From the NCBI RefSeq assembly GCF_024448895.1, contig NZ_JAMOIC010000001.1:62001-126000 (forward strand): a stretch of DNA of 64,000 nt, written 5' to 3'. The first letter of the stretch is position 1. Each line of letters opens with the position of its first letter. Origin of the DNA: Stutzerimonas stutzeri. GTDB lineage: Bacteria > Pseudomonadota > Gammaproteobacteria > Pseudomonadales > Pseudomonadaceae. The position numbers and the translations under genes are program-made. The notes beneath the pieces were generated by a model. It worked only from the letters and a program-made list of their open reading frames with translations. It was not told where the DNA came from and ran no database searches. Positions 1 to 64,000 of this stretch are shown here, in pieces.

Positions 1-63
1 ATCCACGGTGGTCTCGAACTGACGGGTCGTTCGATCATGGTGGATGGTTAAATTGTTGGTCAT
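1..63 (-). CDS. 5' end of a possible GNAT-type N-acetyltransferase (partial)
   Basis: Only the first 21 codons lie in the window. The ATG at 63 follows a strong GAGGAGG ribosome binding site, and the peptide begins MTNNLTIHHDRTTRQF. Short acidic/aromatic N-termini like this are seen in small YjdJ-like acetyltransferases (COG2388), but the visible part is too short to prove it. It is divergent from oprI. Confidence 0.4.
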   Translation of the reverse strand, partial: MTNNLTIHHDRTTRQFETTVD

Positions 64-390
64 CTCGCCTCCTCGACAGCTTTGCTCTGTCGGATTTTCC
101 GTGAGACCGCTGCAGCGTGCGATCCCGTTTATTCTTGTTAGCTGGACGCCGCATGCTACCGCCGGTTAAGTCTTCGCTTCAATTGCTTAATTGACAGGCA
201 AAACGCTTTCAGCCAAAGCGTTAATACTCGTTATGCGAAGCGCGTCTGGCATGCAACTTTTAAGGTACGGCGCCGGTCCATGTACCGAGGGCACCGGCTC
301 GCTTTGATTGTTTTTCAATCAACTTGGCTGGCAAATGCCGTGAAAAGAGTGAGCTTGCAGAAAAATAGTAGTAGCCACTGCATGCTTCAG

Positions 391-418
391 TTTACTTAGT
401 GCAACTAATCGGTAGTAT
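391..418 (+). promoter_or_regulatory. Putative sigma-70 promoter of oprI
   Basis: TTTACT (391-396) and TAGTAT (413-418) are separated by 16 bp and lie about 60 bp before the oprI start, a plausible promoter for a very abundant lipoprotein. The rest of the 414-bp gap 64-477 holds no gene I can support. Confidence 0.4.
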
Positions 419-477
419 GTGCGCGCCAACTTTCCATAACGGAAGTTGCCATGGATTTCATCCTTAAGGGGAACACG

Positions 478-732
478 ATGAACAACGTTCTGAAATTTTC
501 TGCTCTGGCTTTCGCCGCAGTTCTGGCTACTGGTTGCAGCAACAGCATGACCAAAGAAAGCGAAGCCCGTCTGACCGCGACTGAAGACGCCGCTGCCCGC
601 GCTCAGGCTCGTGCTGACGAAGCGTACAGCAAGGCCGACGAGGCTATGCAGGCTGCTCAGAAGGCTCAGCAGACTGCTGACGAAGCCAACGAGCGTGCAC
701 TGCGTATGCTGGAACGCGCCAGCCGCAAGTAA
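478..732 (+). CDS. oprI: Major outer membrane lipoprotein OprI (Lpp-like)
   Basis: An 84-residue lipoprotein. The signal peptide ends in the lipobox LATGC, so the acylated Cys is about residue 20. The mature part is an Ala-rich heptad coiled coil (repeats such as [13 protein letters not shown] and [10 protein letters not shown]) ending in ...RASRK. The ATG at 478 follows AAGGGGAA; an in-frame ATG at 451 would add nine residues before the signal peptide and is less likely. OprI trimers sit in the outer membrane, and the terminal Lys is the known peptidoglycan attachment point in the Lpp family. A convergent L,D-transpeptidase gene follows. Confidence 0.95.
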
Positions 733-744
733 GCTTCAGGCAAG

Positions 745-777
745 AAAAAGCCGACCATCGCGATGGTCGGCTTTTTT
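745..777 (+). terminator. Bidirectional Rho-independent terminator between oprI and the L,D-transpeptidase gene
   Basis: A perfect 11-bp stem (GCCGACCATCG and its complement, 750-771) has an A-run on the left and TTTTTT on the right. It can therefore terminate oprI on the plus strand and the convergent transpeptidase gene on the minus strand. Confidence 0.85.
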
Positions 778-811
778 GTGAGCGTCATTCAGGCCAAACA
801 GCACACACCTT

Positions 812-1774
812 TTAGAAGATCTGCTCTTCCTGAGCGGCGAGCGCCTGCCCCTGATCAGCGATCTGGATTGGCAGTCCATCTTCCCCAGCTATAATCTCGC
901 GCACCATCTCCCAATCCAGCTGCAGTACACCAGCCGACTCGTCACGCTTGAGCAAGGTATTCACCACCACCGCATGCTTGTCCATGAGAGTCATGTGCTT
1001 GTCTTCGTCTTGCAGGGGGGTATGTGCTTCCAGATAGATCTTTCCCTGGCTCAGACCGAACTTGTAAGGCTCGTCGATGATCCGCACTGACGTGCCGACT
1101 TTGACCAACCCGGCCAACTCCAACACGTTGTGATTGAGCATGCGGAAGCAGCCGTGGCTGACGCGCATACCGATGCCGAATTTCTTGTTCGAGCCGTGTA
1201 TGAGGTACCCGGGCAGCGCCAGATTCATTTTGTACGGCCCGAGCGGATTGTCGGGTCCGGGCGGCACCACCTTTGGCAATGGATCGCCATCGGCCGCGTG
1301 CTCGTCGCGGATGGACTGCGGCGGATACCAGGCTGGATTGCTCGTCATTGCCGAGATGCGAGTATTGCCAACGGGTGAGCCCCACCCCTCACGGCCAATG
1401 CCCAAAGGAAAGGTGTGCACCACGTTTTCGCCTTTGGGGTAGTAATAAAGGCGGTATTCAGCCAGGTTGATCACGATGCCTTCGCGCGGCCCAGGTGGCA
1501 GGATGTATCGCGTGGGCAGAATGATGTCCGTGCCTTCGCCAGGCAACCAGGGGTCGACCCCGGGGTTAGCCGCAACCAGTTCCAGATAACCCAGATCATG
1601 CGTCTCGCCCAGCGCTGCAAAGGTATCCTCATACCTGGCCTTGATGACCTGAATTTGCCCGACGACATCCTCGCCTTCCGGCGGCAGTGGCAACTCGAGG
1701 GCAGCAGATTGCCCAGCCAACAGCAAAGCAGCGAATGACACACAGGAGGCGACTGCAGACGCACGCGAGAGCAT
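812..1774 (-). CDS. L,D-transpeptidase of the YkuD/ErfK/YbiS family
   Basis: A 320-residue protein with a signal peptide of about 25 residues. An N-terminal LysM-like stretch (LGYLELVAANPGVDPWLP) precedes the YkuD domain, which carries the catalytic signature HGSNKKFGIGMRVSHGCFRM (His...Ser-His-Gly-Cys). Family members form 3-3 peptidoglycan cross-links or attach Braun-type lipoproteins to peptidoglycan. The convergent oprI next door makes the anchoring role attractive, but that is inference. It is the last gene of a probable tesA-hypothetical-ldt transcription unit, 70 bp after the hypothetical gene. Confidence 0.9.
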   Translation of the reverse strand: MLSRASAVASCVSFAALLLAGQSAALELPLPPEGEDVVGQIQVIKARYEDTFAALGETHDLGYLELVAANPGVDPWLPGEGTDIILPTRYILPPGPREGIVINLAEYRLYYYPKGENVVHTFPLGIGREGWGSPVGNTRISAMTSNPAWYPPQSIRDEHAADGDPLPKVVPPGPDNPLGPYKMNLALPGYLIHGSNKKFGIGMRVSHGCFRMLNHNVLELAGLVKVGTSVRIIDEPYKFGLSQGKIYLEAHTPLQDEDKHMTLMDKHAVVVNTLLKRDESAGVLQLDWEMVREIIAGEDGLPIQIADQGQALAAQEEQIF

Positions 1775-1844
1775 TCAGGGTTTCCTTGGATATACAGAGG
1801 GCATAGTGATGGCGATTGTACTCGAAGCGGCTGCGCCCGCCGAG

Positions 1845-2171
1845 CTACCAGACGCTGGCGGCAGACGGAAGGCCTTTACGCTGCGCACTGAGCGCATCGC
1901 GACAAGCCGGGCAGAGACGACGGTCCTTGAGGATAGAGCGCTCCAGGTCCTGCCAAAGGGGGCGAGCCGGCAGGAAACCTCCACAAAGCGTCCGATCCAC
2001 TCTTCCGCTCAGTTCCAGCTGGCGCAGTGCAAGATGCAGACGATTTTCGCGACAGGCGAACAGGTCGAACTGCTCGTCCGGGACGATGAGTCTATAGGCA
2101 AAAAGGGACCAGGCTGGGCGCGGCATCTGAGGCTCCGAACGAGGGGCGCGACAGTAGCCGCGCGCACGCAT
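1845..2171 (-). CDS. Conserved hypothetical Cys-containing protein (PA2855-like position)
   Basis: A 108-residue basic protein without signal peptide or membrane segment. Cysteines are near 7, 40, 63 and a CPAC pair at 87-90, which could bind a metal. The ATG at 2171 overlaps the tesA stop by one base (TGATG), suggesting translational coupling. The same place in P. aeruginosa (between tesA and the transpeptidase gene) also holds a small hypothetical gene. Function unknown. The opposite strand is open too, but same-strand coupling favours this reading. Confidence 0.65.
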   Translation of the reverse strand: MRARGYCRAPRSEPQMPRPAWSLFAYRLIVPDEQFDLFACRENRLHLALRQLELSGRVDRTLCGGFLPARPLWQDLERSILKDRRLCPACRDALSAQRKGLPSAASVW

Positions 2172-2776
2172 CAAAGCAAGGGTTCGAGCACCGGCCAGAC
2201 GTTATCCAGCAACTGCTGCTGCGCCCCTGCAGTGGGGTGTATGCGATCGGCTTGCATCATCCCCTCAACCCCGCCTACACCCTCAAGCAAAAACGGCACG
2301 TACGGCAAATCTTTTTCTTCCGCTAGCGAGTCGAAGGCTTGCGCAAATGCAGTCGTGTAACGTTGCCCGAGATTGGGTGGCATGCGCATGCCGAGCAGCA
2401 CGACCTGGGCGTCAACCTCCTGCGACTGCTTAACCATCGCCGCCAGATTCTGACGCAGCTGCGCAGGTGGCTGACCGCGCAATCCATCGTTGCCGCCTAG
2501 CTCGATGATCACCACGTCCGGCTCATGTTCGGTCAGCAAGGTCGGGAGCCTTGCCAGCCCCCCACCGCTTGTGTCGCCACTGATCGAAGCGTTCACCACG
2601 CGATAATCGAGCTTCTCTGTTTCAAGGCGTTGCTGCAGCAGGTGTACCCACCCCTGGCTGGTTTCCAGCCCGAAAGCCGCACTGATACTATCCCCGACCA
2701 CCAGCACCGTCCCCGCAAAGGCTCCATGAGCCCAGCACAGCAATACCAGGGCCCCACCTCTCAGCCAATTTCGCAT
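2171..2776 (-). CDS. tesA: Multifunctional acyl-CoA thioesterase I / lysophospholipase TesA
   Basis: A 201-residue periplasmic SGNH-hydrolase. The start is the ATG at 2776, four bases after GGAGAT; it opens a signal peptide (MRNWLRGGALVLLCWAHGAFA). Block I is VVGDSISAAFG (catalytic Ser), block III is GGNDGLRG, and the catalytic Asp/His are in DRIHPTAGAQ near the C-terminus. Family activity: hydrolysis of long-chain acyl-CoA, lysophospholipids and esters. The start codon lies only 10 bp from that of the divergent ABC ATPase gene, the same tesA/ybbA arrangement as in E. coli. Confidence 0.95.
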   Translation of the reverse strand: MRNWLRGGALVLLCWAHGAFAGTVLVVGDSISAAFGLETSQGWVHLLQQRLETEKLDYRVVNASISGDTSGGGLARLPTLLTEHEPDVVIIELGGNDGLRGQPPAQLRQNLAAMVKQSQEVDAQVVLLGMRMPPNLGQRYTTAFAQAFDSLAEEKDLPYVPFLLEGVGGVEGMMQADRIHPTAGAQQQLLDNVWPVLEPLL

Positions 2777-2786
2777 CGGAATCTCC

Positions 2787-3473
2787 ATGAGCGCCAGCAT
2801 TCTGTACGCCCAGAACCTTAGCAAAGTGGTACCCAGCGCGGAAGGCGAGCTGGCAATACTCGACGACGTGTCACTCAGCCTCGACAAGGGTGAAAGCCTC
2901 GCCATCGTCGGCACCTCCGGGTCAGGCAAATCGACCCTGCTCGGTTTACTTGCGGGGCTCGACCTGCCCAGCTCGGGTGAGGTGCAGCTTGCAGGTCATC
3001 TGCTCGGTGGCCTGGATGAAGACCAGCGCGCTCGCGTTCGGGCCGAGAACGTCGGCTTCGTCTTTCAGTCGTTCCAACTGCTCGACAGCCTCAACGCACT
3101 CGAAAACGTGATGCTCTCGCTTGAACTGCACGGCCGCCGGGATGCGCAGGCAAAAGCTACTGAACTACTGGATCGTGTCGGACTGGGCGCGCGCCTGCAT
3201 CACTATCCTCGACAGCTCTCCGGAGGCGAACAGCAGCGCGTCGCTGTGGCACGCGCATTCGCCGCGGAACCCACTGTACTGTTCGCCGACGAGCCGACCG
3301 GCAATCTCGACAGTCACACCGGCGCAACCATCACAGAGCTGTTGTTCGAACTGAACAGGGAACGCGGCACCACACTGGTGCTGGTTACCCATGATGAACG
3401 TCTGGCTCAGCGTTGCCAGCACCTGCTTCGACTTGAAGGTGGTCGCGAACTTCGTGATGAGTTGACCCGATGA
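2787..3473 (+). CDS. ABC transporter ATP-binding protein, YbbA/LolD-like
   Basis: A 228-residue ATPase of the MacB/LolD/YbbA group. Walker A is GTSGSGKST (about residue 39), the Q-loop is [10 protein letters not shown], the signature is [14 protein letters not shown] and Walker B is [12 protein letters not shown], followed by the switch His in LVTHD. The next gene overlaps by 4 bp (ATGA) and encodes the cognate FtsX-type permease. By family this is an envelope lipid/lipoprotein-type exporter; the substrate is unknown. Being divergent from tesA suggests co-evolution with envelope lipid turnover. Confidence 0.92.
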
Positions 3474-5971
3474 AGCACGTGCCTATCAGCCGCTTGGCAC
3501 ATCTCGCCCTGCGCCAGCTCATGCGCGACGCGCGCGCCGGCGAGCTACGGGTATTGTTCTTCGCATTGCTGATCGCCGTCGCAGCAAGCACTGCCATAGG
3601 TTACTTCGGCGCGCGGCTGAATGACGCCATGTTGTTGCGAGCCACCGAGTTTCTGGGGGCGGACCTGGTATTGCGCGGCAGCGCGCCCACCGAACCGGGA
3701 CAGATTGAAGCAGGCGTCGAGCGAAAGCTTGAGCATGCGCAGGTTGTGGAATTCTCAAGTGTCGTCGCAACGGACGACAACCTTCAGCTAACCAGCGTCA
3801 AGGCAGCTGACGACAATTATCCCTTGCGAGGCGAGCTCCGCAGCGCTGCAGCGCCCTACCAGCCTGAACAACCTGGGCCAGGTCCAAGGCCAGGCGAAGC
3901 CTGGGCCGAAGCCCGCCTGTTCGCCGCTCTGGATCTGCAGATCGGCGACCTGATCGAGGTCGGCAACAAACAGCTGAAGCTTAGCCGGGTGCTGACATAC
4001 GAACCCGACCGCGTGGGCGATTTCTACAGCCTCACGCCACGTGTACTGATGCATCTCGATGACCTGGATGCCACTGGCGTGGTGCAACCGGGCAGCCGAG
4101 TAACCTACCGAGAGCTGTGGCGTGGAGAAGCGGCGCAGCTGACCGCCTACGAGACAGCCGTAAAGGCGGATCTTCAACCCCATCAACGCATCGAAACAGC
4201 CAAGGACGGCAATCGCCAGATCGGCGGTGCGCTGGGGCGCGCCGAGCGTTATCTGAATCTAGCCAGCCTGGCGGCCGTGCTGCTTGCCGGTGTTGCAGTG
4301 GCCCTGTCGGCCGCACGTTTTGCCGCTCGCCGCTTCGATGCGAGCGCGCTTCTAAGATGTCTGGGACTGTCCCGGCGGGAAGCGCTGACGCTCTACACCC
4401 TGCAGCTTGCCTATCTCGGAGTTGTTGCCAGTGCGGTGGGCGCCCTGCTTGGCTGGGCTGCTCAACATGGCCTGTTCTTCCTGCTACGCGAGCTAGTGGT
4501 CAGTGAAGTACCACCGGCCACGCTCTGGCCAGCCCTGGCTGGCATCGCCACAGGCCTCGTCGCACTGGCAGGCTTTGCCTTGCCGCCCCTGGCAGCACTG
4601 GGCCGAGTACCACCACTACGCGTACTGCGCCGCGACATGCTGCCAATCCCACCGAGCTCCTGGCTGGTATACGGCGCAGCGATTGTCGCGCTCGGCTTGA
4701 TCATGTGGCGCCTAAGTCTGGATCTGAAAATAACCCTGGCTCTGCTGGGCGGCGGCATGCTCGCCACGGTAATCCTTGGCGGCCTGCTGCTTTTGGCTTT
4801 GAAGGGCCTGCGGCGCGCGCTTTCGGGCGCGTCCCTGACATGGCGCCTGGGCCTTGGACAGTTACTACGCCATCCGCTAGCAGCAGCCGGACAATCGCTG
4901 GCCTTCGGTTTGATCCTCCTGGCCATGGCGCTGATAGCCCTATTGCGTGGAGAGCTGCTCGATACCTGGCAGGATCAGTTGCCCGCAGACGCCCCCAACC
5001 ACTTCGTGCTGAACGTCCTCCCTGCCGATAGGGACGCGTTCGCCGCCCGCATCGAGGCGCTCTCGGATCACGCTGCACCGCTGTACCCGGTGGTGCCCGG
5101 TCGTCTGGTCGCTATCAACGGCGAACCGGTGCGCCAGCTGGTCAGCAAGGAAAGCCAAGGCGAGCGAGCCATTCGCCGAGACCTCAGCCTGACCTGGGCC
5201 CAGGATCTCCCTTCGGATAACAGGCTTACCGCTGGCGAATGGTGGGATGGCTCGTCTGGCGAGCTGCCTGGAGTTTCGGTTGAAGCCGAGCTCGCCGAAA
5301 GCTTGCAGGTAAAACTGGGAGACACCCTCAGCTTCACGGTGGGCGGCCTGACGCGTGATGCCAGCGTGACCAGCCTTCGCGAGGTGAACTGGGACAGCTT
5401 TCAACCCAACTTCTACATGATCTTCGAACCGCAGACCCTGCAGGACGTCCCTGCCACCTACATGACCAGTTTTCACCTGCCAGAGGGCAAGGACCGCGAA
5501 CTTGTTAAGCTGGCCAGAGACTTCCCGTCGGCCACGATCCTGCAGGTTGAGGCGTTGCTTACTCAACTGCGCAGCATCCTCGCGCAGGTATCGCTGGCAG
5601 TGGAATACGTACTCATGTTCGTTCTGGCCGCAGGCCTGGCTGTGCTGTTTGCCGGACTGCAAGCGACGCTGGATGAACGAATCCGCCAGGGGGCGCTGCT
5701 CAGGGCGCTGGGCGCAGAACGCAAACTGCTGCTCCGGGCGCGACGGACCGAGTTTGGTGTACTGGGTGCCGCAAGCGGTCTGCTTGCCGCGCTGGGATGC
5801 GAACTGGTCAGCGCACTGCTCTATCACTTCGTGTTCGATCTGCGCTGGCAACCCCATCCCTGGCTGCTGATCCTCCCGCTGATCGGGGCGCTGCTGGTCG
5901 GCACCGCAGGGGTGCTTGGGACGCGTCGAGCGCTCAATGCGAGCCCGCTTAATGTATTGAGGGAAAGCTGA
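3470..5971 (+). CDS. ABC transporter permease, YbbP-like (two FtsX domains)
   Basis: An 833-residue membrane protein. One TM helix near residues 25-45 is followed by a large periplasmic region. A first group of TM segments (about 260-480) contains the first FtsX domain, a second periplasmic domain follows (about 500-690), and a C-terminal FtsX domain has about three TM segments (AVEYVLMFVLAAGLAVLFAG onward). This is the full-length YbbP organisation, with two permease halves in one chain. It partners the ATPase encoded immediately upstream (4-bp overlap). Transported substrate unknown. Confidence 0.9.
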   Translation: MKHVPISRLAHLALRQLMRDARAGELRVLFFALLIAVAASTAIGYFGARLNDAMLLRATEFLGADLVLRGSAPTEPGQIEAGVERKLEHAQVVEFSSVVATDDNLQLTSVKAADDNYPLRGELRSAAAPYQPEQPGPGPRPGEAWAEARLFAALDLQIGDLIEVGNKQLKLSRVLTYEPDRVGDFYSLTPRVLMHLDDLDATGVVQPGSRVTYRELWRGEAAQLTAYETAVKADLQPHQRIETAKDGNRQIGGALGRAERYLNLASLAAVLLAGVAVALSAARFAARRFDASALLRCLGLSRREALTLYTLQLAYLGVVASAVGALLGWAAQHGLFFLLRELVVSEVPPATLWPALAGIATGLVALAGFALPPLAALGRVPPLRVLRRDMLPIPPSSWLVYGAAIVALGLIMWRLSLDLKITLALLGGGMLATVILGGLLLLALKGLRRALSGASLTWRLGLGQLLRHPLAAAGQSLAFGLILLAMALIALLRGELLDTWQDQLPADAPNHFVLNVLPADRDAFAARIEALSDHAAPLYPVVPGRLVAINGEPVRQLVSKESQGERAIRRDLSLTWAQDLPSDNRLTAGEWWDGSSGELPGVSVEAELAESLQVKLGDTLSFTVGGLTRDASVTSLREVNWDSFQPNFYMIFEPQTLQDVPATYMTSFHLPEGKDRELVKLARDFPSATILQVEALLTQLRSILAQVSLAVEYVLMFVLAAGLAVLFAGLQATLDERIRQGALLRALGAERKLLLRARRTEFGVLGAASGLLAALGCELVSALLYHFVFDLRWQPHPWLLILPLIGALLVGTAGVLGTRRALNASPLNVLRES

Positions 5972-6036
5972 GCAATGCAGGCAACCGGTTCGACTGGCGA
6001 TAGAATGTCCAACCTTCACGCCTGACCGGAAAGACC

Positions 6037-6534
6037 ATGAGCCGTTACCGCCCGCCTCGCCCTGCCGGCACCCCGCTGATCACGCCAGAGGGCGAGGCGC
6101 GACTGCGCGCCGAGTTGCACGAACTTTGGCACGTGAAACGTCCGCAGGTTACCCAGTCCGTCAGCGAGGCCGCGGCACAGGGTGATCGTTCGGAAAATGC
6201 CGAGTACACCTATGGCAAGAAAATGCTGCGTGAGATCGACAGTCGCGTCCGTTTCCTTACCAAGCGCCTGGAAAAACTCAAAGTGGTTGCCGACAAACCC
6301 AGTGACTCGGGAAAAGTCTATTTCGGCGCATGGGTGACGGTTGAAGACGAAGATGGCGAACAGGCTCGTTATCGGATCGTCGGACCGGACGAACTGGAAC
6401 TTCGTCAAGGCTTGATCAGCATCGATTCGCCGCTAGCGCGCGCTCTGGTTGGCAAGCCGCTGGACGCCGAGGTCCAGGTGCAGACGCCGACCGGACCGAA
6501 GCTCTGGTACGTCGTTGCCATCGAGTACGTCTGA
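6037..6534 (+). CDS. greB: Transcription elongation factor GreB
   Basis: A 165-residue protein with the Gre architecture: an N-terminal antiparallel coiled coil that inserts into the RNA polymerase secondary channel, with the acidic tip motif (GDRSENAEY), then a C-terminal FKBP-like domain ([11 protein letters not shown] to [13 protein letters not shown]). It stimulates RNA cleavage in backtracked complexes. The length and the N-terminal [19 protein letters not shown] favour GreB over GreA. Confidence 0.93.
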
Positions 6535-6735
6535 CCGATAGGTTTTTATGCGACCAGTAAGTCATTAAAATCATCGATCTTGGCTTGATTTTCGTCGAAA
6601 TCTCCAATCATCACCTATCTACTCAACGTGCTGTTCCATCGGGTAACAGGCGTTCCATCATCCATCTAAACGCGCCTGCCCGACGAATCAAGCGGCACGA
6701 CGAGCTAGAGCCTGCGCGGCCGTGACATACCAAGG

Positions 6736-6752
6736 TTGGCATGAATGCTGCG
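6736..6752 (+). promoter_or_regulatory. Sigma-54 (-24/-12) promoter candidate upstream of the lipase gene
   Basis: TTGGCATG-AATG-CTGC keeps the invariant GG and GC at the sigma-54 spacing (12 bp from first G to G), about 85 bp before the lipase start. Lipase genes of several Pseudomonas species are known to be RpoN-dependent. The whole 303-bp gap 6535-6837 contains no gene. I could not define an enhancer-binding-protein site. Confidence 0.6.
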
Positions 6753-6825
6753 ATTGTCACGCTTGCAGTACGCGCAGTGCGCGGTGAATGGCGAAGGATT
6801 GCCCAACGTCCTGTTCACCCACTGA

Positions 6826-7779
<954 letters not shown>

Positions 7780-7784
7780 GACTC

Positions 7785-7808
7785 GAGCGGGGCCGACCAG
7801 CCCCGCTC
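7785..7808 (+). other. Intercistronic hairpin between lipase and foldase genes
   Basis: A 9-bp perfect GC-rich stem (GAGCGGGGC pairing with GCCCCGCTC) with a 6-base loop in the 50-bp gap. No T-run follows, so a strong terminator is unlikely. It could stabilise the lipase mRNA or make foldase expression sub-stoichiometric; that role is inference. Confidence 0.5.
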
Positions 7809-7829
7809 CCTGAGCATAAGGCATCACTT

Positions 7830-8852
7830 ATGAGAACTCTTGCCGCCCTCTTGCTGTTGACGCTTACCGCTAGCGCCGTAATTTACTGGCGCGATTCACC
7901 CGTATCACAACTCGCGCAGACGCCCAGCGAGGCGGCGCCCCTTTTGTCTCATCCGCTCCGGCCTGAACAGCAGCCCTTTCAACCCCAACTCACACGGGCC
8001 GTGCAACCCGCCGTGAACACCCGGCTTCCGCCCTCCTTCACAGGTACTCAAGTCGATGGTCAGCTTCGTGCAGACCCTGCGGGGAATCTGATTGTCGATG
8101 CAGACGTCCGTCATGCGTTCGATTATTTCCTTGCATCAATAGGCGAAGAACCGATCGCCGCCAGCGTCACACGGCTGCAGCGGTACATCCAATCGCAACT
8201 TCCTGAACCTGCTGCGCGCGATGCCACACAGCTGTTAAGCCAGTATCTGGACTACAAACGACAATTGCTGGTGCTCGAAAAAGACCATATCCAGCAGCCA
8301 GACCTAGACGCGATGCGGGCGCGACTAAGTGCGGTCCGGCAATTACGCGCCAGGATTTTCGATAGCGCAGCTCATCAGGCGTTTTTTGCGCTGGACGAAG
8401 CGGCGGATGGCTTCACGCTGGAGAGATTAGCCATCCGACACGACCCGACCTTGAGCGCATCTGAGCAGGGAGCGGCGCTGGATCGATTGCGCAGCAGTCT
8501 GCCAGCAGAGCTGCAGGACACGCTCGCAATACAGCTGCAGGGCGAGCTCCGTGAGCGAACCGGCGCGTTACAGGCCAGCGGAAGCACCTCGGCCGACCTG
8601 CGTCAGTTGCGCCAACGGTTAGTCGGTAACGCTGCAGCTGAGCGCCTGGAGCAACTCGACGCCAAACGCCGTGACTGGCAGAGCCGCGTCATGGCTTACC
8701 GCCAGGAGAAAAGCCGCATCGAGAACAGCCGCGGGCTAGGCGAAGCCGACAAGCAGACGGCCATCCAACGCCTGGCATCCCAGCGATTTGATGGCAACGA
8801 GCGGCTTCGCCTGGAGGCGGCCGAACGCCTGCTTACGGTTGAGAATGGCTGA
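7830..8852 (+). CDS. lif: Lipase-specific foldase Lif (lipase chaperone)
   Basis: A 340-residue inner-membrane-anchored periplasmic steric chaperone. An N-terminal TM helix (LAALLLLTLTASAVIYW) is followed by a Pro/Gln-rich linker (about 25-70). The first mini-domain carries the family hallmark RHAFDYFLASIGE (RxxFDY motif, about residue 93), followed by a helical scaffold rich in Arg, Glu and Leu. It folds the lipase encoded 50 bp upstream, and co-transcription from the sigma-54 promoter is likely. It converges with the next gene, only 4 bp separating the stops. Confidence 0.93.
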   Translation: MRTLAALLLLTLTASAVIYWRDSPVSQLAQTPSEAAPLLSHPLRPEQQPFQPQLTRAVQPAVNTRLPPSFTGTQVDGQLRADPAGNLIVDADVRHAFDYFLASIGEEPIAASVTRLQRYIQSQLPEPAARDATQLLSQYLDYKRQLLVLEKDHIQQPDLDAMRARLSAVRQLRARIFDSAAHQAFFALDEAADGFTLERLAIRHDPTLSASEQGAALDRLRSSLPAELQDTLAIQLQGELRERTGALQASGSTSADLRQLRQRLVGNAAAERLEQLDAKRRDWQSRVMAYRQEKSRIENSRGLGEADKQTAIQRLASQRFDGNERLRLEAAERLLTVENG

Positions 8853-8856
8853 CTGT

Positions 8857-10266
8857 TTACTTGGCGGCGCTTTGCGGGCCGCCTTCGAGCAGATAACGCT
8901 CACGTGTGTAGGCCAGGTAATACTTGTTGACTGCATTTACGTAGCTCACTACGCCCATGCCCATGGTCGACATGGCGACCCGCTCAACCTGGAAAAACCA
9001 TTGATCAGGGTTCAGTCCCTGGCGACGCGCCTCCGCTCGCAGGGTTTGAACCCGTTGTGGCCCGAGATTGTAGGCAGCTAGTACGAACGCCATGCGTTCG
9101 CGCTCATTCAGTCTGGGGCTCGCGAAGTAGTTGCGGCGAATGTTCGCCAGATACTTCGCACTGGCAAGCACGTTGTTGTCGAGCTTGCCAATGTCTGTGA
9201 CACCCATGCTGCGGGCGGTTGCCGGCGTAACCTGCATCAGCCCCGTTGCGCCAGCCGCGCCTCTCGCGGACGGGTTGAGGGTTGACTCCTTGAATGCCAG
9301 CGCAGCTAGGTTGAGCCAGTCGATATCCTGTTGCTGAGCATGCAACTGCAAGGTCGGCCGGACCTTTTCCAAGCGTTGGCGACCAGTGCGATCGAGCGGA
9401 TATTGCACACGGTAGAGCCGTCGATAAACGCGCTCGAACGCTGCGTCCTGGTTGACCGGCGCGCTGTAGTGCTGCAGGAAGCGATCGACGCTGGCATGCA
9501 GCATGCTCGCATCTTTGCGTAGGAACCAATGCATGTCGGCCGCTTTGCCCAGGGTGAGCCGAGACTCGACACGAAGTTTGGGCAGCACCTTCGCCCAGCG
9601 ATCTGCGATGGTCTGCTCGACCACGGTTGCCGGATATACGCCGGCCTGAACCATCTCCAACACATCCTCGACCGCGAGCGAGGGGTCTACCCACTCGACC
9701 GCGATGGGTGCCCGACCGGCCTGCATCAGCTTCTGATTGATCTCTTCAAGCGCCGAGCCGGCAGCGCTACCAGCCGACAATGCCACGCTGCGTCCAGACA
9801 ACTGCTCGAAGCTCTTGTATCGAGTGCTGCCCTGACGGCTGACCAGCACCATCTGAACCGCGCCGACGACGGCCTGGCTTCGACTTACCTGACGCGCAGC
9901 ACCTAACGGCAGGAGTTCTCCCGGCGCTACCAGATCGCCCTCCCCGCGCTGCAGAGCACCAAGCAACTGATCCTTCGCCTTTGGAATCAACTTCAAGCGG
10001 ATTGCAGGACCTTTAGCGCCGCGATTCAAGTACTGTTCGAAAGCGCGCAACCGAACGGATTCCACGCCGATCGCTTCGCCTTTTATCTCGCCGGAGCTGT
10101 TGCGGCTCTGATTGACGAGGACCCGCAGTACGCCGCTACGACGGATTTCGGCAAGATCGCGAACGGTATCCGCCGCTTGCCAGGCTTGAGGCCCCATTAC
10201 GCGCGCAGCTGCCGGCCAAGGCGCAAGCGCCAGTAGACAGAGCAGAAGGGCGGATAATCGGGTCAT
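8857..10266 (-). CDS. Membrane-bound lytic murein transglycosylase, MltF/MltF2-like
   Basis: 469 residues from the ATG at 10266. A signal peptide (ALLLCLLALAPWPAAA) is followed by an SBP-type regulatory domain (RSGVLRVLVNQSRNSS through about residue 265) and a C-terminal SLT domain with catalytic Glu in AFKESTLNPSARG and the GLMQVTPATA motif. Enzymes of this family cleave murein glycan strands, producing 1,6-anhydro-muropeptides; the amino-acid-binding-like domain is allosteric in MltF. P. aeruginosa has a second MltF-like protein at the equivalent place near the lipase genes. Confidence 0.85.
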   Translation of the reverse strand: MTRLSALLLCLLALAPWPAAARVMGPQAWQAADTVRDLAEIRRSGVLRVLVNQSRNSSGEIKGEAIGVESVRLRAFEQYLNRGAKGPAIRLKLIPKAKDQLLGALQRGEGDLVAPGELLPLGAARQVSRSQAVVGAVQMVLVSRQGSTRYKSFEQLSGRSVALSAGSAAGSALEEINQKLMQAGRAPIAVEWVDPSLAVEDVLEMVQAGVYPATVVEQTIADRWAKVLPKLRVESRLTLGKAADMHWFLRKDASMLHASVDRFLQHYSAPVNQDAAFERVYRRLYRVQYPLDRTGRQRLEKVRPTLQLHAQQQDIDWLNLAALAFKESTLNPSARGAAGATGLMQVTPATARSMGVTDIGKLDNNVLASAKYLANIRRNYFASPRLNERERMAFVLAAYNLGPQRVQTLRAEARRQGLNPDQWFFQVERVAMSTMGMGVVSYVNAVNKYYLAYTRERYLLEGGPQSAAK

Positions 10267-10438
10267 GAAGGGGTATCGGCTCGAATGACACAAAATACAG
10301 AGCAGCCAACAGCCGCGGGCGCGAAGATTGTCACAGCTGTAAGGAAGCCGCTAGCGCAACTTCTAGCCTGACATTAGATATGTATTACAAGCTACTGTTT
10401 TACATAGTTATATTTTGAATTCATAAGCGAGACGATTC

Positions 10439-11248
10439 ATGCAACTTGTCGACATCGGCGTTAATCTGACCCACCCCACGTTCGCCCGTGATCCTCGCGC
10501 GGTTTTAGATCGAGCCTACGCCGCCGGTGTAACGCAGCTGGTTCTGACCGGCACCAGTCTTGGCGAGAGCGAATCTGCGCTGAATCTCTGCCGGGAGCTG
10601 GACGGCGGCCAGCAACGACTTGTTTGCACCGCCGGCATTCACCCCCATGAGGCCAGCCAGTGGAGTTCCGAAACGGCCAGGGAACTCCAAAATCTGCTTG
10701 CCGAGCGCGAAGTGCGTGCGGTTGGCGAATGCGGTCTGGATTTCAATCGTGACCTTTCCCCACGCGCTCAGCAGGAACGGGTGCTCGAAGAGCACCTGCA
10801 GCTGGCCGTTGAGACCGGGCTGCCCGTCTTTCTTCATGAACGGGACGCCGACTTGCGTCTGGTCGAGATCCTCCGCCCGTTCCGCGACCAGCTCAGTGCA
10901 GCGGTAGTGCACTGCTTCACTGGAGAGAAGCGAGCCCTATACGCCTACCTGGATCTCGACCTGCACATTGGTATCACTGGCTGGATTTGCGACGAGCGTC
11001 GAGGCACGCATTTGCATGCGCTCGTGCCAGAGATTCCGGCGACGCGGTTGATGCTCGAGAGCGATGCGCCCTACCTGCTCCCGCGCACCCTGCGCCCGAA
11101 ACCCAAGGGCGGGCAGAACGAACCGGCATTTCTCCCTGAAGTCCTGCGGGAAGTGGCGTTGCATCGCGGCGTGAGCCAGGAGGAGCTGGCGCAGAGCACT
11201 ACGGTTTGTGCCCAGAAGTTCTTCGGAATGCCATCAGTGAATCCCTAG
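10439..11248 (+). CDS. tatD: TatD-family metal-dependent DNase
   Basis: A 269-residue TIM-barrel hydrolase. The N-terminal [14 protein letters not shown] is typical of TatD proper rather than YcfH/YjjV. Metal-ligand and catalytic motifs follow in order: [33 protein letters not shown] and [12 protein letters not shown]. Family activity is a 3'-5' exonuclease linked to DNA repair. It stands alone, preceded by an AT-rich 145-bp gap likely to hold its promoter. Confidence 0.93.
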
Positions 11249-11360
11249 CTATTGGGCTCAAGCCATTCCGATCTCTGCCGTTAACAGAACGGGTTCACAA
11301 GTTGCGCAATGCCACCGCCCGGGCTAACCCACCCCGGCATTGACCAGAGAAGAGCATTCA

Positions 11361-12833
11361 ATGGCTTTATGGATTCGCGATCTGTCCCTGAAATACAAAT
11401 TCTGGGCATTGAATATGGTGGCGTTCGCCACGACGCTGCTGCTGGTTCTTTTTGCCCTGCAACTAGAACAACAATCGCGAAGCCAGGACGCGCAGAACGC
11501 AGCCGAGCAGCTGGGCGCCCTGCTCCGCGCCTGGCCTGAAGGAAGTCCGGTGCCCCAGGGTCGGGATATTCAGGCGTTCACTGCAGGCCAGGCGGTCACC
11601 ATCGACGGAAAACCGGCCACCATTAATCAAGGCTGGGTTGAGGTCGAACATGATCGATTGTTCGCTAGCACCCCTGTAGTTGGCGCCTATCTGGTTGCCA
11701 GAGGCAACGGCGACAAGCTCGCGGTACTGGCGCGGGCGCCGAGCGCCTGGCAACTGCTCGCTGAACATTTCTTCAGTTACGCGATAGCCGTCGCGGTACT
11801 GATGCTGATCCTGCTGGCGGCATCGCAACTGCTGATCAAATTCCTGCTGAGCCACCTCAACACCCTCAAGGACGTGATGGTCCATGTGGAGCGCAGCGGC
11901 GATCTGGCTGTTCGAGTGCCGCTGGACAGCCGCGACGAAGTCGGCCAGATGGCCTCTGCATTCAATGCCATGCAAGCCGGTTACCAGCGCATTGTCGGCA
12001 CCGTTGCCCAGGCTGCAGGCAAGCTGGACTCAAATGCCGGCCGGCTGGCCGCAAGCATGGCAGGCGTCCGCCAAGGGATGCTCGCCCAACAGAGCGAAAC
12101 AGATCAGGCCGCAACCGCGATCAATGAAATGACTGCCACGGTTCACCACATTGCCGAACATGCACGGGAAACCAGCGATCAGTCGCAGAGCGCGGATCGT
12201 CTGGCGGGCGAAGGTCATCGGGTCGTGGTCAGGGTGGAGCGCTCCATCTCCAACCTGTCGCAGGGCGTACAGCAGACCTCCGAGACCATCGGCAAGCTCG
12301 CTGCCGACAGCCAGAAGATCAACGGTGTAGTCAGCGTCATTCATGGCATCGCCGAACAAACCAATCTGCTCGCACTCAATGCCGCGATCGAAGCAGCAAG
12401 GGCTGGCGAGATGGGACGCGGTTTTGCCGTAGTCGCCGACGAAGTCCGCAGTCTGGCCAAGCGGGTACAGCTCTCGACAGACGAAATCACACAGATGGTT
12501 GCCGGCTTGCAGGCCATGACCCGGGACGCCGTCGAGTTCATGCAGGAGAGCTCGCTCAAGGCCGATGATTGCGTGCGTGAAGCACGTGAAGCTGGGATTG
12601 CGCTGGAGGCCATCACCGTTGCCGTGGCGCAGATGCGTGAGAGCAATACTCAGATCGCCGTGGCAGCCGAGCAGCAGAGCGACGTGGCCGAGGAACTCAA
12701 CCGGTCAGTGACTGGGATTCGCGATGTCACCGACCAGACCGTGCAACAGACCGCTGCGTCGGCGACGACCAGCGCAGAGCTGGCTGCGCTCTCAGGCGAA
12801 CTGAGCAAGGCGATTCAGCAGCTCAAGCTCTGA
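11361..12833 (+). CDS. Methyl-accepting chemotaxis protein
   Basis: A 490-residue chemoreceptor. TM1 is about residues 14-34, with a short periplasmic domain of about 110 residues (predominantly one small sensor module). TM2 is about 147-167, then a HAMP domain ([36 protein letters not shown] in part) and the signalling domain with hairpin tip [19 protein letters not shown]. There is no C-terminal CheR-docking pentapeptide (ends QQLKL). The ATG at 11361, seven codons inside the longest frame, follows AGAAGAG and gives [14 protein letters not shown]. Ligand unknown. Confidence 0.9.
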
Positions 12834-12846
12834 TCGCCTCTATAGA

Positions 12847-12874
12847 CCGAGCCCCTTGTTTCGCTCGGCTATTT
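12847..12874. terminator. Weak hairpin terminator between convergent genes
   Basis: CCGAGC pairs with GCTCGG (12847-12852 with 12863-12868), followed by CTATTTT. It sits between the chemoreceptor gene and the convergent thioesterase gene. Confidence 0.4.
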
Positions 12875-12889
12875 TCAGCGGCAGGTCGG

Positions 12890-13687
12890 TTATCCGAAAA
12901 CCGTAACCGTCTGCCGGCTCAGGGCAACCAACTCGCGGCTGCCTGTCCATAAAGCCGCAGCGCAGTGGCCGTAACCGTCCTGAGCATGCTCGATCTCCGC
13001 GCGATATCGGCACCATTCATGGGTATCGAGCAGGGGCAACGGCTGCACGAACTCGATGGTCCAGGTCAGTGAACTGCCCGGCGCAAAGCTCTTGAGATGC
13101 GGCAGTACGGCCGGGGGCCACGCATCCACCAGCGCCAGCAGATGCGAAACGGTCACGGGCTCACGATCGACCTCCCCACGCTGGCGGACCCAGCCGCCCA
13201 TTTGACGCGAGGTATTGCCGGAAAACGGCAGCCCGCCGATGCCCCAGCGCAACGCTAAATGACGCGTGAATTCGGGCGTCGCACCGCTGATATACGGCAG
13301 CTCCTGGCACTCATCCACCGGGGGAAGTTCCGGTGCGGGCATGGCCTCTACCCTGACAGCCGAAACACGTGGCGCACCGAAGCTGCCCTGCACCAGCGTT
13401 ACAACCTGCCCGTTCTGGACCGCACGCCCTAGAACCTGGCTGACAGCCTTGCCCTCACGCAGCACTTCGGCTTCAAAGCTGACCGGCACATCGACCGCCA
13501 GCGGCCCGACAAAGGTGATCGCGAGCGACCGCACCGGCCGGTCGCCAGGCACCTTGGCTTGCATTGCTTCGAACACAAGCGCCGCAGCCAAACCACCAAA
13601 GCCTGCTCGTCCCTGCCCCCAACTGGCTGGAACGACTACCTCTTGCGGATTTTTACGCACGGCTTGTATCAATTCGGACAGGGTCAT
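12890..13687 (-). CDS. TesB-like acyl-CoA thioesterase domain protein
   Basis: A 265-residue double-hotdog protein. The N-terminal half has GQGRAGFGGLAAALVFEAM followed by RPVRSLAITFVGPLAVDVPV. The C-terminal half has RQMGGWVRQRG and LLALVDAWPPAVLPHL, typical of the TesB-like thioesterase_3 families. The ATG at 13687 has GAGG five bases upstream and is preferred to an upstream GTG. Acyl-CoA thioester hydrolysis is inferred from fold; substrate unknown. Confidence 0.8.
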   Translation of the reverse strand: MTLSELIQAVRKNPQEVVVPASWGQGRAGFGGLAAALVFEAMQAKVPGDRPVRSLAITFVGPLAVDVPVSFEAEVLREGKAVSQVLGRAVQNGQVVTLVQGSFGAPRVSAVRVEAMPAPELPPVDECQELPYISGATPEFTRHLALRWGIGGLPFSGNTSRQMGGWVRQRGEVDREPVTVSHLLALVDAWPPAVLPHLKSFAPGSSLTWTIEFVQPLPLLDTHEWCRYRAEIEHAQDGYGHCAAALWTGSRELVALSRQTVTVFG

Positions 13688-13785
13688 TCCCACCTCGACT
13701 CTTAGTTATTCGGATAGATGTTATCGCCGCATGCACCGTTGCTGGTGCGTCCGAGCCTTCGGTGATGACTGATCATCGTGACGCG

Positions 13786-15810
13786 CTATGAATCACCCGC
13801 ATTCTTTTCGCGAGCGCTGGTTTTGGACATCACGGAGCGCCAGGGCAGCTGGCGTCGCAATCGGGCAAGCGCAGTGTGCACCTCCGCCTTATCTGCGGGA
13901 CGACCGGCATATCGCGCCTGCTCGTACAGACTGGAAAAGTCCGAGATAGGCCCAGCAACATCCGGTAGCTGCGCTGCTGCACGCTGAGCGAAATCCCGCG
14001 CGCCTTCGCCGGGGCGGCGCGCAATACCATGGCGCGCCAACAGCCGTTCGAAGCGACGGTATTGACGCACCTGAGCATCACGTTCCCGTCGCCATGGCTT
14101 GAGCAGGATGATCGCCAGCAGCCCGATCAGCAACGCGCCGACCGCGACCATCAACACCCCGAGCTTGCGCGCGTCAACCTTGCCGAACAGCCCTTGCAGC
14201 ACCTCCAGCTGTCGCTCGCCCTGGTAGTTGAGCACCCAACGCTGCCAGCCATAGTTCAAGCTGTCCCAGCCAAACCGCAGGTCGTTGAGCCAGCCAATGT
14301 CGCGGTAGTTCCGCAGCCCCATCAGGGTGCCTTCCATGAGGTCCTGCTCTCCGGCGAGTGCCTCTTCCAGGCCCTGCTCGATTCGCTCCGGCGCAACCTG
14401 GAAAGTGGGATCGACACTGACCCACCCCTTATCTGCTTCCCAGTATTCGATCCAGGCATGGGCGTCGAGCTGGCGAACCGAGAGGTAATTACCCGAGGGA
14501 TTGATCTCGCCACCCTGATAGCCGGCGACGACCCGGGCCGGAATCCCCGCCGCACGCAGAACGAATGTCATGGCGCCGGCATAATGAATGCAGAAGCCGT
14601 TCAGGGTCTCGAACAGGAAGTCATCGACGATATTCTCACCGACCGGCGGTGGGCGCAGAGTGTATCCGTACGGCTGCTGATTGAAGTGGCTGAGAAGCGC
14701 CTGCACGGTCGCTTCGGCAGTTTGATGCTCACGACGAAGCATCTGCGCCCACTCCCGGCTGCGCGGGTTGCCCCCATTCGGGAGTTGCAAGGCTCGCCCC
14801 AGAGTCGCCGACCCCGCGCCGGGCTCTCGCAGCGCCTCGGTCCATGAACGTGCCTGATAAAGCAGCGGCTTATCGACTGCCCGTGGGCGCTCCAGATGGA
14901 AATCAGCCATCAGGCGCGCACCGCCGGCATCGACCTGCGCCACATCCAGCGCATACAGCCATGGTCGCCCGCTGGGCTGCATGACGATGCTGTACGCGAC
15001 CGGCGTGCCTTGTGGCGTCCATTGAGGCTCTTGTGGCACCTGTGAGGAGAACGACTGGGACCAGCGCCGGCCATCGAATCGCTCGAAGGTTACCGCTCGC
15101 CAATACAGCTGCTCGCGATCGGGGATGGGCCCTTCAAAGCTTGCACGGAACGCCAGCGCGCTCGAGCGGCTCAGTTCGGCGATATCGCCAGGCGACATGC
15201 TATCGGCCAGACCGGTCACCCCGCGGTCCTTGGGTTGCGGCAACGACCATAGCGGGCCGAGCCTCGGAAACAGGACGAACAGCACCACCATCAGCGGTAT
15301 CGCCTGTAACAGCAGGGATCCGGCGAGGCGCAGGGTGGGCCAGGGATGGGTATCCGTCGTACTTTGCTGCAGCCCGATCATTGAGGCGAGCAGCGCAATG
15401 ATCGGCGCCAAGCTGTACACCCCGGCGAGCAGGCTGTCGTTGAACAGGTAACTGGTGACCACTGCAAAAAAGCCGAGAAAGATCAGCACCAGTGCATCCC
15501 GCCGGCTGCGCATCTCCACAAGCTTGAGGATGAACGCGGCGATCAGGAGCACGACACCGGCGTCGAGCCCGACCAATCCGCCGCGCGAGAAATACACGCC
15601 AAACGCAGCGCCGAGCATCATCAGCGCTTTCGCCCAGGCCCGCGGATAACGGGCACGCATACGGAAAATCTGCACCCGCCATGTCGCGCAACCCAGCCAG
15701 AGGCCGATGATCCACAGAGGCAGATGGGAGAGATGCGGGAGAATAACCAGAACCTGTGCCACCAGCAGCCAGATCAGACCATTGCGGGGAATCGGCTGCG
15801 AGGCGCTCAT
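13786..15810 (-). CDS. tgpA: Transglutaminase-like membrane protein TgpA
   Basis: A 674-residue inner membrane protein. About six N-terminal TM helices (residues 10-190) precede a periplasmic region with a transglutaminase-core domain: catalytic Cys407 (NGFCIHYAG), His451 (DAHAWIEYW) and Asp467 (VSVDPTF). Another TM helix near 560 and a C-terminal DUF4129-type tail (KLGVL...RRPGEGARDF) follow. TgpA of P. aeruginosa is reported essential for viability. The ATG at 15810 follows GGAGGTGCAGCG and overlaps the DUF58 gene by 4 bp, so both are in one operon with moxR. Confidence 0.93.
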   Translation of the reverse strand: MSASQPIPRNGLIWLLVAQVLVILPHLSHLPLWIIGLWLGCATWRVQIFRMRARYPRAWAKALMMLGAAFGVYFSRGGLVGLDAGVVLLIAAFILKLVEMRSRRDALVLIFLGFFAVVTSYLFNDSLLAGVYSLAPIIALLASMIGLQQSTTDTHPWPTLRLAGSLLLQAIPLMVVLFVLFPRLGPLWSLPQPKDRGVTGLADSMSPGDIAELSRSSALAFRASFEGPIPDREQLYWRAVTFERFDGRRWSQSFSSQVPQEPQWTPQGTPVAYSIVMQPSGRPWLYALDVAQVDAGGARLMADFHLERPRAVDKPLLYQARSWTEALREPGAGSATLGRALQLPNGGNPRSREWAQMLRREHQTAEATVQALLSHFNQQPYGYTLRPPPVGENIVDDFLFETLNGFCIHYAGAMTFVLRAAGIPARVVAGYQGGEINPSGNYLSVRQLDAHAWIEYWEADKGWVSVDPTFQVAPERIEQGLEEALAGEQDLMEGTLMGLRNYRDIGWLNDLRFGWDSLNYGWQRWVLNYQGERQLEVLQGLFGKVDARKLGVLMVAVGALLIGLLAIILLKPWRRERDAQVRQYRRFERLLARHGIARRPGEGARDFAQRAAAQLPDVAGPISDFSSLYEQARYAGRPADKAEVHTALARLRRQLPWRSVMSKTSAREKNAGDS

Positions 15811-16769
15811 CGCTGCACCTCCGGCGGTAGCCCGAACAATGCCAGCGCCCGCAGGCACCGGCCGCGATGCTCCACGCCAGCGCCCGCGTCGAAGGTCGTC
15901 CCAGCCAACGACAGGGCGAATGGTTGCTGATGTGCCGAGAGCTCCACAACCCAATGGCAGAGCACTGATAGCCGTGATTCGGTATCGCCATCGAGCGCAT
16001 CGAAATCCAGCAGCGGATCCTCACCAGCGAGGGCGCTGAAGTCCTTTACCAGCAAGCCCTGACCCCGCGAATAAGCTTTCCAGTTCAATCGCTTGCGCGA
16101 GTCACCCGGCTGCCAGGGCCGCAGCCCCTGATAATCGTCGATACCGATGCCGTGAGCACGTACGCCGTCGTCTTCCTGCTCGACATGGCCACCGGTCTTG
16201 GCAAGATCACCTTCTAACGGCTGCGGATAGACGAGTGTTGCAAGCTGTAGGTCGATCCAGCTCCAGGCCACCAGTATCCCCAGTGGAAATCGGCTCTCGA
16301 CGCGCAACCGTCCGGGCCTCAACCAACCACGGCGGTCTGTAGGCAGGCTCAGCTCGACTTCACAAGTGCCTCCGGCGGGCACATCCACCTGCTGCAAACC
16401 GCTCCTTGGCCAGCCGACAGAAACGGCCTGGTAAAGGCGGCCCCGGCTTTCCAGGCGCACTCGCAAGCGGGCCTGCTCCCCAAGAAAGACGGCATCCGAT
16501 CCACCGGCCTGCAATTCAAGCCCAGCCAGATTCCGCCAGGTGTGCAGAATGGCCACCACGAAAACCGAACCGAGCAAGAAAGTAAGCGCAAAGGCCAGGC
16601 TGTTCTCGTAGTTGATCGCAGCGATCAGCATAAGGATCAGAGCAATGACAAAGCTCATGCCTACCGCGGTAGGCATGATGAAGATGCGCCTCTGATCGAG
16701 CCGCACGCTTGGGCCCGGCGGAATTCGCTTGAGCAGCCAGCGATCCCGCAGCCTTGGTAACAGTCGCAT
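15807..16769 (-). CDS. DUF58 domain membrane protein of the MoxR operon
   Basis: A 320-residue protein. Two N-terminal TM helices (about 30-75: VGMSFVIALILMLIAA and SLAFALTFLLGSVFVVAIL) are followed by a beta-rich region and the DUF58/vWA-like core (GIDDYQGLRPWQPGDSRKRL, then NWKAYSRGQGLLVKDF). The pattern MoxR ATPase - DUF58 - transglutaminase is a recurring operon in proteobacteria, in which the ATPase is thought to act as a chaperone on the DUF58 protein. GGAGGG precedes the ATG. Confidence 0.88.
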   Translation of the reverse strand: MRLLPRLRDRWLLKRIPPGPSVRLDQRRIFIMPTAVGMSFVIALILMLIAAINYENSLAFALTFLLGSVFVVAILHTWRNLAGLELQAGGSDAVFLGEQARLRVRLESRGRLYQAVSVGWPRSGLQQVDVPAGGTCEVELSLPTDRRGWLRPGRLRVESRFPLGILVAWSWIDLQLATLVYPQPLEGDLAKTGGHVEQEDDGVRAHGIGIDDYQGLRPWQPGDSRKRLNWKAYSRGQGLLVKDFSALAGEDPLLDFDALDGDTESRLSVLCHWVVELSAHQQPFALSLAGTTFDAGAGVEHRGRCLRALALFGLPPEVQR

Positions 16770-16801
16770 GGCGCCCTCCCCTCAATTCAGGCGAGGCGGC
16801 A

Positions 16802-17719
16802 TTACAGTGCCGGGACTTCGCGCAGTAACCATTGCACCAGGGCGCCACCGCCGTGGCCTGTGGCATCGGCGCGTTCACGCAACCGATGGCCGACCACTGA
16901 AGGCAGTACGGCCTGAACGTCTTCAGGAATGACGTATTCCCGCCCATCGAGGAAGGCCCAGGCCCGGGCGGCTGCGAGTAGCGCCAGACTCCCGCGTGGT
17001 GAGAGCCCCCAGGCGAACTGCGGTTGGGTACGGGTGGCCTCGACCAGTCGTAGCACATAGTCCACCAGCGCATCACTGACCCGGACTGCACTTACGGCAT
17101 CCTGAATGGCAGCCAGCCCGACGCGGTCCAGCTGAGGTTGAAGACGCGCCAGCAGATCCCGTCGCGAGTCTCCCAGCAGCAACGCCTTCTCCGCGGCCTT
17201 GGCCGGATAGCCCAGCGACAGGCGCATGAGAAAGCGATCGAGCTGTGATTCCGGCAGCGCAAAGGTGCCGCCTGAGCTCACCGGGTTCTGAGTGGCGATC
17301 ACGAAGAAGGGGTCTGGCAAAGGCCGGGTCGCGCCCTCGATGGTGACCTGGCCTTCTTCCATCGCCTCGAGCAATGCGCTTTGACTTTTCGGTGTGGCTC
17401 GATTGATTTCATCGGCCAGTACCAGCTCGGCGAAGATCGGCCCAGGGTGAAACAAGAACTGCCCGCTGTCCTTGTCGAAGACGGATGTTCCGAGAATGTC
17501 GCCAGGCAGGAGGTCTGAGGTGAACTGGATGCGCTGGAAATCCAGTCCCATGACCTTGGCCAGCGCATGACTGAGGGTCGTTTTGCCCATACCGGGCAAA
17601 TCTTCTACCAGCAGATGCCCCCTCGCCAATAGACAGGCCATGGCCAATCGCACCTGCGATTGCTTGCCGAGCAGCACTTCATTGACTGCTCGCAGACAGA
17701 CATCCAATCGGGCGCGCAT
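16802..17719 (-). CDS. MoxR-family AAA+ ATPase
   Basis: A 305-residue AAA+ protein. Walker A is LPGMGKTTLSHALA (about residue 38), Walker B is LVLADEINRATPKSQSALLEAM, sensor 1 is VIATQNPVSSGGTF, and Arg finger/sensor 2 motifs are in DRFLMRLSLGYP and GLSPRGSLALLAAA. It is the first gene of the MoxR-DUF58-tgpA operon, with AGGAG before the ATG. Family members assemble or activate metal-binding or membrane protein partners; the partner here is presumably the DUF58 protein. Confidence 0.92.
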   Translation of the reverse strand: MRARLDVCLRAVNEVLLGKQSQVRLAMACLLARGHLLVEDLPGMGKTTLSHALAKVMGLDFQRIQFTSDLLPGDILGTSVFDKDSGQFLFHPGPIFAELVLADEINRATPKSQSALLEAMEEGQVTIEGATRPLPDPFFVIATQNPVSSGGTFALPESQLDRFLMRLSLGYPAKAAEKALLLGDSRRDLLARLQPQLDRVGLAAIQDAVSAVRVSDALVDYVLRLVEATRTQPQFAWGLSPRGSLALLAAARAWAFLDGREYVIPEDVQAVLPSVVGHRLRERADATGHGGGALVQWLLREVPAL

Positions 17720-17900
17720 GCAACTCTCCTATGTCGGTATGGCTCGATCCTACTGATCATCGCTCGCCTGGCAAAGCGCTAGAACGGTATCAGGCCCGGC
17801 GAACTGCCAACTTGATCCCGGCCTGAGCGTTAACCATCATTTGAGCGTTGCCCGCCAGTCGGCGCGCCCCTAAAAAGCGCGCATCACGCACCTCGACACC

Positions 17901-18503
17901 TCAAGGGCGCTGCAGCTGAAATCGATCACGGGTGTAGCTGTAATGGCTGCCGCCGAGCCGACCGACGAGGTCAAGACGAGCGGGATCGATACGCCCCGAA
18001 TCATCGAGCACCTTGTCATCAATATGCGCAAGCAACACCTCGGCAAAGATCAGCTGGCAATTGGGCGCTTCGGCCGGATAAGGCAGGATCTGCGCGACGC
18101 GGCATTCGAAGGCAACTGATGCGCCTGCGACCCGTTGCACGTCGATCATATGAGCCGACTCGCTCGCAATCCCGCAGTGCTCGAACTCGCTGATCCCATG
18201 AGGCAGCGTCGCGGCAGAGGCATTCATCGCGGCGGCCTGATCGGCGCTGACCAGTTGGACGACCAACTCTCCTGTATCACGCGCGTTGCGCGCCGTGTCC
18301 TTGGGCTGCCCATCCTTCATGCCGACGTTTATCAGCAACGTCGGCGGATCGCTGCTGATGACCTGAAAAAAGCTGAAAGGGGCTAGATTACTCACGCCGT
18401 CGAGCGAGCGGGTGGACACCCAGGCAATCGGTCGTGGTGTGATGGTGGACGTCAGCCAGCGGTAGGCTTCGACGGGCGAAAGGGAAGAAAACTCGACTTG
18501 CAT
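17901..18503 (-). CDS. Flavin reductase-like (FMN-binding split barrel) protein
   Basis: A 200-residue protein beginning MQVEFSSLSPVEAYRWLTST, with motifs ITPRPIAWVST, APFSFFQVISSDPPTLL and KDTARNARDTGELVVQLV, characteristic of the flavin reductase / YwrF-like family. The frame stays open upstream for about 170 codons, but that extension overlaps the lipoprotein gene and looks noncoding, so the ATG at 18503 (preceded by AGGA) is chosen. Flavin reduction or flavin-dependent ester chemistry is inferred; substrate unknown. Confidence 0.85.
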   Translation of the reverse strand: MQVEFSSLSPVEAYRWLTSTITPRPIAWVSTRSLDGVSNLAPFSFFQVISSDPPTLLINVGMKDGQPKDTARNARDTGELVVQLVSADQAAAMNASAATLPHGISEFEHCGIASESAHMIDVQRVAGASVAFECRVAQILPYPAEAPNCQLIFAEVLLAHIDDKVLDDSGRIDPARLDLVGRLGGSHYSYTRDRFQLQRP

Positions 18504-18544
18504 TCGATAATCCTGCTGACTACCTGGCAATTGCGCCGGGGGAT

Positions 18545-18566
18545 GCGGCACCTGAACAGGTGCCGC
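18545..18566. other. Perfect 10-bp inverted repeat (hairpin)
   Basis: GCGGCACCTG and its exact complement are separated by AA in the gap between the small lipoprotein and flavin reductase genes. No T-run follows on either strand. It may be a terminator of the lipoprotein transcript or a processing hairpin. Confidence 0.45.
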
Positions 18567-18574
18567 CTGAAGCA

Positions 18575-18853
18575 TCAACGGCCGGCGCGCGACTCGCCAA
18601 GATAGAAGCGAGCCTTCTTGGCTTTTTCCACACAGCCCTGATAGGCCTCGAACTGCTGCTGGGTCTTGGCGCCAGTCAGCAGTGCCATCGCCTTGGAGTA
18701 ACTGACCGTTCCGGCAAATCCTTCCGCTTCTGCGAGGCTCTGCTCTTCCCAGGCCGAATCCAGCTGTGACGCGCAGCTGTCCCGGTAAGCGGTCTTGGCC
18801 GCGCAACCCGTCAGGGCCAGCGCTATCAGCGACAAACAGATCATGTTTTTCAT
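18575..18853 (-). CDS. Small hypothetical lipoprotein
   Basis: A 92-residue protein with a lipoprotein signal MKNMICLSLIALALTGC (lipobox LTGC, Cys17). The mature part is helical and charged, with two further cysteines (DSCASQL and QGCVEKAKKA) that could form a disulfide. I do not recognise a family. It lies 28 bp downstream of selU on the same strand and could be co-transcribed; no functional link is apparent. Confidence 0.75.
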   Translation of the reverse strand: MKNMICLSLIALALTGCAAKTAYRDSCASQLDSAWEEQSLAEAEGFAGTVSYSKAMALLTGAKTQQQFEAYQGCVEKAKKARFYLGESRAGR

Positions 18854-18880
18854 CGATACATCCTCGTTTTCGAGACCTGC

Positions 18881-19990
18881 TTAGTTTTGTTTTCTGCTCA
18901 AGCCACGCTCGCGCAGATATTCGACAACGGCTTGCTGCTCCCCGGCGAATTCGATTCGAGCGGCCTTGCTCTCGCGCTGGTAGGCATACATCGGATCGTA
19001 ATACTGCGTCAGCAACGCTGCGATCCACTCCCGGTGCAGATCGACCGCACCGGTGCTCACCTGCTCTGCCAGCGCCCTATCCATTATCGCGGCCAGTCGG
19101 TTATAGCACTCACCCCCCAGCCGCTTGCTGATATTGACCAGACTTTGCTGCAAACGCTCGGCAAATGCCGAGAATCCTTCTTCGCCGTGCTCCACAATGA
19201 ACTCAGCGCAGAGGTCGATTACATAGTCCTTGAGGATTCGATCGATCCTTCCCTCCAGACTGTCCTCTAGCCAGACCAGCGGATAGCCCTGCATGCCTTG
19301 AAAGAGCGGCAGAGGAATCGAGCACCGCCCAACTAGCCGGGCTTCGTCTTCGAGGATGAATTGCCGGGCACCAGCGGCCTGCATCTTCAGCAAGCGGATG
19401 GCGAGCATGTTTTCGAAATCGATCTGCACTGGCTGCGGTGTGGCACGTTTGCCGAAACTGGAACCTCGATGATTGGCGATGCCTTCAAGGTCGACACTTT
19501 CATCCAATCGCGCCAGGACCTCGGTCTTGCCTGTCCCGGTCATGCCGCCGACCAGCACGAAATCGTCCTGCGCCGCCGACTGTTCGATGGTTTCCAGCAG
19601 AAAATGACGCATCGCCTTGTAACCGCCCGTCACGCGCGGATAGTCGATACCCGCCTCGCTTTTGAGCCATTGCTGGACTAGCTGCGAGCGCAATCCGCCG
19701 CGGAAGCAGTAGATGTAGCCATGGGGATGCTGGCGGGCGAACTCGACCCATGCCTCGATGCGCTCAGTCTTGACCTGGCCACTGACCAACCGATGGCCCA
19801 GCTCGATCGCCGCCTGCTGACCATGCTGCTTGTAGCAGGTGCCGACCTTCTGCCGCTCGACGTCGTTCATCAATGGCAGATTGACGGTCAGGGGAAAGGC
19901 GCCTTTGGCGAACTCTACCGGCGCACGGGCGTCCATCATCGGAACGTCGTTGAGGAAAAGCTCCCGGAAGTTATCGGTATCTCCACGCAT
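18881..19990 (-). CDS. selU: tRNA 2-selenouridine synthase
   Basis: A 369-residue protein (SelU/MnmH/YbbB). The N-terminal rhodanese domain has its catalytic Cys in [13 protein letters not shown] (about residue 96). The C-terminal P-loop domain has Walker [13 protein letters not shown]. It replaces sulfur by selenium, via a geranylated intermediate, at wobble s2U of tRNAs for Lys, Glu and Gln, using selenophosphate. The ATG at 19990 overlaps the selD stop (ATGA), so the selenium donor and its user are translationally coupled. Confidence 0.95.
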
Positions 19991-21024
19991 CAACGAACCT
20001 CGACAGCGAAGGCGCCGGCTTCGACCAGTTGCCCGATCGGCTCCAGTGCCAGCCCTAGCTCCGCAGCAACCGCCTGGAACTCGCTATCGCCTTGAGGATC
20101 GACCGCCACCAGCAGACCACCGCTGGTCTGTGGATCGCAAAGCAGCTGCTTATGCGCCTCATCGAGCGCGCCGATGCGCTCACCATAACTATCGAAATTG
20201 CGTCCAGTACCACCCGGTACACAACCCTGCTCCAGGTAATACTCCACGCCCGGCAGACGCGGGACGCGTGCATATTCGATTTCAGCAGTCAGACCACTGC
20301 CATCCGCCATTTCCACCAGATGGCCTAGCAGGCCGAAACCGGTGACATCGGTCATGGCGCGCACGCCTGCCAGCTTGCCGAACCGGCTGCCTGGAGTGTT
20401 GAGGGTGCACATCCAGTCACGGGCCAGGCCAATATCCTCGGCGCGTAACTTGGCCTTCTTCTCGGCAGTGGTGAGGATGCCAATGCCCAAAGGCTTGGTG
20501 AGATAAAGCTTGCAGCCAACCGTCGCTGTATCATTTCGCTTCATCTGCGCCTTGTTCACCAGCCCGGTCACGGCCAGGCCGAAGATGGGCTCAGGGGCAT
20601 CTATCGAGTGGCCCCCAGCCAGGGGAATGCCCGCTGCGTCGCAGACGGCGCGGCCACCGGCAATCACTTCTCGTGCGACTTCCGGCGGCAGGACATTGAC
20701 CGGCCAACCCAGAATGGCGATCGCCATCAACGGATCACCACCCATCGCGTAAATGTCGCTGATGGCATTGGTGGCTGCGATGCGCCCAAAATCGAATGGA
20801 TCGTCGACGATGGGCATGAAGAAATCCGTGGTCGATACAACGCCACGCTCTTCATCGATGCCGTAAACCGCGGCATCGTCGCGCGAAGCATTGCCCACCC
20901 ACAGGCGCGGATCGAGATTCTGCGCCCCGCTGCCGGCAAGGATCACGTCCAGCACCTTGGGTGAGATCTTGCAGCCGCAGCCGGCACCGTGACTGTATTG
21001 CGTGAGGCGGATCGGTTCGCTCAT
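19990..21024 (-). CDS. selD: Selenophosphate synthetase (selenide, water dikinase)
   Basis: A 344-residue AIR-synthase-like enzyme. The N-terminal Gly-rich loop [12 protein letters not shown] holds the active-site Cys and Lys (near residues 17-20). Further motifs are [43 protein letters not shown] and [12 protein letters not shown]. It makes selenophosphate from selenide and ATP. A Cys rather than selenocysteine at the active site means the gene itself needs no UGA recoding. It is the upstream partner of selU in a two-gene operon. Confidence 0.96.
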
Positions 21025-21234
21025 CTGTGAGGCTCTCGTGACGCTGGCAAAACGGGCGCCGATTGTAGCAAGAAGGCCATCGGAGGGCGGAGTACGCCAA
21101 TACGCGGCAGAATTCGTGAACCACGCGCAAGGTTCTGATCCGATGATATGGCTGCTGCTGATTTAGGCAACATCGCCCCTTGATGCGTCAGCCCTGAGGC
21201 TTGAAGCTATGGCCCCTGCCAAAGGGAGAATCGC

Positions 21235-22224
21235 ATGGGCAACAAGGTCGCACTGGTACTGGGTTCGGGTGGAGCGCGAGGGTACGCGCACATCGGTGTA
21301 ATCGAAGAGCTCACTGCGCGCGGGTATGAAATCAGCTGCATCGCGGGCTGCTCCATGGGCGCGGTCGTAGGGGGAATCTACGCTGCCGGAAAACTGGATG
21401 AGTACCGAGAGTGGATCGAGAGCCTGGACTATTTCGATATGCTGAGGCTTGTCGATCCGAGCTTCAGTCTTGGGGCTATACGCGGCGAAAAAATATTCGG
21501 CCGCATTCGGGAGATGCTGGGCTCGATCAACATTGAAGACCTGCCGATCCCGTTCACCGCAGTCGCGGCTGACCTGACCAATCAACAGGAGATCTGGTTT
21601 CAGGAAGGCAACCTGGAGCTGGCGATGCGCGCCTCGGCCGCCATTCCAAGCCTGTTCACCCCGGTCATGCAGGGCAACCGGATGCTGGTGGACGGCGGGA
21701 TTCTGAACCCGTTGCCGATCGTCCCGGTGGTGTCCAGCCACAGCGACATCATCATCGCGGTCAACCTCAATGCGAACAATCACCGGCAGTATCCGCTACC
21801 GGAAGTGATCCGCCCTGGCCGCTTTGACGCCATGGTCAGCTCTATCAGTTCGCATATACCCTTCTGGCGCAGCAAGGGGCTGGAGGAACAGATCGCGGAG
21901 CTCAATGGGGTCGAAGCGCCTGATATCGACAGCCTGCCGCCTGCTGCACCATCGGCACCGAGTGCTCCGAAATCTGCAGAAGGCTCGATGGTGGTGGACG
22001 TGGGCGGGCCCGCGTCGTTGCTCGAGCTCATCAACCAGAGCTTCGAGGTGATGCAATCCTCGCTTACGCAGTACAAGATCGCCGGCTATCCGCCAAATGT
22101 GCTGATCAACATCCCCAAACGTGCCTGCCGGTTCTACGAGTTCTACAAGGCACCGGAGCTGATCAAGCTGGGGCAGATCATTGCGAGGGATACGCTCGAT
22201 AAATACGAGCACGATCAGCTCTAA
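21235..22224 (+). CDS. Patatin-like phospholipase, RssA family
   Basis: A 329-residue protein with the Gly-rich oxyanion motif GSGGARGYAHIGVIEEL, nucleophile elbow GCSMGAVVGG (Ser about residue 41) and catalytic Asp in VDGGILNPLP. The last 120 residues include a Pro/Ala/Ser-rich linker (PPAAPSAPSAPKS) and a helical tail ending DKYEHDQL. No signal peptide, so probably cytoplasmic lipid acyl hydrolase activity. AAAGGGAGAA precedes the ATG. It converges with the next gene, 12 bp apart. Confidence 0.88.
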   Translation: MGNKVALVLGSGGARGYAHIGVIEELTARGYEISCIAGCSMGAVVGGIYAAGKLDEYREWIESLDYFDMLRLVDPSFSLGAIRGEKIFGRIREMLGSINIEDLPIPFTAVAADLTNQQEIWFQEGNLELAMRASAAIPSLFTPVMQGNRMLVDGGILNPLPIVPVVSSHSDIIIAVNLNANNHRQYPLPEVIRPGRFDAMVSSISSHIPFWRSKGLEEQIAELNGVEAPDIDSLPPAAPSAPSAPKSAEGSMVVDVGGPASLLELINQSFEVMQSSLTQYKIAGYPPNVLINIPKRACRFYEFYKAPELIKLGQIIARDTLDKYEHDQL

Positions 22225-22236
22225 TCACAGGGATCA

Positions 22237-23301
22237 TCAGGCCGGCGGCTTATCAGCCGCGGCTACTTCCGGCATCTCCTTGATCAGCCAGTCACCCAGC
22301 AGGCTATAGGCGACCGCAAGCAGTGTTGGGCCAAGGAAAAGGCCCATGAACCCAAAGGCCAACACGCCACCAAACACCCCAAGCAACACCACCACCAGCG
22401 GCAGATTACCGCCGCGACTGATCAGATAGGGTTTCAGGACATTGTCCACCCCGCTGATGATGAACATGCCCCAAATGCCGAGAAACACGGCCATGCCGTA
22501 TTGTCCTTGCCACGCCAGCCAGGCAACTGCGGGGCCCCAGATCAGCGGCGGAACCATCAGAAAACTGAAGGCAAAGGTCAACAGACCAAGGATCAGCGCA
22601 CCCGGAATGCCGGCGATGGTGAATCCGACATATGCCAGGATTGCTTGTGCTGCGGCAGTCCCGATCACACCGTTGACGACACGCTGAACCGTACCGGCGA
22701 CGAGTTCGAGGTAATGATCGGCACGGTCACCTATCAACCGGTGCAGCAGGCTATGGACGAATGCTGCCAGCTTGGGGCCGTCGCGGTAGAAAAAGAACAC
22801 CAGCACCAGGCTCAATGCCAGTTCCAGCATTCCCCCGCCGATACGCGCGCTTCTTACCAGCAACCAGTTGCCGACCTGCCCGATATACGGGCGGACTGTC
22901 GCAAAGAAGGCAGTGCCCTGCTCGTCCAGCGTGTTCCAGAGATTCAGCAGGCTATCGCCAATCAGCGGCAGCTCACCCAGCCATTGCGGCGGCGACGGCA
23001 GGCCCTGCACTTGAAGATTGTGCACCAGCACATTCACTTCCCGGATCTGATCGGCGATGTTGAAACCCAGCCAGACCAGCGGAACGGCAACCAGCACCAT
23101 CCAGCCTACCGTCAGCAGGGTTGCTGCCAATGTCGAGTTACCTTTCAACCAGCGAGTCAGCACCCGCATGACCGGCCAGCTGGCGAACGCCAATACAGCT
23201 GCCCAAAACAGCGCCGAGGCGAACGGAGCCAGCACCCACACGCAGGCGCCAAGCAGCACCAGGAGCAGAATCTGCACCAGCAGACGATCGTTGTTGAGCA
23301 T
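22237..23301 (-). CDS. AI-2E family (PerM/YdiK-like) membrane transporter
   Basis: A 354-residue protein with about seven to eight TM helices in the AI-2E/UPF0118 arrangement: two N-terminal pairs, a periplasmic helical segment (about 80-150), and a C-terminal bundle containing the family motif ISRGGNLPLVVVLLGVFGGVLAFGFMGLFLGPTLLAV in pieces. Some members export autoinducer-2 and others act as Na+/H+ antiporters, so the substrate cannot be assigned here. It ends in a short charged tail. Confidence 0.85.
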   Translation of the reverse strand: MLNNDRLLVQILLLVLLGACVWVLAPFASALFWAAVLAFASWPVMRVLTRWLKGNSTLAATLLTVGWMVLVAVPLVWLGFNIADQIREVNVLVHNLQVQGLPSPPQWLGELPLIGDSLLNLWNTLDEQGTAFFATVRPYIGQVGNWLLVRSARIGGGMLELALSLVLVFFFYRDGPKLAAFVHSLLHRLIGDRADHYLELVAGTVQRVVNGVIGTAAAQAILAYVGFTIAGIPGALILGLLTFAFSFLMVPPLIWGPAVAWLAWQGQYGMAVFLGIWGMFIISGVDNVLKPYLISRGGNLPLVVVLLGVFGGVLAFGFMGLFLGPTLLAVAYSLLGDWLIKEMPEVAAADKPPA

Positions 23302-23381
23302 GGTGTTACCTATGGATGTACAAGGTGCGCTTTAGAACAAAGCGCACCGGGGGGACGGCTATTGCAGTATGAAACGCACCC

Positions 23382-24185
23382 TTAACGCAATAGCTTGATA
23401 AGCAGGCCGTCTTCATCAGACGCCTCTGCCTCTATCCGCCTAGCCTTGACGCGTTCTTGCGTCAGCGCCTCATACCAGCCGGCAGCGCCCTTACCTTCCA
23501 AGGCGACCCTAACGGTGCTGTCGAGTCGGAGGACGTTTGCCAGCAGCGCACCCCATTCTGCGGTGGGTTCCTGAGGCAAACGCGGCAGTCGGAGTTCGCC
23601 GGTACTCTTCAGTTGGCGCAACAAGGTGGCCGGATTGGGCAAGATGATTCCAAGCGAGTCTTCAGGAACAAAGGATTCCACCTGTAAATACGAACGTCCA
23701 TTACCCCGGGTGATGCCATACAGCGCCATGAAGCGGTCTGAATCGCCGGGCAGACGCGCCAGCAGATAGGCTTGGCGCGCTTCGGGGCCATACAGCGCCG
23801 AACGCTGAAAAACGTCGTTAGCCCATAGACTGCTGGAACCGCATTCACGTCCCTCGCACCAGAAGAGCAGCTCGGCACCGTCTTCCACCAATCGATTTCG
23901 CGCTCGCTCGAACGCCTCGATACCGCTATGGACGGCCGGTAGCTGATAAGTGACGGCTGTCAGCTGACCACCAGCGCTAATCTGATCACTCGTACGCACT
24001 TGCCCGCTGATCCGGCGAATCGAGTCCAGCGGGTAAGTCCGCTCCAGCACCTGCCCTTCCTTGAAGGCAACGATCTCCGACTGGGGATACCGTGGCAACG
24101 CGTCGAAATCGCGGCTGCCCGGCGAGTCAGCAGCGCCAGCGGCCGCTGATGCCGCCATCAGCACGGTCAGTCCGATGGTTCGCAT
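23382..24185 (-). CDS. DUF4892 domain-containing exported protein
   Basis: 267 residues from the ATG at 24185, with a signal peptide MRTIGLTVLMAASAAAGAADS. The mature protein begins SRDFDALPRYPQSEIV, the conserved start of DUF4892. It has a Cys pair in FWCEGRECGSSSLWAND (about 115) and a C-terminal OmpA-like stretch (TGELRLPRLP onward). Periplasmic. Function unknown; the family is common in Pseudomonas. Confidence 0.82.
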   Translation of the reverse strand: MRTIGLTVLMAASAAAGAADSPGSRDFDALPRYPQSEIVAFKEGQVLERTYPLDSIRRISGQVRTSDQISAGGQLTAVTYQLPAVHSGIEAFERARNRLVEDGAELLFWCEGRECGSSSLWANDVFQRSALYGPEARQAYLLARLPGDSDRFMALYGITRGNGRSYLQVESFVPEDSLGIILPNPATLLRQLKSTGELRLPRLPQEPTAEWGALLANVLRLDSTVRVALEGKGAAGWYEALTQERVKARRIEAEASDEDGLLIKLLR

Positions 24186-24363
24186 GCGGCACCTCAACGG
24201 AACACCATCGGCGCTGTGGTCCGCCCGTTGGATATGGAAGAGGTATCGGAGTCAATCATCGAGGTGGTCCCTGCTAAAACGATGGCCCAGCCTCGCCAGT
24301 TGGCAAAAGCAAGTCAAGCAAGGCTTTGCGACAGATTCTTGCGTAAACGCCACGGGCCTTGAA

Positions 24364-25221
24364 TCAAACTGCGCAGAACGGGTTGAAAACTGCTGCTACG
24401 GCTTCAGCGCCAGGCTGGTCATCCAGATGGAGATGGTGCCCACCGTGAAGGCGATGCCGCGAAAATGGAAAGGACTCGATCAGCTCGAGCATAGCGGGCT
24501 GAGTCATCAGCCCCTGCTCCGCCAGCACCAGGCTCGCGGGGCACTCGACACGATTCACGAACGCCATGGCATGTGCACGACTGAGGCGCATCGGCGAAGG
24601 CAGCATCAGACGCGCATCCGTGCGCCAGGTATAACCGCCAGGTACGGGCATCAGCCCTCTGAGGGCTAGCCGTTCGGCCGCATCATGACTTACCGCGCCG
24701 ACACCTTTCATGCGGGCTGCCACAGCCTGCTCGAAGCTCTCATATACCGGTTTGCGCTTGTCATCGACAGCGAGCAACGCCTGGAGTGATTCGCCTAGTT
24801 TCTGTGGTGCGGTGTCAGCTTCGCCAGTGTAGGGAATCACACCATCGATCAATGCCAACCGCTCGACCCTGTCCGGCATGGCGCCAGCGAGCAGGACAGA
24901 CACGATGGCCCCCATGGAATGGCCCAGCAGTGAAAAGCGCTTCCAGCCGAACTGTTCGGCGGTCTGCAGCACATCGTGAGCGTAGTCCCAGATGTTGTAA
25001 GCCGCGCCTGTCGGCCGGTGATCAGAATGCCCGTGCCCCGGAAGGTCAAGCGCAACGATCCGTACACCTTTCATCAGCGGCGCCAGTCGCGAGAAGGTAG
25101 CTGCATTGTCCAACCAGCCGTGCAGAGCGATCACCGGGCGGCCATCCTCGGGGCCGTAGAGGTGCGCAGCGACTTCTATGTGCGGCAAGCTCAAGCGGAT
25201 TTCTTCGAACGGAACATTCAT
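24364..25221 (-). CDS. Alpha/beta fold hydrolase
   Basis: A 285-residue hydrolase with the oxyanion motif ALHGWLDNAATF (HGW, about residue 33), nucleophile elbow LLGHSMGAIVS (Ser about 103), and a C-terminal His in HRLHGGHHLHLDDQPG. A cap domain lies between. No signal peptide. Its ATG overlaps the stop of the next upstream hydrolase gene (ATGA), so the two related hydrolases are coupled. Substrate unknown; similar genes sit side by side at the equivalent P. aeruginosa locus. Confidence 0.88.
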   Translation of the reverse strand: MNVPFEEIRLSLPHIEVAAHLYGPEDGRPVIALHGWLDNAATFSRLAPLMKGVRIVALDLPGHGHSDHRPTGAAYNIWDYAHDVLQTAEQFGWKRFSLLGHSMGAIVSVLLAGAMPDRVERLALIDGVIPYTGEADTAPQKLGESLQALLAVDDKRKPVYESFEQAVAARMKGVGAVSHDAAERLALRGLMPVPGGYTWRTDARLMLPSPMRLSRAHAMAFVNRVECPASLVLAEQGLMTQPAMLELIESFPFSRHRLHGGHHLHLDDQPGAEAVAAVFNPFCAV

Positions 25222-26024
25222 GCAGCACCTCTTCTGTCCAGCTCACTCCAGCGGCTGAACACCTGTTTAAGCAGAATTGCCGTGTCATGTGGGCGCTCGA
25301 GTGGAAACATGTGCCCCCCCGGCAGGGTGTGGGATTCGCCATGAGTCACCAGCCTCAGCAGATAGGCATGATGGGGCAGCACGACTCGACTCTGGCGCCC
25401 CCGCACGACGGCGAGCGGTATTTTCAGCGCGTGTGGCCAACCCGGCGTCACGTGCGGCACGCTTCGATAGATGCGAATTTCCGTCTCAGGATCGAACCGA
25501 AGACGCAGGCCCTGAGCCGTCTGCTCCAGTCCATGCTCGACATAGGCGTCCAGACAGTCCGGGTCGAATCCGCGGAACAACGCCTTGCTGGTGAAATAGT
25601 TACGTGCCTCTTCTTCACCGCTGAACAGCTCGCGTCGGCCCAGCGTCCGCCCCGCGGGTGTCAGCCGGTCTATGAAGCCGAAACGCTTGGCCGCCCAGAT
25701 CAATGTCTGGTCGAACCAAGTGGGCATCGGCGAATCGAGCATGACCACACCCCGGTAGAATTCCGGGCGTTGCAGCGCGGCATGGTAATGAAGCATGCCA
25801 CCGAGCGAGTGCCCAACTCCCCAGACAGGCTCATCCAGCGCGGCAAGCTGCTCGAGCAATTCCTGCACCAGGTTCTGCCAGTTATCGTCCACCGGGAAGC
25901 GCGGGTCGTGCCCATGCTGGTCTAGATGAGTAACGGCATACTCGGGCGTCAGCGCCTCGAACAGCTTGCGATAGGTAGCGGATGGAAAGCCGTTGGCATG
26001 GGCGAAGAAGATGCGTTGCGTCAT
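25218..26024 (-). CDS. Alpha/beta fold hydrolase
   Basis: A 268-residue cytoplasmic hydrolase with a FAHANGFPSATYR start (HANG oxyanion motif), nucleophile elbow VGHSLGGMLHY (Ser about 95) and a C-terminal catalytic His in HTLPGGHMFPLERP. It belongs to the same broad group as its downstream neighbour but is clearly diverged from it. First gene of the coupled pair. Substrate unknown. Confidence 0.88.
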   Translation of the reverse strand: MTQRIFFAHANGFPSATYRKLFEALTPEYAVTHLDQHGHDPRFPVDDNWQNLVQELLEQLAALDEPVWGVGHSLGGMLHYHAALQRPEFYRGVVMLDSPMPTWFDQTLIWAAKRFGFIDRLTPAGRTLGRRELFSGEEEARNYFTSKALFRGFDPDCLDAYVEHGLEQTAQGLRLRFDPETEIRIYRSVPHVTPGWPHALKIPLAVVRGRQSRVVLPHHAYLLRLVTHGESHTLPGGHMFPLERPHDTAILLKQVFSRWSELDRRGAA

Positions 26025-26128
26025 GATTTCGATGCGACCGGAAGAAGGCGATCATTGTCTGGCCCCCTTCCGCTTACGGCAATCGGCGGGAATGGCAGAA
26101 CGGAAGGCAGTCCTGCCAAACGAGGCGC

Positions 26129-26584
26129 CTACGACGCCTCTTTGCGCCTCGGGCTGGCTTCGCCCAGGGGAACAACCGCTACGGTCAGACGGGAAATACA
26201 GCTGAGCTTGCCATCGTCACCGCTCAGCCGGATGTCCCAGACGTGGCTGGAGCGTCCAAGATGGACCGGACGACATACGGCGGTTACGCGACCGCTGCGT
26301 AGCGCGCGGATATGGTTGGCGTTTACTTCCAGGCCAACGCAATAAAACCGGTCGGGGTCGATACACAGATAACTGGCCATTGAGCCTGCCGTTTCCGCCA
26401 GCACCACCGAAGCGCCACCGTGCAACAGGCCATAGGGCTGATGCGTGCGTGAATCGACCACCATGCTTGCTGTAATCGAATCCTCATCGAAGCTTTCGAA
26501 CCGGATATCGAGCAGTTCCACGATGGTGTTCTTACGGTTTTCGTTGAGTTGTTCCAAATCCGGGGGACGGTGCCAAATGCTCAA
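26129..26584 (-). CDS. Hotdog-fold thioesterase, PaaI/YdiI-like
   Basis: A 151-residue single-hotdog enzyme starting with a TTG at 26584 (MSIWHRPPDLEQL...), six bases after a clear GGAGAG. The alternative GTG at 26638 would add 18 residues that read as leader sequence. Active-site motif HQPYGLLHGGASVVLAETAGS. Members hydrolyse acyl-CoA or aryl-CoA thioesters such as the DHNA-CoA type. The closest positional counterpart is P. aeruginosa PA1618. Confidence 0.88.
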   Translation of the reverse strand: MSIWHRPPDLEQLNENRKNTIVELLDIRFESFDEDSITASMVVDSRTHQPYGLLHGGASVVLAETAGSMASYLCIDPDRFYCVGLEVNANHIRALRSGRVTAVCRPVHLGRSSHVWDIRLSGDDGKLSCISRLTVAVVPLGEASPRRKEAS

Positions 26585-26654
26585 GAGTCGCTCTCCATTA
26601 TTGTTATAGATGACCACTTTGTTTGATGTTGTATGCACCTGGGTAACGCTGCAC

Positions 26655-27113
26655 TCAGGACGGGTGGCGCAGCCCGGTCAGGCGCATCAGGCCAGTCGCG
26701 ATGTACTCGCCTTCCAGCTCCGCAAGACTGGCAGTGGCCATTGGAATCGGGGTGTCCCGATGGCCATTGATCAGCCATCCGCCAAGCACACCGACAAAGG
26801 GCTGATGGGTGACGAGCAGCAGATTCTGCTCACTACGGCGATCCAGATAAAGCATCGCATCACCGGGATCGGATTCAGGAGTCAGCCAGGGCACCGTCTC
26901 CACCGGACCGGAGAATCCAAGCACCTGACGGACGATCTCGGCGGTCTGCTGGGCCCGCTGATAAGGGCTGACAAGGATGACTTGAAGAGGCTGACCCTGC
27001 AGGTAAGCAGCCGTGCTTTCGACCTCAAGGCGCCCGTTCTCGGTTAGATTGCGTTCTGCGTCCGTTCGCGCCTTGGGTTCGGCCTCCCCGTGACGCAACA
27101 GCCACAACTTCAT
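26655..27113 (-). CDS. sixA: Phosphohistidine phosphatase SixA
   Basis: A 152-residue histidine phosphatase. The catalytic RHG motif is at the N-terminus (MKLWLLRHGEAEP), with supporting residues in SPYQRAQQTAEI and the second catalytic His in LLVTHQPFVG. The ATG at 27113 overlaps the upstream DUF4389 gene by 4 bp; the open frame further upstream lies inside that gene. SixA acts on phosphohistidine in phosphotransfer proteins (ArcB, NPr in E. coli); the target here is unknown. Confidence 0.9.
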   Translation of the reverse strand: MKLWLLRHGEAEPKARTDAERNLTENGRLEVESTAAYLQGQPLQVILVSPYQRAQQTAEIVRQVLGFSGPVETVPWLTPESDPGDAMLYLDRRSEQNLLLVTHQPFVGVLGGWLINGHRDTPIPMATASLAELEGEYIATGLMRLTGLRHPS

Positions 27114-27448
27114 GGCTGTGCCTCCTGCTCTGGAGGGGCTGGAGTGACCGGAGTAACCGTTTCCCTGTCCGCTGGACGTGGCTTGGGCCAATCCGACATC
27201 GGCCATGGCTTACGATCAGTGTTGAACGTACCGAACCTACCGATCTGCGCTACGTACTGGCTCAGGCTGTCACCCAGTTCCAGCAGCGCTTCGTTCGGCC
27301 TACCCTTGACCGCCTGCAGAATCAGCTGAGCGGCTACAACAACCAGCAGTACCAGCTCGGCTATCTGCCAGACAAAAAAGAAAACCAGCATCCAGACTGC
27401 GCGCAGGATCAGTGACTCCCGCTCCGCGCTGCGTTGTGATGTGCTCAT
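27110..27448 (-). CDS. DUF4389 domain membrane protein
   Basis: A 112-residue protein with two hydrophobic segments (about 15-45: LRAVWMLVFFFVWQIAELVLLVVVAAQLI), then a conserved LLELGDSLSQYVAQIGRFGTFNTD block and a Pro/Thr-rich tail. DUF4389 is a family of unknown function. It sits between gpsA (17 bp downstream of gpsA) and sixA (4-bp overlap), implying one operon gpsA-DUF4389-sixA. Confidence 0.85.
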   Translation of the reverse strand: MSTSQRSAERESLILRAVWMLVFFFVWQIAELVLLVVVAAQLILQAVKGRPNEALLELGDSLSQYVAQIGRFGTFNTDRKPWPMSDWPKPRPADRETVTPVTPAPPEQEAQP

Positions 27449-27465
27449 TGATCGCTCCGTTCGTC

Positions 27466-28488
27466 TCAGAAACCGTCGGTGGAAATGAAATCTACGTCGG
27501 TCTTCGGCTCCCCGCGCATCAATAGCGCGATGACCTGTTCCAGCGTACGCCCCTCAAACAGAATGGCATGCAGGCCAGCGACCAGTGGCATGTAGACCTG
27601 CAACTCCTCTGCTTTGGTCTTCAGGACCTTGATGGTATTCACGCCCTCGGCAACCTCACCCAGACGCGAAACCGCTTCTTCGAGACTCAACCCTTCCCCC
27701 AATGCATAACCGACCTGGAAGTTTCGACTCTTGGAAGACGTGCAGGTGACGATAAGATCGCCCACCCCTGCCAAACCCAGAAATGTCATGGGATTGGCCC
27801 CGAGCTTGACGGCGAACCGGGTCATCTCTGCCAATGCGCGGGTAATCAGCATGCTCCGCGTGTTTTCCCCCATACCAAGGGCCGCAGCCATGCCGGCCAT
27901 GATCGCGTAAACGTTCTTCAGGGCACCGCCCAGCTCTACGCCAAAGCGATCAGCGCTGGCGTATACGCGGAAGGTGCGCCCGTGCAGAGCCTGCTGCACG
28001 CTGCGGCACAGCGCCTCATCGTTACTCGCCACCACCGTCGCGGTAAGGGCATGTTCAGCAACTTCGCGTGCCAGGTTGGGGCCAGATATCACCCCGATCC
28101 TTGCCTCAGGGGCAATCTCTTCCAATATCTGGCTCATCAGCATGAAGCCCTGCGCCTCGATGCCCTTAGTGGTGCTGACCAACATCTTGCCTGCCAGTTG
28201 AGCAGCAAAAGGCGCAAGCGCCTGCCGGAGTGCGCTGGATGGAAGCGCCACGAAAGCCAGCTCACAGTCAGCCAAGGTCTGCCCAAGGTCAGTGACAGCC
28301 TCGACAGCCGGAAGCACCGTCACGCCCTTGAGATAACGCGGATTCTGCCTTTGCGTACGGATGCATTCGGCCTGGACGGCGTCCCTCATCCACAATCGGA
28401 CACTGTGGCCGTTCTCGGCCAGCAGGTTTGCAATGGCGGTTCCGAAACTACCGCCGCCAAGCACCGCAATGGGTTGCTGTTCAGTCAT
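27466..28488 (-). CDS. gpsA: Glycerol-3-phosphate dehydrogenase [NAD(P)+]
   Basis: A 340-residue enzyme. N-terminal Rossmann motif [20 protein letters not shown]. Catalytic and substrate-binding elements: [20 protein letters not shown] (catalytic Lys) and [20 protein letters not shown]. It reduces dihydroxyacetone phosphate to sn-glycerol-3-phosphate, the backbone of phospholipids, consistent with nearby fabAB. The ATG at 28488 is preferred over an upstream in-frame codon because it puts the Rossmann motif at the usual distance. Confidence 0.95.
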
Positions 28489-28900
28489 GGTGTATCCGTT
28501 CTTGAGCACAGAGTGGCAGTGACCGGCATTATACGTAGCGATGTGCTCACAACCAGTAGAAAGCCAGATCTCAATGGAATCATCGAGTTACGGTAACCAT
28601 CGCTGCTGCTTTGACGGTTTTCCACTGCGACAAAGCTGGCTCATATGAGGCTGTTACACAATGGTCTATACAGGGTCAGGTCGTCGCAGGTTCGTTGTCG
28701 TGGTTAAGGAGTGTTAAAGTATCGGCCCGTTTCAGCCATGGCCGCCCAGTAGTTGGTCGGAACGAGCAATATCCATAACTTTAGTGCTGTGACTTTCACC
28801 GCAAGGTTGCAGTCTATGACTAGTCTTTATGATCGGACTCACGATTCTCGAGTCGGATAAAGCAGCAAGCCCTCCATAAAGGGACCATTGAGGAATACGC
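28489..28900. other. Intergenic region between gpsA and fabA
   Basis: 412 bp without a gene. It must hold the divergent gpsA and fabA promoters. A weak inverted repeat (CGGACTC at 28834 and GAGTCGG at 28850) lies about 45-65 bp before fabA and could be a regulator site, but I could not match it to a known FabR or DesT operator. Confidence 0.5.
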
Positions 28901-29416
28901 ATGACCAAACAACAGGCCTTTACTCGGGAAGATTTGCTACGTTGCAGCCGCGGCGAGCTTTTCGGGCCCGGTAATGCGCAACTGCCCGCTCCGAACATGC
29001 TGATGGTCGATCGCATCGTTCATATCAGCGAAGTGGGCGGCAAGTATGGCAAAGGCGAGTTGGTCGCCGAGCTGGATATCAATCCTGATCTCTGGTTCTT
29101 CGCCTGCCACTTCGAAGGTGATCCGGTCATGCCCGGCTGCCTTGGCCTTGACGCCATGTGGCAGCTGGTTGGCTTCTATCTTGGCTGGCAAGGTAATCCC
29201 GGCCGTGGTCGTGCGCTGGGCTCTGGCGAAGTGAAGTTCTTTGGCCAGGTCCTGCCGACCGCCAAGAAGGTCACCTATAACATTCATATCAAACGCACCA
29301 TCAGTCGCTCCCTGATTCTCGGCATCGCCGATGGCACAGTGAGCGTCGATGGCCGCGAGATCTACAGTGCCGAAGGTTTGCGTGTCGGCCTGTTTACATC
29401 TACCGATAGCTTCTGA
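28901..29416 (+). CDS. fabA: 3-hydroxydecanoyl-ACP dehydratase/isomerase FabA
   Basis: 171 residues, the family's exact usual length. Catalytic His is in [16 protein letters not shown] (about residue 70) and Asp in [11 protein letters not shown] (about 84). It dehydrates 3-hydroxydecanoyl-ACP and isomerises trans-2- to cis-3-decenoyl-ACP, starting anaerobic unsaturated fatty acid synthesis. It forms a tight operon with fabB (11-bp gap). Confidence 0.97.
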
Positions 29417-29427
29417 AGGATTTCCGC

Positions 29428-30645
29428 ATGCGTCGCGTCGTGATCACCGGTCTGGGTATCGTTTCCTGCCTTGGCAATGACAAAGACACCGTTTCCGCCA
29501 ACCTGCGCGCCAGCCGCCCTGGCATTCGCTTCAACCAAGCCTATGCGGACATGGGTCTGCGCAGTCAGGTCTCGGGTTCAGTCGACCTGAATCTCGAGGA
29601 ACTGATCGACCGCAAGGTCCTGCGTTTCATGGGCGATGCTGCGGCTTATGCCTATCTGGCCATGCAACAGGCGCTGGAAGATTCCGGCCTCAGCGCTGAC
29701 GAGATATCGAATCCGCGTATCGGTCTGATCGCAGGCTCGGGCGGAGCCTCGACCATCAACCAGATGGAAGCCATCGATATCCTGCGCGACAAGGGCGTCA
29801 AGCGGATCGGCCCATACCGCGTACCTCGCACCATGAGCAGCACAGTATCAGCCTGCCTGGCCACGCCGTTCCGCATCAAGGGCATCAACTATTCCATCGC
29901 ATCGGCCTGCGCCACCAGCGCGCATTGCATCGGCCACGCCATGGAACAGATCCAGATGGGCAAGCAGGACGTGGTCTTCGCCGGTGGTGGAGAAGAAGAG
30001 CATTACAGCCAGAGCTGCCTGTTCGACGCCATGGGCGCGCTGTCCAGCCAGTACAACGATACGCCGGAGAAAGCCTCCCGCGCCTACGATGCCAAGCGTG
30101 ACGGTTTCGTCATCGCCGGCGGTGGCGGCATGGTGGTGGTCGAGGAGCTGGAGCACGCACTCAAGCGCGGCGCCAAGATCTATGCGGAAATCGTCGGCTA
30201 CGGCGCCACTTCCGACGGCTACGACATGGTCGCGCCGAGCGGAGAAGGTGCATTGCGCTGCATGCAGCAGGCGATGGCGACCGTTGAAGACGACATCGAC
30301 TACCTCAACACCCACGGCACCTCCACGCCGGTCGGCGATGTGGCCGAGAGCAAGGCGGTACGCAACATGTTCGGCGACAAGGTCCCGGCCATAAGCTCGA
30401 CCAAGAGTCTGTCTGGCCATTCGTTGGGCGCCGCCGGTGTACATGAAGCGATCTACTCCATGCTGATGATGGAAGGCAACTTCATTGCAGGCTCGGCCAA
30501 TATCGATGAGCTGGATCCAGAGGTAGCCGATCTGCCGATCGTTCGCGAAACCCGCGAGAATGCAAAGATCGACACCATCATGAGTAACAGCTTTGGCTTT
30601 GGCGGCACCAACGCCACGCTGGTACTCAAGCGCTGGAAAGGCTGA
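29428..30645 (+). CDS. fabB: Beta-ketoacyl-ACP synthase I FabB
   Basis: A 405-residue thiolase-fold condensing enzyme. Active-site Cys is in [16 protein letters not shown] (about residue 162), with catalytic His residues in [10 protein letters not shown] and [15 protein letters not shown]. It elongates cis-3-decenoyl-ACP made by FabA. The preceding GAAGGATTT is a good ribosome binding site. A strong terminator follows, closing the fabAB operon. Confidence 0.97.
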
Positions 30646-30662
30646 CTTCGAGCCAAAACGAC

Positions 30663-30687
30663 AACGGCGCCTAAGGGCGCCGTTTTT
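30663..30687 (+). terminator. Rho-independent terminator of fabAB
   Basis: A 9-bp stem (AACGGCGCC with GGCGCCGTT, loop TAAG) followed directly by a T-run, 18 bp after the fabB stop. Confidence 0.88.
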
Positions 30688-30765
30688 GTTTGTACAGTTG
30701 GTCTTATTTCAGTCCGATGCGACAACCCACTCGGCCATCGCATCCCTCGCCTCTCAAACAATCCG

Positions 30766-32013
30766 TCAGAGCTGAGCGCTCTCGCCACGTTGATCGGCCA
30801 CATCGCCATGGGCAATGCAGGACGCCGCAGTAAAGAGCGCGTCAGTGGATGAGTTCAACGCAGTCTCGGCAGAGTCCTGTACCACGCCGATGATGAATCC
30901 GACCGCAACGACCTGCATCGCCAGGTCATTGGAAATACCGAACAGACTGCACGCGAGCGGGATCAGCAGCAGCGAACCACCAGCGACGCCAGATGCACCA
31001 CAAGCACAGATGGCAGCAAGCAGGCTCAAAAGAATTGCGGTCGGGATATCAACAACAATGCCCAGCGTATTGACCGCCGCCAGCGTCAACACTGTGATAG
31101 TGATGGCGGCACCGCCCATGTTGATGGTCGCGCCCAGAGGGATCGATACTGAATAAGTGTCCTTATGCAAACCGAGCCGCTCGCAGAGCTGCATATTCAC
31201 CGGAATGTTCGCGGCTGAACTTCGGGTGAAAAACGCGGTGATACCGCTTTCACGCAGGCAGGTCAGCACCAATGGATAGGGGTTGCGCCGGATCTGCCAG
31301 AAGACGATGAGTGGGTTAACGACGAGGGCCATGACCAGCATGCTGCCCACCAGTACCACCAGCAATTGCAGATAGCCGGCAAGCGCTGCAAAGCCAGATT
31401 CGGCAAGTGTCCCCGCTACCAGCCCGAAGATACCCAACGGGGCGAAGCGGATCACGACCTTGACGATCAGCGTCACGCCGTCTGACACATCAGCGATCAG
31501 ATCGCGGGTACCTTCACGCGCGTTACGAAATGCGAATCCCAGACCGATTGCCCAGGCCAGGATACCAATGAAGTTGCCGTCGAGAAGTGCACGCACCGGG
31601 TTATCCGCAATGCTGAACAGAAGCGTTTTCAGCACCGCGCCAACGCCCTCAGGCGGCACGACATCGCTGGCCTGACTGACCAGTGTGAGGCTGGTTGGAA
31701 ACACGAAACTTGCGATCACCGCAACCGAGGCAGCGGAGACAGTACCCAGCGCATACAGAAGCAGGATCGGGCGAATATGGGTCGGCTGTCCTCGCTTGTG
31801 GTTGGCGAGCGATGCAGTCACCAGGACGAACACCAGTATCGGCGCAACAGCCTTCAAGCCTGCAACGAACAGATCCCCCAGCAAGCTCACCGACTCCGCG
31901 GCCTGAGGCCATACCAGGGCCAGCAGACAACCAGCCACGAGACCGATCACTATCTGAGTCACCAGGCTGACGCGATTGTAGGCGCGGAAGAGTTGGGTTG
32001 AGAGATTGGACAT
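30766..32013 (-). CDS. sstT: Sodium/serine(threonine) symporter SstT
   Basis: A 415-residue DAACS-family carrier starting [21 protein letters not shown] at the ATG 32013. Eight TM helices and two re-entrant loops with the family motifs [17 protein letters not shown] (serine-rich hairpin), [19 protein letters not shown] and [19 protein letters not shown]. It takes up serine and threonine with Na+. The open frame upstream of 32013 lacks membrane-protein character. Confidence 0.93.
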
Positions 32014-32167
32014 GCTGAAGTCTCGGCGTGGGATGCGGAAACGGGCCGCGTGCCGCTGAAACAGCGACACGGTGCCCTGCAAAAACGCCGGATGGTACGC
32101 ATCTCTGCCCGATCTGCCCAGCTTTGGCGCAAAACCTAGGGCGGCCAAACCTTGGCACATGAAACAT

Positions 32168-32191
32168 GCGATGCCCCTGGCGAGGCATCGC
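32168..32191 (-). terminator. Hairpin downstream of the chemoreceptor gene
   Basis: An 8-bp perfect stem (GCGATGCC with GGCATCGC) nine bases past the chemoreceptor stop. The T-rich tail is poor, so termination strength is uncertain. Confidence 0.45.
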
Positions 32192-32199
32192 GGACTGGA

Positions 32200-33822
32200 T
32201 CAGATGCGAAACCGCGCTACCAACCCATTGAGGTTTATCGCCAATGACGCTAGCTCCTGGCTCGCTGCGCTGGTCTGATTGGCACCCGCGGAGGACTGCA
32301 GTGACAAGTCCCGAATGTTGATCAGATTGCGATCGACCTCCCGTGCCACCTGAGCCTGCTCTTCCGAGGCGCTGGCAATCACCAGGTTGCGCTCACTGAT
32401 CTGGCTGATCGCGCGCGCAATGTCATCCAGTGCTTCACCTGCAGTTTTAGCCACATCAAGCGTAGCGCGGGCGCGCTCGTTGCTGGTCTGCATGGCCAGA
32501 ACGGCCTTGTCGGTGCCCTGATGCACATCACCAATCATCTGCTCGATTTCTTGCGTCGACTGCTGGGTACGATGCGCCAGCGCCCTCACCTCGTCAGCTA
32601 CCACTGCGAATCCGCGGCCGGCGTCACCCGCACGGGCTGCCTCGATCGCAGCATTCAAAGCGAGCAGGTTGGTCTGCTCAGCAATCGAGCGGATCACATC
32701 CAGCACTTTGCTGATGTCGCGAACCTGCCCTGCAAGCTGCTCGACCTGCGTGGCTGTTGTCGTCACGTCGCCAGCCAGTAGTCCGATTGACTCCACGGTC
32801 TTGATCACTTGCTGACGACCATGCTGCGCTGTGGCGTCCGATTCGCGCGAAGCTTCCGAAGTGGCCACCGCGTTACGGGCAACCTCGTCCACGGCCGCAG
32901 TCATCTCGTTCACCGCCGTCGCCGCCTGTTCGATCTCATGGTTCTGTTGATGCAGACCGCGGGTCGAATCCTCGGTCACTGCGTTCAACTCTTCCGCAGC
33001 GGAAGCGAGCTGGTTGGATGAGTCGGCGATGCCCTGGATGGTGTTGCGCAGGTTCGTCTGCATCACCTTTAGCGCTGCCAGCAAGCGGGCAGGTTCATCG
33101 CGGCCTTCTACGACAAAGGTCTGGGTCAGGTCCCCGGCCGCTACGGTTTCAGCGACGACAACCGCCTGGTTCAGAGGCCGCACGATGCTGCGGGTAAATA
33201 CCAGTGCAAGAATTATTGTCGTGATGGCGGCCAGTACGATGGTAATGATCACCCAGGCTAATGCATTCTCGTAAACAGCCAATGCACGATCCGCCGCATT
33301 GCCGGCCTCGTCGCTGTTGATTCGCTGAAGATCTAGCAAGGCACGTGTCATAGCATCCGCGTGACTGTTGATCGCACCTCCCATGAGCTCGATCGCCTGC
33401 TGCTTCGAACCATTGGAGACGAAGTCGACGACCTTTTTCTGCTCGGAAAAATAATCACGTTGCGCAGCAATGAGTCGCTCATACGCCGCCTTTTCCTCTG
33501 CAACGGAAATGCGCTTTTCATACGCAGCGTTGAGCGAACCTATCTCCTCCACGAGCTTGTTCAGCGATTGTTTGGTCGCAACGAGGGCGTCGCCCTCAAC
33601 AAGCATCGAACGCATGGTCAGCGCTCGAATACGGAGCATTGCCGCGTTGAGATCAGCCAGGCTGATGATGCTCGGTAACCAGTTCTGATCGACCTCACTG
33701 GACTCCTTGCGCATCTCCGACATCTGATTGAGGGAGAAGAGTCCAAGCACAAGGACGATGACGCCGATCAGGCCGAAGCCGATGGCGGAACGGACGGACA
33801 CATTCAAGTTGCGAATCGACAT
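32200..33822 (-). CDS. Methyl-accepting chemotaxis protein with four-helix-bundle sensor
   Basis: A 540-residue chemoreceptor. TM1 is about residues 12-30, then a periplasmic four-helix-bundle domain of the 4HB_MCP type (about 31-185). TM2 is about 187-210 ([20 protein letters not shown]), then HAMP ([21 protein letters not shown]) and the signalling domain with tip [19 protein letters not shown]. No CheR-binding pentapeptide (ends NGLVARFRI). The ATG at 33822 gives [17 protein letters not shown]. Ligand unknown. Confidence 0.9.
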
Positions 33823-33983
33823 GGGAATTCCTGCTCCATGGTTGCGCTGCAAGCCGCAGCGATGACCGTGTATCTATCGGAACAGGACAGTAGAACCTTG
33901 ATAGGTAGAACCCGGAAAAACCGGCGAAACCACAAGGGTTTCGACAGATGGTCGTTCGGCCAAATCAGGCCACTATTAGGCCA

Positions 33984-35015
33984 TCAATCCTGACTGGTTT
34001 GCTTGATCGACTTCTTTGGCAAAATCGAGAGAAAGTTATCCCGCGCAACCTTTCTTGCCACTGCCTCGGGCAATGCGTCCAAAAACGGATCGAAAGCCCG
34101 CATGCCATCCCCAAGCCCTTCGAACCGCCCTACCACATCAGAGCCGATCATGAACCGTGTCGGGTGTTTTTCGATTAACGAGACCCACTCGGGAACCGGC
34201 ACGTCCGAATCATCGAGAAGATAGGGTCGAAGCATGGTCCAGGAAAGATCGATATATAGATTCGGGTAATCATCCAGCAGTCGCTTGACGGTGGGGAGGA
34301 GGAACTCCAGCTTTTCCTGATGACGATGTAGCTCCATGCTCGTCCCCGCATGTGCCCAGATGAAACGGGTATGCGGATGGTTGCGTAAGGCCTCCTCAAA
34401 CTCGCTGAGATAAAGCGGATTGCGCTCGCGCTTTGACGTGATATTGGAATGCAACATGACCGGCAGGTCGTATTCCGCTGCAAGATGATAGACGCGTGTC
34501 AGCGCTTCGTTGTTGGCGCGTGGCGTGTCGCCTTCAGTCAGCGCGGTAACGTCATCATGACGCGTGAATATCTCGCCTAGGCCCTGCCAAAGGCCCGGGT
34601 CCATATCCAGCATTCGGCGGATATGCGCGTCGGCGTTCTTATCGTTAGGGTTGAAGCCGGACAGAAAAGGGTGAAATCTGTGCCGGTGTTGCTCGTCCAG
34701 TTTCTTCAGTGCGGCAGCAACCACTACATCGGTCGCGCTGTACCAATAAACGGGCGCGTCGTCGCCCGCGTAATAACGCGGCCGCTTTGGTTCGTTCTCA
34801 TGCCATTTCTTGGCGACGGGAATCCCGCTGATCATCACATGATCGATTTTGCCAGCGTCCATGGCTTTGAGCAGCCGGCTCATACCGTCGCTTTCCTGGA
34901 AGAAATCAACGAAATGCAGGTGAGCGTCGCTGTAGTGATAGTCGCGTGCGTGAACAGGTGCGATCGAAGCGACGAGACAGAACGCCGCTAGACAGTTTCT
35001 TAAGTTAAACAACAA
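33984..35015 (-). CDS. Exported amidohydrolase-2 family (metal-dependent hydrolase) protein
   Basis: A 343-residue protein starting with TTG (tandem TTG-TTG at 35015/35012) after a perfect AGGAGG. It has a signal peptide (LAAFCLVASIAPVHA) and a TIM-barrel amidohydrolase: metal-binding DAHLHF (about 31), VMLHSNI, FIWAHAGT and a late Asp in MIGSDVVGRF. Exported members of this family are less common than cytoplasmic ones. Neighbours (a chemoreceptor gene and htpG) give no functional hint. Substrate unknown. Confidence 0.8.
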   Translation of the reverse strand: MLFNLRNCLAAFCLVASIAPVHARDYHYSDAHLHFVDFFQESDGMSRLLKAMDAGKIDHVMISGIPVAKKWHENEPKRPRYYAGDDAPVYWYSATDVVVAAALKKLDEQHRHRFHPFLSGFNPNDKNADAHIRRMLDMDPGLWQGLGEIFTRHDDVTALTEGDTPRANNEALTRVYHLAAEYDLPVMLHSNITSKRERNPLYLSEFEEALRNHPHTRFIWAHAGTSMELHRHQEKLEFLLPTVKRLLDDYPNLYIDLSWTMLRPYLLDDSDVPVPEWVSLIEKHPTRFMIGSDVVGRFEGLGDGMRAFDPFLDALPEAVARKVARDNFLSILPKKSIKQTSQD

Positions 35016-35130
35016 ATGACCTCCTAACAGCCAAGCGGATAGACCGCTTCGCCACCATGCGGTTCATTGGTTCGTTTCGCTCGATGGATCGCACCCGCCT
35101 TTCGAATGATCGAATCAGTCCAGCCAATGA

Positions 35131-35157
35131 AAAAGGCCCGTCACTGACGGGCCTTTT
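35131..35157 (-). terminator. Rho-independent terminator of htpG
   Basis: Stem AGGCCCGTCA/TGACGGGCCT (35134-35153) with T-runs on both sides. On the minus strand it lies 16-40 bp after the htpG stop. Confidence 0.88.
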
Positions 35158-35172
35158 TCGTAACGCTGCGAC

Positions 35173-37080
35173 TTACGCCGACAGCTCCACCAGCAGCTTG
35201 TTGAGGCGTTGCACATATGCAGCGGGATCTTTCAAGCTGTCCCCGGCGGCCAGTGCAGCCTGGTCGAAGAGGATATGCGAGAGATCCGCAAAGCGATCTT
35301 CGTCCGGCTCGCCGTCGAGCTTTTCGATCAAGGGGTGCGCCGGATTGATTTCGAATATCGGCTTCGATTCAGGCACTTTTTGTCCGCTGGCTTCGAGAAT
35401 CTGGCGCATTTGCAGGCCAAGGTCCTGCTCGCCAATCGCGAGAATGGCCGGGGAATCGGTCAGACGATGCGATACACGCACCTCCGCAACCTCATCGCCC
35501 AGCGCGGTCTTCAGCCGCTCTACCAGACCTTCCTTAGCCTTGGCGATTTCTTCCTGAGCCTTTTTATCCTCTTCCGAGTCCAGCTTGCCGAGATCGAGAT
35601 CGCCGCGGGCCACGTCGACGAACTGCTTGCCATCGAACTCGGTGAGGTAGCTCATCAGCCACTCATCAATACGGTCCGTCAGCAGCAGTACTTCGATGCC
35701 TTTCTTGCGGAACACTTCCAGGTGCGGGCTATTCTTGACCTGGGCGTAGGACTCGCCAGTAAGGAAGTAGACTTTGTCCTGACCTTCCTTGACCCGGCTC
35801 AGGTAGTCGGCCAGCGACACGCTCTGCTCGCCCGAAGCATCCTGAGTCGATGCGAAACGCAGCAGACCTGCGATCTTTTCCTTATTGGCAAAATCTTCCG
35901 CCGGGCCTTCTTTGAGCACCTGACCAAACTGCTTCCAGAAGTTCTTGTAGTCGTCCGGCTTGTCCTTGGCCAGTTTGTCGAGCATGTCCAGAACACGCTT
36001 GGTGAGCGCTGACTTCATCGAGTCGATGACGGGATCCTTCTGCAGAATCTCGCGGGAGACGTTAAGCGACAAGTCATTGGAGTCGATGACACCTTTGATG
36101 AAGCGCAGGTATAGCGGCAGGAATTCGTCAGCCTGATCCATGATGAATACGCGCTGAACGTAGAGCTTCAGCCCCTTCGGCGCCTCACGCTGGTACAGAT
36201 CGAAGGGTGCACGGCCAGGCACGAAGAGCAGCGAGGTGTACTCGAGCTTGCCCTCGACCTTGTTATGACTCCAGGCCAACGGGTTTTCGAAATCGTGGCC
36301 AACGTGCTTGTAGAACTCCTGGTATTCCTCGTCCTTGACCTCGGTACGGGGACGGGTCCAGAGCGCACTGGCACGGTTGACGGTTTCCCACTCAGGCTCG
36401 GCCGGCTTGTCTTTCTCCTCACCATGAAACTCTTTCGGCAATTCGATTGGCAGCGCTATATGGTCGGAATACTTTTTAATGATGCTCCGCAGACGCCAAC
36501 CATCGGCGAACTCTTCCTCACCCGACTTGAGGTGAAGAACGATGCGCGTGCCGCGTTCTGGCTTGTCGATGTTGGCAACTTCGAATTCGCCCTCGCCCTT
36601 CGAGGACCAATACACACCTTCCTCGGACGAGGTACCGGCTCGACGGCTGAAGACCTCGACCTGGTCGGCAACGATGAAGGCCGAGTAGAAGCCCACGCCG
36701 AACTGGCCAATCAGGTGTGAATCCTTCTTCTGATCACCGGTCAGGTGCTTCATGAAGTCTGCAGTACCGGACTTGGCGATGGTGCCGAGATGAGCGATGA
36801 CATCCCCACGGTTCATGCCAATGCCGTTGTCCTCAAGGGTCACGGTACGAGCATCTTTGTCGAAGCTGACACGGATCTTCAGGTCAGCGCCACCTTCGAG
36901 CAAATCCGGCTTGGCCAGCGCCTCGAAACGAAGCTTATCAGCCGCGTCCGATGCGTTGGATATCAGCTCGCGGAGAAATATCTCCTTGTTCGAGTACAGG
37001 GAATGGATCATCAGGTGAAGCAGCTGCTTCACTTCGGTCTGGAAGCCCAGGGTTTCTTTGTTTTGAGTCTCCACACTCAT
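35173..37080 (-). CDS. htpG: Chaperone HtpG (bacterial Hsp90)
   Basis: A 635-residue Hsp90. The N-terminal GHKL ATPase domain has [17 protein letters not shown] (Asn that binds Mg-ATP), [23 protein letters not shown] and [15 protein letters not shown]. The middle domain carries [11 protein letters not shown] with the catalytic Arg, and the C-terminal dimerisation domain ends NKLLVELSA. It is a cytoplasmic ATP-dependent chaperone, monocistronic here with its own terminator. Confidence 0.97.
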
Positions 37081-37217
37081 CGTCTTGCAAACTCCACATC
37101 GTCAATGGCACGGACCGCATTCGCGGGGATGACAAGCAGATGGGGGCTGGGCTTCGGAATTCAAGTGCGCACGTCGGCGCGGGACGCTCATTAACAGTCG
37201 TTAAATCCGCCATCCTG

Positions 37218-38468
37218 CTAGGGTTCAAGGAGCTCCAGCAAGACGATATCGTTCGGTGCGAGGTTGTAGATGGCCTCCCCTGGCCCCTTGAGCATTTGCC
37301 GGATCGCTACGTTCCCTTCCCGATCGATGCCAACAAACCGCCCTTCAGCGACGCCTCCGCGCTCGGTGTGCGCGCGCATCAACAAGTGCTCGTAGTGCGA
37401 GGGATTGCGCTGGAGGCGATCGATCGAAAAACGCAGGCGACGATCAACGCCAGGCGACGTCGAGCTCACAGATTCAGGCTCGGTCAAGGTCACCGCAACC
37501 TTGGGTTTGATTCCGTGTTCAACGGGAAGCGGCGGGTAATTATCGTCGTCAACCGCCCAGCCCTTGTAGTTCTTGCCGATGTTCAGCTCAAACTGCCCAG
37601 GCGCTCCATTCACCTCGGCTTGAACAGAGAGTGTTTTAGCGGGCTTCGAAAAGTTGACCGGCGACACTGAGCCGACAACCACGTCACGCGTTCCGAAACG
37701 ACGCTGCAGGTGATCGCGGGCCAGATACTTCAGGGTGTCCGCCGAGTCGTGGTTAAGATCCACCTGGCCAGCGCGGTAGCGCAGCTCATCAGTGAACACC
37801 TCGATGTGGCCACTCAGGCTGGTTTTGTAATGAGCTGGCAAGACTAAATGGAAATCCCCAGCCAGCTTGTTTGGCGGCACCGGTTGGAGATTGAGATGCA
37901 GCGTGTAGCCACTCTGTATCAGGCGCGCTTCAGGCAGCTGCTGCTCTGGACGCATCCAGCTGATTTCGATTTCATGTGGAGGATTAAGGTCTTGTGGAAG
38001 CACATCGACTTGGACGCCGCCAGGCCGCACCGAGCCGAGGCGAACGTTCACTGCCTGCTGCGCGAAAAGCTCATCTCCGTCACTCAGGGTAAGCATGCCG
38101 TCAGCGAACTTACCGATCTGTGGACTGAACGGCCGACCATCAAGCTGACCGTTCAGACGGATCGCCAGGCGACTGGTGTGCATCGGACTGTCCGGTTCAA
38201 GCCAATCGAGGCTGGCGATTGCCTCGAGTCGCTCGGGATCATGGCTGGCGAGCAATGTGAGGCCGACGACTAGCGGAATGAATCCCAACGCTGACAGACC
38301 AATTGCTTTACGGGCTCTAGCCCAGTGTCGGACGATATATAGCAAGGCCACTGGCGGCAGCAGGCTTCCAACGCCCCATAACAAACTCGTTCCAAACGCC
38401 AGAACGATCAACCAGACGAAGCCCGCGACGATCAGAAGCAGCCCGCCCAGTATCAGCAACGCATCCAT
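37218..38468 (-). CDS. Conserved hypothetical membrane-anchored protein
   Basis: A 416-residue protein. Hydrophobic segments lie near residues 3-25, 27-45 and 58-74 (ALGFIPLVVGLTLLA), then a long soluble domain of about 330 residues rich in beta-strand patterns (LAIRLNGQLDGRPFSPQIGK, LTLSDGDELFAQQAV, YTLHLNLQPVPPNKLAGDF). The region is probably periplasmic. No catalytic motif and no family that I recognise with confidence. It is transcribed in the same direction as htpG, 137 bp upstream of it. Confidence 0.75.
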   Translation of the reverse strand: MDALLILGGLLLIVAGFVWLIVLAFGTSLLWGVGSLLPPVALLYIVRHWARARKAIGLSALGFIPLVVGLTLLASHDPERLEAIASLDWLEPDSPMHTSRLAIRLNGQLDGRPFSPQIGKFADGMLTLSDGDELFAQQAVNVRLGSVRPGGVQVDVLPQDLNPPHEIEISWMRPEQQLPEARLIQSGYTLHLNLQPVPPNKLAGDFHLVLPAHYKTSLSGHIEVFTDELRYRAGQVDLNHDSADTLKYLARDHLQRRFGTRDVVVGSVSPVNFSKPAKTLSVQAEVNGAPGQFELNIGKNYKGWAVDDDNYPPLPVEHGIKPKVAVTLTEPESVSSTSPGVDRRLRFSIDRLQRNPSHYEHLLMRAHTERGGVAEGRFVGIDREGNVAIRQMLKGPGEAIYNLAPNDIVLLELLEP

Positions 38469-38511
38469 TCAACACCTTCAAGACAGCTACAAGTGGCTGC
38501 CGCCAGACGTA

Positions 38512-38958
38512 TCAGGGCTCGTTGACCTTGAAGTGGCAACGGGCAGTGGCGATGGGCTCGGCCTGATTCGTTTGCCAGGCCGTAATCGAAACGTTGGCTA
38601 CACGGCGCCCCTGGCGCCAGACCTGGCAGGCAGCGAAGGTGTCACGATAGAGACCTGCCCGGAGATAATCTATCGAGAAGTCGATGATTTTGGGCAAATG
38701 TGGCGCCCCCATGAACATCAACAGATGGAGCATGGCAGCGTGCTCCATGAAACCTGCGATCACTCCTCCGTGGATGGCAGGCAGCGTGGGATTTCCAATG
38801 TTGTCCTGGTTCTTCGGCAGCCGAAAAACCATGTCATCACCCAGCCGTAAACACTCGATACCGATGAGTCTGGCGTAGGGGACGGTCTGTAAAAGCACAT
38901 CGTAGTTATTGCTGGCATGCGCATCCCTGACCATTGCGTCCAGATCCAAAACACTCAT
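38512..38958 (-). CDS. PaaI-type hotdog thioesterase (second of tandem pair)
   Basis: A 148-residue single-hotdog protein: MSVLDLDAMVRDAHASN start, active-site region PAIHGGVIAGFMEHAAML, core strands KIIDFSIDYLRAG and VANVSITAWQ. The ATG at 38958 overlaps the stop of the upstream hotdog gene by 4 bp (ATGA). Longer upstream frames lie inside that gene. CoA-thioester hydrolysis is inferred from fold; substrate unknown. Confidence 0.87.
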   Translation of the reverse strand: MSVLDLDAMVRDAHASNNYDVLLQTVPYARLIGIECLRLGDDMVFRLPKNQDNIGNPTLPAIHGGVIAGFMEHAAMLHLLMFMGAPHLPKIIDFSIDYLRAGLYRDTFAACQVWRQGRRVANVSITAWQTNQAEPIATARCHFKVNEP

Positions 38959-39413
38959 CGACGCTCCTCCGGCTCTTTCTCCACCGTGCTCTTGCCCATA
39001 CGCATGAAAGCGCCGACCACATGTGCGATTGGCTCGTTGATATCGCGCTGGTATGCCACACCACGCGTGAATATCACGGTGGGCGTGACCCGATAGCATT
39101 CGGCAAAGCCGAACACATCGTGATTAGGCTCCGCTGAATGCATGTAATCGATCCGCAGGTCCAGTGTTGGGCATATCTCGAGCTCGGGCAGCGCACAAGC
39201 CGTCGAGATACCGCAGGTCGTATCCATAAGCGTCGTGATTGCGCCGCCGTGGACCAGCCCACTGTCGGGATCACTGACTATCTTCTCGCTATAGGGGAGC
39301 CGCAAGGTAAGCCCTTGGGCATTGGCGCGCTCGACACTCATGCCGAGGACCTGACAATGACGCAACATTGAAAGGAAGCGCTGAGTGCGCTCCAGAATCA
39401 GACTATCGCTCAT
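38955..39413 (-). CDS. PaaI-type hotdog thioesterase (first of tandem pair)
   Basis: A 152-residue hotdog protein beginning MSDSLILERTQRFLSMLRHC, with SGLVHGGAITTLMDTTCG (active-site Asp in MDTT) and LRIDYMHSAEP. It is related in fold to its downstream neighbour but has the more canonical active site, including the catalytic acid that the neighbour replaces with a Glu-His pair. The coupling suggests the two proteins work together, perhaps as a hetero-oligomer; that is inference. Confidence 0.88.
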   Translation of the reverse strand: MSDSLILERTQRFLSMLRHCQVLGMSVERANAQGLTLRLPYSEKIVSDPDSGLVHGGAITTLMDTTCGISTACALPELEICPTLDLRIDYMHSAEPNHDVFGFAECYRVTPTVIFTRGVAYQRDINEPIAHVVGAFMRMGKSTVEKEPEERR

Positions 39414-39468
39414 GCGAATTCTCGAATCGAACCAAGCCGGGCAGTTTAAACGTAGCTGAAGCGACGCC

Positions 39469-40194
39469 CTACTCCTTCGGAGGATCGACAGGCAAGGTTG
39501 GCGTAAACACCATGACTTCAAGGACGTCCGAATGAAACTCGCGTCGATAGAGGATAAGTACCACCAGGGTGGTAACACCCATGAAGAACCACGGATGGAT
39601 GAACCAGGCAAGGGTCGCCATGCCGAAGTAGTAAGCGCGCAGTCCAAAATTGAACTGGTTGGCTGCCATGGAAATGACCCGAGCAGCGCGCTCGGAGAAG
39701 GACTTGCGCTCCTGATCGCTAACGTTCCGTTCCCCGGCCATGGGCGCGGAGGCAATCAGCACCGCCGCGAAGTTGTACTGCCGCATGCACCAGCTGAAGG
39801 TGAAGAATGCGTAGACGAAAACAACGCCCAACGCGAGCAGCTTGATCTCGGAAAGTCCCCGGCTGACCGGCTGCGCGAACGGCAGGTCTGCCAGCAGCGA
39901 AACTGCACGATCCGAAGCACCGAGCGCCGTGAGAATGCCGGCCAGAATAATCAGAGTGCTGGAGGCAAAAAAAGCAGCGTTGCGCTCCAGATTACCGATC
40001 ACATTGGCGTCAGCGATCCGGTTGTCACGCAGCAACATCCGCCGCATCCAATCCTGGCGGTAAAGGTGCAACACGCTGGCCAGGCAAGCTGTATCCCTTC
40101 CGCGCCAGCCGGCATATCGGGTGTATCCGACCCAGCACAGAATGAACCAGACAACGGCAATCAGGTGCGGTAGCAGATGACTCGGAATGAACAT
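39469..40194 (-). CDS. DUF599 family membrane protein
   Basis: A 241-residue protein with about four TM helices: residues 8-25, 72-92 (FASSTLIILAGILTALGAS), 116-135 (IKLLALGVVFVYAFFTFSW) and 190-215 (MATLAWFIHPWFFMGVTTLVVLI). The block NRIADANVIGNLERNAAFFASST is characteristic of DUF599. Function unknown. Confidence 0.85.
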   Translation of the reverse strand: MFIPSHLLPHLIAVVWFILCWVGYTRYAGWRGRDTACLASVLHLYRQDWMRRMLLRDNRIADANVIGNLERNAAFFASSTLIILAGILTALGASDRAVSLLADLPFAQPVSRGLSEIKLLALGVVFVYAFFTFSWCMRQYNFAAVLIASAPMAGERNVSDQERKSFSERAARVISMAANQFNFGLRAYYFGMATLAWFIHPWFFMGVTTLVVLILYRREFHSDVLEVMVFTPTLPVDPPKE

Positions 40195-40253
40195 GAAGCA
40201 CTCCTGAACACTGGCGCGTTTTTGTACGAGTTGGCTTCAGCCCATCGCGAACG

Positions 40254-41579
40254 TCAAGTGGCGCTCGTGGAACTGCGCGTGTGAGTAGCGCCTAGAATTC
40301 GATCGACGATCACTGCAATGAACAATGTAACCAGCACAGGCGCCAGCCAGCCCATGCTTTGTGCAGCCAGTGGAAGCGCTGTGAAAAAGCTGGGTACCCA
40401 GTCGGTCAGACCGGCAGCAGAGAGACCATCGGCGACGCCGAAAATCAGCGTTACCACCATCACCGGCACGAAAACGCGACCCGGCGATATCCAGCAGCGG
40501 TCAAGCAGGCTCAGAGCAACCAGCATGATTGCCAGAGGGTAGAGACCGACCAACACTGGCACCGACACACTGATGAGCTGGGTGAGCCCCTGATTTGCAA
40601 CCGCCAGGCTGAACAGCGTGAAGACGATCACTACCGTTCGATAGCTGACCGGAAGCAATCCACTGAAGAACTCACCACACGCAGTGGTAAGACCGACTGC
40701 GGTAGTAAGACATGCGAGAGTGATTACCACGGCGAGCAAAAGGCTGCCGGTGGTACCAAAGGTGTGCTGCACGTAGGTGGTCAGAATTTGCACACCATTT
40801 TGCGCCTCTCCGGCAATGCCCTGGCTGGTTGCGCCCAGGTAGAAAAGCGCCAGATAAACAAGCGAGAGACCCGCCGCCGCAATGGCACCCGCGATCATCG
40901 AATAGCGAGTAACCAGGGCCGGATCCGAAACACCGCGATCACGGATGGCGGTCGCGATGACGATGCCGAACACCAGCGCCCCAAGCGTATCCATGGTCAG
41001 ATAGCCTTCCAGAAAGCCCTTGAGCAATGGCCCGTTGCGGTAGCTGTCTGCGGTGGTGCCTATATCGCCTGCTGGAGCGAAGATCGCGGCACCACCCAAA
41101 ACCAGCAAGGCTGCCAAGAGCACGGGCGTAATGAATTTGCCGACTCGATCAACCAGCTGTCCCGGATTCACCACGAGAAACAGAGTCGCGATAAAAAACA
41201 GGACGGTGTAAACGAACAACGGTATGCCCGAGTTGCCCGTGAAAGGAGCAACGCCCATCTCGAACGAGACGACCGCAGTCCTGGGTGTTGCGAAGAGCGG
41301 GCCGATCGCCAGATAAACAGCCACGGCCAGTACCGTACCGGCACCACGCCCCAGTGGTGCGGTGAGTCGATCCATGCCGCCACCAACACGAGCCAGTGCC
41401 ACTACCGTTAACAACGGCAGTCCGACTCCCGTGAGCAGAAAGCCGGCCGCAGCGAACCAGATGGACTGCCCTGCCGCCATACCGGCGCTTGGTGGAAAGA
41501 TGATGTTTCCTGCGCCCAGAAAAAGCGCAAATGTCATGAATCCGAGGGCCAGCAGATCGAGGCCTTTCAATCTTGTCAT
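40254..41579 (-). CDS. brnQ: Branched-chain amino acid transport system II carrier BrnQ
   Basis: A 441-residue LIVCS-family symporter with 12 TM helices. The N-terminal signature FMTFALFLGAGNIIFPPSAG (about 15-35) and VGPLFATPRTAVVSFE-like block (IGPLFATPRTAVVSFEMG) are diagnostic. It takes up Leu, Ile and Val with Na+. Stand-alone gene; no attenuator recognised upstream. Confidence 0.94.
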   Translation of the reverse strand: MTRLKGLDLLALGFMTFALFLGAGNIIFPPSAGMAAGQSIWFAAAGFLLTGVGLPLLTVVALARVGGGMDRLTAPLGRGAGTVLAVAVYLAIGPLFATPRTAVVSFEMGVAPFTGNSGIPLFVYTVLFFIATLFLVVNPGQLVDRVGKFITPVLLAALLVLGGAAIFAPAGDIGTTADSYRNGPLLKGFLEGYLTMDTLGALVFGIVIATAIRDRGVSDPALVTRYSMIAGAIAAAGLSLVYLALFYLGATSQGIAGEAQNGVQILTTYVQHTFGTTGSLLLAVVITLACLTTAVGLTTACGEFFSGLLPVSYRTVVIVFTLFSLAVANQGLTQLISVSVPVLVGLYPLAIMLVALSLLDRCWISPGRVFVPVMVVTLIFGVADGLSAAGLTDWVPSFFTALPLAAQSMGWLAPVLVTLFIAVIVDRILGATHTRSSTSAT

Positions 41580-41779
41580 CGGTTTATCACCAGTGCAGGA
41601 GGGTTCCGGTACGACGAACGCACCTAGCTGTATTTCTGCAAACTGCCAAGAACATAGGTTCCGGCCAGTTGAGAAAAACCACGCACCTTAATGGAAATCG
41701 CGCGCTAGAGCGAGCGCGAGGGGACGATGCCAAAGGCGGGAAAGCATTTGCAGCCTTCCCGCTATGTAACGACCGCACA

Positions 41780-41812
41780 CAAAAATGCCAGTCAGGGAGC
41801 CTGACTGGCATC
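41780..41812 (-). terminator. Terminator of the sdh-suc supercluster
   Basis: A perfect 12-bp stem (ATGCCAGTCAGG and complement, loop GAG, 41785-41811) followed on the minus strand by a T-run, just after the sucD stop. Confidence 0.9.
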
Positions 41813-41832
41813 GTGGTGCAACGGCGGGCAGG

Positions 41833-42720
41833 TTAGCCCTGCTTGGGTGCCCAGCCAGTTACTTCGGCGAGAGCCTTGCCGATATCGGCCAATGAACGAA
41901 CGGTTTTCACACCGGCATCCTGGAGCGCAGCGAACTTCTCGTCAGCCGTGCCCTTACCACCGGAGATGATCGCGCCCGCGTGGCCCATACGCTTACCAGC
42001 CGGAGCGGTCACACCAGCGATATAGGAAACCACCGGCTTGGTGACATTGGCCTTGATGTAGGCGGCAGCCTCTTCTTCGGCTGAACCACCGATCTCACCG
42101 ATCATGACGATCGCTTCGGTCTGCGGATCCTCCTGGAACAGCTTGAGGATGTCGATGAAAGTCGATCCTGGGATCGGGTCCCCACCGATACCGACACAAG
42201 TGGACTGGCCGAAACCGGCATCAGTGGTCTGCTTGACGGCTTCATAGGTCAGTGTGCCTGAGCGGGACACGATACCAACCTTGCCAGGCATGTGGATGTG
42301 GCCAGGCTGAATACCGATCTTGCATTCGCCGGGAGTGATCACGCCAGGGCAGTTAGGGCCGATAAGGCGGACGCCCATCTCGTCACACTTGATCTTCACT
42401 TCCAGCATGTCCAGCGTCGGGATGCCTTCGGTGATGCAGACGATCAGCTTGATGCCACCGAATACCGCTTCCAGGATCGAATCCTTGCAGAATGGTGCCG
42501 GGACGTAGATCACCGAGGCATCAGCGCCAGTTGCTTCAACCGCTTCCTTGACCGTGTTGAACACGGGCAGACCAAGGTGAGTGGTGCCGCCTTTACCCGG
42601 GGTCACGCCACCGACCATCTTGGTGCCGTACTCGATGGCCTGTTCCGAGTGGAAAGTGCCTTGCGAGCCGGTGAAGCCCTGGCAGATGACCTTGGTGTCT
42701 TTATTGATCAGGACGCTCAT
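41833..42720 (-). CDS. sucD: Succinyl-CoA synthetase alpha subunit
   Basis: A 295-residue subunit. The N-terminal CoA-binding Rossmann domain has [19 protein letters not shown]. The active-site phosphohistidine is in [18 protein letters not shown] (about residue 247). With SucC it makes ATP/GTP from succinyl-CoA in the TCA cycle. The start overlaps the sucC stop by one base (TAATG); last gene before the cluster's terminator. Confidence 0.97.
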
Positions 42721-43886
42721 TACTTGCCCTCCGCGGCTTTGACGACTTGAATGGCCGCATCGGTCAGGCTGGTCGCACCGATGATGTTCAGACCACTTTC
42801 ACCCAACATCTTGGCGCCGAGTTCTGCGTTGTTGCCTTCGAGGCGAACGACTACCGGGACCTTCACGCCCACTTCCTTCACAGCGCCGATGATGCCCTCG
42901 GCAATCATGTCGCAACGAACGATGCCGCCGAAGATATTGACCAGAACGGCTGCCACGTTTTCATCCGAGAGGATGATCTTGAAGGCTTCGGTCACACGTT
43001 CTTCAGTCGCACCACCGCCAACATCCAGGAAGTTCGCTGGCTTGCCGCCGTGCAGATTGACGATGTCCATCGTACCCATCGCCAGACCTGCACCATTCAC
43101 CATGCAACCGATGTTTCCGTCGAGTGCCACGTAGTTGAGTTCCCACTTGGCAGCATGCGCCTCGCGAGGATCGTCCTGAGATGGATCCTGCATCCCGCGC
43201 AGCTTGGGCTGGCGATAGATGGCATTGCTGTCGATGTTCAGCTTGGCATCCAGGCAATGCAGATTGCCGTCCTTCTTGATGACCAGCGGGTTGACTTCAA
43301 GCAGGGCGAGATCGTAATCCACGAACAGCTTCGCCAGACCGACGAAGATATGTACGAATTGCTTTACCTGATCGCCCTTCAGGCCAAGCTTGAAGGCAAG
43401 CTCACGGCCCTGGAACGGCTGAGCACCGACTAGAGGATCGATGGTCGCTTTGAGGATCTTTTCTGGCGTGTCGTGAGCGACCTTCTCGATGTCTACGCCA
43501 CCTTCGGTGGACGCCATGAACACCACGCGGCGGGTCGCGCGATCAACCACCGCGCCGAGGTAAAGCTCTTTCTCGATGTCTGTGCAGGCTTCGACGAGAA
43601 TCCGGCTGACAGGCTGGCCGTTGGCGTCGGTCTGGTAGGTCACCAAACGCTTGTCCAGCCACTGTTCAGCGAATGCGCGGGCTTCATCTTTGCTGCGTAC
43701 CAGCTTGACGCCACCGGCCTTGCCGCGACCGCCGGCATGTACCTGAGCCTTAACAACCCACTCGGTGCCACCGATTCTGTCGCATGCTTCTGCCGCTTCT
43801 TTAGGGCTATCAACCGCATAGCCTTTGGAAACCGGCAATCCGTATTCGGCAAACAGTTGCTTACCCTGATATTCGTGAAGATTCAT
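42720..43886 (-). CDS. sucC: Succinyl-CoA synthetase beta subunit
   Basis: A 388-residue subunit: N-terminal ATP-grasp domain ([39 protein letters not shown]) and C-terminal CoA-ligase domain with [20 protein letters not shown] and [16 protein letters not shown]. Partner of SucD. The 176-bp gap between lpdG and sucC contains a GC-rich inverted repeat (about 44010-44052) that could be a processing site. Confidence 0.97.
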
Positions 43887-44062
43887 CTTAGCTACCGTTC
43901 GGTTTGATGTGCATCAGACGCCGCGACTCGCGACGTCACCTCAAGTCGCTGAAAACTATCGAAAATACCTTTCAGAGACCTGTCATACCTTGCAGGAAGG
44001 TATTCGGCGGCCTGCGCAGCCCTGATGAGAGCCAGGCGCAGGCGCCGCTTGCTACAGCGCTA

Positions 44063-45520
<1,458 letters not shown>

Positions 45521-45592
45521 CTAAAAAATCAAAGGCCACAGACAGCAGGCCCGGCGATTGCCTAGCCTGCCAACTGCAGCCCGTGACGCTTG

Positions 45593-46819
45593 TTAGATGT
45601 CCAGCAACAGACGAGCCGGATCTTCCAGCAGGTTCTTGATGGTCACCAGGAAGCTGACTGCTTCCTTACCATCGATCAAGCGGTGGTCGTAGGACAACGC
45701 GAGGTACATCATCGGACGGATGACAACCTGACCATTCACCGCCATCGGACGCTGCAGGATGTTGTGCATGCCAAGAATGGCAGCTTGCGGCGGATTGACG
45801 ATCGGAGTCGACATCATCGAACCGAACGTACCGCCGTTGGTGATGGTGAACGTGCCGCCAGTCATCTCATCGATAGACAGCTTGCCGTCGCGGGCCTTCT
45901 TGCCGAAGGTTGCGATACCATTTTCGACTTCTGCCAGGCTCATGAGCTCGGCATTGCGCAGCACAGGTACAACCAAACCACGATCACTGGAAACGGCTAC
46001 ACCGATGTCCTGATAACCGTGGTAAACGATGTCAGTGCCATCGATCGAGGCATTGACTGCCGGGAAGCGCTTAAGCGCTTCGACAGCAGCCTTGACGAAG
46101 AAGGACATGAAGCCCAGACGCACGCCATTGTGAGTCTTCTCGAACAGATCCTTGTACTTCGAACGCAGGGCCATGACTTCGGTCATGTCCACTTCGTTGA
46201 AGGTAGTCAGCATCGCCATACTCGACTGCGCTTCAACCAGACGCTCAGCAACCTTGGCGCGCAGGCGAGTCATTGGAACGCGCTTCTCAGTGCGATCACC
46301 GGCAGCAGATACAGGGGCAGCTGCAGCGCTGGAGGCCGGCTTGGAAGCAGCCGGGGCAGACTTCTTGGCTTCGATGGCAGCGACCAGATCTTCCTTGGTC
46401 ACACGGCCGTCTTTACCAGTGCCTTTGACGCTGTTCGGGTCGATGCCATTCTCTTCGGCGAGCTTGCGAGCGGCCGGAGCAAGAATCGCATCGTCTCCGC
46501 CAGCGGCCGGAGCTGAAGCAGTTGCCGGCGCCGCGGACTGAGCCGGAGCCGCTGCTGGCGTTGGCGAGGAAGAAGCCGTAGCACCTGCGTCCAGCTTGCC
46601 CAGCAGCTCACCACTGAGCACCGTGTCACCTTCGTTCTTGACGATCTCGGTCAGTACACCGTCGGCCTCGGCCAGTACTTCCATCACGACCTTGTCGGTT
46701 TCGATGTCAACAATCAGCTCATCGCGCTTGACTGCATCGCCTGGCTGCTTGTGCCAGGTGGCAACGGTGCCGTCAGCAACCGATTCCGGAAATTGGGGGG
46801 CTTTGATCTCGATAGCCAT
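45593..46819 (-). CDS. sucB: 2-oxoglutarate dehydrogenase E2 (dihydrolipoyl succinyltransferase)
   Basis: A 408-residue protein in three parts. One lipoyl domain ([17 protein letters not shown], lipoyl-Lys about residue 43). A peripheral-subunit-binding domain ([16 protein letters not shown]), joined by Ala/Pro-rich linkers (about 80-110 and 160-180). A catalytic domain with His-Asp motif [15 protein letters not shown]. It transfers succinyl groups to CoA and forms the 24-mer core. Confidence 0.97.
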
Positions 46820-46887
46820 TAGCTGGAGTCCTATTGATTCGTGTTTTACACCGAGGCCGCGGTGATCGCGGCCTCTTGCAAGAATGA

Positions 46888-49719
46888 TTAAATGGTGAAG
46901 GCGTCCTGCAGCAGTTTTTCCTGCTGTTCGGCGTGCATGGAGGCGTAACCAACAGCTGGCGCAGCAGAGGCTTCACGACCCGCGTATTGCAGGAACAGCT
47001 CCTTCTTGTGCGCAACAGCAACGCGACGCATGTGATGCTGACTGCAGTACCAGGCTCCCTGGTTCATCGGCTCTTCCTGACACCAAACGATACTCTTGAG
47101 GTTCTGGTAGGGCGCGAGAACTTCTGCAAGATCGTCTTCCGGGAACGGGTACAGCTGTTCCAGCCGAACGATTGCAATATCTTCACGACCTTCGTTGCGG
47201 CGCTTGTCCAGCAGATCGTAATAAACCTTGCCGCTACACATGATCACGCGTTCGACCTTGCTCGGCTCGATCTGATCAATTTCTGGAATCACGGTCAGGA
47301 AAGAACCCTGAGTCAGTTCCTCGAGCGTGGACGTAGCCAGCTTGTGGCGCAACAACGACTTTGGCGTCAGGGCTACCAATGGCTTACGCAGCGGGCGAAT
47401 CGCCTGCCGACGGAGCATGTGATAGACCTGAGCGGGCGTGGTGGGTACGCAGACCTGAATGTTGTGCTCGGCACACAATTGCAGGTAGCGCTCAAGACGC
47501 GCTGACGAGTGCTCTGGACCCTGCCCTTCATAACCATGCGGCAACAGCATCGTCAGACCACATAGACGGCCCCACTTATGCTCGCCACTGGTGATGAACT
47601 GGTCGATAACAACCTGAGCACCGTTGGCAAAGTCGCCGAACTGGGCTTCCCAGACGACCAGCGCATTCGGCATCGTCGTGGCATAGCCATATTCGAACGC
47701 CAGCACCGCTTCTTCAGATAGGAAGGAGTCGTAGAGATCGAAACGTGGTTGCCCTTCATACAGGTGCTGCAACGGGATATAGGGGCTTCCGTCCTTCTGG
47801 TTGTGCAGCGCAGCGTGGCGGTGCGAGAAAGTACCTCGACCGACATCCTGACCACTGATACGTACCGGATGACCTTCGAACAACAGGGTTGCGTAGGCCA
47901 GGGTTTCCGCGTAACCCCAGTTGATGGCAAGCGCCCCGGCGCCCATCTTCTGACGGTCCTCTAGAATCTTGGCGACCTGACGCTGAACGACGAAGCCTTC
48001 TGGAACAACCAACATCTTGTTGGACAGTTCCTGCAGCGCCTTGAGTTCAAAGCGCGTGTCGTAACGAGCTGTCCAGGCGTGCCCCAGGTAAGGGCGCCAG
48101 TCAACAAATAGCTCTTTATTAGGCTCTTTGACCAGGCTTTTAACGACGTGCAGACCATTGTCCAAGGCCGTTCGGTACTCATCGACCTTGGCCTGAACGC
48201 TGTCGTTGTCCAGCACGCTGGATTGAGTTAGAGCGTCTGCGTAGAGCTCGCGAGTCGTGCGCTGCTTGGCGATCTTCTGATACATCAACGGCTGAGTGCC
48301 GCTTGGCTCGTCCGCCTCGTTATGACCACGACGGCGGTAGCAAATCAGGTCGATCACGATGTCGCGCTTGAACTGCATGCGGTAATCGACGGCCAGCTGG
48401 GTAACGAAAAGAACTGCTTCAGGATCGTCCGCGTTCACGTGGAAGATCGGCGCCTGAATCATTTTCGCAACGTCGGTTGCGTACTCGGTAGAGCGCGCAT
48501 CTTCCTGCTTGTTGGTAGTGAAGCCGACCTGGTTGTTGATCACGACCCGGATAGTGCCGCCTGTGCGATAGGCACGGGTCTGGGACATCTGGAACGTTTC
48601 CATGACCACACCCTGACCCGCTACAGCCGCATCACCGTGAATGGTGACAGGCAGTACCTTGTCGCCGACAGCATCGGAGCGGCGATCCTGACGAGCCCGA
48701 ACTGAACCTTCAACAACAGGGGAAACGATCTCGAGGTGAGACGGGTTGAACGCCATCGCCAGGTGAATCTCGCCGCCTGGGGTCATGACGTTCGAGGAAA
48801 AGCCCTGGTGATATTTCACGTCACCTGAACTTAGCCCTTCGACCTTCTTACCTTCGAACTCGTCGAAAAGATCACGTGGGTTCTTGCCGAAGGTATTGAC
48901 CAGAACGTTCAGACGGCCACGGTGGGCCATACCAATCACGATTTCCTTGGTGCCGTAAGAGCCAGAGCGCTGAATGATCTCGTCTAGCAACGGAATCAGG
49001 CTCTCGCCGCCCTCAAGTCCAAAGCGCTTGGTACCAGGGTATTTAGTGCCCAGGTACTTCTCGAGGCCTTCTGCTGCAGTAAGCCGCTCCAATAGGTGGC
49101 TTTTGATTTCCGGAGAAAATGCAGGACGCCCACGAACACTTTCCAGACGCTGGATGAACCAGTTGCGCTGATCCGAATCCACGATGTGCGTGAATTCCGC
49201 CCCAATGGTGCGGCAGTAAGTCTCTTGCAGTGCGTCGTGGATCTCTCGCAACGTAGCCTGATCTTTGCCCATGGCGAGGTCGCCCGTACGGAAAACCGTA
49301 TCGAGGTCCGCATTGGTCAAGCCATAGTTGTTGATCGAGAGATCAGCAGGCGCTGGTCGCTGCTGCAACCCCAGGGGATCGAGCTGAGCGGCTTGATGCC
49401 CCCTCATCCGATACGCTTGGATCAGACGTAGCACTTCGACCTGCTTCTTCTCATGCTCGCTACTGACACTACCTGCGGAAACAGGCTGAGCACGGCGCTG
49501 ATTTTTCGCCAGCAACACGAAGTGATCGCGGATCGTCGAATGCGAAACATCGGCCGCAGAACTGCCACTGACGGGCAGCTTCTGGAAGTAGGTGCGCCAC
49601 TCTTCGGGCACAGCGTTGGGATCGTGCAGGTAGAGCTCATAGAGCTCTTCCACATAGGCAGCGTTACCACCGGATAGGTGGGCACTGTCCCACATGCGCT
49701 GCATTACGCTTTCTTGCAT
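46888..49719 (-). CDS. sucA: 2-oxoglutarate dehydrogenase E1
   Basis: A 943-residue thiamine diphosphate enzyme: N-terminal segment [54 protein letters not shown]/Mg motif [15 protein letters not shown]-like ([18 protein letters not shown]) and NNQVGFTT, and transketolase-type C-terminal half ([16 protein letters not shown]). It decarboxylates 2-oxoglutarate. The distance to sucB is 68 bp. First of the suc genes, 284 bp downstream of sdhB. Confidence 0.97.
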
Positions 49720-49916
49720 GTCTGGTCACCTTCGATAAGGAGACACCACCAGCGTGGAGACCGCAGCATGACTTCCCAAGTTCTGAAGCAGCGACCCAGG
49801 TAAAGCCACTACGGACCGCGCAGATAGTTTCCGAGAACCACCCCGGATGCTCCTGCTGGTCTTCAAAATTTCAGAGTGAATCCAAGCCTTGTAAGCCGGG
49901 ATTCCTACTAAGACTA

Positions 49917-49942
49917 CGGCGCCGAGTAAAACTCCGGCGCCG
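49917..49942 (-). other. Strong hairpin between sdhB and sucA
   Basis: GGCGCCGAGT pairs with ACT(C)CGGCGCC (one bulged C) in the 284-bp gap between sdhB and sucA. On the minus strand its loop carries TTTT but no T-run follows. It may be a partial terminator or mRNA-processing site separating the sdh and suc transcripts. Confidence 0.45.
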
Positions 49943-50003
49943 CAGGTGTCGCGGTAAAACTTAAACGGGCCACGGTCAATCGACCGCAGCACCTAATGGC
50001 ACG

Positions 50004-50708
50004 TCAGGTTGCGCTCTGTAGCAACATGTTCCGCACATGACCAATCGCTTTGGTCGGGTTCAACCCCTTCGGGCAAACACTTACGCAGTTCATGATGCCC
50101 CGGCAGCGAAACACGCTGAATGGGTCATCGAGTGCAGACAGACGGTTCTCAGTTTCTGTATCGCGGCTATCGGCCAGGAAACGGTAGGCCTGAAGCAACG
50201 CAGCAGGACCAAGAAACTTGTCTGGGTTCCACCAGAACGACGGGCAGCTGGTCGAGCAGCAGGCGCACAGGATGCACTCATAAAGACCGTCGAGCTTTTC
50301 CCGATCTTCCGGACTTTGCAGACGTTCGATCGCCGGAGCCGGCGTATCGTTCATGAGATATGGGCGAACCTTCTCGTACTGCTTGTAGAAGATGCTCATA
50401 TCGACGGCCAAGTCACGGATAACTGGCAATCCAGGCAGCGGGCGAACCACGAGCTTGTTTCCAGTTACTACCGATGACAACGGCGTGATGCAAGCTAGCC
50501 CGTTCTTTCCATTCAGATTCATGCCATCGGAGCCGCAGACTCCCTCACGGCAAGAGCGTCGGTAGGAAAAGCCCTCGTCCTGCTCTTTGATCAGGGCCAG
50601 TACGTCCAGCACCATCAGATCTTTCCCGTCGGTGTTGACCTGGAAATCCTGCATGTAGGGCTTTTCGTCTTTATCCGGGTTGTAGCGATAAACACTCACT
50701 TGCAACAT
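50004..50708 (-). CDS. sdhB: Succinate dehydrogenase iron-sulfur subunit
   Basis: A 234-residue protein holding three clusters: [2Fe-2S] in SCREGVCGSDGMNLNGKNG with a downstream Cys, [4Fe-4S] in CILCACCSTSCPSFWW, and [3Fe-4S] in CRGIMNCVSVCPKGLNP. It relays electrons from SdhA FAD to ubiquinone at the inner membrane. Ten bp after sdhA. Confidence 0.97.
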   Translation of the reverse strand: MLQVSVYRYNPDKDEKPYMQDFQVNTDGKDLMVLDVLALIKEQDEGFSYRRSCREGVCGSDGMNLNGKNGLACITPLSSVVTGNKLVVRPLPGLPVIRDLAVDMSIFYKQYEKVRPYLMNDTPAPAIERLQSPEDREKLDGLYECILCACCSTSCPSFWWNPDKFLGPAALLQAYRFLADSRDTETENRLSALDDPFSVFRCRGIMNCVSVCPKGLNPTKAIGHVRNMLLQSAT

Positions 50709-50718
50709 AACGGCGACC

Positions 50719-52491
50719 TCAGTAAGTCCGGACCTTGGGTTCGAAAGTCGGTACTGTCTTCGGAGAGAAGTTCACGGCACGCTTGGCAACGCGCTTCTCG
50801 CCTGGGAAATACAGGGTGTGGCACAGCCAGTTTTCATCGTCGCGCTCCTCGAAGTCTTCACGAGCATGCGCGCCACGGGACTCTTTACGATTTTCGGCAG
50901 CGATCGCAGTAGCTTCGGCCACCTCAAGTAGGTTCTGGAGTTCCAACGCCTCGATCCGAGCCGTATTGAACGCCTGACTCTTGTCCGAGATATTGACGTT
51001 CGCAATGCGCTGACGCAAATCAGCAAGCTGAGCAATACCTTTCTGCATGTATTCGCCGGTACGGAATACACCGAAGTAGTTCTGCATGCAGCTTTGCAGC
51101 TCTTTACGCAACGTTGCCACGTCTTCACCAGACGTACGCTCGTTGAGGCTAGCCAGTCGGCCAAGGGCCACATCCAGGTCGGTCTCGGTCGCACCGCGAT
51201 GCTCGATACCTTCCTTCAGCGCTTTCTCCAGGTGCAGACCTGCAGCGCGACCGAATACGACAAGGTCAAGCAGCGAGTTCCCACCGAGACGGTTGGCACC
51301 ATGCACCGAAACGCATGCCACTTCGCCAACGGCAAACAGCCCCTCGATGATCTTGTCGTTACCGTTCGCATCCTGGGTCATCGCCTGACCGTGAATGTTG
51401 GTAGCAACCCCGCCCATCATGTAGTGGCAGGTTGGAACAACAGGAACTGGAGCAGTAACAGGGTCAACGTGCGCAAAGGTTTTCGACAACTCGCAGATAC
51501 CTGGCAGGCGGCTATGCAGCACTTCCTCGCCAAGGTGATCGAGCTTCAACATCACGTGATCACCATCCGGGCCGCAACCGTTGCCGGCCAGGATTTCCTT
51601 GACCATCGAACGTGCAACCACGTCGCGACCCGCAAGATCTTTAGCATTCGGTGCGTAGCGTTCCATGAAACGCTCACCGTGCTTGTTGATCAGATAACCG
51701 CCTTCACCACGGCAACCTTCGGTCACGAGAACACCAGCGCCTGCAATACCAGTCGGGTGGAACTGCCACATCTCGATGTCCTGCACCGGCACACCGGCAC
51801 GAAGTGCCATGCCGATACCATCACCGGTATTGATCAGCGCGTTAGTCGTCGACGCATAGATACGGCCGGCACCACCTGTTGCAAGCACAACGGCTTTGGA
51901 GCGGATATAGACAGTTTCGCCATTCTCAATGCAGATGGCGATGATGCCAACGATGACGCCATCCTGGTTCTTCACCAGATCCACACCGTACCACTCATTG
52001 AGGAAAGAGGTACCAGCCTTCAGGTTGGCCTGATATAGCGTGTGCAGCAACGCATGACCGGTACGGTCAGCAGCAGCACAGGTACGAGCAGCCTGACCGC
52101 CCTTACCGTAATCCTTGGACTGACCACCAAACGGGCGCTGATAGATGCGACCCTGCTCGGTCCTCGAAAATGGCAGCCCCATGTGCTCTAGCTCGAAAAC
52201 TGCCTCTGGTCCCACGGAGCACATGTACTCGATGGCATCTTGGTCACCAATGTAGTCAGACCCCTTTACGGTGTCATACATGTGCCAGCGCCAATCGTCA
52301 TTCGGGTCCGCCGAAGCAATAGCGCAGGTAATACCACCCTGAGCAGATACCGTATGCGAGCGAGTCGGGAAAACCTTGGTCACTACCGCAGTTTTGTGAC
52401 CACCCTGGGCCAACTGCAGTGCAGCGCGCATACCTGCGCCGCCGCCACCGATGATGATGGCGTCATAAGAAAGAGTACGAATGCTAGCCAT
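50719..52491 (-). CDS. sdhA: Succinate dehydrogenase flavoprotein subunit
   Basis: A 590-residue flavoprotein: FAD motif [19 protein letters not shown], covalent-FAD His in [13 protein letters not shown], active-site region [19 protein letters not shown], and [20 protein letters not shown]. It oxidises succinate to fumarate. Three bp after sdhD. Confidence 0.97.
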
Positions 52492-52494
52492 GGA

Positions 52495-52863
52495 TCAGAT
52501 ACCCCAAAGAATCTGCACGCCCCAGACAAAGAATGTGAACATGGCGATGCCACACACTGCCTGGAACAAAAAACGCACGCTGGTCGCCCACTTACCAATG
52601 GCCATATTGGTCAGGTAGTCAGTGGAAATTGTCCACATACCAACCCATGCATGGACACTAAGCGCAACGAGCGCCAGCAGGCTGAAGATGCGCATCCAGT
52701 TAGTCGAGAACAGCCCGTGCCACTGAGCGTAATCAAGCCCCGGGTTGACGATCAGGTATCCGATCAGGAAGAGAAAATAAGCCGCAAGAACCACGGCCGA
52801 AACACGCTGCGCCATCCAGTCATAGAGACCCGAACGAGAAAAGTTCGTGACGTTGGTTACCAT
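52495..52863 (-). CDS. sdhD: Succinate dehydrogenase membrane anchor subunit SdhD
   Basis: A 122-residue protein with three TM helices. The start MVTNVTNFSRSGLYDWMAQRV has the conserved Ser/Arg quinone region. The heme-ligand-type His is in LVALSVHAWVGMW. The ATG at 52863 is seven bases after GGGAG, whereas the ATG at 52869 is too close to that site. It overlaps sdhC by seven bases. Confidence 0.93.
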   Translation of the reverse strand: MVTNVTNFSRSGLYDWMAQRVSAVVLAAYFLFLIGYLIVNPGLDYAQWHGLFSTNWMRIFSLLALVALSVHAWVGMWTISTDYLTNMAIGKWATSVRFLFQAVCGIAMFTFFVWGVQILWGI

Positions 52864-53231
52864 ATCCATACTCCCGCCAGAACGATCAGCACGACCGACA
52901 AGGCCAGAACGATTTTCGAGCCAAGCTTGCCGCCTTCAAGCGTCTCGCCATGCCCGGTGTCCATGACCAGGTGACGCACACCGGCCACGAGGTGATACAG
53001 CAGCGCAGACAAGAGCCCCCATACCACGAGCTTCGCCAATGGACTGCCAATGTATGCCTTGACCTCTTCGAAACCTTCAGCAGAAGACAGCGAGACATCA
53101 AGCGCAAGCAGCAGAATGGCAACACCAACAAACAGAATCACGCCAGAGATGCGATGAAGGATTGAGGTGTAAGCAGTGATTGGAAGTTTTATTGTCCTAA
53201 GATCTAGGTTTACAGGTCGTTGGCTTTTCAC
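52857..53231 (-). CDS. sdhC: Succinate dehydrogenase cytochrome b556 subunit SdhC
   Basis: A 124-residue protein with three TM helices: SQRPVNLDLRTIKLPITAYTS start, SILHRISGVILFVG signature and heme-ligand His in LLYHLVAGVRHLVMD. The start codon is GTG. First gene of the sdhCDAB-suc cluster, with a clear promoter about 135 bp upstream. Confidence 0.95.
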   Translation of the reverse strand: MKSQRPVNLDLRTIKLPITAYTSILHRISGVILFVGVAILLLALDVSLSSAEGFEEVKAYIGSPLAKLVVWGLLSALLYHLVAGVRHLVMDTGHGETLEGGKLGSKIVLALSVVLIVLAGVWIW

Positions 53232-53364
53232 GGCTTTTTATCACACTTGAGAGCCCCGAAAACGCAGGGCAAAGTTGTTGGGATGAGCACGCAGTGGTAC
53301 CCGCCACCCACGAGTGACAACCCACAGGAAACTGCCTGTAAGGCCCCTGCCGGTCGGTCGCCGA

Positions 53365-53393
53365 GTATAAACAGTTAGGTCGCTAATGACAAT
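53365..53393 (-). promoter_or_regulatory. Sigma-70 promoter of the sdh cluster
   Basis: On the minus strand TTGTCA (53393-53388), a 17-bp spacer and TATACT (53370-53365) form a near-consensus promoter directed at sdhC. The 363-bp region 53232-53594 between sdhC and gltA holds no gene. Confidence 0.7.
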
Positions 53394-53508
53394 GTGGTGA
53401 AGTGCCACTAAAGGCGGATGGCGCCTCGGTTTGCAATTGGCGTAAATAGCCCCTTCTGTGTTGCTAATTCACCCCAAAAACCCCTCTACGACTGGCGGCT
53501 CGCTCAAA

Positions 53509-53536
53509 TTGACTTTGTGATTTATCTCACTATAGT
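53509..53536 (+). promoter_or_regulatory. Sigma-70 promoter of gltA
   Basis: TTGACT (53509-53514), a 16-bp spacer and TATAGT (53531-53536) lie about 58 bp before the gltA ATG. Confidence 0.7.
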
Positions 53537-53594
53537 GATGCGGGCCCTGCGTGGGGGGCCATGATGATTCCAAGCATAAAACAGGAGGCCATAC

Positions 53595-54866
53595 ATGGCT
53601 GACAAAAAAGCGCAGTTGATCATCGAAGGCGCAGACGCCATCGAACTGCCCGTTCTATCCGGCACCGTAGGGCCCGACGTAATCGACGTCAGAGGCTTGA
53701 CCTCCACGGGTCGTTTCACCTTCGATCCCGGCTTCATGTCCACAGCCTCTTGCGAATCCAAAATCACCTACATTGATGGTGATAAAGGCATTCTGCTGCA
53801 TCGCGGCTACCCGATCGAACAGCTTGCGGAAAAGGCTGATTATCTAGAAACCTGCTTCCTGCTGCTGAATGGCGAGCTGCCAACTCCAGAGGAAAAAGCG
53901 AAGTTCATCAGCACCGTCAAGAACCACACGATGGTTCACGAGCAGCTTAAGTCGTTCCTGAACGGCTTCCGCCGCGACGCACACCCGATGGCAATAATGT
54001 GCGGAGTAGTTGGCGCTCTTTCTGCGTTCTATCATGACTCTCTGGATATCAACGACCCGCACCACCGTGAAATCTCTGCGGTTCGCTTGGTCGCGAAGAT
54101 GCCTACACTGGCCGCCATGGTTTACAAGTACTCCATGGGTCAGCCGATGATGTACCCGCGTAACGACCTGAATTACGCTGAAAACTTTCTGCACATGATG
54201 TTCAACACGCCTTGTGAAGTTAAGCCGATAAGCCCGGTACTAGCCAAGGCGATGGATCGTATTTTCATTCTGCACGCCGACCACGAACAGAATGCCTCCA
54301 CCTCCACCGTTCGCCTGGCTGGCTCAACCGGCGCCAATCCGTTCGCCTGCATCGCGGCGGGTATCGCAGCCCTTTGGGGCCCCGCGCATGGCGGCGCCAA
54401 CGAAGCCGTGCTGACGATGCTGGACGAAATCGGCGATGTTTCGAACATCGAGAAGTTTTTGGAAAAAGCCAAGGACAAGAACGATCCATTCAAGCTCATG
54501 GGCTTCGGTCACCGCGTTTACAAGAATTTCGATCCGCGCGCCAAGGTCATGAAGCAGACCTGCGACGAGGTTCTAGGTGAGCTTGGCATTAACGATCCTC
54601 AGCTTGAGCTGGCGATGAAGCTAGAAGAGATCGCACTCAACGATCCCTACTTCGCTGAGCGCAACCTGTATCCCAATGTCGACTTCTATTCAGGGATCAT
54701 CCTCAAAGCCATTGGCATTCCGACCAGCATGTTCACCGTGATATTCGCACTAGCTCGTACAGTAGGTTGGATTTCGCACTGGAAAGAAATGATCGCGATG
54801 GGGCAGAAAATAGGCCGTCCTCGCCAGCTGTACACCGGCCACCCACAGCGAGACCTTCCCCGCTAA
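53595..54866 (+). CDS. gltA: Citrate synthase (type II)
   Basis: A 423-residue enzyme: catalytic His in [34 protein letters not shown], and catalytic Asp in [15 protein letters not shown]. The N-terminal beta-rich domain ([20 protein letters not shown]) marks the hexameric NADH-regulated Gram-negative type. The C-terminus ([16 protein letters not shown]) is a few residues shorter than usual. Preceded by AGGAGG. Divergent from sdhC. Confidence 0.96.
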
Positions 54867-54899
54867 GGATTGACGACCGTCAAGCTCGGTGAAACGAAA

Positions 54900-54927
54900 G
54901 AAAGGCTGCCATTTGGCAGCCTTTTTT
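54900..54927 (+). terminator. Rho-independent terminator of gltA
   Basis: Stem AAGGCTGCC/GGCAGCCTT with loop ATTT followed by TTTT, about 35 bp after the gltA stop. Confidence 0.88.
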
Positions 54928-55802
54928 CATTGGCATTCCCCCGCCATGAGGTTTAAACCGTTGCCTCATTCATCGGGAGAGTGCTCACGGCAGATGGCGC
55001 GGCAAAGTCAGCGAGACTATTCGTTGCAGGCCCCGCCCTGAATAAGACTTCACCTGCCTGAAGATGCCCGAAGAGCTCCGCGAAGCGAGGCAATAAGCGG
55101 CCCCGGTGCGGTTGCGCTGTTATCTCAGGCCCTCATTGCATAGAGCGAGCTGATCCATGAACAAATCCGGTCGCGCCGCGGCACCCAAGGCTTCCAACTG
55201 CTCTTACATGGCTGCACTAACTTGGCCGGATGCATTGCCTCGACCCGACCTCACAAGAGCTCGCTGCTGATCGACCCGATGGACCTGCCTTAGCCAAAGA
55301 CCAAAAAGCTCGAGTGGCAGCGCCGGGGCATGAGTCAGCGAGCACTAAGAGCGCGCTCATCGCTCTGCCAGCTCCGAGTTATCACAGTTGCCAAGCCTAA
55401 TATGCACTCAGCCGCGGCCGTCGGACGCCGCTGACGAGCAGGTGATTCAGCACACTGTAAGCGGCTGCCTCACCAAGCTCGCAGTACGAGTCAGGATTAG
55501 TCGCTGGATGACCCGGACGGAATGAACCTCACCATCACGGGTACGCCTGTGTCTCGAGCAGCGCAATTCGATCCAGGAGCCAAATAACCCGCGCTATCAG
55601 CTAAGGTAATTAAGCAATAAGAAGAATGTTTCTATAGCCGTACAGGTGCGTCGCTAACTATTTGGCCGTAAACTCAGCCAGAAACACGGGGCGTCTACAT
55701 GATCTTTGATGGATAGATATGTACTACGCTCAAGCCAAGAACGATCAGCAGATAGAAGAAACTGGCTAGTTGCCCGGCGGAAGGCCTGGGCAGAAACAAC
55801 AA
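54928..55802. other. Degenerate non-coding stretch between gltA and the island boundary
   Basis: About 0.87 kb in which no frame stays open long enough for a gene on either strand. Short fragments have coding-like composition interrupted by stops (for example from an ATG at 55157), suggesting decayed genes, but I could not recognise any family. Confidence 0.6.
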
Positions 55803-55820
55803 AGCCACCCTAAGGTGGCT
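55803..55820 (-). terminator. Terminator of the ancestral tRNA-Pro gene
   Basis: A 7-bp stem (AGCCACC/GGTGGCT) lies 14 bp downstream (minus strand) of the tRNA 3' end and is followed there by TTTGTTGTTT. It fixes the original direction of the tRNA gene and shows that the host side of the junction is to the left. Confidence 0.7.
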
Positions 55821-55834
55821 AAGTCATTATTAAT

Positions 55835-55881
55835 TGGTCGGGACGGAGTGATTCGAACACTCGACCCCTTGCACCCCATGC
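55835..55881 (-). repeat. attachment site: 3' half of tRNA-Pro(GGG)
   Basis: Read on the minus strand, the 47 bases contain an anticodon loop ATGGGGT (GGG), 3' anticodon strand GCAAG, variable loop GGGTC, T-arm GAGTG-TTCGAAT-CACTC, acceptor strand CGTCCCG, then ACCA. The 5' acceptor, D-arm and most of the 5' anticodon strand are absent. This is the usual remnant left at one end of an element integrated in a tRNA gene, with crossover at the anticodon loop, and the integrase gene follows. The intact tRNA should be at the other end. Confidence 0.85.
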
Positions 55882-56013
55882 GCTTAATTGGTGGATTCTT
55901 ATGGACCTCCATGGACACTACCGGATCACCTTAAACCTGGTAGCCATAAGGGTTTCAGGCTATTATGGCATCCCGCAACGTCCACTGATGTCTACTGCCA
56001 GCCAAGCGATTGG

Positions 56014-56035
56014 GTGGGGTAAAAGTGGGGTAAAA
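56014..56035 (+). repeat. Tandem 11-bp direct repeat upstream of the integrase
   Basis: Two adjacent exact copies of GTGGGGTAAAA (56014-56024 and 56025-56035), 35 bp before the integrase start. Such repeats upstream of P4-type integrases can be recombinase arm or regulator sites; that role is inference. The gap 55882-56069 has no gene. Confidence 0.6.
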
Positions 56036-56069
56036 TTATAAGGCGACTGAATTAGGCAAGGGGTAGAGG

Positions 56070-57464
56070 GTGGCAAAGTTGACGGCGAAGCTACTCGAGG
56101 CGCTTACATCTGCCGATGACGGCCGGATCCTTCGTGAGGCTGGCGGTCTGGTTGCCAGGGTCCGTGCGGGCGTCCGTGGGGTAACAGTCCAGTTCCGCTA
56201 TGAATTCAAACAAGACGGACTGAAGCGTGATCAAAGCCTGGGCAGTTGGCCAAAGAAGTCTCTTGCCCAGATTCGTTCCGAACGTGATGAGGTTAAAGCG
56301 ACAGCCTCCAAAGGCATCGATCCAACCGCTGCCCGCAAAGCTGCCAAGATCGAAGCTCAAGCTGCAATCGCAGCTACTATCGCGGAAGCTGAACGCCATG
56401 CCGCCGAAAACAAGACGGTGGCTGACCTGTTTGACGAATGGATTCGTGACGGCGTCTCCCGCCAAGACGGCAATGCCGAGCTGATCCGCAGCTTTAATAA
56501 GGACGTCCTGCCGCTCCTTGGCAAGAAACCACTGCGCAGCCTGACCGAAAAAGATCTGCTCGCGGTGCTGCGCTCAGTCAAAGCCCGCGGTCTGAATCGC
56601 ACCGTCGTCATCCGCAACAACGACATTGGCCAGATGCTGCGCTGGGGTGAAAAACGGAAACCCTGGCGAGGCCTGATGAGTGACGGTAATCCAGCCGACC
56701 TTATAGATGTCAGCAAGCTGCTCGATCACAATTATGAAGAACAACGCGACCGCCTGCTCTCCCCCGACGAGATTCGCGAGTTGCGTGACATCCTCGAACG
56801 CCTAGAGAAAGACTACGAAGAGCTTCCCGCTGGCCAGAAGTATTCCGGCATTCGCCCGGTCAACCCGCGAGTCCAGTGCGCTCTATGGATCTGCCTGAGC
56901 ACCCTCTGCCGTATCGGCGAGCTACTTAAGGCCGAGTGGCGCTACCTGAACCTGGAGAAAGGCACCTGGTTCATCCCCGCCGAGGCTACCAAAGGCCATA
57001 AAGGTAAACGCCAAGATCACCATGTGTTCCTGTCAGCGTTCGCCATAGAGCAATTCAAGCGTCTGCAAAAAGAGACCGGCCATACACCGTTCTGCTTTCC
57101 CAGCAAGGACAACCAAAGCCATGTCAACACCAAGACAGTAAGCAAACTCATCGGCGATCGCCAGTGCCTCTTCAAGAACCGCAGCAAGCCCCTCGCTGGC
57201 CGGCATCATGACGATTCACTGGTACTGAGCAAAGGAATCAGAGGTGAATGGACGCCGCATGATCTGCGCCGCACCGGCTCGACCATGATGCAGGAGTTGG
57301 GCGTGACGCTGGAAATCATCGATCGTTGCCAGAACCACCTGCTGGGCGGCTCCAAGGTGCGCCGGCATTACCTGCACCATGATTATGCCAAGGAAAAGAC
57401 CGAAGCATGGCGGTTGCTTGGGGAGAAACTGGAGTCGATTCTAACCGAAGGTGCAGCAGCTTAG
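56070..57464 (+). CDS. int: P4-type tyrosine integrase of the island
   Basis: A 464-residue site-specific recombinase starting with GTG after GGGGTAGAGG. An N-terminal DUF4102-type arm-binding domain (LTAKLLEALTSADDGRILRE) precedes a SAM-like core-binding domain (about 110-200) and the catalytic domain: Arg in STLCRIGELLKAEW, His-x-x-Arg in TPHDLRRTGSTMM and Tyr nucleophile in RRHYLHHDY. All catalytic residues are present, so it is probably active. Adjacent to the tRNA-Pro att site, its presumed target. Confidence 0.93.
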   Translation: MAKLTAKLLEALTSADDGRILREAGGLVARVRAGVRGVTVQFRYEFKQDGLKRDQSLGSWPKKSLAQIRSERDEVKATASKGIDPTAARKAAKIEAQAAIAATIAEAERHAAENKTVADLFDEWIRDGVSRQDGNAELIRSFNKDVLPLLGKKPLRSLTEKDLLAVLRSVKARGLNRTVVIRNNDIGQMLRWGEKRKPWRGLMSDGNPADLIDVSKLLDHNYEEQRDRLLSPDEIRELRDILERLEKDYEELPAGQKYSGIRPVNPRVQCALWICLSTLCRIGELLKAEWRYLNLEKGTWFIPAEATKGHKGKRQDHHVFLSAFAIEQFKRLQKETGHTPFCFPSKDNQSHVNTKTVSKLIGDRQCLFKNRSKPLAGRHHDDSLVLSKGIRGEWTPHDLRRTGSTMMQELGVTLEIIDRCQNHLLGGSKVRRHYLHHDYAKEKTEAWRLLGEKLESILTEGAAA

Positions 57465-57466
57465 AC

Positions 57467-57740
57467 TCAGTAGCCCGCTTGCTTTTGGTGGCGGAAGGCT
57501 AGGACATACGCAGTATCGTCCGTGCACTCATACCGGTAGAGCGCGGCGTACCCTGAGTCACCGAACTCAATGATCAGCCCACGCAGCTGCGGTAGATCTG
57601 GAAATGGACGCCCTACTTCCAGGCGAGCTAACTGGCGCTCATTCACCTGCGCAGCGCGCCGTGCAAACCAGCGGATATTTATCGGCAAGAAATCGTCGGC
57701 ATCGCTCCAAGCCCTTCGCCGCACCTTCAGTGACAATCAA
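57467..57740 (-). pseudogene. ParE/RelE-type toxin gene with a +1 frameshift
   Basis: From a TTG at 57740 (overlapping the antitoxin stop as TTGA) the frame reads MIVTEGAAKGLERCRRFLAD, the conserved start of this toxin family, but reaches a stop after 33 codons. The family's remainder (ARRAAQV, then GRPFPDLPQLRG, IIEFGDSGYAALYRY, VLAFRHQKQAGY) is in the next frame. Removing one T from the TTT at 57665-57667 would restore a 90-residue toxin. It is probably inactive unless ribosomes slip or the base is a sequencing error. Confidence 0.8.
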
Positions 57741-58009
57741 TCGTGGCACTTGGGAAGCTCTACCTCAGCATCTGTACCCCAGCTACCAAGCCAGGTGCGA
57801 GCCCCTTGGCTGGTCAAATGCCGGCCGGTTTCCTGATACGCCGCCCATGTCGCCAGCGCTTCCTGCTTGAAGCTCTCACGCGCCTCCTCACGCTCGACGT
57901 ACTGCGTGATCGCCTCGCGCATGATCCAGTGAGACGAGCGCTGGCGTTGGCTCGCCAACTGCTGAATGCGGCCTTTTAGCTCGTCATCCATTTTGATGGA
58001 AGTGGCCAT
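57737..58009 (-). CDS. Ribbon-helix-helix antitoxin of the ParDE-like pair
   Basis: A 90-residue protein: N-terminal RHH fold MATSIKMDDELKGRIQQLAS followed by RSSHWIMREAITQYV, and a C-terminal toxin-binding segment (ESFKQEALATWAAYQETGRHL). The ATG at 58009 follows AGAGGG. It would bind its own promoter and neutralise the toxin encoded downstream with a 4-bp overlap. It remains intact while the toxin is broken. Confidence 0.88.
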   Translation of the reverse strand: MATSIKMDDELKGRIQQLASQRQRSSHWIMREAITQYVEREEARESFKQEALATWAAYQETGRHLTSQGARTWLGSWGTDAEVELPKCHD

Positions 58010-58028
58010 GGTAAGCCCTCTTTTATCG

Positions 58029-58043
58029 AAAGGTATTACCTTT
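58029..58043. promoter_or_regulatory. Probable operator of the toxin-antitoxin operon
   Basis: A perfect 15-bp palindrome (AAAGGTA-T-TACCTTT) 20 bp upstream of the antitoxin start, the expected place for an autoregulatory RHH-antitoxin site. Confidence 0.65.
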
Positions 58044-58582
58044 GAATAACGTAGCAGCAGACGTACAAAGCTGTCCATCCGATACTCACAAACAGGTTGC
58101 GATGATGGAGGCTAGGCAAGGTTCACTCGCACCGGAATGACATCCTCACTCGCGTGGGCTTTTTTCCTTCTGCCAGCTCGAAATCGTCTAGGCGCTCCAT
58201 CAACAGCTCAGCATGCACCATGTACCCATCACGCGACGGTGATAGGCATGCCCGATGCGCAGGCCAGGGTGCAGATATATTTTTTCTCCAGCTCAGAACT
58301 GCGGACAGCTACGTCAGCCAAGATCGGTTGTATAGCAAATCCTCACAACCTCGTTACTGGCTGCTTCCGGGCCGTTAGCGGCACTGTTCGATATCTGGGG
58401 ATTGAGGTCGATGACGCCCTAGAGATGGCGGAACAGACCGAGGCTTGACCATGCACAGCGACGGTCGAAGTCAGGCCGTCGCTAACCGGCCAGAAGCGGA
58501 CAGTGAACTCGATAAATAAACTTGCCCCTTTTTCTCCCTTTCCGATATGCGTGTTTTTCGACTCGATATTAATGCGCAATAA
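58044..58582. other. Degenerate stretch left of the radical SAM module
   Basis: About 540 bp without a supportable gene. The right part (58370-58509) contains a recombinase remnant and hairpin described separately; the rest has no recognisable content. Confidence 0.5.
58375..58509 (+). repeat. Direct repeat copy A: recombinase C-terminal remnant plus hairpin
   Basis: One frame ends VRYLGIEVDDALEMAEQTEA-stop, which resembles the C-terminus (with catalytic Tyr) of XerC/D-like tyrosine recombinases. It is followed by an imperfect hairpin (AGCGACGGTC...GCCGTCGCT) and ACCGGCCA. About 74% identical over 53 bases to the copy at 61011, before counting the shared hairpin. No complete recombinase gene is present. 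Confidence 0.55.
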
Positions 58583-59881
58583 TCACTTTGCCCCATCACA
58601 AGTTAATTCAATTCTATGTCCCTCGAAAGCCTGCACAGGAATATTGCCTCGCATCGACGCCTCGAACTCACTAAGAGTTCTCATATAGATAGGAAGCCCC
58701 GCGCAATCTTTTTTTCCTGTATCTACAATTCCGTCAAAGTATACTGGTGAGTACAAGCCATGCTCTCCGCACCATATTGCTCTAAGGTATGCAATCCATT
58801 TGACTGACTCCACATCAGTCTTCTCGATGCGAGACTTGGAATTTAAATAAGTGGAAATCGAGTGCTGCGGCATCCACTCCCCTAACAGCTCTTCGAACGT
58901 AACCAATTCACCAATCGCTTTCTTTTTAGCTAAAGACACAATATTGGCAGAAAAGAAACTGGCATCTTTTAAGTATAAGTCCGAAGCACTGCAGCAGGAT
59001 TTTCCATCAGAGTGCAGGAGCAATTCATTGTCGGCGAAACCAAATGTGAGCCCGGCCAGCTTGGTTTGATTTCGCATATGAATCAAGTGGGCGGAACGAT
59101 AGAATAATGGAAGGATGTATTCGCTTCCATGCTTGCGGGCTCCAAGAGATATATACTTAGAAACCGGCTGCCCATCTAATAGCTCTGAAAGCGCAGGGCT
59201 AAAGTTGACATTTCCCTCCAAGGGAACCTTTAAATACTCTGCTGATATATGCTTGACCCCTGTATCTCGAGCCAGGCTCAGAAGTCTATCGAATCCCTCT
59301 TCGGATCCAGGAATTATCGGTTGCAAACGAAAACTGACCGGAATGTTGAGCGAAGACAATCTTTCGGCAGCGTTAGCAATATCTTGTATAGGGGAGCATC
59401 CCTTGTCTATGGATGCCCTAATCTGCTCATCGACTACAGTTGTCGAAAATCGAACGTAACCATTGGAGTCGCTTAGTGCATCTGCATATTCAATAGTCGC
59501 TGGAAGGCAGCTTTTCGTACTGACTATAAACGGGTAGTTATGCTCGTTAAGAATTCGTATGTACTGAAGTGTCCGCCTTTCCTTTATTTCAATGGGGGAG
59601 AATGGATCAGACATCCCGCCCATCTGGAAAGGAACCCTCATCAAAATAAACTCATCAAGCGCAGACCGAATTATCCCATTAGAAACTCGCTCAAGGCGCT
59701 TGCGCAAAGACTCCGGGTTAGCAATTTGTAGCTTTTCATCACGCCCATAGCCTGCGCGGGTACGTGCAAAACAGTATCCGCAGCTAAATTGACAATGGTT
59801 ATAACTATCAAGCCTAAGCGGTGTTGCGCAAAAAGCGAGCTGACTAGTTATCGAGGCAGAGTATTTGTAAATTTTTCTCAT
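58583..59881 (-). CDS. Radical SAM protein, spore-photoproduct-lyase-like (COG1533 type)
   Basis: A 432-residue protein with radical SAM cluster motif C30-x3-C34-x2-C37 (SYNHCQFSCGYCFAR) and the SPL-family block MGGMSDPFSPIE (about 87-98). A TIM-barrel pattern (FIVSTKSC, VRFSTTV, VSFRLQPIIPGSEEG) follows. The C-terminal third is not one I know: a Cys-Cys pair (296-297), later Cys371 and Cys393 and an aromatic-rich region. Clearly AT-rich. Its ATG overlaps the upstream membrane gene's stop (ATGA), so the two form one unit. Substrate unknown; a nucleic-acid or peptide modification is possible. Confidence 0.85.
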   Translation of the reverse strand: MRKIYKYSASITSQLAFCATPLRLDSYNHCQFSCGYCFARTRAGYGRDEKLQIANPESLRKRLERVSNGIIRSALDEFILMRVPFQMGGMSDPFSPIEIKERRTLQYIRILNEHNYPFIVSTKSCLPATIEYADALSDSNGYVRFSTTVVDEQIRASIDKGCSPIQDIANAAERLSSLNIPVSFRLQPIIPGSEEGFDRLLSLARDTGVKHISAEYLKVPLEGNVNFSPALSELLDGQPVSKYISLGARKHGSEYILPLFYRSAHLIHMRNQTKLAGLTFGFADNELLLHSDGKSCCSASDLYLKDASFFSANIVSLAKKKAIGELVTFEELLGEWMPQHSISTYLNSKSRIEKTDVESVKWIAYLRAIWCGEHGLYSPVYFDGIVDTGKKDCAGLPIYMRTLSEFEASMRGNIPVQAFEGHRIELTCDGAK

Positions 59882-60627
59882 TCAAAGGTATTCAACAAAA
59901 ACTGGCAAAGATACATAAAGCCGCTTGCTACGTGTTGAAACAAAACAAATATAAATGCCAATAGACTCAGGTAAATGAATAGCCTTATAAGGTTCCTAGC
60001 CCAAATTTTCGAGCTGGAGTACCGCCCAAAAATTTCCCAGAATATGGCTCGCTCAGCATCTTTGTCCGCCTCGCTATCTCCTAACCTAGGCATCCCTAAA
60101 GAATAGATTTTTCCCTCAAACTCCATGTACGCAATTGTCTGGAGAGGGTCGACTTTAATCTTTTCCAGAGGCATAATAAAATCGTTCTCATGCTCTGTAA
60201 GATATCCCTTCGTCTTTAGTCTGGTAAGGAATTTTTTAGAATCAGCTCCCTCGTCAATCAAGCTCTTCGCAAGCCAAGATATCCAGCGCCTATCGTGACC
60301 ATAACTCAGGTAGTCTGAAAATCTATTGTATTGCTTGATGAATGAGGGACAGTATTTCAAATAAACAACAAAGGAGATCAGGAATAAAAATGAAGAAAGC
60401 CAAAGGATCTGCCAGTTAAATGGTAAAGAAAGCTCAATTTCATATGTGATTCCATTTATGCTCAGCGGGAGGGGGTCAGGCAGCCCATAGAGAATCCCTG
60501 CAGCAATTGGGACGATTGAAAACCAAACCGTTAAATAGCGAAATATTGTAATTTGATAAAAGCTCTTGTACGCCTCCCAGCGTGGAGGATTACAAAGCCA
60601 ATCCCAAGCTAGAGTTATTAGCTTCAC
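59878..60627 (-). CDS. Hypothetical membrane protein coupled to the radical SAM gene
   Basis: A 249-residue protein starting with GTG eight bases after GAGGAG. TM helices are near residues 29-48 (LTVWFSIVPIAAGILYGL), 74-93 and 213-240. Between them is a soluble domain of about 110 residues with a winged-helix-like stretch (KFLTRLKTKGYLTEHENDF). AT-rich like its partner. No family recognised. The 4-bp overlap with the radical SAM gene suggests a membrane-tethered two-component module. Confidence 0.8.
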   Translation of the reverse strand: MKLITLAWDWLCNPPRWEAYKSFYQITIFRYLTVWFSIVPIAAGILYGLPDPLPLSINGITYEIELSLPFNWQILWLSSFLFLISFVVYLKYCPSFIKQYNRFSDYLSYGHDRRWISWLAKSLIDEGADSKKFLTRLKTKGYLTEHENDFIMPLEKIKVDPLQTIAYMEFEGKIYSLGMPRLGDSEADKDAERAIFWEIFGRYSSSKIWARNLIRLFIYLSLLAFIFVLFQHVASGFMYLCQFLLNTFE

Positions 60628-61010
60628 TTTGGGTCTCCTCGGCAGGTCGCTTTTTACACCATTATAAATCCTACCAGATGGGGCACGCTTTTATCTAGCG
60701 TGGCTATTCCGGCTATGGAGTTCCGCACTGCCCAGAACAGCCGCACGCTGTCATTGACCAGACGATGATGGCAATGTGGTTCTCGCTAATCTCGTCGAGA
60801 TTAGCGACCAGTCATCGGCATCGTCGCTCCTCGACCCGGAGCAATAATGCGTGGTTTGGGTCGAACCTTCCTAAAGCGTGCCAGTCGTGGCGTAGCCTTC
60901 TCGTGTGTCCGCTCTTGGCCTTTAGCGACTGTCGCCATGACGGCTCATTCTTGGCTTCCCTCAAGAGGAGGCTAAGCCATGAAAACCATCAATATCCAAT
61001 GCCACCAACC
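60628..61010. other. Degenerate stretch right of the radical SAM module
   Basis: No supportable gene. It contains the long palindrome at 60784-60806 and short islands resembling the intergenic tail of the recombinase remnant (TTAGCGAC, GACCCGGAGC). Confidence 0.5.
60784..60806. repeat. Perfect 11-bp inverted repeat inside a longer imperfect hairpin
   Basis: CGCTAATCTCG and its exact complement around a single T. The arms extend imperfectly outward (GACGATG on the left, CATCGTC on the right), giving a hairpin of about 70 bases. It could be a recombination site, transposon end or strong RNA hairpin. Confidence 0.6.
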
Positions 61011-61126
61011 TTGGAATTGAGGTAGCCGGTGCTCTATAGATGGCTGAACAAACTGAGGTCTGATGAGGCTTAGCGACGGTCGAACCAGACGGTCGCTATC
61101 CGGCCAAAGGAGACGCAGGGATTCAT
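61011..61126 (+). repeat. Direct repeat copy B: recombinase C-terminal remnant plus hairpin
   Basis: Same order as copy A: a decayed coding end (LGIEVAGAL-stop-MAEQTEV-stop), then the hairpin AGCGACGGTC...GACGGTCGCT and ATCCGGCCA. Same orientation as copy A; together they enclose the radical SAM/membrane pair. Confidence 0.55.
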
Positions 61127-61226
61127 CGACGAAGCCACGATGATCAAGCAGATCCATATTTCGCTCCACTTTCAAATCTACGACTACATTCTCTATACCG
61201 AGCAAGGAAGCAAAAAGGAGCGGACC

Positions 61227-62354
61227 GTGGCTAATCGAAACAACAAGAAATTACGTGCATTCGTCGCCCCACTGGTGGCTGCAGGAATGCTCGTAGGGTG
61301 TGTCAGCGCTCCGCAGCTTCCATATGCATCTAGTGAGGCGCCTATTGTCTCTCTTCCGCTGGCTGCAGCTGGAGTGGCAGACGGCCGTAATGTCTTCGCA
61401 CGTAATTTCGCTGCGGAACTAGCGTCGTCAGCACTATATGGCGCGAAAGAACCCGCGAAGTGGACTCACTGGCCACCAGCTCTCCCTTCCCTCTACTCAG
61501 CGCCACCATTACGCGGTGTATCAGTGCTGGTGGTCCCCGGCATCTTTGGCGACTGCGTGGCAGACCAATCGCTTCCGTTCAGCGACGGAGTCACTAGGAC
61601 TGCAACTGCAAACTTGAAGGAAGGATATGCCTACTTAGCCCCGTCGGGTCTACAGCACGTCCGTGCAATTAATGTTCGAGGTAGGGCGTCCTCAGAGGCA
61701 AATGGCGCAGTCATCGCCGCAGCTATTCGCCGTGAGTCAGAAGACCCCGCTGTAGCGCGCATCATTGTGGTCGGCTACTCGAAAGGTGTTCCCGACACCC
61801 TGCATGCACTGGAGCGACTTGGGGCCAGTGGACTACCGCAACAGCCGCTATCGTTCGTTTCTTTGTCAGGTGTAGTGATGGGCACGCCAATCGCCGATAC
61901 CCATGAAGTGCTCTACAAGCGGCTTGCCACTCGATTCGACGGGTTGCAATGCTCACCCTCAGACGGCCAAGAGGTAACGAGCCTCACGAGACGTGAGCGT
62001 CGGCGTTGGCTAGCAAGCCACCCACGATTTCCAGGCATAAGCCTGTACACAGTTGTGGCACACACAAATGCCAAATCGATCTCTCCGGGGCTAATTCCTT
62101 TCTACCGAAGATTGGCTAAGGCTGATCTACGCAATGATGGCCAAGTTCTCGCCTCTGATGCGGTCCTCCCCGGCTCCACACTGCTTGCAGAGGTGAACTC
62201 AGATCATTGGACCTACGTATTGCCCTTGCGAGACCACCCCAACTGGCTAGTGCGTTCTGCGGCAGCCGACCACCGATATCCCCGCGCGGAATTCTTCCGT
62301 GCTCTGGTACGCACAGTAGTTGAACTAGAAACAACGAGAGAGGGGGCAAAATGA
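61227..62354 (+). CDS. Alpha/beta hydrolase lipoprotein
   Basis: 375 residues from a GTG at 61227, six bases after AAGGAG; the frame is open further upstream but without a ribosome site. Lipoprotein signal ends LVGC (Cys25). Hydrolase features: VLVVPGIFGDCVAD, nucleophile elbow VVGYSKGVPDTL (Ser185), a possible Asp in NDGQVLASD and His in NSDHWTYVLPL. Envelope-located esterase/lipase-like activity is inferred. Followed after 162 bp by a second lipoprotein enzyme. Confidence 0.82.
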   Translation: MANRNNKKLRAFVAPLVAAGMLVGCVSAPQLPYASSEAPIVSLPLAAAGVADGRNVFARNFAAELASSALYGAKEPAKWTHWPPALPSLYSAPPLRGVSVLVVPGIFGDCVADQSLPFSDGVTRTATANLKEGYAYLAPSGLQHVRAINVRGRASSEANGAVIAAAIRRESEDPAVARIIVVGYSKGVPDTLHALERLGASGLPQQPLSFVSLSGVVMGTPIADTHEVLYKRLATRFDGLQCSPSDGQEVTSLTRRERRRWLASHPRFPGISLYTVVAHTNAKSISPGLIPFYRRLAKADLRNDGQVLASDAVLPGSTLLAEVNSDHWTYVLPLRDHPNWLVRSAAADHRYPRAEFFRALVRTVVELETTREGAK

Positions 62355-62366
62355 AGCCTAGACCCT

Positions 62367-62472
62367 ATGCATCTGATGCACCGCTACAACTGGATCCGTC
62401 CGCAACAATTCACGACGGGTGACCGCCTGCGGTGGCCGAAGAAAAACTCAACCCACTGTCCGGGATGGCTTG
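62367..62472 (+). pseudogene. Possible IS3-family transposase C-terminal remnant
   Basis: Across one frameshift the stretch reads MHRYNWIRPQQFTTG then PPAVAEEKLNPLSGMA, resembling the last residues of IS3-type OrfB (YNxxRPHQ...PPAxAEEKL...SGI). It is short and the resemblance is from memory, so treat as tentative. It fills most of the gap between the two lipoprotein genes. Confidence 0.35.
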
Positions 62473-62516
62473 CCCACTACAGTACAAATCGCACGCTCTG
62501 AAGGTGGAAAAGACAC

Positions 62517-64000
62517 ATGAACAATCACGCTTTAGCGCGCATAAGCGTCGCACTCTTTTTATCCGTTCTGGCGGGATGCAACTCGACTATTCGAGTTCGG
62601 CCGGATTCTCCATCTGCCACGCCGATTGCCGTTGGCGACTTCCCCACGGCCGTCGTCTACTTCATGGCCGACAATCAGGAGAGGGAGCTGTTCGGCGACC
62701 CGACGTATTACTCGTCGCGCCTTGCGCAAGACACCAGCGACGTCGCCATTCGCTCCGTCGAGCAGGATCTCTACACCAAGTATGTTGCCGAGTCGGTGAT
62801 GCGGCGGATCACTCAGCAAGACGGGAATCCCCCGGTGATCCACCTAGGCGATCTTTTGGACTATTCATGCCATTCCGAATTTAAGCGCCTTCAGCGCTTT
62901 TCCTTTCTATCCGCTCCAAACGTCTACATTGCCAAAGGTAATCACGATGGCATTTTTCAGGGGAACATGAGCTACGGCGGGTGGATCGGAGCGGCTTGGC
63001 TGTACATCCGAAAAATCACTGTCAACCACAGCATCGACCCCTCACTTGAGGGGCACTTCAACGCCGTCTGCGGCCAGCTAGATGGCAACCCGCTTGCATC
63101 TGATGCCAATAGACTGCGTCCATTTCCAGATGCCCGCGAATGGCCGCACCAGTTCAACTGTGACTACTTGCGGTTGAAGAGCGCCGGAAAACTCCCATTT
63201 GCTATTGAGACGTTTTGCAACGACTCGGACTACCACCGACGCGTGCTCGTGGCCGCGGGCAAAAAAACACCCCCGCTCGCTAACTCGCGGCTGACTGTCC
63301 GCACCCCATATGAGTACACAGCAATCATGAACACCGGCAACTCGGTGAATAAATGGAACAAGGGCTCGCTGCTCCAATCCGTACGCGTCCCACTAAAGCA
63401 GCTTGGCAATGCCACCAGTGCGGAGCTTGGTGTAATCTTGCTCGACACAACGGATTGGCCCAGCGTGCCGAGCTTTAAGTTTCTGTCGAAAAAGTCGAAC
63501 TCCAATGTTGGCACTATTCGCCAAGGCCAGCGTGACCTCGTCCTTGAGCAGCTTAAGTCATGGTGGGACGACCCGAAGCGCAGCGTCAAGGCTGTGGTAC
63601 TTACCGGCCACTATCCGCTTCGCGCGCTTGACCGCAGCTCGGCACGGTGGATGCTAAAGCTACGCGACGATTTCCCCTTCGTGGCCCCTGTTTACTTCAG
63701 TGCGCATACTCACGAGGGGTACACCGCTGTCGGCGACGACCAGGAAGTGTCGAATGGCGTGATCCGGGAGATCAACGTCGGCTCGCTCATTGATGCGCCC
63801 GTCCACTACCGTAAAGCGATCTTCAGCTGGGACGCAGAACATTCGCGCTTGCTGCTTACATCTGAACTGCGTACCCCCTGGACGGAACTGAAATGTGCGG
63901 CCGATGGATCGCCACAAGCCAAAGCAGCTGCGGCTGGCCGGGCGTCAGCCGAAACATATGCCAACCGCAAACGCTTTAAGCCGCAACGGCAATGGTGCGA
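62517..64000 (+). CDS. Metallophosphoesterase lipoprotein (3' end outside window)
   Basis: At least 494 codons, open to the window edge. Lipoprotein signal MNNHALARISVALFLSVLAGC (Cys21). Calcineurin-like motifs in order: VVYFMADNQ (first motif, His absent), HLGDLLD (about 110), AKGNHDG (about 140), LTGHYP (about 364) and SAHTHEG (about 396). The spacing shows a large insert between GNHD and GHYP. An envelope phosphodiesterase or nucleotidase is likely; substrate unknown. The overlapping frame at 62432-62884 is a shadow. Confidence 0.83.
   Translation, partial: MNNHALARISVALFLSVLAGCNSTIRVRPDSPSATPIAVGDFPTAVVYFMADNQERELFGDPTYYSSRLAQDTSDVAIRSVEQDLYTKYVAESVMRRITQQDGNPPVIHLGDLLDYSCHSEFKRLQRFSFLSAPNVYIAKGNHDGIFQGNMSYGGWIGAAWLYIRKITVNHSIDPSLEGHFNAVCGQLDGNPLASDANRLRPFPDAREWPHQFNCDYLRLKSAGKLPFAIETFCNDSDYHRRVLVAAGKKTPPLANSRLTVRTPYEYTAIMNTGNSVNKWNKGSLLQSVRVPLKQLGNATSAELGVILLDTTDWPSVPSFKFLSKKSNSNVGTIRQGQRDLVLEQLKSWWDDPKRSVKAVVLTGHYPLRALDRSSARWMLKLRDDFPFVAPVYFSAHTHEGYTAVGDDQEVSNGVIREINVGSLIDAPVHYRKAIFSWDAEHSRLLLTSELRTPWTELKCAADGSPQAKAAAAGRASAETYANRKRFKPQRQWC

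Follow-up and report, generated by a model that had tools for sequence, protein, structure and literature searches.

Two overlapping genes, which code for a membrane protein (MP) and a radical SAM protein (rSAM), were found to form what is probably an undescribed module. On balance, and judged from sequence comparison, we regard the pair as a compact, mobile exclusion module of two genes that is most likely directed against phages, and in which MP would be an inner-membrane effector and rSAM an enzymatic switch. That the pair serves defence seems rather likely. The genes are located in a stretch of 64,000 nucleotides from Stutzerimonas stutzeri, which is referred to as the window. Their assignment to exclusion-type cargo is based on strict linkage, on purifying selection, on a deviant GC content, on the occurrence of several mobile carriers, and on defence neighbours at three loci.

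Both genes are on the reverse strand. According to the ORF list, MP (249 aa, GTG start) is encoded at 59878..60627 and rSAM (432 aa, ATG start) at 58583..59881. The stop of the MP gene and the start of the rSAM gene overlap by the 4 bp ATGA (59878..59881, reverse strand). The junction reads ...TTTGAATGAGAAA (also given as TTTGAATGAG). The initial annotation had described two AT-rich genes with a 4 bp overlap, and this is borne out by the coordinates, the strand and the GC content, which is 43.6% for the pair as compared to 57.8% for the whole window. A Shine-Dalgarno-like GAGGAGA (60634..60640, reverse strand) precedes the GTG of MP at a spacing of 6 nt, and a promoter scan of the window placed no site ahead of MP (4 sites found vs 4.5 expected). 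It is likely that translation of rSAM is coupled to that of MP through the 4 bp overlap. Judged by their conservation, both are real genes, because both frames are retained in relatives with as little as about 40%/28% identity and because purifying selection is seen between two phage-borne copies, L006 and L008 (dN 0.011 and dS 0.231 for rSAM, dN 0.054 and dS 0.238 for MP). Between the window and L001, synonymous sites are saturated.

Hydropathy analysis of MP predicts three transmembrane segments (residues 28-46, 72-90, and 213-231), in agreement with the earlier description of a GTG-started membrane protein with three such segments and a soluble middle domain. The middle loop has 122 residues, 20 of which are K or R, and for this reason the middle domain is probably cytoplasmic, as is probably the N-terminus. 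When compared to Pfam, NCBIfam, PADLOC, and PHROGs, MP matched zero families at E <= 1, and Pfam analysis of 9 members of the wider MP alignment gave no family in more than 2 of the 9, even at E 5. PADLOC-DB 2.0.0, which dates from 2023, has no family that matches either of the two window proteins at E <= 1, and neither protein is covered over its full length by any Pfam, NCBIfam, PADLOC, or PHROG family. Two relatives of MP have non-significant matches that are restricted to one TM helix region, one to PycTM (L035, E 0.0084) and one to CARF_TM (L008, E 0.023). The PDB matches of profile A5 (E >= 0.63) were judged to be due to chance.

rSAM consists of an SPL/PA0069-like core (approximately residues 24-235), followed by a C-terminal third without family match. 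In an alignment of the window protein with 7 distinct relatives, C18, C30, C34, C37, C296, and C297 are invariant (8 of 8 proteins). C30, C34, and C37 constitute the [4Fe-4S] motif C-x3-C-x2-C (59771..59794, reverse strand), and the vicinal cysteines C296-C297 (58991..58996, reverse strand) are in the C-terminal third. The 432-residue SPL-like protein with an intact C-x3-C-x2-C motif and an unfamiliar C-terminal third with extra cysteines, as initially annotated, is thus recovered. C18, C296, and C297 would probably constitute a second metal site. As judged by the presence of C-x3-C-x2-C in 8 of 8 proteins and by homology of the core to PA0069-type proteins (E 5e-15 for NCBIfam, 9e-13 for a paralog from the same genome), rSAM belongs to the radical SAM superfamily. 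The alignment with the paralog (C14) is confined to the core (residues 24-233), where 56 of 219 columns are identical. This alignment and the family scores assign the core to the SPL/PA0069 type, and the SPL-like blocks GGMSDPF, STK, RFSTT, and QP-I-PG are present in most members. A core of this kind resembles enzymes that act on thymine in DNA, and DNA is what the founding enzyme acts on.

A full-length match of rSAM to a characterised enzyme, which had been suggested as a check on the initial annotation, was not found, as only the core is matched. Pfam Radical_SAM (PF04055) scores 27.0 bits (E 5.7e-6) against a gathering score of 29.5, with 27.7 bits for the L032 protein. The NCBIfam PA0069 family (NF033668) covers residues 25-222 only and reaches 55.4 of the 360 bits required, so that membership was rejected. 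Also rejected were assignments as spore photoproduct lyase (PF20903, 11.8 bits, below the gathering score of 27), as radical SAM mobile pair (TIGR04470, 12.7 bits vs a cut-off of 410), and as viperin (pVip), since the NCBIfam viperin model gives 11.5 bits vs a cut-off of 180 and the window protein has no PADLOC match at E <= 1. The match of the L033 protein to PADLOC pVip is not significant (E 0.024). PHROG 13321, which has no known function, matches residues 25-216 (E 3e-11). SPASM or RiPP models from Pfam and NCBIfam do not match rSAM at E <= 1. A PDB sequence search with rSAM found nothing credible, and the fimbrial chaperones retrieved from PDB with the family profile A3 (E 0.02-0.03) were judged to be chance matches.

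Linkage between the two genes is strict. MP is encoded directly upstream of rSAM at all nine long-form loci, which are the window and 8 others. A search of genome contigs with rSAM yielded L001 (Pseudomonas putida 17522, 78% identity) and L002 (a MAG from Oceanospirillales, 50%), and a search of viral contigs yielded 4 loci (L005-L008, 53% identity). A profile of the C-terminal third, applied to 293 genomes of the order, found the own locus, L033 (genome G1386), and one weak match. This last one, in G078 (E 7.6e-4), was rejected, as the matched protein is not an rSAM protein. L032 (genome G1065) was found from MP and has 41% identity for rSAM and 28% for MP. Together, rSAM-led searches revealed 8 convincing loci including the window (7 without it), all 8 with MP directly upstream. 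The initial annotation had considered the case that rSAM is found mostly without its membrane partner, and this is not what the 8 of 8 rSAM-found loci show; since the locus search favours close relatives, it may have overlooked more remote rSAM proteins that lack MP.

The 9 pair loci fall into 5 clusters below 60% rSAM identity (the window with L001; L002; L005-L008; L032; L033). The proteins of L006 and L007 look identical and the rSAM of L008 is 97% identical to that of L006, so that there are fewer independent loci than 9. A 4 bp overlap of the genes is found in the window, L002, L032, and L033, and the overlap is 1 bp in L001. The genes are separated by 19-22 nt in L005-L008, a distance that rests on starts chosen from the alignment, as a longer rSAM frame in L005 would overlap MP. 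The distance matrices of MP and rSAM correlate (r = 0.986, Mantel p = 0.00035; 20,000 permutations, n=8 pairs, L007 left out).

Relatives of the rSAM core alone, which are PA0069-like, occur in the own genome, in 15 plasmid records, and in 1 phage record, and these are a different family from rSAM. In the plasmid collection, none of the 15 records covers 80% of the query and all are under 60% identity; the record in the sequenced-phage collection covers rSAM residues 16-219. MP has no match in either collection. Carriage of the pair family in these collections was thus rejected, the evidence being core-only rSAM matches and zero MP matches. At the DNA level, E. coli genomes gave no match to the phage version of the pair, and viral scans with A2, with rSAM from L033 and from L032, and with MP from L024 were without useful result.

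The long-form pair is rare. Long-form MP was encountered in 4 genomes across five overlapping searches (56, 398, 369, 398, and 390 genomes), namely the own genome, G339 (presumably the contig of L001), G1065, and G1386, and it is restricted to the own genome among the 56 genomes of its genus. At a threshold of E <= 0.001, the MP profile matched 1/56, 9/398, 2/369, 2/398, and 4/390 genomes, with overlapping samples and the own genome included in each count. Weak matches in G087, G108, G122, G136, and G149, which are from one genus (E 4.7e-5 to 9.1e-4), were considered spurious, as they represent frames of 380-447 aa. The matched ORF of G087, for which alone the neighbourhood was read, looks like a multi-pass transporter.

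Five genomes (G246, G310, G480, G1355, and G1435, with loci L022-L024, L034, and L035) code for short-form relatives of MP with 192-210 aa, and none of these five loci has an rSAM relative. Three transmembrane segments are predicted by hydropathy for 12 of 13 MP family members, and two for L034 at the same threshold. Alignments of the long and the short form match each other with hhalign (99.1%, E 8.7e-19). The shared motifs W..F.VP, LPFSW, CP..I, and FW support homology between the two forms, with the reservation that membrane composition may inflate the hhalign score. In L024, two ORF pieces precede the short-form gene, which shares 1 bp with the second piece. A NACHT domain is detected in the first piece (28.8 bits, above the cut-off of 26.7), and a P2 gpA-type gene adjoins. 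Among the neighbours of the other 4 of 5 short-form genes no defence gene was recognised by reading. PADLOC gave no match for 4 of the proteins encoded there, which are from L022, L023, and L034. Plasmid searches with short-form MPs gave no useful result.

In the window, the pair is part of an island with a tyrosine integrase (56070..57464, forward strand; Pfam domains Arm-DNA-bind_3, Phage_int_M, and Phage_integrase). A CopG/ParE-like pair is also carried by this island. Two direct repeats enclose the pair, as had initially been annotated. Copy 1 (58395..58469, forward strand) is the 3′ end of a recombinase-like gene that is present in several copies, and copy 2 (61010..61084, forward strand) is the decayed 3′ end of a like gene, with 75% identity to copy 1. 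The source gene codes for about 206 aa, is found at five positions spread over four contigs in the own genome, and reads like a tyrosine recombinase. The repeats are thus present but do not look like recent att sites, and this interpretation was rejected.

The region is located to the right of gltA. The gltA-side flank (1946 bases) matches 18 of the 19 genomes searched, the own genome included. In 17 relatives, the main flank matches end by base 1337, at most 65 bases past the gltA stop, short scattered pieces aside. To the right of the pair (61140-63900), 5 of 18 relatives match, and only with pieces of 60-112 bases. The region is therefore specific to the own genome up to the right edge of the window. 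PADLOC detects BREX and Hachiman on the same contig, about 8-29 kb to the right of the pair. The order away from the pair is a PDC-S26 candidate (from 7.6 kb), HamB, HamA, BrxL, PglZ, an Orf5/HEC-06-type protein, PglX, BrxC, BrxB, and BrxA (to 29 kb). At this distance, defence genes are weak evidence on their own. At the same threshold, none of 10 chosen core-side window proteins (33984-54866) has a PADLOC match.

Defence genes are closer to the pair at other loci. In L033, the pair follows by 29 bp the genes for a PDC-S18 protein and for HsdS and HsdM, the latter two of a type I restriction-modification system. An R-subunit frame further up covers positions 471-1166 of the 1170 REase_I profile positions, and for this reason the R-subunit gene may be incomplete. 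In L002, the pair adjoins genes for SIR2 (PADLOC SIR2, E 2.7e-28) and for a SLFN-group helicase protein (PDC-S41, E 1.1e-20). In L001, it adjoins an integrase gene. A primase-polymerase gene follows at a greater distance, and the gene that precedes the integrase resembles dusA by reading. L032 has a uvrA-like and ordinary genes around the pair, and by reading alone no defence or mobile gene was recognised. The defence-type niche proposed in the initial annotation agrees with this context (BREX and Hachiman, type I restriction-modification, SIR2 and SLFN neighbours, and the cargo slot described below). Several points count against an anti-phage module: L032 has no recognised defence context, the pair is rare, BREX and Hachiman are 9-29 kb away in the own genome, only one of the other S-V cargoes has a defence match, 4 of 5 short-form loci lack a defence neighbour by reading, and MP matches no effector family significantly.

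L005-L008 are contigs of P2-like phages or prophages, and here the pair is positioned between S and V (Pfam named S and W in L008 and V in L005, and the other genes were named by reading). The slot holds only MP and rSAM, preceded by 19-21 nt and followed by 57 nt, which leaves no room for a third gene; this also applies to a RiPP precursor peptide gene beside rSAM in the four contigs. The pair has a GC content of 34-35%, compared to 58-65% for the phage flanks (L005 and L008). We surveyed the slot in 8 annotated P2-like records: P2 itself and 7 selected from the 239 that have a gpS match. Four of them (186, ST13-OXA48phi12.1, Midge, and YenM_201.16) have only 68-73 nt between S and V. The other four carry cargo: Orf30 in P2, which is described as 'nonessential', a YjcF protein in 613R3, a protein without named function in YenM_31.17, and, in YenM_56.17, two genes with PADLOC matches to HTH_VI (E 6e-36) and to RT_VI (E 2.6e-104), respectively, which we take to be a retron of type VI. 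P2 Orf30 and the YenM_31.17 protein do not match PADLOC at E <= 1. With varied cargo in 4 of 8 records and a near-empty slot in 4 of 8, the S-V slot is an optional cargo site that holds a known kind of defence genes in one case. The deviant GC content, and a slot that is empty in 4 of 8 relatives and has other cargo in 4 of 8, make the pair in L005 and L008 fit a prophage moron or cargo.

Near the end of S, a TTGATR-N16-TATAAT site is found 52-53 nt before MP in all four phage copies (3 distinct sequences). This candidate promoter might allow expression of the pair in a lysogen, and the evidence is weak because a general promoter scan of the phage copies finds no excess over shuffles (8 sites vs 8.7) and because the site overlaps the S coding sequence.

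For the exclusion module, MP is taken as effector and rSAM as switch by analogy, because the transmembrane partners in known defence systems are believed to be effectors (PMC9122126, in excerpt). MP would sit in the inner membrane with its N-terminus inside, followed by two transmembrane segments, a cytoplasmic domain of about 120 residues, and one more segment, and may be effector or anchor. rSAM would be the enzymatic partner that holds or sets the state of MP. In the likeliest order of events, rSAM would meet an infection cue and then switch MP, either via its C-terminal third or via a product or a modification. The switched MP might then disturb the membrane, so that infection stops.

It is also conceivable, if rather unlikely, that rSAM is a maturase that modifies MP itself, for example at a residue of the cytoplasmic domain, so that modified MP is the functional membrane protein. 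Its role could then be defensive, or it could serve a different moron function, for instance superinfection exclusion at the step of DNA entry. As the phage version has no third gene, a protein substrate encoded by the module must be MP; otherwise the substrate would be derived from host or phage. The four P2-like contigs, with MP as the only such substrate, thus speak for a maturase, as does the distribution of long-form MP, which was seen only with rSAM (9 of 9), and of short forms, which occur without it (5 of 5). In the excerpted text of PMC7159879, a radical SAM domain from a different conflict system is believed to act as modifier of a peptide effector that has a gene of its own. A maturase is less easily reconciled with the absence of SPASM or RiPP models on rSAM at E <= 1 and with an SPL/PA0069-like core, the founding enzyme of which has DNA as its substrate.

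We consider it quite improbable that the pair serves lysogenic conversion outside of defence, with rSAM as a membrane-docked SPL-like enzyme that repairs or modifies nucleic acids or cofactors and helps the host under stress. The SPL-like core blocks would suit such an enzyme, moron genes need not be defensive, a gene that reads like uvrA is beside the L032 pair, and P2 Orf30, from the same slot, matches no defence family. However, defence genes are beside the pair at several loci, a retron-type module occupies the S-V slot elsewhere, and rSAM is strictly linked to a family-specific membrane protein. An addiction role, with MP as a membrane toxin kept harmless by rSAM so that the island or prophage is maintained, is about as improbable. 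The layout, with genes that adjoin or overlap and are carried by mobile DNA, resembles that of toxin-antitoxin operons, and the window island has a CopG/ParE-like pair as well, but an Fe-S enzyme of 400+ aa would be unusual as an antidote and MP family members also exist without rSAM.

We also tentatively raise a second, viperin-independent radical SAM immune chemistry, a possibility that we regard as doubtful. Here, the SPL-like enzyme, which probably has an additional metal site (C18, C296, and C297), would sense phage-derived or modified DNA, or make a radical-derived signal, and thereby gate a three-helix MP. The MP family would also be wired to a NACHT sensor elsewhere, so that one effector fold might have interchangeable sensors. 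If the exclusion module proves true, modules of the 'enzyme plus membrane protein' type would gain a new kind of enzyme, and a membrane-protein family would be defined that is shared with a NACHT gene. With a size of 2 kb, the pair is small and thus directly testable.

The initial annotation knew of no described system with this pair, and in the open-licence literature no description of it was found among the matches listed, although an earlier or later one is possible. The word 'radical' is absent from the portions covered of PMC13092281 and PMC9519451. A hotspot in P. aeruginosa has a radical SAM gene as conserved flank (PMC10250203, in part), and a second P2 defence locus carries fun (PMC9519451, in part). 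As far as the excerpts go, the established antiviral radical SAM enzymes are the viperins (PMC12926258), and other radical SAM domains in conflict systems are predictions only (PMC7159879).

rSAM shares the radical SAM core and the C-x3-C-x2-C motif with the PA0069 family (NF033668) and with spore photoproduct lyase (PF20903), but its C-terminal third is unrelated and it is mobile and has MP as a partner. With pVip it has in common that radical SAM enzymes are described as antiviral (PMC12926258, in part); it differs by the lack of a significant viperin match and by its membrane partner. The enzyme plus TM modules from P2/P4 hotspots (HAD-like hydrolase + TM, RT-nitrilase + 1TM; Rousset et al. 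2022, PMC9122126, in the sections covered) share the two-gene layout, the TM partner, and their nature as P2/P4-type cargo. Here, however, a radical SAM protein is the enzyme, no PADLOC family has a significant match to MP, and the site is S-V rather than the P2 replication-portal or P4 psu-int hotspot of the same source. Bacterial NACHT (NLR-related) systems are similar in that a short-form MP relative directly follows a NACHT gene in L024, but in our pair rSAM takes the place of the NTPase and the middle domain of the long-form MP is longer.

Relatives of the membrane protein in a short form occur at several loci that carry no radical SAM gene. At L024:6502-8941, the short-form gene directly follows a NACHT-domain gene, whose recorded sequence is broken by a stretch of Ns, and the two overlap by 1 bp. 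This may represent a second system built on the same membrane family. A P2 gpA-type gene adjoins the two genes. Stand-alone members of the membrane family in its short form are found at L022:8382-8960, L023:8552-9136, L034:7503-8135 and L035:7794-8396.

For the radical SAM protein, weak Pfam matches to DUF1848 (PF08902) hint at a distant tie to this family, both in the window copy (E 0.31, residues 18-39) and in that of the long-form pair at L032 (E 0.0011, residues 116-206).

The pair is bordered by 3′ ends of a small multicopy recombinase-like gene of about 206 aa (window 58330-58535; further copies at L052, L053 and L054 of the same genome), with open 206-aa frames at L052 and L054. Between integrase and pair (window 57467-58078) lie two genes that probably form a toxin-antitoxin pair: one resembles CopG/RHH antitoxins (113 aa), the other is ParE-like (89 aa; weak match, 15.3 bits against a cut-off of 23).

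Outside the window, about 8-29 kb to the right of the pair (G000:C1:130193-151961; loci L055 and L057), a BREX set (BrxA, BrxB, BrxC, PglX, PglZ, BrxL) is followed by Hachiman HamA/HamB and, with these, a PDC-S26 candidate; an Orf5/HEC-06-type gene lies amid the BREX and Hachiman genes. As other cargo of the S-V slot, Yersinia phage vB_YenM_56.17 carries two genes (L060:4496-5720), annotated as 'transcriptional repressor' and 'polymerase', which match the retron-type PADLOC models HTH_VI and RT_VI.
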